Below, piece after piece: positions 1 through 28,017 of a stretch of DNA of 28,017 nt (the first letter of the stretch is position 1; each line of letters starts with the position of its first letter). The DNA is from a virus: positions 1 to 28,017 of the IMG/VR virus record IMGVR_UViG_3300025013_000122; one strand, given 5' to 3'. Under the pieces are notes generated by a model, which had not been told where the DNA came from, ran no database searches, and worked only from the letters and a program-made list of their open reading frames with translations. Made by a program: the position numbers and the translations under genes.

Positions 1-1134
1 ATGTCGGTCTATAAACGCGGCAATTCATGGTATATCAATATCCGCTTAGGCGGGCATCGCATCAATTGCAAGGCCGGCAATACCAAAAAAGAAGCCCTTA
101 CGGCGCAGGAGGAGCTTAAAACCAAACACCGCCTGAAAATGCTGCATATCTCCGATATTAAAGATAAAGAAGGCAATTTTGATATTTTTTTTACCGTTCT
201 TTCACAGCAATATTTTGAGCACTGTAAAGCCGTTAAAGGAAGCAAGACGTATTACAATGAAAAAAATTATTATGATAACCATATTAAAAAGGCTTTTGAA
301 AAGCTGCTCCTGAGAAGCTTTAATAATAAGCTGCTTTCTGACTTTCAAAAGCTGAAAAAAAGCGATAATTATTCAAATCGTACAACAAATATCCTTGTCG
401 GGATTATACGTAAGATCATAAACCACGCCTGCGATACGGATAAAAGAATTAAACGTCTCTGGAATGAACTTGATATTAAATGGCCCAAGTCCCTACGCGA
501 AAATAAAAAACAGCACGCCTTTCTCACCTTCAATGAGTTTGACAGCCTGATCTCGCAGTTAAATAATAAAATCACCCGGCTCCGCGCAATCGTCATGCGT
601 TACACCGGGCTCCGACCTGCAGAGGCCGCATATCTCCAATGGCCCGACGTGAGTCTTGAATTACGCACTGTGAAGGTTCAGGGCAAAAAAATAACAGACA
701 CACTATACTGGACACCTAAAGATGCGGAACAACGCACAATACCGCTCTCTGACGAAGCATACGGGTCTTTAAAAAATCTCAACACAGATATGCTTCGCCG
801 AGTAAAGAAGACAGGCCTGCAAGAGCGATGGGTATTCTCAGCCGGGAGAGAACCTGTGTTTGATATGGACAAGTCCCTCGTCGGCGCCGCAACCCGGGCA
901 GGCATTAAAAAGAACGTCAGCCCCAACATGCTCAGGCATACCTTTGCAACGCTGCAGCTTGCCTCGGGAGCCGATATAAAGTCTATTCAGAAATTAATGG
1001 GACATGCGGACATTCGCACTACCATGCGGTATCTCGACGTTGTAGATGAAAATCTGATCAAGGCCGTAAAGGCACATCACATCACGCCGGAAATTGCGAC
1101 AAAATTGCGACAAAAAAGCATTAGAGGAGAATAA
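1..1134 (+). CDS. int: Phage tyrosine recombinase (integrase)
   Basis: A 377-aa tyrosine recombinase that would integrate and excise the phage at the adjacent tRNA-derived site. The N-terminus (MSVYKRGNSWYI) is the usual start of an arm-type DNA-binding domain. A SAM-like core-binding domain spans about residues 60-160 and the catalytic domain about 175-350. Visible catalytic residues are R205 (TGLRPAE), K240 (TPKD), R312 in LRHTFAT, H335 (MGHAD) and the nucleophile Y344 (TMRYLD). The first His of the HxxR box is replaced by N309, a tolerated but less common variant. The ATG is the first base of the window, so a further upstream start cannot be formally excluded, though the N-terminus looks complete. 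The first ~480 bases are clearly more AT-rich than the catalytic half and than the late genes. The gene points toward the att core 29 bp downstream. Confidence 0.95.
   Translation: MSVYKRGNSWYINIRLGGHRINCKAGNTKKEALTAQEELKTKHRLKMLHISDIKDKEGNFDIFFTVLSQQYFEHCKAVKGSKTYYNEKNYYDNHIKKAFEKLLLRSFNNKLLSDFQKLKKSDNYSNRTTNILVGIIRKIINHACDTDKRIKRLWNELDIKWPKSLRENKKQHAFLTFNEFDSLISQLNNKITRLRAIVMRYTGLRPAEAAYLQWPDVSLELRTVKVQGKKITDTLYWTPKDAEQRTIPLSDEAYGSLKNLNTDMLRRVKKTGLQERWVFSAGREPVFDMDKSLVGAATRAGIKKNVSPNMLRHTFATLQLASGADIKSIQKLMGHADIRTTMRYLDVVDENLIKAVKAHHITPEIATKLRQKSIRGE
1091..1112 (+). repeat. Tandem 11-bp direct repeat at the 3' end of int (candidate arm-type sites)
   Basis: Two perfect, directly adjacent copies of AAATTGCGACA (1091-1101 and 1102-1112) lie in the last codons of the integrase gene, about 50 bp from the tRNA-derived core. 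Directly repeated short boxes flanking the core are how integrase arm sites look in lambda-type attP regions. The repeat itself is seen directly; its role as a binding site is inferred. It could also be a chance duplication in the dispensable C-terminal tail of the protein. Confidence 0.5.
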
Positions 1135-1162
1135 TAAAAAGCTAACTAATTGATTTTAAAAG

Positions 1163-1210
1163 AGCGGGCGACGGGATTCGAACCCGCGACCTTCAGCTTG
1201 GGAAGCTGAG
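1163..1210 (-). other. attP: Phage attachment site core: 3' part of tRNA-Gly(CCC)
   Basis: On the minus strand this reads as the 3' part of a tRNA. It has an anticodon arm TCAGC-TTCCCAA-GCTGA with anticodon CCC, a T-arm GCGGG-TTCGAAT-CCCGT, an acceptor 3' strand CGCCCGC and the discriminator T typical of tRNA-Gly, with no encoded CCA. Upstream of the anticodon arm (positions above 1210) the sequence no longer matches a tRNA: there is no D-arm and no 5' acceptor strand. It is therefore not a functional tRNA gene. Phages that integrate into tRNA genes carry exactly such a 3' segment so that the host tRNA is rebuilt. The integrase ends 29 bp away and late phage genes begin on the other side, which suits attP. 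A prophage end next to a second integrated element is the alternative. Confidence 0.8.
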
Positions 1211-1331
1211 GAGATTGGTTATTTTTCATTGTGTTAAAAATTTAAACCTAAAAAATACCAACAATCTGTTTTTAATGAAGGTTAATGCCTCATTTCCTCC
1301 TTCTCCTCGCCACTCCGAACATCCTTAAACG

Positions 1332-1661
1332 CTATACCACATAAGGATACCTCTCCCTAATCTCATCCTTGCCGGCAAGCCACTGAGCTTTTAATGTATC
1401 TCCAACTGCTGTATTGCCTCGTGCATAGGCTTCATCCATTTCCCATTTTAACGGGTCTATTTCCGATTCATATGCTGCCGACCTTGCGGCTTTCATTCGC
1501 GCATTTTCTATATCAGTTTTTATCGTTTGCCACACATCTTCACATTCCTGCAATGTAACCGGTATGGTTTCATCATAATAAACCACCTGATTAATATCAT
1601 TGGCATTCACGCTGAACACAGATGTGGGTTTTAATTTTTTTATGCACTTATATATATCCAT
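1332..1661 (-). CDS. Small tail-fibre-associated protein
   Basis: A 109-aa protein, the last gene of the late operon, directly after the tail fibre gene. It begins at ATG 1661 with a strong ribosome site (AAGGAGG, 4 nt before the start). The C-terminal half (residues ~60-109) ends in EIRERYPYVV, preceded by a Trp/Glu-rich segment. Short proteins with a C-terminal 'W...EIRxRYPY' ending are recurrent next to fibre genes in many phages, probably as fibre chaperones or small tail components. No enzymatic motif is seen. Position and ending support a tail role; the exact function is unknown. Confidence 0.6.
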   Translation of the reverse strand: MDIYKCIKKLKPTSVFSVNANDINQVVYYDETIPVTLQECEDVWQTIKTDIENARMKAARSAAYESEIDPLKWEMDEAYARGNTAVGDTLKAQWLAGKDEIRERYPYVV

Positions 1662-1670
1662 TTTTCCTCC

Positions 1671-3131
1671 TTATGCAAATTCTTCCGTAGCTGCTATTAT
1701 AGAAACAGACCTGCCTTGCTGAGTAGTATCACTATCGGCCTCAGACCTATTTATGTAAATCGGATACCCGGATACATGCACTAATCCTTGAACGCTATAT
1801 GTCAATGCCGACACCGAAGCAGGCGCATCCAAGTCTTCCATTGAGATACTTGAATTGTGATTTCCAGTCGCTGCTATGTAAGGGTTGCTGGAATTGACTC
1901 TTCGTCTATTGCTCGCCGCATCACCAATAGCTAATTCCGTGCCATTCCTTGCCTGCCTTAACCAAGAATAAGTACCACAGCCCGCAACCGTTGTTGACCG
2001 TACCCGTACTTTATTACATACAGAAGTGGGAGTAATGGCAACAGTTAATCCCGTGATATTTGTGAAGGTTGTTAATTCGCCGGAAAATGTATCCGTCTTA
2101 GCTGTCCTCACGGTCTGCACTATATCTCCTGTCCGTTTAATCCCGGGCCCCATTATTTGAATTTTCAGCGCGTCATTCGACCAGTTGCCCGCAGTCGCCC
2201 CTGTCTGAATCTCGACATAACACAGACAGCGGCAAGAAACATTCGTTCGGGCGGATGTGCTATACATTATCGCTGCACTGTCTGCCGCCCCTGCACCACC
2301 TTCAGCAGTGGTGGTTACGAGATTCCCTTCAGGAAAAATGTCGGCAGTACGGCTGAAGGCAAGTTCACTTGTGCCGGCATTGTCGATAGCCCAAACATAA
2401 ATCCTTCCAGTCTCATTCGCAGCAAACCCAAGAGTAGAACCTGCCGATAGAACAATCGATGTTGCCGCTGTTATCTCTCTGGTATATGTTATACCGCTCG
2501 TAAGAGTAGCACTCCTGAATTTTATCTTTACCACATTTGAAGCTGACGGGGCATTACCGTCAGCACCCTTTAAGGCAATCGTAAGAGCGTTAGAGTCTAT
2601 GGATGCCGCTATGCCGACATTATCTAAGAGTTGAGATTGTTCGTCGCTGCCCGACGAAGCGGCTACATTAGTTATAGTCTGTCTCACAGTCCATGTCGGG
2701 CTTCCCTCTGAGCCTGTGTTCTCGCAGAGTTCCAGATTCCCGCCGTCCGAGCGGATGGCCCACTCTACTCCGCCTCCGCCGGTGTCCTTGAATCTTAGCA
2801 GCAGTGCGTCGCCTTTGAGTTTTTGAGATGCAGTGAAGTCGTTGGCGGTTGCTAACAGCAATGCCATTGATGCAGCATCCACTAATATTCTGCCTGTTGT
2901 CTTGTCAATCTCTGCCCATCTCTGCCAAGCATCGTTCGCTCCTGTACGCATGTAAATAATTGCGTTATTACCAGGCAATGGCGAGGTGTCGATTTTCGTC
3001 TGATAACCATACATTATTGCCGGATCGCCGGTGCCTGCCTGTTGTGTTGCCTGCGCCTGAAGCGCGTTATTTAAGTCCTGCCTGAAATTAGTCCTGCTCT
3101 GATTTGCAACATCCATATCATGCTGACTCAT
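1671..3131 (-). CDS. Tail fibre / receptor-binding protein candidate
   Basis: A 486-aa protein rich in Ser, Thr, Ala, Gly and Asn, the composition of beta-structured trimeric phage fibres. The N-terminus (about 1-45, DMDVANQSRTNFRQDLNNALQA) is a polar helix likely to dock on the tail tip. A repeat-like segment around 45-90 (YMRTGANDAWQRWAEIDKTTGRI) follows, then long beta-rich stretches and a distal domain after ~330. It lies between tip protein J and a small fibre-associated protein, where lambda-type phages keep side or tip fibres. The start at 3131 has an SD (AGGAGGAGT about 6 nt upstream). Assignment as the adhesin is by position and composition; no recognisable carbohydrate-active domain is seen. 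Confidence 0.7.
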   Translation of the reverse strand: MSQHDMDVANQSRTNFRQDLNNALQAQATQQAGTGDPAIMYGYQTKIDTSPLPGNNAIIYMRTGANDAWQRWAEIDKTTGRILVDAASMALLLATANDFTASQKLKGDALLLRFKDTGGGGVEWAIRSDGGNLELCENTGSEGSPTWTVRQTITNVAASSGSDEQSQLLDNVGIAASIDSNALTIALKGADGNAPSASNVVKIKFRSATLTSGITYTREITAATSIVLSAGSTLGFAANETGRIYVWAIDNAGTSELAFSRTADIFPEGNLVTTTAEGGAGAADSAAIMYSTSARTNVSCRCLCYVEIQTGATAGNWSNDALKIQIMGPGIKRTGDIVQTVRTAKTDTFSGELTTFTNITGLTVAITPTSVCNKVRVRSTTVAGCGTYSWLRQARNGTELAIGDAASNRRRVNSSNPYIAATGNHNSSISMEDLDAPASVSALTYSVQGLVHVSGYPIYINRSEADSDTTQQGRSVSIIAATEEFA

Positions 3132-3149
3132 TTTATTACTCCTCCTTTA

Positions 3150-5885
3150 TTAGTATCCTTTCGATTCCCAGTCTATTGTTTTTTCTATGCCTGTTCCGCC
3201 GCTGTTTTTTATTTGAATTGTAAAGCCGTTTGTATCCACTGCCTGCAACTCGTAGTAATCTCCGGCTAATGCTGATTGCAGGGTAAGGCCGATTTTGGGC
3301 TTTACCATATACGCTTTGCCAAAGCTGATTGTTGTGCCGATTGCGGGGATAACAGCATCTTGACCGCTTTCTATCCTGTCCGGCATATCAACGTAAAACT
3401 CTAAGACTGATATTTTCAGATATTGATACGTCTGAGTTGAATACGCATACACCCTGAATTTAAAGGCCCGATCCGTGTAATCTCCGGCAAAGAAGTTCTG
3501 CCATGCGCCCCACGTGCTGCCGTCTTGAGAGAGGGCTATTTGCGGAACCACGCCTACGGCAGATACATCGCCGTCAAACATTTCGTCGCTGTCAAACATA
3601 TCCTCTGCATCAAACATCTCCAACACATTCACGCCGAGGAATTGAATGTTTGAACTGCACCGCGCAGTCTGGACGCTGCCCAGATCCACAACGTCTGTCT
3701 CATAATATCCAGCGGCTGCCACTCCACCGCCAAAATCAAAGTCCTCGTCAGAATCAAACATTTGGTCAGAGTCAAACATATCTCCTGAGCCGAGTATCAG
3801 CTCTCCGCCGTCAACATACATATCCGTCTTCGTTCCACTAAACACAGGGCCTTCAATTAGCTCTTCCTGAACATTCCATTTTAAGATTGTCGGGATGTTC
3901 GTAATCAATCCCTTTGCGTTCAGGCTTTCGTTGCCTGATGTATCCACTGCTTTGATGAGATACATCCCCGATAGCGCCGCAGGCAGCGTGATAGATGTTG
4001 TGTAGGCAAACGCCACATCTATCGCATTGTCCCACGCTCCTCCTGCTGTGTCCGGGGTGTAACGGATTTTGTAATAGCCCAGATCCACATCAGCAATCGC
4101 AGCCCAGTCTAAGCGCAGGCCTCCGATTGCTGCCTGCCCCCAGAACTCTGTAACATCATCAGGCGCGGCAGTCTTGCCGAAGATGTATCTTGAATATGCC
4201 GTGCAGTCGTCAATGGCACGGCGGACGCCGTAGATGCTCACAGGCAGGATTTTGATGTAATAGGTAATTCCATCCGGCGCGGGGTCAACATAAAAACTGT
4301 CCTGCGTATTCGCCAGATAGCGGCTATAGTTTACGCCCGCATCGGTTGATACCCATGCTTCTGAGTGGTCATACCACGCCCAGCCTGATGGGACTTGAAA
4401 GCTCACTTTTAATTTTGTGAGCGTATTATTTTTAGTGCCGTAAAGCTCCTCGGTAAATTCAATGTTGTAAACCTCGGGCACCTGCTCTGCGGGGTTCGGG
4501 AAACTGCCTGTAAAAAACGTATGCGGCGAGACATTCAGTTTTTTGTCATACAGCGCTGCGGCCTCCTCAACAAGTGTAAGCGCCACGTCGTAATTCGGCA
4601 GATATGTTATGCCGGCAATTCTCGCAGACTGCGCCGTCCACCCGGCAAAAGAATTCGTTACTGCGACTATATCGCCAAGCTCAAGCGCATTGCCTTTGGA
4701 GCCTATGGAGCATGGGTAGGATTTATTGAGCCGCTGGCGCTCAATCTGAAAGGTCGCTATCTCCGTGGCCTGATCATAGTTTGTCATACCGATAAGGTTG
4801 AGTTCGTTTTCACGCTCCATGCCGTCAAGCGTGATGGCATCAAAATCCTCATAGATAAAATCATTGACTGTGTAATTTTGATCGGGGTCAATGAATTTTA
4901 CTCTCAGTCGGTTCGGTGTTTCAGGGAGTCCCGGAGAGACTATCTCAAAGCTGTCCTCTATGATGTCGTCATCCGTCAGCGTCATGACCGGAGAGTCGTA
5001 GTCATATATTTTGAGTTTATAGACGCCATCTGTATAAATCAGGAATCCCCTGAAGTTGATGAGCATCCTGTCTATGATGTCCTGAGTCGGCTCTCTGCCA
5101 TTGACGAAGCAGTTAAACGTATAACCGAGCGCGTCAATCTTGTTTGCGGCGTCAATGATGCTCTGTGTGTTTATGACTGATGAACTAAGGCCGAAACCGT
5201 AAATTTTGTTGGTCTGTATATCGTATTCTGCGAGCGCGCCGTTATTACTCCATACGGTCTGCCCGCTGCGCGGGTCATAGAGCTTCCTGCCTTTTGCCTT
5301 GACTGTGATGAGAGGGACCTGTTGAAATTTATCGCGGTTGAATGTAAGGCGGACATAGATATATGCAGTGCCGCGCATAGCATCGTTCCAATCGGGGAAA
5401 TCATTTTTAAACGTCTGGCATACGTTCTGGGTCTGTGTGCCTGTGAAGGCCTCTGTGTAAACATGCCCGCTGTAAAAAGCATCTGTTGAGAGTTTATCGT
5501 CAAGCCATACCTCGCTTACGCTGTCTATCTCGCCCTCGCTGATGGTCTGAATAATATGTAATTTGTCATTGCCTGCGCCTGTCACAGCCATGAATACCTG
5601 ATTGCCGCCGATGCGCTGCTCTCCGTAGAGCACAGGAATAGGCTCGCTTGTAGAACGGCTGTTGACCCTGTGTCCGCCCTGTTCAAACTTCATATCAAAA
5701 TCAGGAGTGTTGAGTTTGGGCTTTGCCGCGGACATGCCGCCGATGAGTCCGCCTGCTACCATCAGGCCGGCGCCCAGAGTCCTTGCCGCTATGCCGGCAA
5801 TGGTCCCGATGCCGGGAATAAACATCAGGGCAATTCCGACAACCTGTAAAATCGAGCCTAATACGCTTCCTGCGTTTTTACCCAA
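3150..5885 (-). CDS. Tail tip attachment protein J-like
   Basis: A 911-aa central tail-tip/baseplate hub protein, the lambda gpJ counterpart that binds the fibre and governs host specificity. The hydrophobic, Gly-rich N-terminus (about residues 8-50) is usual for J proteins and is probably buried in the tail. It is followed by the conserved start of the hub domain (EPIPVLYGEQRIGGN) and later fibronectin-type III-like modules (about 480-680). Its size is close to lambda J. Two Asp/Met/Phe-rich clusters (about residues 697-717 and 755-772) made of MFDSD-type units are unusual. It overlaps the preceding peptidase-like gene by 8 bases, giving translational coupling. Downstream are the fibre genes. 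Confidence 0.88.
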   Translation of the reverse strand: MGKNAGSVLGSILQVVGIALMFIPGIGTIAGIAARTLGAGLMVAGGLIGGMSAAKPKLNTPDFDMKFEQGGHRVNSRSTSEPIPVLYGEQRIGGNQVFMAVTGAGNDKLHIIQTISEGEIDSVSEVWLDDKLSTDAFYSGHVYTEAFTGTQTQNVCQTFKNDFPDWNDAMRGTAYIYVRLTFNRDKFQQVPLITVKAKGRKLYDPRSGQTVWSNNGALAEYDIQTNKIYGFGLSSSVINTQSIIDAANKIDALGYTFNCFVNGREPTQDIIDRMLINFRGFLIYTDGVYKLKIYDYDSPVMTLTDDDIIEDSFEIVSPGLPETPNRLRVKFIDPDQNYTVNDFIYEDFDAITLDGMERENELNLIGMTNYDQATEIATFQIERQRLNKSYPCSIGSKGNALELGDIVAVTNSFAGWTAQSARIAGITYLPNYDVALTLVEEAAALYDKKLNVSPHTFFTGSFPNPAEQVPEVYNIEFTEELYGTKNNTLTKLKVSFQVPSGWAWYDHSEAWVSTDAGVNYSRYLANTQDSFYVDPAPDGITYYIKILPVSIYGVRRAIDDCTAYSRYIFGKTAAPDDVTEFWGQAAIGGLRLDWAAIADVDLGYYKIRYTPDTAGGAWDNAIDVAFAYTTSITLPAALSGMYLIKAVDTSGNESLNAKGLITNIPTILKWNVQEELIEGPVFSGTKTDMYVDGGELILGSGDMFDSDQMFDSDEDFDFGGGVAAAGYYETDVVDLGSVQTARCSSNIQFLGVNVLEMFDAEDMFDSDEMFDGDVSAVGVVPQIALSQDGSTWGAWQNFFAGDYTDRAFKFRVYAYSTQTYQYLKISVLEFYVDMPDRIESGQDAVIPAIGTTISFGKAYMVKPKIGLTLQSALAGDYYELQAVDTNGFTIQIKNSGGTGIEKTIDWESKGY

Positions 5886-6303
5886 TTCTTCTTACCTCAT
5901 AGATTTTTTCTTTCACGGCCCAGAGCGGAATAACAGTTGCGCCGGTCTCTATCATCACCAGCAGAAGATGTCCGTTGCCGAGATAAATTGACGGCATGGC
6001 AAAAAGCACACTTCCACCCATATCCACATTTATCAAAACAATGTCGTTCTCGCGCAGATAATTTATGTTTTCAACTTCTTCGCCGAGGCTGTGCATGAAC
6101 TCATACATCTCTGCCCTGCCCTCTCCTCGTTCCCAGCGAGCAACATAATTCTCCCGGGTCCATCCATGCCAGTCATCCGGAAGCTTTATGCCCTTCATAT
6201 CGCAGAAGGTCAGGAACATAGAGAAGCAGTCAAAGGCATCTTTAAAACTTCCGAGTTTGTAGGGTTTATCAAGTATCTGTTTGATTACGTCTGCTGTTTT
6301 CAT
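5878..6303 (-). CDS. NlpC/P60-like tail assembly protein (lambda K position)
   Basis: A 141-aa protein in the place of lambda K. It has a candidate catalytic Cys (C26 in DAFDCFSMF) followed by a late His (H112 in GNGHLLLV), the order seen in NlpC/P60 papain-like cysteine peptidases, where the tail-tip enzyme cuts peptidoglycan during DNA entry. The start was set at ATG 6303, which overlaps the upstream stop as ATGA. An in-frame upstream start at 6324 would add seven residues inside the preceding gene. Sequence divergence leaves enzymatic activity unproven; it may be a structural relative. Confidence 0.68.
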   Translation of the reverse strand: MKTADVIKQILDKPYKLGSFKDAFDCFSMFLTFCDMKGIKLPDDWHGWTRENYVARWERGEGRAEMYEFMHSLGEEVENINYLRENDIVLINVDMGGSVLFAMPSIYLGNGHLLLVMIETGATVIPLWAVKEKIYEVRRIG

Positions 6304-6935
6304 TTCGGCACAGACCCCCACCAAATACTTTTATCCGCGAGCGAAGGCAGCCAGCGAAAGCCTCCGAAGTTAAGGCTGTTTCCCATAGCAACACACTCTT
6401 CCCAAGATTTATCGCAGGTAGCGGTTGCGCCTGCGTATTTGCAGGTTACGGAATCTTTAAAGGTCCATGTGCATGTCGGCTGGTGCGTTCTGCGCGGTAT
6501 CTTCTTTTTCCACAGTATCATGTGATTGAACACATCCATCTTGAAGTTCTTTTTTTTGGCGCGGCAGGTATCAAGGATGCCGTCAAAGTGAATTACCGGC
6601 GCGCCTATCACACCCATATTCTGATCTAAAGCTGCAATCCTCATCAGAAAGCGCTTGCCCCGCAGCTCTGTTGTCTGCATGAGCTGCGAGAAGGCCTCGT
6701 CTGTGTTGTCTAAGTCCACGCTCACCTTATCCACAGTCGGGGATATGGAATATTCCACGCCGCCAAAGTCCATGCCCCACGGCACATAAACTTTGCTTTC
6801 GTAATATATTTTTTGGTCGGCGTTTGTGAGATATTTCGGCGTTGCGGTTTCTATGTCTATGAGATAGATAAGAAAGTTCGCCTCGTTCACTCCGCCTGCA
6901 AGTTCGGTGATGAGCGCTTGCGGCAGCGTCCTCAT
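6300..6935 (-). CDS. DUF2163-type tail protein (lambda gpL position), candidate Fe-S protein
   Basis: A 211-aa tail-tip protein similar in order and layout to the BR0599/DUF2163 family and to lambda gpL, which links the tape-measure/tube end to the tip. The N-terminal ~140 residues are beta-rich (GVEYSISPTVDKVSVDLDN). The C-terminus holds four spaced cysteines (C155, C165, C174, C181) followed by a NFGGFRWLP segment. Lambda gpL binds a [4Fe-4S] cluster through C-terminal cysteines, so the same is inferred here. It is coupled at both ends by ATGA overlaps with the DUF2460-type gene upstream and the NlpC/P60-like gene downstream. Confidence 0.75.
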   Translation of the reverse strand: MRTLPQALITELAGGVNEANFLIYLIDIETATPKYLTNADQKIYYESKVYVPWGMDFGGVEYSISPTVDKVSVDLDNTDEAFSQLMQTTELRGKRFLMRIAALDQNMGVIGAPVIHFDGILDTCRAKKKNFKMDVFNHMILWKKKIPRRTHQPTCTWTFKDSVTCKYAGATATCDKSWEECVAMGNSLNFGGFRWLPSLADKSIWWGSVPK

Positions 6936-7519
6936 GCGGCTTTCCTTTCTACGAGGCCGATGCCTGTTTTATAGAGGCGAGGACGGAAAAGTTCGCGCGT
7001 AAGCTTGTCCTGCGCAAAGCGCATCTTATAGCGGATATGGCCGGTGAAGTCCACTGTGATTAATTTGCCGCTTGCAGGCGCAACGGTAAATGTAACCCTG
7101 TCTGCGCCGCCATCTCCCGTGCCTGACTGATATGTAACGCCTGCATCGGGAATGCCGTCAAGATACATAGTTCTTGCCGATGTTGTCTTACCCGGCAGGT
7201 CAAAGGTTGTCGCAGCCGCATCCCCGCGCCCGACATATTCATCGGTGTATGAGAGGGGATTCCCGTTGTCGTCTGTTGAATACGTATCAAAGAACCAGAA
7301 AGGCAGCAGAGAGCCTTTGCGGGCGGTGTAAAAATCCCATAAGGTTTTAATCTCTGCCGCTGTCAGGACGTCGTATTTAAGATTGGTGCTGCGCTTGGGG
7401 AATCGCCACTGCTGATGAGCAAGCTCCGCGCCGGTCTCAAACGTGGAGATAAGAGTTTTGTATTCCGAGACAACTTCAAACGGGAATTGAGGGCCGGGCG
7501 ATGTTGGATATACTACCAT
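6932..7519 (-). CDS. DUF2460-type tail protein (lambda gpM position)
   Basis: A 195-aa minor tail protein between the tape measure and the DUF2163-type protein. Its N-terminus (YPTSPGPQFPFEVVSEYKTLISTFETGAELAHQQWRFP, given here only as a pattern: a fixed start plus a 'Q-R-x-x-P' segment) and the WFFDTYSTDD region resemble the DUF2460/TIGR02217 family of phage tail-tip proteins. The SD GGAGGTG lies 3-6 nt before ATG 7519 and overlaps the tape-measure stop. The gene ends in an ATGA overlap with the next. It probably forms part of the distal tail tip; no catalytic residues are evident. Confidence 0.7.
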   Translation of the reverse strand: MVVYPTSPGPQFPFEVVSEYKTLISTFETGAELAHQQWRFPKRSTNLKYDVLTAAEIKTLWDFYTARKGSLLPFWFFDTYSTDDNGNPLSYTDEYVGRGDAAATTFDLPGKTTSARTMYLDGIPDAGVTYQSGTGDGGADRVTFTVAPASGKLITVDFTGHIRYKMRFAQDKLTRELFRPRLYKTGIGLVERKAA

Positions 7520-7522
7520 CTG

Positions 7523-9772
7523 TCACCTCCATAACGAGCCGCCCCTGCGGGCGTCATCCTGCATGATTTTTTGTATTGCGCCCGGATTGCGCTCTACGAG
7601 GTCGGCAAAAGATTTTGGGTCAACGGCCTGAATGTAGTAATAGTTATGCACTTCCTGCTTGCCGGAATCGGCTGTTGAGACCTTGCCCTGATTTATCGCG
7701 TCTAATGCAGCCACGCCTCGCCTGCTTACGACATATTCGCCGCGCTGAAGTATCGCCGGCGTCTCGTCGGATGAAAGACCTCCCCAATGGAATCGAGGCA
7801 CATAACCGCCTTCGTGCATCACAAAAGGATTTGAATTTACCGCAGCCACCTGAGAGGGAGAAGCAACTAAATGACTTCCGCCGCTGAAAAGACTACTGAT
7901 GCCTGAAATTAGAGACCCGCTCACCTCCTGGCCTAATGCCTGCGCCAATGCCCGCTGGACGCTCGTGAGAAAGCTCTTAAGATAATCTGCAAGGCTTTTC
8001 ATTTTTCCCTGAAACGCATCGAAGAAGAAATCGCTGAATGCCTGCTCCATTGCCTGCGCTGTCTGTCGGGCAATCTCAACGCCATGCTGGAAGTTTGTTT
8101 TAAGCTCGTCAATATATCGACGGAAGCCTTCGTTATACCCCTGCTCGAATGTGCCGACCTGCTCTTTGAGCGCTTCGTTAAGCTCAAGCAAACGCTTATG
8201 TGTTTCGGTAATTGCATTTTGCTGAGCATACCAGCCTGCGGGATCGTTGAGCTTGTCTATGTTTTCGAGGCTGTCTTTTTGCTCTTGGAGCAGTTCTTCA
8301 TTGAGTCTGATGCGCTCTTGCACGGCATCTGTTTTTGACATGAGGCGTTCTTTTTCTGCAATGTCCACCTGAGCCAAGTCCGCCTGTATCTGTCCCTCGC
8401 GCCGGGCTTTATCTTTTTCGGCCTGTTTATCGGCAAGCTCGTCAAAGCTCTCATAGAGTTCCATTTTCCAGAGCGCGTAATCACGCTCTTTTTTTTGTCT
8501 TTCTTCGAGGGCTTTTTGAGCTTCAGCAGCCTCTTTAAGTATGCCCTCAAGCCATTTAACATCCCGTTTTCCTGCTTCTTCCGAAAGTTTTTTATCGGCG
8601 GCTTTTGCGGCATCTGTTTTTGCTTTGGCTTCTGCCTCAGCTTGTCTTTTTGCTCCTTCATCGGCTGCTTTTTTATTTGCTTCCTCAACACCCGCTGCGC
8701 TTTTGTCTTTAGCCCCGAACCACTTCCCCGCCTCTACTTGAGCGGATTTGAGATTTTCAAGTCTCTCGATGTATGCGTCTGTTGATTTTGTGGCATAGTC
8801 AACCCATCCGCGAGCGTTTTTAAAGTCGAGGGATATAGCGCTGTTTATCGCCGCGAGCCACGAATATGAGCTTTTAAGAGACCACAGCAGAGTGTCTATC
8901 GTGATAATTATGCCGCGCGCTCCATCCGCGGCAACGGCAAAAATCTCGACTATCGATCTTCCCCACGATTCGAGTTGTTTGTCTTGCTCGAGTTTTTTGG
9001 CCGAGGCGTTGACGTCTTTTAATGCTGCGGTGAATGTCTGCACCGCAACCAACAGCGCGTCATTAAATACCGAACCGACAGTAACTTTCAGATTAGATAT
9101 ATATCTATCGAGGGAGGTTATTTGTTTGCCTGCTGTTCCCATTGCAGCCTCATAAGCCCCTGAAATGTCTCTGCCCTTTTCCATGACAGCATTCGTTCGA
9201 GCTTGTATTTTTTCAATTTCTGTAAGGCTGTCGCTTGTCCTGCCTAATTGTTGAGCTATTTTTTTATAACTATTTTCAAAAGAAACATTGAGTCCCAGAG
9301 TTCTTAAAATTTCAACTTGGCCGGATTGTATTCCTACCACCATGCGGTCAAAGGCTTCGCTTGAGTTGATTCCTGCGATGACAGCGGCATCTTGCGCTAT
9401 GCGGGCAAGGTCAGAAGATTTTGCAAGATCAATGTGAGCCGATGCCATTCGAGTCAAAGACTGCCGGGCCTCAAGCATCGCTATACCTGTCTTTTCAAGC
9501 GATGCCTGATATTGGTCCATTTGCTCTGCTGTATATCCGGCATTCGCTCCGACCACACGCATTGAGACGCCGAGCGTTTCGTAGCGGGCCGCCAGTAAAG
9601 CAATATCTTTTACAGTATCGGCAATTTTAAATGCTGCAAATGCCCCAGCTATTACTGCACCGGCTTTTTTAGCCTGATTGGCCAACCCCTCAAGATTACT
9701 CTTGAGGCTGCTAAACTCTGCCTTTGTCTGATCCAGCGCGGAGATGATGAGTTGTATTCTGTTATCTGCCAT
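7523..9772 (-). CDS. Tail tape measure protein
   Basis: A 749-aa protein that sets tail length and is ejected with DNA. N-terminal helical repeats (residues 1-250) are followed by a hydrophobic stretch around 270-320 that may span the host membrane. A highly charged Lys/Ala/Glu coiled coil covers about 360-560. The C-terminal domain (after ~650) has the lambda-type signature GGYVPRFHWGGL...ETPAILQRGEYVVSRRGVAALD. At roughly 1.5 Å per residue this predicts a tail near 110 nm. The gene follows the G/G-T chaperone frameshift genes, as is standard. It overlaps the end of the G-T frame by 11 bases. Confidence 0.93.
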   Translation of the reverse strand: MADNRIQLIISALDQTKAEFSSLKSNLEGLANQAKKAGAVIAGAFAAFKIADTVKDIALLAARYETLGVSMRVVGANAGYTAEQMDQYQASLEKTGIAMLEARQSLTRMASAHIDLAKSSDLARIAQDAAVIAGINSSEAFDRMVVGIQSGQVEILRTLGLNVSFENSYKKIAQQLGRTSDSLTEIEKIQARTNAVMEKGRDISGAYEAAMGTAGKQITSLDRYISNLKVTVGSVFNDALLVAVQTFTAALKDVNASAKKLEQDKQLESWGRSIVEIFAVAADGARGIIITIDTLLWSLKSSYSWLAAINSAISLDFKNARGWVDYATKSTDAYIERLENLKSAQVEAGKWFGAKDKSAAGVEEANKKAADEGAKRQAEAEAKAKTDAAKAADKKLSEEAGKRDVKWLEGILKEAAEAQKALEERQKKERDYALWKMELYESFDELADKQAEKDKARREGQIQADLAQVDIAEKERLMSKTDAVQERIRLNEELLQEQKDSLENIDKLNDPAGWYAQQNAITETHKRLLELNEALKEQVGTFEQGYNEGFRRYIDELKTNFQHGVEIARQTAQAMEQAFSDFFFDAFQGKMKSLADYLKSFLTSVQRALAQALGQEVSGSLISGISSLFSGGSHLVASPSQVAAVNSNPFVMHEGGYVPRFHWGGLSSDETPAILQRGEYVVSRRGVAALDAINQGKVSTADSGKQEVHNYYYIQAVDPKSFADLVERNPGAIQKIMQDDARRGGSLWR

Positions 9773-10360
9773 TGTTTACCTGCCGCCTGCTCTCCATATA
9801 TTCTTCATCAGTTTCGATTTCTTTTTCTTTACCGCCGCCGGTAAAGAACCCTATAACCGCTTCTCTAAATAATATCTGCCTCTCCCGATATTTCAGGTAA
9901 GGCTTGCATTCCTCTAATGTAAAACCCCAGAGGATGCCGTCTCGCTTTGTAATGTCTCCTCCGCTGAGGATGCAGACGAGGGTTTCGATCCAGTCGTCTG
10001 TATCTTCCCTGCTATCTTTCCCGCCATGCTCCCGATCCTCTCTAAGAGAGATTGAATCGGGTTGCATGTAAAAAAATCCTCGATCACCTGTATCGCCATC
10101 TCAGGCGGCATTTCAAACTCAAGCTCGGATGCAAGGGCATGGATGTCTTTGTCTTTGAGAGTTACGCCCTCCGGCGTCAGCACTATCGCTATTGCAAGAG
10201 GCAGCTTATCCCCAAGCGCGGAGATAAGCCCAAGCGTATCAACGCCCGATGGTATAACCATGCCTTCAACTATTCTCATCAACTGCCCCACCTGACCGAG
10301 GACGAGCGGATTCTGCGTGTATTTCTTCCCGCCTATTTCGTATTTAAAACTTTCCAACAC
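9762..10360 (-). CDS. Tail assembly chaperone G-T fusion (made by -1 frameshift)
   Basis: The longer tail chaperone: 97 residues of the G frame, then a -1 slip on T TTT TTT (minus strand, 10076-10070) into the second frame, giving about 102 more residues and a total near 199 aa. The second frame ends MESRRQVNNGR and overlaps the tape-measure start. In lambda, G and G-T bind the tape measure and recruit tube subunits. Order, overlap (9914-10067), slippery site and downstream stem all fit. The second frame also has its own ATG at 10067, but that lies 2 nt after the slippery run without a ribosome site, so independent translation is unlikely. Confidence 0.85.
9914..10360 (-). CDS. Tail assembly chaperone G
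   Basis: The 148-aa unshifted product of the chaperone locus. The start is GTG at 10360, chosen for a good SD (AGGAGG, 5 nt upstream). The N-terminal part (MLESFKYEIGGKKYTQNPLVLGQVGQL-type pattern, about residues 1-95) is the helical chaperone domain shared with G-T. The last ~50 residues, after the frameshift point, are Ser/Ala/Thr-rich and low in complexity (PSSASSAEETLQSETASS), as is common in unshifted G proteins. It acts in the cytoplasm on the tape measure protein and lies between the tail tube and tape measure genes. Confidence 0.85.
   Translation of the reverse strand: MLESFKYEIGGKKYTQNPLVLGQVGQLMRIVEGMVIPSGVDTLGLISALGDKLPLAIAIVLTPEGVTLKDKDIHALASELEFEMPPEMAIQVIEDFFTCNPIQSLLERIGSMAGKIAGKIQTTGSKPSSASSAEETLQSETASSGVLH
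10031..10076 (-). promoter_or_regulatory. Programmed -1 ribosomal frameshift signal (slippery heptamer plus stem-loop)
   Basis: In the G frame the codons GAT TTT TTT ACA present a perfect X XXY YYZ heptamer, T TTT TTT (10076-10070). After an 8-nt spacer (ACATGCAA) comes a stem CCCGAT (10061-10056) pairing perfectly with ATCGGG (10036-10031). Inside it is a second helix CTCTC-TTA-GAGAG with a short TCAA bulge. Slippery site, 5-9 nt spacer and stable hairpin are the three standard parts of a -1 frameshift signal, placed exactly where the G and T frames overlap. Confidence 0.88.
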
Positions 10361-10369
10361 GGGAGCCTC

Positions 10370-11479
10370 CTATTGAAATGAGAATTTTATTTCGTCGTTG
10401 CCGGTATTCGGCGTAAAGACAAGCGGAATCTGTTTAATGCGCTGTCCTGCCCTGTCCCCGTCATCAAGCCCGCTGAAGGCAACCTTGGGGCCTGTGATAA
10501 GGCATTTATTGCCTGTTGCGGTGCCGACTGCGCCGGTGAACGCCACACGCGAGCTTGCAGCCCATAGCGACTCAAAATCCTTCACGCTGTTCAACACATC
10601 CTCAGGGTCTATGGAGCCGGTGAATTTTCTGTCGCTGATGAAGTATTCCCTTATGCCGGTTGCATGGCTTACATCCGAACGCGGGGAAACTACATTGCCT
10701 CCGTCAAGCGCCAGATTCTCGATAATCGCCGCATAACTGTCTATGGCAAAACTTGCGGACAGGAAGCGAGGCGGAATAGCCTGATTATATGTGCCGCTCA
10801 CAAGAGCCTCATCCGCAGGGCCTGCATAGAGGCCTGTGAAGGTCCATGTGATGCGGACATAATCGCCTGCCTTGCCGGCAATCTTGAATGTGCCCCTGCA
10901 GCCGAGCGCCTTGCGAAGCTTGCCGTCATAGTAGAAATATATTGTTATAGATTCGGCGGAGGCAATTTCACTGTGGGGATCGTAATCAACCTTAGCCAGT
11001 TTGCACTGCCATGTTACAGTGCCGTCAACAACTGTCTGGCCTTCTGTTGTGGGCCATGTCGGCTCTGTTACGCCTGTTGTGCCTGCCGCTGAGCACTGGT
11101 AAAAATAACCATTCGGCGTTGAAGGGTTCACCTTATTGCCTACGGTCTTTACCGCTTCTGCCGCCCATGCCGTGGCCCCCGCGACCTGTATCGTCTCGGC
11201 ATAATTACATGCGCGGAACAGCGGGCCTATCTCAGGCGCAACACCCGCGCTGCCGTGGCCCTTAAGTTCTGTCACGAATTCAACCTGGACGCCGTCGCCG
11301 ACATTAACAGGCGCATCAGGGCCGAAATAGGGTTTAACATTGTTGCGCTCAAGCGTCCGCGCCATAATCTTAACGCTGGCCGGCTGTGTGAGGATTGCGT
11401 TGGTTTCCGGTACAGGCGTTGGATCCTCGCCGTAGGCTGTTTCAATTTTCGCAAGTAAAAGCTGCCTTTGAACCAACAT
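10370..11479 (-). CDS. Major tail tube protein with inserted domain
   Basis: A 369-aa protein placed between the tail terminator and chaperone genes, as tail tube proteins are. N-terminal (1-105) and C-terminal (170-369) beta-rich parts form the tube fold. They are interrupted at about residues 108-162 by a segment (GTTGVTEPTWPTTEGQTV...DGTVTWQC) of a kind often seen as a decorative insertion in phage virion proteins. The insert, framed by C129 and C159, probably projects from the tail surface. SD AGGAGGT lies 8 nt before ATG 11479. The length exceeds plain tube proteins, consistent with the added domain. Confidence 0.78.
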   Translation of the reverse strand: MLVQRQLLLAKIETAYGEDPTPVPETNAILTQPASVKIMARTLERNNVKPYFGPDAPVNVGDGVQVEFVTELKGHGSAGVAPEIGPLFRACNYAETIQVAGATAWAAEAVKTVGNKVNPSTPNGYFYQCSAAGTTGVTEPTWPTTEGQTVVDGTVTWQCKLAKVDYDPHSEIASAESITIYFYYDGKLRKALGCRGTFKIAGKAGDYVRITWTFTGLYAGPADEALVSGTYNQAIPPRFLSASFAIDSYAAIIENLALDGGNVVSPRSDVSHATGIREYFISDRKFTGSIDPEDVLNSVKDFESLWAASSRVAFTGAVGTATGNKCLITGPKVAFSGLDDGDRAGQRIKQIPLVFTPNTGNDEIKFSFQ

Positions 11480-11481
11480 TG

Positions 11482-11673
11482 TTATTTACCTCCTTTTTTC
11501 TTGGGGGACAGTCCCGATTCTACGACGCCGCTTTGCTCTGTCCGTAAATCCGGGACAGGCCCCTCTGTTTCAGCATAATTAGTTTTTTGTCTTTTGCTCA
11601 TTGCGTAATCATCCGGATTCGGCGCCAACCCTCCATCGTCAGTGATAATAAAACTGCCGGGTTTTCTTTCCAT
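11482..11673 (-). CDS. Small conserved-type tail operon protein, unknown function
   Basis: A 63-aa protein. The start was set at ATG 11673 because AGGAGGT (11687-11681) sits 7 nt before it. A longer reading from 11733 would begin inside the preceding gene without a ribosome site. It is hydrophilic, with a 'PGSFIITDDGGLAPNPDDYAM' type pattern near the N-terminus and a Lys-rich end (SPKKKGGK). Short proteins of this kind occur between tail terminator and tube genes in other phages, with no assigned role. No membrane segment is present. It is likely cytoplasmic or a minor virion component. Confidence 0.7.
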   Translation of the reverse strand: MERKPGSFIITDDGGLAPNPDDYAMSKRQKTNYAETEGPVPDLRTEQSGVVESGLSPKKKGGK

Positions 11674-11678
11674 TTGTG

Positions 11679-12119
11679 TTACCTCCTGTGCTGTATTTCG
11701 ACGTCCATAACTATTGCATAGACCGGATGCCATTCGCCTTCGTCATTCTCCGACCCCTTTGGATTTATGCTTATCGCTCCTAATGTCTCGCTTGACTGCA
11801 TCAATATCGCATCGTCAATCTTTTCCTCGAACTCTATCAATTCGTTTAATGCCTTTCTTTTGTCCGTCTGATAAAAGATGCAATAAAGTCTTACTGTGTT
11901 TTTGCTTTCGCGGGACGTGTTAATCAGGAATGATTTTTCGGTAAGGGGTCTGGTGATGAGAATTTTGGGAAGGTTTTGTATGCTCAACTCTGCTCTTTTT
12001 TTGAATATTTTTTTGACGCTGATAGGTTTGCCCCATTTGCTTTTGCAAAATGCATCAAGCGGCGCATCATTCTGAAGCGTAGTGACAATGTTGTCTATGA
12101 CTGTAGTAAAGCTGCTCAT
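11679..12119 (-). CDS. Tail terminator / tail completion protein candidate
   Basis: A 146-aa alpha/beta protein (SSFTTVIDNIVTTLQND at the start; an RLYCIFYQ strand near residue 78; an EEKIDDAIL helix near 98) placed directly before the tube genes. The tail terminator that caps the tube and joins it to the head is encoded at this position in lambda-like phages. Assignment rests on position, size and predicted fold and not on a clear motif. It starts with an ATGA overlap on the upstream membrane protein gene, so translation is coupled to the lysis-type genes. Confidence 0.6.
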   Translation of the reverse strand: MSSFTTVIDNIVTTLQNDAPLDAFCKSKWGKPISVKKIFKKRAELSIQNLPKILITRPLTEKSFLINTSRESKNTVRLYCIFYQTDKRKALNELIEFEEKIDDAILMQSSETLGAISINPKGSENDEGEWHPVYAIVMDVEIQHRR

Positions 12120-12514
12120 AGCGCTATCAGTCCTATAACTACGCCCACGCCGATAAAGCCGAGGGCGTCAATTATCTGTTTAAAAATATTCGGCCTGCTG
12201 TCTTTGACGGCCTGCTCGTAAGTTTCTTTCTGAAACTTAATCAATTCCTGATATTGCTTTATAGTCCTGTCGCCTATGGTGATCTGCTCTTCTTTGAGTT
12301 TGTTCGTCTCTTTGAGAAGCTTTACCTGAGTCTCAAGCTCGGCGTTGCCTTGCTTATAAAGTTCAACCTGTTCTTTAAGGTTCTTTGCTTTTTCGAGGTC
12401 AACGGTTATCTGTTTTGCGTCTGCCTCGGAAAAGCAGACGTCCTCAGCAAAGGCAACAGAAGAAAATATAAGTCCTATAAGACTAATTAGTCCTATAATT
12501 CTAATGAGCTTCAT
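12116..12514 (-). CDS. Exported coiled-coil protein with C-terminal membrane anchor (lysis-associated candidate)
   Basis: A 132-aa protein with a clear Sec signal peptide (residues 1-24, ending SSVAFA|ED). A long Glu/Lys/Gln coiled coil (about 30-105) follows, then a C-terminal hydrophobic segment (about 113-132, ALGFIGVGVVIGLIAL). This predicts a periplasmic coiled coil tethered to the inner membrane by its C-terminus. It overlaps the preceding Rz-like gene by 14 bases. The layout resembles spanins, but no lipobox Cys is present at the cleavage site, so it is not a standard o-spanin or u-spanin. It may instead be a regulator or partner of the spanin. Confidence 0.55.
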   Translation of the reverse strand: MKLIRIIGLISLIGLIFSSVAFAEDVCFSEADAKQITVDLEKAKNLKEQVELYKQGNAELETQVKLLKETNKLKEEQITIGDRTIKQYQELIKFQKETYEQAVKDSRPNIFKQIIDALGFIGVGVVIGLIAL

Positions 12515-12860
12515 ATCCCAAATCCTTTAACCTCTTCTTCGTCTCGATGCTCGATGCAGGCGGCTTTATGTTATCTGCCTGAGACGCCTTTTCTTTGATC
12601 ATGCCGACTATGGCTGAGTAGCGTTTTTCGGACTGCTTCAACGCCGCGTCTTTCTCCCTGATCTGCCCATTGAGCCTGTCTATTTCATCCTGATAGCCTT
12701 TAAGCGTCGCGGCCTCACGTTCCTTAACGGCGCGGTCGATGATGCCGGTATAGACCACCTTGCCGCCCCATATCGAGCCTGCTATCAGGATCACGGCTAT
12801 GGCTATGAGGATGTAGAACATTGGTTTAATCCGGTCTCCTATGTCGCCTGTGCCGGACAT
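12501..12860 (-). CDS. Rz-like inner-membrane spanin candidate
   Basis: A 119-aa protein with one N-terminal membrane segment (about residues 14-34, FYILIAIAVILIAGSIWGG) and a periplasmic coiled coil (about 40-95, Lys/Glu/Asp/Gln-rich). This is the architecture of i-spanins (Rz), which disrupt the outer membrane after endolysin action. The start ATG 12860 overlaps the holin-candidate stop as TAATG, with GGAG 7 nt upstream. It is embedded with endolysin and holin candidates. No separate Rz1-type lipoprotein was found in another frame; the following overlapping gene may serve as partner. Confidence 0.65.
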   Translation of the reverse strand: MSGTGDIGDRIKPMFYILIAIAVILIAGSIWGGKVVYTGIIDRAVKEREAATLKGYQDEIDRLNGQIREKDAALKQSEKRYSAIVGMIKEKASQADNIKPPASSIETKKRLKDLGYEAH

Positions 12861-13084
12861 TACTTATCTCCGCCGCTAAAAGGCAATGTAGGACTGAACT
12901 TGTTAGCCGCATACAGGGCGCCCGCAAGCGTAGCCACTCCGGAAGGAATGTCCGGCACTGTCTTTGTCGTAATGACCACAAAGCCCGCATAACCCAAATA
13001 TACGAGCACTATGATTGCCGTCAAAGCTCTGCTCATTGAGAGTTTGCCGGAATCGTCGAGAATGAACTCAAGTAATTTTTTCAT
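12860..13084 (-). CDS. Holin candidate (74 aa, two membrane segments)
   Basis: A 74-aa membrane protein following the endolysin gene. A short polar N-terminus (EFILDDSGKLSMSRA) precedes a hydrophobic helix (about 22-40, AIIVLVYLGYAGFVVITT) and a second weaker helix (about 47-62). The soluble tail is short (PFSGGDK). Size, topology and location next to an M15 endolysin and a spanin candidate fit a small phage holin. The SD AAGGAGGT lies 5 nt before ATG 13084, one of the strongest in the operon. A second small membrane protein on the other side of the endolysin competes for the holin role. Confidence 0.6.
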   Translation of the reverse strand: MKKLLEFILDDSGKLSMSRALTAIIVLVYLGYAGFVVITTKTVPDIPSGVATLAGALYAANKFSPTLPFSGGDK

Positions 13085-13448
13085 TTTCTACCTCCTTTGA
13101 CTGAAAGTGCGGCTTATCCGGGGTCTTCCAATCTCCGCCCCACTCAAGCCCCACGGATTTGCCTATCTCTCCGGCCTTTGCGTAATCCTCCGGATTCCAC
13201 GAAATCTTGCCGTTGACCATCATTGCTATATCAAAAGCCTTGCGCTCGCAATGCTTACTCTTACGCGTCCATGTAACTTTTTTACCGGGCTTTGTCCGGC
13301 CCTGAGCATAAAGCTCTGCCTGCTCTTCCGGGCTGCGATATGTGCATGTCAAAACAAAATCAAGCCCTGCCTCGGTCATCGCCTCCCGGAAAAGAATGTA
13401 TTTGTCCTGAAGTTCGGGAAGCAACTCGTCTATTTTTCTGCTTGCCAT
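13068..13448 (-). CDS. M15-family peptidase endolysin (VanY/L-Ala-D-Glu type)
   Basis: A 126-aa zinc metallopeptidase that cleaves peptidoglycan stem peptides at lysis. Numbered from ATG 13448: zinc ligands H66 and D73 (SKHCERKAFDIAM, an SxHxxxxAxD motif) and H114 (PHF), with D111 in the DxxH position as the likely catalytic acid/base. This matches the T5-type endolysin arrangement. The YRSPEEQAELYAQGRT segment is also typical. There is no signal peptide, so export depends on a holin. The start at 13448 was preferred because a GAGGG site lies just upstream and because the longer reading (13487) has no ribosome site and overlaps the previous gene. Confidence 0.88.
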   Translation of the reverse strand: MASRKIDELLPELQDKYILFREAMTEAGLDFVLTCTYRSPEEQAELYAQGRTKPGKKVTWTRKSKHCERKAFDIAMMVNGKISWNPEDYAKAGEIGKSVGLEWGGDWKTPDKPHFQSKEVENEKIT

Positions 13449-13455
13449 GTCGCCC

Positions 13456-13692
13456 TCACTTTGCGTGCTGCTTGACCCATTCGACAAAACCCATCACGAT
13501 TATTGCAATCAGTCCGATAATCCCGCTTGTAGTTATGGTTTTACACGCGGTTCCCTTGATCTTGTTGGTCGTTGTCATTACGCCGGCGATAAACTGGTGA
13601 TGCTGAAAATGTTTTTCGCGCTCGATAAAAAAATCGCCGAGCTTTTCTTGTATTGCTTCGGATACGGCTTCTTTGAGTTCTTCCTTTGTCAT
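13456..13692 (-). CDS. Small membrane protein, second holin/antiholin candidate
   Basis: A 78-aa protein. A charged amphipathic N-terminal half (residues 1-33, Glu/Lys/His-rich with EREKHFQHHQFI) precedes a C-terminal membrane helix (about 52-70, TTSGIIGLIAIIVMGFVEW) and a basic tail. The start ATG 13692 overlaps the upstream stop as TGATG, with AGGGG 8 nt upstream. It sits immediately before the endolysin, the classic holin position, while a two-helix protein sits after it. One may act as holin and the other as antiholin or pinholin. Assignment is by topology and context only. Confidence 0.5.
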   Translation of the reverse strand: MTKEELKEAVSEAIQEKLGDFFIEREKHFQHHQFIAGVMTTTNKIKGTACKTITTSGIIGLIAIIVMGFVEWVKQHAK

Positions 13693-14180
13693 CACCGAAC
13701 CCCTGAATTTCCATCAATTTCTTTTTTTAGCTCTTCCTCGAGAGGCGCTTTAATCCTACTGCCCTGATTAAAAAAATCCAAAGCAGCGGTGAGATACGGC
13801 CTTCTGCCGAATTTGGCGGAGGAGCCTTTGCCCTCATGAATCGCATCTGCGTAACGAGCGGAATCGTAAATCACAACCTCATGCTCGCCGGCAGTGAATG
13901 CGCCGACATCGCCTGTCTTTGTCTCTCCGGGCTTAAGCCATGCAAGCGAGCGCCTTAAATGCCCCATGCGGACCGGCACAGGATAACCGCCGGCATAAGC
14001 TCCTTTTCTTGTCGCTGCTTTTGAGCCTGCGCCGGAGAGAAAGGCATACGCTTCTCTGTGGATGCCCTTGCCAATGCGTTGAAGTCCTCTGTCAATCGCG
14101 CGGGGCATCGAGGCGGCAAGGCGATTCAATCCTTCAAGTATTACCTTGTCGCCTTCTATCCTGACCTGAATATCAAGCAT
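13692..14180 (-). CDS. HK97 gp10-like head-tail joining protein
   Basis: A 162-aa protein with the layout of the HK97 gp10/tail-completion family. It has an N-terminal helix with basic residues (LEGLNRLAASMPRAIDRGLQRIGKGI), a central basic Gly/Tyr segment followed by LRRSLAW, a beta strand HEVVIYDSARYADAIHEG, and the family-type 'RPYLTAALD' helix near residue 125. It helps connect the head to the tail. It lies between the connector candidate and the lysis genes, and its start overlaps the previous gene by 8 bases. This is the last head-side gene before the lysis insertion. Confidence 0.72.
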   Translation of the reverse strand: MLDIQVRIEGDKVILEGLNRLAASMPRAIDRGLQRIGKGIHREAYAFLSGAGSKAATRKGAYAGGYPVPVRMGHLRRSLAWLKPGETKTGDVGAFTAGEHEVVIYDSARYADAIHEGKGSSAKFGRRPYLTAALDFFNQGSRIKAPLEEELKKEIDGNSGVR

Positions 14181-14751
14181 CAGCAGCCTCGAAGTGAGAA
14201 GTAACCAGAGTCCCGCATGAAAAGCCGTTGGTTTCTACGGACGTTCCGGCGATTATCTTAGGTATAAGAATGTTATCAGCCTCGTCCGTGTAAGCCTTAA
14301 CTTGATCCTGCTCGGGCTTTGTATTTATGGTTATGCCCGGCTGCACCTGCAAGAGAACAAAATTAATCCTGCGCCGGATAAGCTCTGCGGCCGTCAGGCA
14401 AAGCTCGGCCCGCTTAACGTCATCCGCAACGTCCGCATTATCGTATGCCGTTGTGCCGACCCTGTTTTTTAACTCTGTGGATTTTGTGTTAATGACCGGC
14501 TGCACAAAATCGGCAAAAAGCGTTTTCTGCGCGGCGCCTTCAACCCAGTCCTTGCCGTCAATGCCGTATTGCGCCCAATAAGTCTGCCAACTCGCGCCTG
14601 TAACCGGCTTGTTGGCGGCAGCGGCAACAACAGGACTGATGCAGTAATAATTCAATCCGTCGGAGCCGATAACCTCGGCGTCGGCGTCCCGCTGAAAGAG
14701 GACCGCCGATATACCGAGGTCGAGTATGTCGCGCACATTTATCTTAGGCAT
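14173..14751 (-). CDS. Head-completion / connector protein candidate
   Basis: A 192-aa protein between the major capsid protein and the gp10-like gene, the usual place of head-tail adaptors. It contains a segment NKPVTGASWQTYWAQ (about residues 47-61), a short aromatic motif found in several kinds of virion proteins. A helical part follows with conserved-looking ADDVKRAELCLTAAELIRRRINFVLLQ (about 107-133; shown as pattern). The helical section would suit a gp6/adaptor-type fold. No motif settles the family. The ribosome site before ATG 14751 is weak (AAGG), only 4 bases after the capsid stop, suggesting reinitiation. Confidence 0.5.
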   Translation of the reverse strand: MPKINVRDILDLGISAVLFQRDADAEVIGSDGLNYYCISPVVAAAANKPVTGASWQTYWAQYGIDGKDWVEGAAQKTLFADFVQPVINTKSTELKNRVGTTAYDNADVADDVKRAELCLTAAELIRRRINFVLLQVQPGITINTKPEQDQVKAYTDEADNILIPKIIAGTSVETNGFSCGTLVTSHFEAADA

Positions 14752-14755
14752 CGCC

Positions 14756-15799
14756 TTAGCTCAACAAACACCTTCTGAACTGGTCTTCTTCGCCGATGCC
14801 TGCGTTGTATTCGCCGGAGTAAGCTACATCTGTGCCGCGAAGCAAGATGTCTCTGTCTGTCTCTGCTGTCAGGTCGCTCCATACGCCCCTCTTTGCCTTC
14901 CGTCCCGGCAGTCCCACATAGTAGCTCGTGTTTGCGAGTTTTGTGGTATATGCCCTGTCGATGTTATAAACAATCTGATTCGGGCTTGTTGACATGCCGT
15001 TAAAGGTCAAGGCAAAGGCTTTTTCTATCCTGCTCTTGAGGCTCGGGTTTGCCCTAAGAACAAATCTCTCGTTGCCTGTGAGCGTGTAACCCTTGCCCGC
15101 GCAATCCGTAAACACCTGAGCGCAAGCGTTGTTGATCGTGGTTATGTCGTCCGTTGAAAACGCCTGATTCTGACCGCTGGAGATTGCGGCAAGCAGGGCA
15201 TAATGGTCTGTCGCCATCTTACTGTAATACTTTGATCTTGCCTCGATAGCGGCCTGATTTATGTTCCAGAATTGGGCATAGTTGATCCAATCATCCAGTA
15301 TGCCTATCGCAGCGGCGATTATCATTTTGCTTATGCTCGATTTGCCGTCGGTGATGCCGTAACTCTTCATCCTCGCGCCGCTCTTGACTTCCGCGAAGGT
15401 TATGGCATTGGTCACGTCGAGAATATCAAAGCTGGTCTGACCGCTACCGCGCATATCGATAAAGTCGAAAAGCTCCTCAAAACCGAAATCGACCAAAGGA
15501 TCTCCCACTGCGGTATAGAATACTCCGGCAGTAACAGGGATATTTCTGTTCATTAGGTTTGAGGCATCCGATACGCCGGTAGCGCCCTTCTGCGATGCTG
15601 CCGCTAAAACCTTTAGAACAAGCTCCTCGTCCACGCCGACAGCCTTTGCAATTTCAAACGCCGGCGTTATGTATAGTGCCGGATGTTTACCCTGAAAGAA
15701 CGCTGAGAGTGCGCCGGCGAGTTTCTGCCGGCGCTCCTGAACGTCCATCACCTTCATCTTTTCGCAAGTTTCTTTTGTAAAAATCCTAATTCCATTCAT
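14756..15799 (-). CDS. Major capsid protein
   Basis: A 347-aa protein downstream of the protease-scaffold and decoration genes and upstream of connector genes, where the major capsid protein lies. The length suits an HK97-fold subunit. Features include an N-terminal helical region (1-75), a VTAGVFYTAVGDPLVDFGFEELF-like E-loop/P-domain start around 90-110, a long helix near 165-190, and a C-terminal strand set ending in GLPGRKAKRG...DILLRGTDVAYSGEY. It has the strongest-looking ribosome site of the head genes (AAGGAGGG, 8 nt before ATG 15799), as expected for the most abundant protein. It is not close to the best-known HK97 gp5 sequences; identification is by context and fold-like pattern. Confidence 0.8.
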   Translation of the reverse strand: MNGIRIFTKETCEKMKVMDVQERRQKLAGALSAFFQGKHPALYITPAFEIAKAVGVDEELVLKVLAAASQKGATGVSDASNLMNRNIPVTAGVFYTAVGDPLVDFGFEELFDFIDMRGSGQTSFDILDVTNAITFAEVKSGARMKSYGITDGKSSISKMIIAAAIGILDDWINYAQFWNINQAAIEARSKYYSKMATDHYALLAAISSGQNQAFSTDDITTINNACAQVFTDCAGKGYTLTGNERFVLRANPSLKSRIEKAFALTFNGMSTSPNQIVYNIDRAYTTKLANTSYYVGLPGRKAKRGVWSDLTAETDRDILLRGTDVAYSGEYNAGIGEEDQFRRCLLS

Positions 15800-15817
15800 T
15801 TTTTTATCCCTCCTTCC

Positions 15818-16597
15818 TTAAACGGTTGACAGCGCCGCGCCGTCGTTTGCTGTTACGCGCCACCTGAGCGCGTCGCCGATTGTTACTGCTGTCAGCTTTA
15901 TCATGTCGGCAGCTTCAGCCATTGTTATTGTGTTATTGCCTGCCTGGTTTACGGCCTGTGCCGATGTGATAACGCAGGTTCCGCCGTCAGTATCGATGAC
16001 GAGAACTATCTCCTGCCCGATAACGGTAGGAATTGCCATCGTCCTTGTCTCCGACCCTGCCGTGGTAATGGCGCATACGCCTGATGCCGTAACAGGAATA
16101 GCTCCGGCATCTCCGGGGTCTGTCATGGCGTGTTCAAGGGCATTTGTGCCGACCAGAAACGGATTGAGCAGTATCAATCCGGTAGAACTCGGATTAGCGG
16201 CAGTTTCAGCCGCTATGCCTGCAAGGGTATTGCCGGTTGATGCCGTGGTAAATTCTTTCGCAGTATCGTCCCAGTAAAGTTTAACTCCGGCAGTCCATGC
16301 CTGCGCCGATGTTTTAGCGTATTCGATCAGCCCGCTGATAAGGTAAATATTAGCCGCGTTTGCGTCCGCGCTGTTTATCGCGAGCATCGGAAGGCTGTTT
16401 AACAGATACACCGTGTCCTTGATTGTTGCGGCGGTATGCGTGTAATTCACTGTCCGGATGAGGGACAGATCATCTCTCACTTTAACCGCGCCGATCATGA
16501 ACGGTAATGCTCCGAATCCCGCATAGACAGGGCCGATGTAAACCGCAAGCGCTATAACTATACAGATAAAACTAATTATCAATATTTTTGTCTTCAT
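15818..16597 (-). CDS. DUF2190-like capsid decoration protein with N-terminal signal peptide
   Basis: A 259-aa protein between scaffold and capsid genes. The body (about 40-150) resembles DUF2190-type capsid cement proteins (KLYWDDTAKEFTTASTGNTLAGIAAETA). The C-terminal part (about 160-259) is a Thr/Ala/Gly-rich beta domain (TDGGTCVITSAQAVNQAGNNTITM) like head-decoration trimers. Oddly, residues 1-27 form a textbook Sec signal peptide: MKTK, about 20 hydrophobic residues, then VYA|GF. The start is firm: AGGAGGT lies 9 nt upstream and the ATG overlaps the previous stop as ATGA. An internal start at Met33 would remove it but has only a poorly spaced GGAG. Role in decoration is inferred; the purpose of the leader is unknown. 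Confidence 0.68.
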   Translation of the reverse strand: MKTKILIISFICIVIALAVYIGPVYAGFGALPFMIGAVKVRDDLSLIRTVNYTHTAATIKDTVYLLNSLPMLAINSADANAANIYLISGLIEYAKTSAQAWTAGVKLYWDDTAKEFTTASTGNTLAGIAAETAANPSSTGLILLNPFLVGTNALEHAMTDPGDAGAIPVTASGVCAITTAGSETRTMAIPTVIGQEIVLVIDTDGGTCVITSAQAVNQAGNNTITMAEAADMIKLTAVTIGDALRWRVTANDGAALSTV

Positions 16598-17061
16598 TGC
16601 CTGTAACCTCCTGATTGTCCTGCAGCCAGAAGCTCGTTATGCTTCGGGTCTGTGTAGTCTTTTTTCTTTTCTCCTGAGTGCTGCTCGGCCTCTTTAGCCT
16701 TGCGCTGCTTGTCATCCTCGTCTTTTGACGGAATCTGAAATTCCGCAGGGAACTTCTGCCTTGCCGAGCCCTCATACTTGTCTTTGATCATTTTCAGGCG
16801 GTCAAGCGGAACGGTTTTAAGAAATGCCTCCTCCGCCTTTTGAGAATCCGCGTCAGTGTCTATCTCTCCGATAAGAACGCCGTATTTCACAGCGTCTTTT
16901 ACGAGAGATTCCCTGTAAGCCTTACCTCCCTCCGCAAGAGACTTGAGAGACTTGATTTCCGTATCCTTGTCGTCAAGCATTGACTTTATTTCATCAATCG
17001 CTTTTTCTTCGGAAAACGGCTTACCTAATGCCTTTGCGAGATCTTTTAAAAACTCTTTCAT
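16594..17061 (-). CDS. Nested in-frame scaffold protein (internal start in protease gene)
   Basis: A 155-aa product predicted from an internal ATG at 17061 (MKEFLKDLAKALGKPF at the N-terminus). AAGGAGG (17076-17070) lies exactly 8 nt before this ATG, in the middle of a coding region, at the boundary between the protease domain and the charged helical domain. This is how lambda Nu3 is made from within C. The protein is strongly charged and helical, without cysteines, as scaffolds are. Seen: start, ribosome site, domain boundary. Inferred: independent expression in excess over the protease. Confidence 0.75.
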   Translation of the reverse strand: MKEFLKDLAKALGKPFSEEKAIDEIKSMLDDKDTEIKSLKSLAEGGKAYRESLVKDAVKYGVLIGEIDTDADSQKAEEAFLKTVPLDRLKMIKDKYEGSARQKFPAEFQIPSKDEDDKQRKAKEAEQHSGEKKKDYTDPKHNELLAAGQSGGYRQ

Positions 17062-17718
17062 GCCTTTTCCCTCCTTTTGGGTTTTATTGTCTGCCGATTT
17101 TTGCGCAGAGGCTCCGGGTTGAGCGCCGAGCCAGACAAGCGAGCCTTCAAGCGCTTCGCCTTTGGGCCGGTACTCGCCATATATGTGATTGCCCCTATCG
17201 TCGGTAACATCATAAAACGGGGCTTTAAATCCGATGCTGACAAAACTGCATATGCCTCCGTCAAGCTTTGCCCTAAGATCGGCATTGCTCTCAAGTTTGA
17301 GGATGTAGGCGTCTCCCCATAAGACTTTAACCATCTTCACCTGTGTCGGAAGTCCGCACGCCTCGCCTGTAAGCGCCTGAAACGCCTCCGGGGTCATTTC
17401 TTCGGTGGATGCATCAAAGAAACGGCCTTCGCCGGGGCCTCCGCTGCCGGACCATGACGAAGGATGCCCTGAGTCAAAAAGCCCTTTACCCGGAAGTGAC
17501 GCGGCAAAGTTAGCAAGCAATTCTTCTGTAAACCTCTCATTGTCGCGGTCGATGCAATTATGCGCCAGTAAAAATCTGCGGGCGTAAACCTGATCTGCTG
17601 AAAGCTGCACAGGGGCCAGCTTATTTATTTTGGCGAGCTGCTCATCCGTAAGGGATTTTCCTTCACCGAAACTTTTAGCCCTGAAGCCATAGAGTTTTAT
17701 TCCTTCCTGCATCTTCAT
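16594..17718 (-). CDS. Prohead protease fused to scaffold domain
   Basis: A 374-aa head-maturation protein. Residues about 40-200 form the protease domain, with a candidate catalytic His (H85, FDSGHP) and Ser (S158 or S161 in CSFVSIGF). Residues ~220-374 are a charged helical scaffold domain (Lys/Glu/Asp-rich, ending near PKHNELLAAGQSGGYRQ). The arrangement is that of lambda gpC/Nu3, where a nested in-frame start yields free scaffold. Here a perfect ribosome site precedes Met220 (see the nested entry). The start at 17718 overlaps the upstream small gene as ATGA. It acts in procapsid assembly and is expected to cleave itself and the scaffold. Confidence 0.8.
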   Translation of the reverse strand: MKMQEGIKLYGFRAKSFGEGKSLTDEQLAKINKLAPVQLSADQVYARRFLLAHNCIDRDNERFTEELLANFAASLPGKGLFDSGHPSSWSGSGGPGEGRFFDASTEEMTPEAFQALTGEACGLPTQVKMVKVLWGDAYILKLESNADLRAKLDGGICSFVSIGFKAPFYDVTDDRGNHIYGEYRPKGEALEGSLVWLGAQPGASAQKSADNKTQKEGKGMKEFLKDLAKALGKPFSEEKAIDEIKSMLDDKDTEIKSLKSLAEGGKAYRESLVKDAVKYGVLIGEIDTDADSQKAEEAFLKTVPLDRLKMIKDKYEGSARQKFPAEFQIPSKDEDDKQRKAKEAEQHSGEKKKDYTDPKHNELLAAGQSGGYRQ

Positions 17719-17891
17719 TTCACGGCCTTTGCAGAAATCTCCACGCCGCGCTCATCAAAGCTGACACTGCAAGGTTTGCCGTCGCGAATCGTGATAATGC
17801 TTGATGCTGCCTTTTTTATGACGGGGGCTTTAAATTCAGAATCATCCTTTGTTGTTATCTTTTCATTTTTTCCCTGTTTGGTCTTTGCCAT
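17715..17891 (-). CDS. Small 58-aa head-operon protein, unknown function
   Basis: A short gene starting at ATG 17891 with GGAGG 4 nt upstream and ending in an ATGA overlap with the protease-scaffold gene, so it is well embedded in the operon. The first ~25 residues are Lys/Thr-rich and probably disordered (MAKTKQGKNEKITTKDD). The rest forms a beta-type segment (SIITIRDGKPCSVSFDERGVEISAKAVK-type pattern) with one Cys. It is not recognised. It could be a small accessory head-assembly factor or a translational coupler for the protease. Confidence 0.72.
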   Translation of the reverse strand: MAKTKQGKNEKITTKDDSEFKAPVIKKAASSIITIRDGKPCSVSFDERGVEISAKAVK

Positions 17892-17939
17892 TTTGCCTCC
17901 AATGTTTAAAATTATTCATCTCAAAAAATCATTGATATA

Positions 17940-17975
17940 TTCATACCAGATTTTCATTGCATGTTCTGGCAGATT
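17940..17975 (-). promoter_or_regulatory. Candidate phage-type promoter (degenerate copy of the CTTCTGTCAGACC box)
   Basis: Minus strand AATCTGCCAGAAC (17975-17963) matches the 13-bp box found upstream of terS and of the PAPS operon at 9 of 13 positions. It is followed after exactly 17 nt by TATGAAT (-10 hexamer 17945-17940), identical to the terS site. The start would fall near 17933, giving a ~42-nt leader before the 58-aa gene. It lies in the only sizeable gap (90 bp) within the head genes. This copy is weaker evidence than the two perfect ones. Confidence 0.4.
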
Positions 17976-17981
17976 ATCCTT

Positions 17982-20129
17982 TCACGCTTCGCTTGAGGCA
18001 GGTCTTGTGCTGCACCTGCACCTCGGATGCGTATCCTGCACCGGCAGCGGACATTTGCCTATTGAATAATCTCCGCGCAAAGACATACAGATCGGACATG
18101 CATCGGGCGCGGGCGTAAACTCAACCATTTTTACCTTCCACTCTTTCCATTCATCAAGCTTTGCTCTCTCTGCCGCCATGCTCATTTCGGAACGGGCAAG
18201 ACGTTCCCAGTCCGAATTCTGATCTCTAAATAGCTTTTCGAGACGACGGGCAACATCGAGGGGATTGGAGCCTGCGGTCATGTGAGCTTCCATCTCCGGG
18301 ATTATCCGGTCAACGATTGTCCGGGTAGCGGTATCTTTCACAAGCTGAAAGCCGGTTCTCATCATCTCTTCGTAAACCTCACGGTTTTGAATGATGTCGA
18401 GGATCGGCCTGTCTTTGCCGAGAAGGTAGGCAGCCTGAATGAGCCCTGCCGAATAGCTCTGCCCGTAATACCGACGAACAGGGGAATCGGCATTGCTCCA
18501 GTCATAACTGCCCGTCAAATTTTTCAATGCCTGCATAATGGCATTGCGTTGATCTTCGGTAAAGAAAAATGTCTCCATGCCGGGAAGATCGGCGGGCGGA
18601 GCCTTTATCCCCTTTCCCTCCCTCTGGCCACGTATCTTCAATATGGTCAGCGTCCGCTCCTGCAGCTCCGCCCAATCGTCTTTAAGTTTGTTCTCATATT
18701 CAAATTCAATTTTATCCAGATCGGGCCACGGACTTGGCCGACGAAGCTCTTTTGTGATAACCGGCAGCGCCGAGCTTTTACTGATAAGCGTAATTTCATG
18801 ACCGGCAACGTCTACGGTTGCCTGTCCGATCTGCAAATTAGTCTGCGTATTTGATGCGCTTCCGGAGCGCATGAGGTCAGCCTGAGCATTCAGAAAATTA
18901 GCGTTGGCGATGGAGAGGATGTCTCTTAAGTTCGGGGTCTCAAATACGAAACCCCAGTCGCCGGGCTTGTCGAGAAATGTGGTTACTCGTTTCCATTGTC
19001 GCCCCCTGATCCGCAAGAAAGTAGAGAATAACCGGATAAACTGGGGGATCATTGAGAGCTGTCTTATCTTGGCATCCTGCAGCGCGGATTCCACCTCAAG
19101 GGTTGCCATGCGCTCTGTGGTGCTCCAATAAATTCCGAGCATCCACGCGGGGATACCGAACTTTGAAACTATTTGTTCGAGGACATGCCTCAGCGGCACA
19201 TCGTAAGTAAATAACTGCCCGTCGTGGCCGATGACGTTGATTTTCACATCTCCGTCATTGCCGCCTGCAGTAACAATGTCGCCGCTGCCTCCATTGCGCT
19301 TTGATGCGACTATGACTTTCAGAGCGTCTTCAAAGCTCTTGCGAACGGACTCAAGGTCTTTAATATTTGACTTTATATGCCCGTGATACATGGGGTCGCC
19401 GAAGCGTTCTGATGAATTCAATATGCTGTTTTGCAAAGTTACAAGGATTTGAGATACGAATTCCATCGAGCGCATGATGCTTACGCCGTAGGGATCGCCG
19501 TTTTCGTTGCCGATGCTGAAATAAATTTTATTCGCAGGATTGAGTTTTACCTCGTTAATCCCGTTGATCGAAACGGTCTGCCCGTATGTCGCGGTAATGA
19601 TGCGCTCTATCAGCGCTGTCGGCGCGCTGTAGTATCTTTGCGAACTGCCGTCCTGATAGCGATACCACGGGACGGCTGCTCCGTCGGTATTGCGCCTGAA
19701 TACTATGTTTTTACTGTCGGCCACACGCATCCCGGCAATGTCTTTCATGTCCGGCGTCGCCGTGAATTCGGAAAAACTGAAACCCTGCTCAAAGGTCTCG
19801 TTCCATGTGTTTTCGTAAAACGCATGGATACCGGCCTGGGTGTCTCCGACCGGAACCGAGCGGCAGAAGTCTTCAAGCTCCTCGACAAGCGGCATGTTAT
19901 CACCGATTATTTTAATCGTGCCGTTTAACGAAATCAAACGCCTGATGCCGCCGTCAATTGTCGCGATGCCTTCGCGGAGCATCTCATAAAAATCGCCCGA
20001 GACCTTACGGAAAATATAATCCTGAAATATGACGGTCATTGGCCCCTGCGGATTCATGTGCCGGATTTGAGGCTTTACGGATACCGGCTCATTTTTTTTA
20101 AAAATTATTTCTCTGCCGAATATTCTCAT
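17982..20129 (-). CDS. Portal protein fused to a MuF-type C-terminal domain
   Basis: A 715-aa protein. Residues ~1-480 are the portal (dodecameric DNA channel and tail-docking ring), with the DUF935/Mu gp29-like pattern: a front NPQGPMTVIFQDY segment, then WNETFEQGFSFSEF, then LEQIVSKFGIPAWMLGI...ERMATLEVE. Residues ~520-715 are a Mu gpF-type minor head domain, ending in a cysteine/histidine cluster C678-x2-C681, C693, H701-x2-C704-x-C706. In Mu these are two genes; here there is a single reading frame with no internal ribosome site noticed. ATG 20129 overlaps the terminase stop as ATGA, with GGAG 9 nt upstream. MuF domains may be ejected with DNA or carry toxins in other phages; here the domain looks like the plain Cys/His version. 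Confidence 0.88.
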   Translation of the reverse strand: MRIFGREIIFKKNEPVSVKPQIRHMNPQGPMTVIFQDYIFRKVSGDFYEMLREGIATIDGGIRRLISLNGTIKIIGDNMPLVEELEDFCRSVPVGDTQAGIHAFYENTWNETFEQGFSFSEFTATPDMKDIAGMRVADSKNIVFRRNTDGAAVPWYRYQDGSSQRYYSAPTALIERIITATYGQTVSINGINEVKLNPANKIYFSIGNENGDPYGVSIMRSMEFVSQILVTLQNSILNSSERFGDPMYHGHIKSNIKDLESVRKSFEDALKVIVASKRNGGSGDIVTAGGNDGDVKINVIGHDGQLFTYDVPLRHVLEQIVSKFGIPAWMLGIYWSTTERMATLEVESALQDAKIRQLSMIPQFIRLFSTFLRIRGRQWKRVTTFLDKPGDWGFVFETPNLRDILSIANANFLNAQADLMRSGSASNTQTNLQIGQATVDVAGHEITLISKSSALPVITKELRRPSPWPDLDKIEFEYENKLKDDWAELQERTLTILKIRGQREGKGIKAPPADLPGMETFFFTEDQRNAIMQALKNLTGSYDWSNADSPVRRYYGQSYSAGLIQAAYLLGKDRPILDIIQNREVYEEMMRTGFQLVKDTATRTIVDRIIPEMEAHMTAGSNPLDVARRLEKLFRDQNSDWERLARSEMSMAAERAKLDEWKEWKVKMVEFTPAPDACPICMSLRGDYSIGKCPLPVQDTHPRCRCSTRPASSEA

Positions 20130-21979
20130 CGTTTATAGCTCCCTACTGCGAATTGTTCGGAACCGGCAGTCATAAACAGCCGGGAAAGCGTGTGCGCCCT
20201 GTCGGCGTCAATGATATGATCGTCCGATTTACTGTATATCCGATGTTTACTTCCATAGGTACAAGTGTGGCCGGTGTAAGTTGTGACTATATCCGGGTCA
20301 GGCGGATATTCAAGCTCCATCCTCTGCATTTTTTTTACAAGGATGTCGGTGGCAAGCTCCTTCATGGTTATCTTGGCGGGCTTTTCCGTCCTGGCGTCGA
20401 TTATCGGCGTGCCTTCGTCGTCTATATTGTCGAAGGTGGACTCGAACATGAAGCCTTTAAGCCGGTCGTCATAATCCTTGCAGGCGTATTGAGGGAGTCC
20501 CTGCAGGTCATGAGCGACTGCGGAACCTGCATTGCCGAAGTCAGTACCCCATGAAAGTGAGGTCTTCGGCTCGAAAATATCATCCAGCGCGTCGAGCGCC
20601 TGACACTGCTGATCGTAAGTGATGCGCCTGAGTTGCAGCCGGGCGACCATGCGCTCCTTTTTTCCGAGGATCTTCTTTATGATTATTTCCGTGGGGTCGC
20701 CGCTATAGCCGAAGTCGCCGCCGCCTGATTTTAATCCTGCAGCGCCGTCAAAAAAACTCTTGATGAGTTTTCTGAAATCCGATTCATTATTGCCGGCATA
20801 ATCGAAAAAACCTGAGAGCCTGCAAACAGTGTCTAATAGATCGATGAACCGGGGAACAGGCCCGTCGTCACCGGCGATATATTCACATTTGTAGCCGTGA
20901 ATAATCACCTCATTATTGCCGGAATCCACCAGTATCTGGAGGCAACGGTATTCGGGAATGTCCTTAATGCAATACTTGAACTGCTGCCACGGGAATACGG
21001 GATTTGCGGGCTCGCCGTCCTCGCCTTTTATATTATGTTTATAATCCGGAGAGTCCTCGCCGTTATACAGATCCACGTAAAACTTCTTGCGCTCATGAGT
21101 CCAGTACGGCGGAGGCATCAGCTCTTTAGACCATCTGAACGGTTTGAACTTCATTTCTTTGATATGACCGGCAGCGCCTTTGAACGCATCTATCTCAAGG
21201 TTTTCTTCCTCTGTCTTGGCATTGCCTTCGGCCAATTTACTGAGCCTATAAAATTCAGTGTCGCGCCTGCCGTCGGGCACTGAGTAGAGCTTGACTATAC
21301 AGCCGGGCTTGACTGCGCGGAAAAATTCAGACCACTGTTTTACTTTGTCGTCTTTGGCCGCTTCGTCCTTCATTGCAAAGGTGCGGACATGGACGCCTCT
21401 GTACGCCTCGCCGTCATTGCCGGAAGGACGGAAGTATAGCTTAAAGGAATTTGCGAATTTGAAACGGTGATGCGGATGTTTTTTGTGATGGATTAATGAC
21501 GGAGCGAGATCCGGATTGAAATCAAACTGCTCAGTCATGGCCTCGATAATTTCATCGAGGTGAGTCTGTTGTGGCGCTCCAATCAACGCAGAGCCATTTT
21601 GGACGGTAAAAGCTTTGTAAAGCCCGTAGGCCACAATCTCGCGCGTCTTGCCGACTTCTGCCCCGCATTTGTGAATCGTATGGGACGGATAGACGATTGA
21701 TTCCTGCTGATAGCTCCATAGGGAATAAGGATCCTTATGATCCGCATCCTCCGGCTCGCGCAAAAAGGCCGGAACCCAAAGAAGCGGAGAGCTGCAAAAG
21801 CAGGCAAGTTGAAAGGCTTCGAGGCCGGCAAACGGATCGGGGAATTCCCCGCGCGCGAGCTGATGATATGTCCAGTCGAAAGATTGAAGCCACCGCTCCC
21901 AGTCCGCCGCCGGAACGAGGATCCCTTTTTTCAGATCCGCGAGCGCTATAGGCTCAACCGCTTCAAGCATCGGCTTCAT
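20126..21979 (-). CDS. terL: Terminase large subunit
   Basis: The DNA packaging motor (ATPase plus nuclease). Numbered from ATG 21979 (617 aa): Walker A GAEVGKT at 106-112, Walker B-type FAMKDEAA with D205/E206, and coupling and adenine-binding patterns upstream (WSYQQESIVYPSHTIHKCG). The RNase H-like nuclease has acidic residues in GGGDFGYSGDP, LSWGTDFGNAG and HIIDADRA. Start choice is uncertain: ATG 21979 overlaps the small terminase gene by 17 bases with a weak AAGG. A GTG at 22024 and an ATG at 21970 are alternatives. The gene is followed by the portal with an ATGA overlap. Confidence 0.9.
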   Translation of the reverse strand: MKPMLEAVEPIALADLKKGILVPAADWERWLQSFDWTYHQLARGEFPDPFAGLEAFQLACFCSSPLLWVPAFLREPEDADHKDPYSLWSYQQESIVYPSHTIHKCGAEVGKTREIVAYGLYKAFTVQNGSALIGAPQQTHLDEIIEAMTEQFDFNPDLAPSLIHHKKHPHHRFKFANSFKLYFRPSGNDGEAYRGVHVRTFAMKDEAAKDDKVKQWSEFFRAVKPGCIVKLYSVPDGRRDTEFYRLSKLAEGNAKTEEENLEIDAFKGAAGHIKEMKFKPFRWSKELMPPPYWTHERKKFYVDLYNGEDSPDYKHNIKGEDGEPANPVFPWQQFKYCIKDIPEYRCLQILVDSGNNEVIIHGYKCEYIAGDDGPVPRFIDLLDTVCRLSGFFDYAGNNESDFRKLIKSFFDGAAGLKSGGGDFGYSGDPTEIIIKKILGKKERMVARLQLRRITYDQQCQALDALDDIFEPKTSLSWGTDFGNAGSAVAHDLQGLPQYACKDYDDRLKGFMFESTFDNIDDEGTPIIDARTEKPAKITMKELATDILVKKMQRMELEYPPDPDIVTTYTGHTCTYGSKHRIYSKSDDHIIDADRAHTLSRLFMTAGSEQFAVGSYKR

Positions 21980-22886
21980 TGGTCTTGCCTTTTTCTCGCG
22001 CGCGTTGCAAGGCAGCACCGGCACGCCCCATCATCGAGGCGAGGGTTTCAGCTGCTTTATCATCGCTCTCGGTCTTTTTTACTACCAGCGGCGTGATCAT
22101 GAATTGCTGCGGAGTGAGTTCCATAACATCAAGAAGATCCGCGAGAGGTTTTAACGAAGGATGGTTGACTATTTTATAGCCAAGCCGGGCGCCCTCCTTG
22201 CCGAATATTTCGCTTTTCATTAGAGTGCCGTCGATTTTTATGTCTGCGATAAGCATCTCGATGATGTCCATAGTGCCGGCGATCCTCACGGCGGCGGCAT
22301 CTTTAAAATCGTCGAGCTTGCCGGTCTGGATGGCTGTCTGTATCCCGCCGAGCACTTTTAAAAAATCAGCGGCACGATCAAGGCAGACACCGCCGGCAGA
22401 AGTTTCCTTGTCTTTGACCCACTCACAAGGATATTGTTCGCACGTGGACTTACATGGCGCGACCGATTGCCGGATGAGTCCCTCGGCATATTGCCCGTGC
22501 TTCCACGCGTTTTTGTTCCCCTGCATTGCCTCTGCATGCGCGGAACTCTGCGCGGCGCGTTTGCGGGCCTCTATCGCCGCGGCTGAAACGGTGTACGGCC
22601 GCTTGACGCGGAGATGCGGAGGTATACCCTCGCCATCGTATGGTACAAAGGGATTATCCGGCGACGTGGAAGCAGTGGGAGGGGCCTGTGTTGTCGGCTC
22701 TTCGCCGCTCTCCAGTTTTTCAATCTCGGACTTGAGCTTTGCCTGCTGGTTGTTGAGGTCTTCGATCACGGCAGCGGTAACAACCTTACCGGACTTTAAT
22801 TGTGTGCCGGCATTGGTGAGGCTGACGCTGATGAGCGTTAACTGTTGTTTGAGTCGTTTGAGTTTGTCTTCGCGTGATTCTGCCAT
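21963..22886 (-). CDS. terS: Small terminase subunit-like DNA packaging protein
   Basis: A 307-aa protein, first gene of the late operon and overlapping terL. An N-terminal coiled coil (1-65, with KLKRLKQQLTLISVSLTNAG pattern) and a Pro/Thr linker (65-95) are followed by a terminase-like 'GNKNAWKHGQYAEG' segment (KHGxY, about 132-145), common in small terminases. Next come four closely placed cysteines within about residues 152-176 (CKSTCEQYPCEW...GVC), which may bind metal. The helical C-terminal part (200-300) ends with LTPQQFMITPLVV. It is longer than usual TerS. Start ATG 22886 has only AAGG before it and lies 6 nt from a -10 element, so a leaderless message is possible. Confidence 0.72.
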   Translation of the reverse strand: MAESREDKLKRLKQQLTLISVSLTNAGTQLKSGKVVTAAVIEDLNNQQAKLKSEIEKLESGEEPTTQAPPTASTSPDNPFVPYDGEGIPPHLRVKRPYTVSAAAIEARKRAAQSSAHAEAMQGNKNAWKHGQYAEGLIRQSVAPCKSTCEQYPCEWVKDKETSAGGVCLDRAADFLKVLGGIQTAIQTGKLDDFKDAAAVRIAGTMDIIEMLIADIKIDGTLMKSEIFGKEGARLGYKIVNHPSLKPLADLLDVMELTPQQFMITPLVVKKTESDDKAAETLASMMGRAGAALQRAREKGKTNEADA

Positions 22887-22892
22887 GCCTTA

Positions 22893-22928
22893 TTCATAGC
22901 AGAAAAGCCTTTCATGGTCTGACAGAAG
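22893..22928 (-). promoter_or_regulatory. Candidate late promoter with CTTCTGTCAGACC box
   Basis: On the minus strand, CTTCTGTCAGACC (22928-22916), then ATGAAA, then at exactly 17 nt after the box TATGAAT (-10 hexamer 22898-22893). The same box, W-TGAAA continuation and 17-nt spacing to TATAAAT recur at 27843-27878. There is no TTGACA at -35, so an activator or alternative sigma factor is likely. The start is predicted near 22886, at the terS ATG. It sits right after a rho-independent terminator, where a late promoter is expected. Confidence 0.6.
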
Positions 22929-22948
22929 CGCAGTTATAGTGGGTCAAT

Positions 22949-22982
22949 AAAAAAATCCCCTTGCCGACAGTGGCAAAGGGAT
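22949..22982 (-). terminator. Rho-independent terminator ending the early/accessory minus-strand unit
   Basis: Minus strand ATCCCTTTGCC - actgtc - GGCAAGGGGAT (stem of 11 with one mismatch) followed by seven T residues (22955-22949). It ends transcription of the 159-aa gene unit just before the late promoter, separating the two programmes. Confidence 0.88.
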
Positions 22983-23012
22983 TGCAATAAAATCAGCGGT
23001 AGAATGTTTACA

Positions 23013-23492
23013 TCATATCATGCCGCCAAGTATTTCGGAGGCTTCCTTGACTATCTCGCGGGCCTCTGCTACGGCTGCACTTTTAAAGCTACCCTTTGTT
23101 TTTTCGAGCATTTCGGCGGAGGTCTCAAGGCGGGTCATGATTTCAGTCAGGCGGACGGCGAGGTTTGTTTTCCCTGAGAGGTATGAGTCAAGGAGAGAGC
23201 CATCTCCAAGAGCCCAAAATCCGACGGCCCATAATTCAAGGAAAATCGCGTCCAGTGCTGACAGTGCTTTTATTTTGTCGTACATTTCGAGGCGGTTGAC
23301 TCCCCATTTTTCTTCGTATTGTCCGGGGTAGAGGTCAAAGCTGTCCTCAATCTGGACGGTGAGGTGTTGGCCTAAAATGCCAGGGGTCAGGGCCATGCCG
23401 TTGAAAATATCAATGAGCATGGATTGTTCACCCCTTGTAAAGTTGCGCCTTGCCATGTCCATTGCCGATGATAATACTGTGATAATTTGCAT
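23013..23492 (-). CDS. Hypothetical phage protein (159 aa)
   Basis: A predicted mostly helical soluble protein: MARRNFTRGEQSMLIDIFNGM near the start, a DSFDLYPGQYEEKWGVNR segment around residues 49-66, then long helices, ending KEASEILGGMI. No catalytic motif, membrane segment or signal peptide is present. Start ATG 23492 has AGGAGG 4 nt upstream; an internal ATG at 23459 is a possible alternative. It lies between two terminators and upstream of the late promoter, so it may be made by read-through and could act near the early-late switch or in packaging. It was not recognised. Confidence 0.72.
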   Translation of the reverse strand: MQIITVLSSAMDMARRNFTRGEQSMLIDIFNGMALTPGILGQHLTVQIEDSFDLYPGQYEEKWGVNRLEMYDKIKALSALDAIFLELWAVGFWALGDGSLLDSYLSGKTNLAVRLTEIMTRLETSAEMLEKTKGSFKSAAVAEAREIVKEASEILGGMI

Positions 23493-23505
23493 AATGCCTC
23501 CTGGG

Positions 23506-23534
23506 TAAAAAAATAAGGGGGCACTGCGGCCCCC
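23506..23534 (-). terminator. Intergenic terminator/attenuator between the 346-aa and 159-aa genes
   Basis: Minus strand GGGGGC - CGCAGT - GCCCCC followed by TTATTTTTTTA. A strong six-pair GC stem with a U-rich tract, 11 bases after the 346-aa stop. As the next gene's ribosome site follows at once without an obvious new promoter, it probably attenuates expression of the 159-aa gene. Confidence 0.8.
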
Positions 23535-23544
23535 CCGACAAATC

Positions 23545-24585
23545 CTAAAAACCAGCCTTCTTCAACTCGGCGGAATACTTTTCACGGCGTCCATTGCCTG
23601 CTGCAATTCTGGCGGCTATCTCAGCGCGGGTATATGTGGATGAGCAATCTAAATTGTAATCCTCACAAAACGACTCAACTCCTGTCCGGCAAAATCCGAG
23701 GGAGAGGGCAAATTGCATATCAAGTGCCTCATTATCGTGCGCTATTTGGGCCTCGCGTTTAGCACGGAGGCCTGCTATTGCCTCTGTTATGGTTGCTGCG
23801 TGATAGGTATCGTCTCCGGCAACTACGCAATAGTCAACGAGTTGCAGGGCAAATGTGCGGCGGTAAATCTCAACCCCTGCGATGGTGCGGACAGGTTCTA
23901 CCATAACGTATTCGTTTAGCTGGATGCGGCGGAGATGTTTAGGGTATTTGATTTTTGCGAGGTCGAGATCCTGAGCGATGGCGTGATACATATAGTTACC
24001 CCGGAATGCATCTACGGGGATAGACCGGCTAACCTTGTATGCGGATGCGCTGGATGCATCAAACTCTAACCTCTCAACCCGGCGACTGCTGATGGTGACG
24101 GCTGGGCCGTGTGCGCGGTGCCAGCCCTTGCTGTATGTGCTATAGCTGCGGTGCTCATCCTGGTTGTGGCGATATACTACATCACCTATACGCATACCTA
24201 CAGTATCAAGAATTTTTGACCATTCCGCTTGCCGCGCCGCAACGATACGTTGCCTGCCTGGTGTATTGGGGTCGTTAGGATCATAGCCTCTCTCTGTGAG
24301 GATGTGGTCAGCATTGCGATCTATGCGTACCAACCAATTATAGCGTTTCCATGCGTCGCGAGGAGACATGAGGCGGGGATCGCCTGCGCCGAATCCGTTA
24401 CCCGGACGGCAGTACCGCATTACCTCATGAGGAGCATTTGCACCGTAACGGGGGTTGATTAGTTTGCCTACAATAGGCCTGGGGGAGTGTGCGAGCAAGA
24501 ATTTCCACGCGCCTGATTTGGTTTTTGCTGCGGAGCCTCTGGATTGTGCAACCTCAACAATGGATTTGTGGGGATATGTTTTCAT
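23545..24585 (-). CDS. Hypothetical protein (346 aa), first gene of a promoter-driven unit
   Basis: A basic, tyrosine- and arginine-rich soluble protein. Regions of note are an opening KSGAWKFLLAHSPRPIVGKL (about 24-42), a PRDAWKRYNWLVRIDRNADHIL section (about 75-96), a KGWHRAHGPAVTISSRR segment near 155, a GDDTYHAATITEAIAGLRAKREAQ section (about 260-285), and a C-terminal CEDYNLDCSSTYTRAEIAARI stretch that could be a small helical DNA-binding-type domain. Seven cysteines are present without zinc-finger spacing. The start has AGGAGG 8 nt upstream and sits on a ~96-nt leader behind a near-consensus promoter, so it is probably well expressed. I do not recognise the family; a role as an early host-takeover or regulatory protein is only a guess. 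Confidence 0.72.
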   Translation of the reverse strand: MKTYPHKSIVEVAQSRGSAAKTKSGAWKFLLAHSPRPIVGKLINPRYGANAPHEVMRYCRPGNGFGAGDPRLMSPRDAWKRYNWLVRIDRNADHILTERGYDPNDPNTPGRQRIVAARQAEWSKILDTVGMRIGDVVYRHNQDEHRSYSTYSKGWHRAHGPAVTISSRRVERLEFDASSASAYKVSRSIPVDAFRGNYMYHAIAQDLDLAKIKYPKHLRRIQLNEYVMVEPVRTIAGVEIYRRTFALQLVDYCVVAGDDTYHAATITEAIAGLRAKREAQIAHDNEALDMQFALSLGFCRTGVESFCEDYNLDCSSTYTRAEIAARIAAGNGRREKYSAELKKAGF

Positions 24586-24655
24586 CTCTGCTGCCTCCTG
24601 TCTCCCACCCCTTGCCTCTCTCTGATGAGGCCCGACCGGGAGATCGGTGATTTGT

Positions 24656-24672
24656 CAGGGGCGAGGCCCCTG
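24656..24672 (-). promoter_or_regulatory. Hairpin at the 5' end of the leader RNA
   Basis: A perfect CAGGGGC-CTC-GCCCCTG stem-loop starts about 9 nt after the predicted transcription start (near 24681) of the 346-aa gene. A second weaker pairing (CCGA...TCGG, 24631-24647) follows. There is no U-tract, so it is not a simple terminator. It may stabilise the message or regulate translation of the ~96-nt leader. Confidence 0.55.
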
Positions 24673-24687
24673 CTTACTACTATCTAT

Positions 24688-24716
24688 ATAATACATCATT
24701 TAATGTCCCGTGTCAA
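24688..24716 (-). promoter_or_regulatory. Sigma-70 promoter for the 346-aa gene unit
   Basis: Minus strand TTGACA (24716-24711), a 17-nt spacer, TATTAT (24693-24688): 11 of 12 consensus positions. The -35 overlaps the stop codon of the upstream RHH gene and sits in an ACTTGACA half-site, like the palindrome at 25676-25701. RHH binding there would block RNA polymerase (inferred). Confidence 0.85.
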
Positions 24717-24904
24717 GTCTTTTTTTTGCCTGCCTGTTTTGGGCTATTTGCCCTGCAAATATCGTGTCGAGCCAATATATAGAGGCAGTAAGTGTTCAGC
24801 GGCAATCCATCCTCAGCCGCCGCCTCTTTGAGCGCCCCATATAATGATGTTGGCAGGCGCAGGGTCAGGCGCGTGGCTTCTTGTTTTCCTGGTAACTGCT
24901 TCAT
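24713..24904 (-). CDS. Ribbon-helix-helix (Arc/HicB-type) DNA-binding protein A
   Basis: A 63-aa protein. Residues ~11-46 match the RHH pattern: a beta strand TRLTLRLP, then helix A SLYGALKEAAAED, the G-x-P-x-N turn, and helix B TYCLYILARH. RHH dimers bind short inverted repeats and usually repress their own promoters; HicB antitoxins carry the same 'LRLP..L...LK.AA...G.SLN.Y' signature. A Lys-rich tail (KQAGKKKT) follows. It is coupled to the radical SAM gene by an ATGA overlap. It has a paralogue of similar size on the opposite strand at 25775. No toxin-like HicA gene is adjacent. Confidence 0.8.
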   Translation of the reverse strand: MKQLPGKQEATRLTLRLPTSLYGALKEAAAEDGLPLNTYCLYILARHDICRANSPKQAGKKKT

Positions 24905-25629
24905 GCTGCAACCGCCTGATCTGCCAGGTATGCGGCAAGGTCTTTTTTGATCATGTATTTCACTCCCATATGTTCCAGTAATGCCTTTGCTCTCCGGGCA
25001 AATGATACCCAGTCAATCTCTTTTGCCCGCTTATCATGGTTCCACTTCCCGACCTTATAAATATCAACTATCCCATTGGTCATCTCAATCAATTCCAATG
25101 TCTGTTTAGGGTCAATCACCGGCTCAAAACTGGCCCATGTGGTAATGCCTCTGGCCTTAGCCTGTTTCAGCGCCTCGATCCTTTCAGCAGGCAACGCCGC
25201 GCCGGGCTCCCACACGCGCGAATCTGCATCATTTGTAAATGTGAGAGTTGCACCGTATTTGTCCGCCGCCGTCAGTAGATCAAAATCAGCCATGCTGCGC
25301 TTGCCGCCCTTGGTAAGTATCGCCACATGAGCGCCACCGGAATGCAGGGCCTCTATCGCCTGGCGCGTGATTCCAGTGCCAGCCGCAAAACTTGAATACG
25401 GATCACAGGTAAAGCAAAGCAGGACTTCGTGTCCTTTATATGCAGCCGCTTCCTTCCTGATTTGCTCGACTATCCCCGGCCTGTTTCTCACCTGCCCAAA
25501 AGCTTCCCGCGTTTTGTACGTTGCTGATGGGGCATAACAATAGGTGCATCCGTGATCACAGCCATGATACAGGTTTGCAGCGAGATCATTGTACTCTTTT
25601 GCTTTTCCTCTCGGCTCATAAATTATCAT
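24901..25629 (-). CDS. Radical SAM enzyme (SPL/Rv2578c-like family)
   Basis: A 242-aa radical SAM protein. The [4Fe-4S] motif is C24-x3-C28-x2-C31 in YHGCDHGCTYCYAP, preceded by the family opening YEPRGKAKEYNDLAANLYHGC. SAM-binding strands include VLLCFTCDPYSS (about 69-80), HVAILTKGG and WASFEPVIDP. This opening places it near the spore-photoproduct-lyase-like group, whose members act on nucleic acids. The actual substrate is unknown; the family is also called generally 'radical SAM protein' in phages. It has no C-terminal extension. It is transcribed divergently from RHH B with a palindrome between and is coupled by ATGA to RHH A. A DNA or nucleotide modification role is inferred. Confidence 0.85.
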   Translation of the reverse strand: MIIYEPRGKAKEYNDLAANLYHGCDHGCTYCYAPSATYKTREAFGQVRNRPGIVEQIRKEAAAYKGHEVLLCFTCDPYSSFAAGTGITRQAIEALHSGGAHVAILTKGGKRSMADFDLLTAADKYGATLTFTNDADSRVWEPGAALPAERIEALKQAKARGITTWASFEPVIDPKQTLELIEMTNGIVDIYKVGKWNHDKRAKEIDWVSFARRAKALLEHMGVKYMIKKDLAAYLADQAVAA

Positions 25630-25675
25630 ACTTTTCTCCTTGGCTTCCTTGGATTTACAGCATGATAATAGTTTG

Positions 25676-25701
25676 ACTTGACATCGGCTATAATGTCAAG
25701 T
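25676..25701. promoter_or_regulatory. Perfect 9-bp palindrome between divergent genes (candidate RHH operator)
   Basis: ACTTGACAT - cggctata - ATGTCAAGT: exact inverted repeat with an 8-bp spacer, 47 bp from the radical SAM start codon. The half-site recurs at 25739-25746 (CTTGACAT, overlapping the -35 of the RHH B promoter) and at 24711-24718 (TGTCAAGT, overlapping the -35 of the 346-aa promoter). The dyad is in the only divergent promoter region of the window, next to two RHH genes. Operator function is inferred. Confidence 0.65.
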
Positions 25702-25739
25702 GTTTTATTTGGTAATAAAGTCAATAGGTTGTGATTGCC

Positions 25740-25768
25740 TTGACATCTCCGGCGACATTATATATAAT
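25740..25768 (+). promoter_or_regulatory. Perfect consensus sigma-70 promoter for RHH B-ASCH
   Basis: TTGACA (25740-25745), 17-nt spacer, TATAAT (25763-25768): 12 of 12 consensus with ideal spacing. The expected start (~25775) coincides with the ATG of RHH B, predicting a leaderless transcript. Such a strong promoter usually needs tight repression, which fits the adjacent half-sites. Confidence 0.9.
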
Positions 25769-25774
25769 ATCAAA

Positions 25775-25939
25775 ATGATTAAAAAAGAAAAAACGACCAA
25801 AACACAACCGCAAGCGCTTATGTTGAGAATACCCCGAACTCTTCACGCTGATATATTGAGGGCGGCAGAGGCGGAGGGTGTATCTCTCAACCAATATTGT
25901 ATCTATATATTGTCCGGCGCGGTGGGGAAAAAACAATGA
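25775..25939 (+). CDS. Ribbon-helix-helix (Arc/HicB-type) DNA-binding protein B
   Basis: A 54-aa protein: a Lys/Thr-rich arm (MIKKEKTTKTQPQ), a strand ALMLRIP, helix A TLHADILRAAEAEG, and helix B SLNQYCIYILSG. It is clearly the same family as RHH A (shared 'LR.P..L...L..AA...G..LN.YC.YIL'). The start at 25775 was preferred over an upstream frame extension because the promoter -10 lies at 25763-25768; no SD is present, consistent with a leaderless message. It likely binds the ACTTGACAT-type sites around its own promoter. It ends in an ATGA overlap with the ASCH gene, so the two are co-translated. Confidence 0.85.
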   Translation: MIKKEKTTKTQPQALMLRIPRTLHADILRAAEAEGVSLNQYCIYILSGAVGKKQ

Positions 25940-26337
25940 AAGCTCTATCTATCCGCCAGCCATGGGCCTCAATGATCGCAAGCGGCAAAAAAACAATTGA
26001 AACGCGGACATGGGCTCGGGATTATCGGGGGGATATCTTAATTGTTGCGGGGCTGGCACTCGCGGGGGGATACAACATCCCCCGAAAACTCCTTAATGAT
26101 CTCCCGCGTGGACAGGCTATAGCAATCGCCAGGCTGGTTGACTGCCGACCGATGACCCGCGCGGACGAGAAAGCCGCCTGCTGCGAAATCTACAACGGAG
26201 CTTTTGCCTGGGTGCTGGAGGACATCAGGCGGATCAATCCGTTCCCGGTGAAGGGGAAGCTGGGCCTGTTTGAAGTTTTGTTTGAAGCAGACGACCATCC
26301 ACGTATCTATTATCCGGCAACTCAAGGGCATCAGTAA
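25936..26337 (+). CDS. ASCH-domain protein
   Basis: A 133-aa protein with the ASCH (ASC-1 homology) beta-barrel, related to the PUA fold. It has the N-terminal signature MKALSIRQPWASMIASGKKT-IETR, a GDILIVAGLAL strand (about 34-44), AIAIARLVDCRPM (about 60-72), and the closing WVLEDIRRINPFPVKGKLGLFEV (about 92-114). ASCH proteins bind RNA or modified nucleosides, and some hydrolyse N4-acetylcytidine. The residue set for that activity was not verified. The last ~20 residues lie outside the domain and overlap the ParB-like gene on the opposite strand. Translation is coupled to RHH B by ATGA. Confidence 0.88.
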   Translation: MKALSIRQPWASMIASGKKTIETRTWARDYRGDILIVAGLALAGGYNIPRKLLNDLPRGQAIAIARLVDCRPMTRADEKAACCEIYNGAFAWVLEDIRRINPFPVKGKLGLFEVLFEADDHPRIYYPATQGHQ

Positions 26338-26974
26338 AAACTTTCCTCTCAGCAGATCCTTTAAAAACCACTACCAGATAACAATCCATTACATCATCAG
26401 CCTCTTCCAGTTTTTTTTGCACGTCCTTGAAGGCTTCGCGGGAGGCGCGGAGTTGATCGGATAGCGTCATCAATCGGTCGGCTGTGTCGTGGAGCGGATC
26501 GTCACCGAGGGTCTGGTAGACCTCGGCCAGGGTGAAGCCGGTGAGTTCAATGTCAAAATCAACGTCAGCGCTGAGTTCCTTAAAAAGTTCTCCAAGTTTT
26601 TCTTCATCCCAGTCGCCGCCTTGCGCGTTGGCTGCGATGTTGGCGGCTTTCTCCCTGAGAGCGTCCCAACTGACTTCCTTATAAGTGTATTTCTCCCCCT
26701 CGATAATTATAAATCCATGCGCTACCGTGCCGGTGCGGGAGGGTTCGTTAAAGCGTTCGGTAATTTCTATTACAGCGTTTTTAGGGATTACACTGATGCG
26801 CTGATGTCCGCCGACGAGATTGCCGGTGAGGATGTTTTTTATTATGCCACTCAGATCGCCGTATTCAAGCAATGCTTTTTTCAAGCGATCTCGTTCTTCC
26901 TTGGTGATGGTGCGTGGGTTGTAATCAGCGGCGCATTTCTTGAGGTCTCCAGCGGTGGCGGGGTCAAAGCTCAT
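26234..26974 (-). CDS. ParB-like nuclease-domain protein (IbrB-like)
   Basis: A 246-aa protein. The ParB N-terminal domain spans about 8-80, with YNPRTITKEERDRLKKAL (N19-P20-R21), GDLSGIIKNILTGNLVGGHQR (GGHQR at 55-59, the nucleotide-binding box) and a following short sheet. A helical middle (95-205) and a closing strand segment (VVVFKGSAERKVF...RYVDGRLL, about 200-230) follow. Phage ParB-like proteins of this shape often pair with PAPS-reductase-like proteins, as IbrB with IbrA. AAGGAGA lies 5 nt before ATG 26974, which overlaps the upstream stop as ATGA. Its 3' 104 bases overlap the ASCH gene tail-to-tail. Confidence 0.82.
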   Translation of the reverse strand: MSFDPATAGDLKKCAADYNPRTITKEERDRLKKALLEYGDLSGIIKNILTGNLVGGHQRISVIPKNAVIEITERFNEPSRTGTVAHGFIIIEGEKYTYKEVSWDALREKAANIAANAQGGDWDEEKLGELFKELSADVDFDIELTGFTLAEVYQTLGDDPLHDTADRLMTLSDQLRASREAFKDVQKKLEEADDVMDCYLVVVFKGSAERKVFTDALELPDNRYVDGRLLQTKLQTGPASPSPGTD

Positions 26975-27666
26975 GCCATTCTCCTTTTGAGTTTATTGGG
27001 TTTTGGGCCATACCATTTATTGCGATAAACCGGGACTTCAGCAAAAGGGAAAAGCTGAAGGATTTTTTTGAAGTCGTCGGGATATTTATCATGCAGCCAG
27101 ATTAGTGTGCGCTCAGACAGGTCTATGCCTGAGACGTTGCCCTCTGCCGAGTCGGGCAGTGGAATATTGTGCAGCTTGCAGTATGCGAGGACTTCGTATT
27201 TATTCCAGTCTTTAAGCGGATTGATGACGCCGGGTGTCTCTTGAGAGAGATTGCGGCGACGCCACATGGTGTCTGATTTCTTTTGTCCAAGGGCGACAAG
27301 CCAGAGGCCTGTGTCTTCACGGGCAAGGGCAAAGATGTCATTAGGTTTGAGGTCGGGGATGTTGTCGTGTTTGTGGCTGGGATTACAATAAATGCCCTGT
27401 TTAAGAAAACGGCTCAACAACCAGTGAGGATATTGGATAACTTCAACGCCGTAGCGGTCTTCTGCATATTTGATCTGCTGCTCGCAAATGGATATGCCGG
27501 GAACAAGATACATATAAAAACAGATGACGCGCTTGAAGACTTTAGTGCAGAGGTCCAGGACTATGAGGCTGTCTTTACCGCCGGAATAACCTACAAGAAC
27601 TTCAGGATTAAAAGCAGCCTGACGCTCCAGAGATTGAAAGGTTTTAGTAAAGATGTTTTCTGCCAT
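26971..27666 (-). CDS. PAPS reductase-like PP-loop protein (IbrA-like)
   Basis: A 231-aa adenine-nucleotide alpha-hydrolase-fold protein. The PP-loop SGGKDS is at 28-33, within LVGYSGGKDSLIVLDL. Also present are a GQKKSDTMWRRR segment (about 127-138), an INPLKDWNKYEVLAYCKLHNIPL helix-turn (about 147-170) and a YGPKPNKLKRRMA end. True PAPS reductases carry a catalytic Cys near the C-terminus; none is seen in the tail, so it probably adenylates or thiolates another substrate. Phage-borne forms adjacent to ParB-like genes (IbrA/IbrB) affect gene expression. No SD is seen before ATG 27666. It is the second gene of the promoter-box operon. Confidence 0.85.
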   Translation of the reverse strand: MAENIFTKTFQSLERQAAFNPEVLVGYSGGKDSLIVLDLCTKVFKRVICFYMYLVPGISICEQQIKYAEDRYGVEVIQYPHWLLSRFLKQGIYCNPSHKHDNIPDLKPNDIFALAREDTGLWLVALGQKKSDTMWRRRNLSQETPGVINPLKDWNKYEVLAYCKLHNIPLPDSAEGNVSGIDLSERTLIWLHDKYPDDFKKILQLFPFAEVPVYRNKWYGPKPNKLKRRMA

Positions 27667-27686
27667 AAATTAGGAGTAAGAAAGCG

Positions 27687-27708
27687 GGAAGGGGATTGCT
27701 CCCCTTCC
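27687..27708 (-). promoter_or_regulatory. Perfect 9-bp hairpin between the Gly/Lys peptide and PAPS-like gene
   Basis: On the minus strand GGAAGGGGA - gcaa - TCCCCTTCC, 20 bp before the PAPS-like ATG. There is no U-tract directly after it (CGCTTTCTT), so termination would be partial at best. As the gene has no SD, the hairpin may gate translation or process the message. Confidence 0.6.
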
Positions 27709-27727
27709 GTTGCGAGGAATGGCGTCG

Positions 27728-27814
27728 TTATCCGCCGCCGCCCCCACCGCCGCCTTTGCCACCCTTACCGCCTTTGCCACCCTTACCGCCTTTTCCTGCT
27801 TTGCCTTTAGCCAT
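27728..27814 (-). CDS. 28-aa Gly/Lys-rich peptide
   Basis: A very short gene starting at ATG 27814 with GGAGG 6 nt upstream and stopping at TAA 27730-27728. The product begins MAKGKAGKGGKGGKGG and ends in a run of Gly; it contains only Met, Ala, Lys and Gly. Its DNA is a tandem GGCGGTAAGGGTGGCAAA-type repeat. It is first in the operon behind the perfect promoter box. It could bind nucleic acid non-specifically, or it could be a leader peptide whose translation controls the hairpin and the PAPS-like gene. Existence as a protein is supported by the strong ribosome site; function is unknown. Confidence 0.65.
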   Translation of the reverse strand: MAKGKAGKGGKGGKGGKGGKGGGGGGGG

Positions 27815-27842
27815 TTGGCACCTCCGGAGATTTGATGGCTAA

Positions 27843-27878
27843 TTTATAACATAATCTGGTTTCAAGGTCTGACAGAAG
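27843..27878 (-). promoter_or_regulatory. Candidate phage-type promoter with CTTCTGTCAGACC box (PAPS/ParB operon)
   Basis: Minus strand CTTCTGTCAGACC (27878-27866), T-TGAAA, and after exactly 17 nt from the box TATAAAT (-10 hexamer 27848-27843). It is identical in box and spacing to the terS promoter. The predicted start near 27836 gives a ~22-nt leader containing GGAGG for the Gly/Lys peptide. It lies just beyond the stop of the gene upstream. Confidence 0.6.
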
Positions 27879-27882
27879 ACCG

Positions 27883-28017
27883 TTATTTCAGTTCAGTACG
27901 TGTATTGATCCTAACGGCCCCCTCATCTTTTGTTTCCGTCTCGATTTTATAAGCCTTGGTAACAGACCCCTTGTTAAGATTGATTTCGACCTGGCCGGTC
28001 AGATCCCCGAGGCCAGG
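27883..28017 (-). CDS. C-terminal part of an unrecognised gene (runs off the window)
   Basis: The last 44 codons of a minus-strand gene, stop TAA at 27885-27883; the 5' end is outside the window. The visible part (PGLGDLTGQVEINLNKGSV, then a Thr/Glu/Lys-rich strand pattern ending RINTRTELK) is hydrophilic and beta-like, with alternating polar residues. No family can be named. It is followed by the promoter box of the next operon. Confidence 0.6.
   Translation of the reverse strand, partial: PGLGDLTGQVEINLNKGSVTKAYKIETETKDEGAVRINTRTELK

Follow-up and report, generated by a model that had tools for sequence, protein, structure and literature searches.

Three elements in this phage DNA, each made of a palindrome at a fixed distance before an extended -10 sequence, are probably late promoters activated by a phage protein of the Mor/C family (PF08765) acting at the palindrome; we give this reading, drawn from sequence comparison, a probability of about 0.8. 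The window analysed is a whole viral record of 28,017 bases. Each promoter would combine a sigma70-type extended -10 (TGN-TATRAAT) with a dyad-symmetric site standing in for the -35. The activator, an early product whose gene would lie upstream of terS, would bind the dyad as a dimer or multimer and recruit host RNA polymerase, which would start the terS-TerL-portal unit and the unit of small protein, protease and capsid genes at once; in the window phage, a Gly/Lys-PAPS-ParB unit would be switched on together with these head-gene units. Binding of Mor to the dyad, activation and late timing are predictions, and the description of the promoters as late appears well grounded, because the genes after the sites (terS, protease, endolysin) are late genes.

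The composite element in the window

A sequence-only reading had singled out a 13-bp box, CTTCTGTCAGACC, present exactly at 22928-22916 and 27878-27866 on the minus strand, in intergenic DNA just before operons, and followed after 17 nt by TATGAAT (the copy at 22916-22928) or TATAAAT (that at 27866-27878). All of this holds, and the window has no other copy at up to two mismatches. The weaker third copy that it had placed before the head-assembly genes is also there (AATCTGCCAGAAC, 17963-17975, minus), matching at 9 of 13 positions and with the same N17-TATGAAT arrangement. The W-TGAAA said to follow the box is found after two of the copies but not after the third, where ATGCAA takes its place and TGAAA comes four bases further on. 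The repeat is real, but a bare 13-bp repeat is unremarkable (the window has 61 repeated 13-mers, against a mean of 19 in shuffles), and we rejected it as evidence by itself. The non-random feature is the composite. Its informative core is a 9-bp palindrome, TCTGNCAGA, which the window has exactly three times, always between genes and not equally often inside them; the extended -10, TGNTATRAAT, is also found at exactly three places, and all three of each pair up as TCTGNCAGANC-N14-TGN-TATRAAT, with a single fixed spacing and on the minus strand (22892-22926, 27842-27876 and 17939-17973). These composites are co-directional and intergenic, each lies directly before a gene unit, and even a loosened form of the composite was met in none of 300 dinucleotide shuffles.

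No TTGACA-like -35 hexamer is present at any of the three sites, as had been claimed, and none of the three is among the sigma70 promoters listed for the window. Since the same phage has ordinary sigma70 promoters elsewhere (for example a 12/12 match at 25740-25768, plus strand), the missing -35 is a feature of this promoter class, whose element joins a palindromic core to an extended -10 and has no -35. The near-perfect promoter at 25740-25768 and another at 24716-24688 (minus, 11/12) flank two HicB/CopG-like ribbon-helix-helix genes and a radical SAM (DUF5131-like) gene, an arrangement that is possibly an early or lysogenic switch.

The first of the three promoters, P-terS (22892..22928, minus), comprises the box at 22916-22928, a dyad core TCTGTCAGA at 22918-22926 (centre 22922) and the extended -10 TGC-TATGAAT at 22892-22901. 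Directly upstream of it, an intrinsic terminator with a 12-bp stem and T7 (22954..22983, minus; -19.6 kcal/mol, z -4.2) is predicted to isolate P-terS from transcription of the preceding unit. The genes that follow, all on the minus strand, are the putative terminase small subunit gene terS (21963..22886), recognized from its position and because the gene preceding TerL in all relatives is homologous to it; TerL (20126..22024), which had no match in Pfam or PHROG and is identified from its place in the gene order and from its distant similarity to a protein annotated as terminase; and a portal protein fused to a minor-head (MuF-type) domain (17982..20129). P-terS has its predicted +1 at 22886, on the first base (A) of the terS start codon ATG. 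Two relatives show this exact coincidence of terS ATG and predicted +1 too (L003:7502 and L010:4900), and the terS mRNAs of these three phages may therefore be leaderless.

P-head (17939..17975, minus) has the box AATCTGCCAGAAC, a dyad core TCTGCCAGA at 17965-17973 (centre 17969), the extended -10 TGG-TATGAAT at 17939-17948 and a predicted +1 at about 17933. The first gene of its unit encodes a small basic, Lys-rich protein of 58 aa (17933-17718), and the second a putative prohead protease (16594..17718, minus), conserved after the portal gene and named by position, its PHROG match being of unknown function. The first ORF after the protease-side site is likewise a small Lys-rich protein in L008, L009, L012, L013 and L021, and this protein often has a KDFxGSGVEGxK-like stretch. 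P-PAPS (27842..27878, minus) has its box at 27866-27878, its dyad core at 27868-27876 (centre 27872), the extended -10 TGT-TATAAAT at 27842-27851 and a predicted +1 at about 27836. It is followed, again on the minus strand, by a 28-aa Gly/Lys-rich ORF read directly from the sequence (27728..27814, preceded by GGAGGT) and by genes for a PAPS-reductase-like protein (PF01507; 26971..27666) and a ParB-like protein (26234..26974).

Counterparts in related phages

Ten related loci, in IMG/VR and in genomes of Desulfobacterota and Nitrospirota, were found by searching with TerL (TerL identity 45-75%); pattern scans added L017, L018 and L019/L021. The motif search over the phage and its relatives that had been proposed finds the composite again, at the position of terS, of the protease or of both, in L003, L008, L009, L010, L012, L013, L015, L017, L018 and L021, most relatives carrying it at both head-gene places. 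In L003, the nearest relative, which comes from a 43.5-kb record, the element stands ahead of terS and ahead of the protease gene and nowhere else in the record; G001, 43.5 kb and scanned whole, has only these two head-gene sites. An extra copy in L015 precedes a GH108 endolysin gene (a lysis gene, hence late). Between extra promoter copies in that locus (L015:7703-9195) lie a Gp49/HTH pair and a BrnT/BrnA toxin-antitoxin pair. Conservation and gene position thus give good support to the proposal of a phage-specific promoter class that turns on late genes together with the PAPS/ParB unit.

In relatives the full site spans 25 bp and is palindromic (TGACAT-NNN-CTGNCAG-NNN-ATGTCA), with its centre 23 nt before the extended -10 and with no -35, and the 13-bp box of the sequence-only reading is better described as such a dyad with a CTGNCAG centre. 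More distant phages have a full form TRACA-N4-CTGNCNG-N4-TGTYC-N8-TGN-TA. The palindrome can be nearly or exactly perfect (TGACATGATCTGCCAGATCGTGTCA in L021; exact in L011, TTACCTCATCTGCCAGATGAGGTAA, with outer arms altered relative to the standard site), and in the window, L003 and L010 the outer arms are weak, missing or asymmetric, with the -10 kept. In leave-one-phage-out profiles the expected sites were the best matches in each motif-bearing phage tested. A profile built from relatives only placed P-head first and P-terS second among 55,950 positions in the window; P-PAPS (27842) ranked only 19th of these, because its outer arms differ. The protease copy of L012 lacks a good -10. The standard site was not found in L014 and L016, which both carry Mor, and dyads of other sequence, sought in these two and in Microcystis phage MACPNOA1, gave nothing convincing.

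Might the dyads instead be intrinsic terminators between operons? In L011 the site forms a perfect hairpin with T9 after it (-21.5 kcal/mol, z -6.9), and the terS site of L021 is similar by sequence; but sites in the window, L003 and L012 form no such hairpins (z 0.8, -1.0, -1.3, -1.8 and -0.6), and the window has its separate good terminator directly before P-terS, so that we give this explanation very little credence. In L011 itself (L011:16165-16215), the exact 25-bp palindrome doubles as a strong hairpin with a U9 tail, and the promoter site may overlap a terminator there.

The late-promoter reading also fits the distribution of the pattern in larger collections. An exact scan for the full form over all viral contigs found six contigs, all from this phage group, and in all six every site lay before terS or between portal and protease genes. 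In seven host genomes the good matches fell inside prophages, and a control reading of the pattern had no matches. Two of the matches, in the genomes of L010 and L015 but on separate contigs, stand before protease genes; they are the sites that the L010 and L015 fragments lack. The short form, CTGNCAGNNC-N14-TGNTATRAAT, had 12 matches among viral contigs; except for that on the L003 contig, none has head genes of this group or Mor nearby, which is chance level, and we rejected this form. A scan with the L003/L010-type site found one 9,863-base contig, equal in length to L010 and probably identical with it, and a scan with the window-specific site for other contigs of the same phage reaching past 28017 found no match.

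A Mor/C-family protein as candidate activator

What might act at the dyad? Among relatives with enough upstream DNA, 11 of 11 encode a PF08765 Mor/C-family protein upstream of terS, and Mor/C is the sole regulator-like family among the gene families common to the relatives; the other shared upstream genes are those for a primase-like protein and for a tyrosine recombinase, the latter directly before mor. In L018 mor is followed directly by the site, and the site by terS. Compared with solved structures, the Mor profile matched Mu Mor (1rr7) at E 3.6e-10 and Mu C (9l0x) at 2.6e-7; an AlphaFold model of a relative's Mor (pLDDT 92.8) had Mu Mor or C as all of its top seven fold matches, the TM-scores of the relatives' proteins to Mu Mor/C being only about 0.5-0.6. 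By sequence and predicted fold, therefore, these proteins appear to belong to the Mor/C family. The Mor protein of L003 (L003:1609-2100) is longer, at 163 aa, and its N-terminal part seems to be repeated (by eye and from a double BLAST match).

The end of the Mor HTH reads RRIV or RKIV in nine phages with the CTGNCAG centre, L011 included, and RELIT and RNILD in L014 and L016, which lack the site. It is suggestive that this end tracks the presence of the site, a correlation confounded by kinship since L014 and L016 are also the most distant. The window contains no mor gene: it ends 139 bases past the last box, and because it stops before the place where mor is expected, we infer the activator of the window phage, whose mor gene would lie beyond base 28017.

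The sequence-only reading had left the choice between an activator and an alternative sigma factor. The absence of TTGACA and a conserved upstream box at fixed spacing would suit a phage-encoded sigma factor, but the -10 follows the extended -10 consensus of sigma70, and the 25-bp palindrome upstream is of a kind that fits a dimer and not sigma region 4. The relatives have no sigma-factor family in common, and the Sigma70_r4 matches are weak HTH matches to members of the Mor family themselves. Such a factor is very improbable, and it is the activator half of the proposal that stands, with Mor/C in 11/11 relatives and a dyad-symmetric site. Nor is it likely that the dyad is the operator of a repressor (CI-like or other) that silences intrinsically active extended -10 promoters in lysogens, with no activator needed. 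A palindrome overlapping a promoter is also a normal repressor layout, extended -10 promoters can function without a -35, and G001 has a CI-like HTH gene (L006:6292-6672); however, a scan of the whole of G001 found credible sites only before late genes, with none near the CI-like gene or early genes, and no CI-like family is common to the relatives, whereas Mor is.

The tyrosine recombinase gene lies directly upstream of mor in all relatives, mostly overlapping it (L003:639-2100 and homologues). The same order, of recombinase, a Mor-resembling 134-aa protein with no Pfam match, a terS-like gene and TerL, is seen in Microcystis phage MACPNOA1 (KY697807.1:143-1641). That the dyads are core sites for this conserved recombinase, an idea to which their 25-bp inverted arms around a short centre, like those of Xer/integrase cores, lend some appeal, seems highly unlikely: the copies are direct repeats flanking the essential terS-TerL-portal genes, so that recombination between them would delete these genes; the conserved downstream N8-TGN-TAT would be left unexplained; and the arms are eroded in the window, L003 and L010, yet the -10 is kept.

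Comparison with T4 and Mu, and what it means

The proposed activation by a Mor/C protein at a site in place of the -35 has parallels in other phages. T4 middle promoters consist of a MotA box and an extended -10, the MotA box being short and asymmetric and acting with AsiA. They resemble the promoters described here in having a phage activator box instead of a -35, before an extended -10; the site here differs in being dyad-symmetric, and no MotA or AsiA family turned up in the gene set that the relatives have in common.

The closer comparison is with Mu, whose Mor and C proteins work at sigma70 promoters through dyads that overlap the -35 or take its place (PMC4287176, PMC4390567, PMC4461284). 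The dyad bound by Mor is 16 bp long and has its centre at -43.5, in a promoter with neither a -35 nor an extended -10 (PMC4287176, PMC4390567), and four late promoters have related dyads to which C binds (PMC4461284). Shared with Mu Pm are a phage PF08765 activator, a sigma70 promoter without a -35, a dyad in the -35 place and A-rich (UP-like) DNA before the dyad, present in many relatives here too (PMC4390567, PMC4287176). The differences are that Pm has a 16-bp element with 5-bp inverted repeats and no extended -10, as against a 25-bp dyad with a CTGNCAG centre and an extended -10 here; that the dyad centre is 23 nt from the -10 here (at about -35), compared with about 31.5 in Pm if its -10 starts at -12, so that the site is about 8 bp closer to the -10 than in Mu; and that here the head genes would be driven directly, in phages in which tyrosine recombinases, instead of a DDE transposase pair, were found among the genes examined. 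The promoters Plys, PI, PP and Pmom offer another likeness, with one activator of the same family serving several late units (PMC4461284), and with lysis and accessory units under the switch (mom as accessory in Mu; PAPS/ParB in the window and endolysin in L015). The sequence and spacing of the Mu C sites differ from those here, and a single Mor/C paralogue was found upstream of terS in each relative, compared with the Mor-then-C cascade of Mu.

Because the relatives' proteins appear to be of the Mor/C family and the site does not have the Mu geometry (16-bp element, centre -43.5), we call these promoters a variant of Mor/C-activated promoters. It is a tentative further step, and one on which we would not yet rely, to see in them a distinct mode of Mor/C action, in which the activator would sit on a 25-bp palindrome at about -35, at the place of sigma region 4, in combination with an extended -10, and in which the terminase mRNA of some phages would start at its own AUG. 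The different geometry can be compared with the recent polymerase structures of Mu Mor and C (9l0y, 9l0x).

The place of the window's PAPS/ParB pair on the predicted late switch points to a late role for the pair, on progeny DNA or the host for instance, and not to one in lysogeny. More generally, these comparisons provide a predicted late regulon and a likely activator for a little-studied group of phages of Desulfobacterota and Nitrospirota, together with a site pattern specific enough to find such phages in raw metagenomic DNA, and they would extend Mor/C control from Mu-like transposable phages to tyrosine-recombinase phages, with a different promoter geometry.
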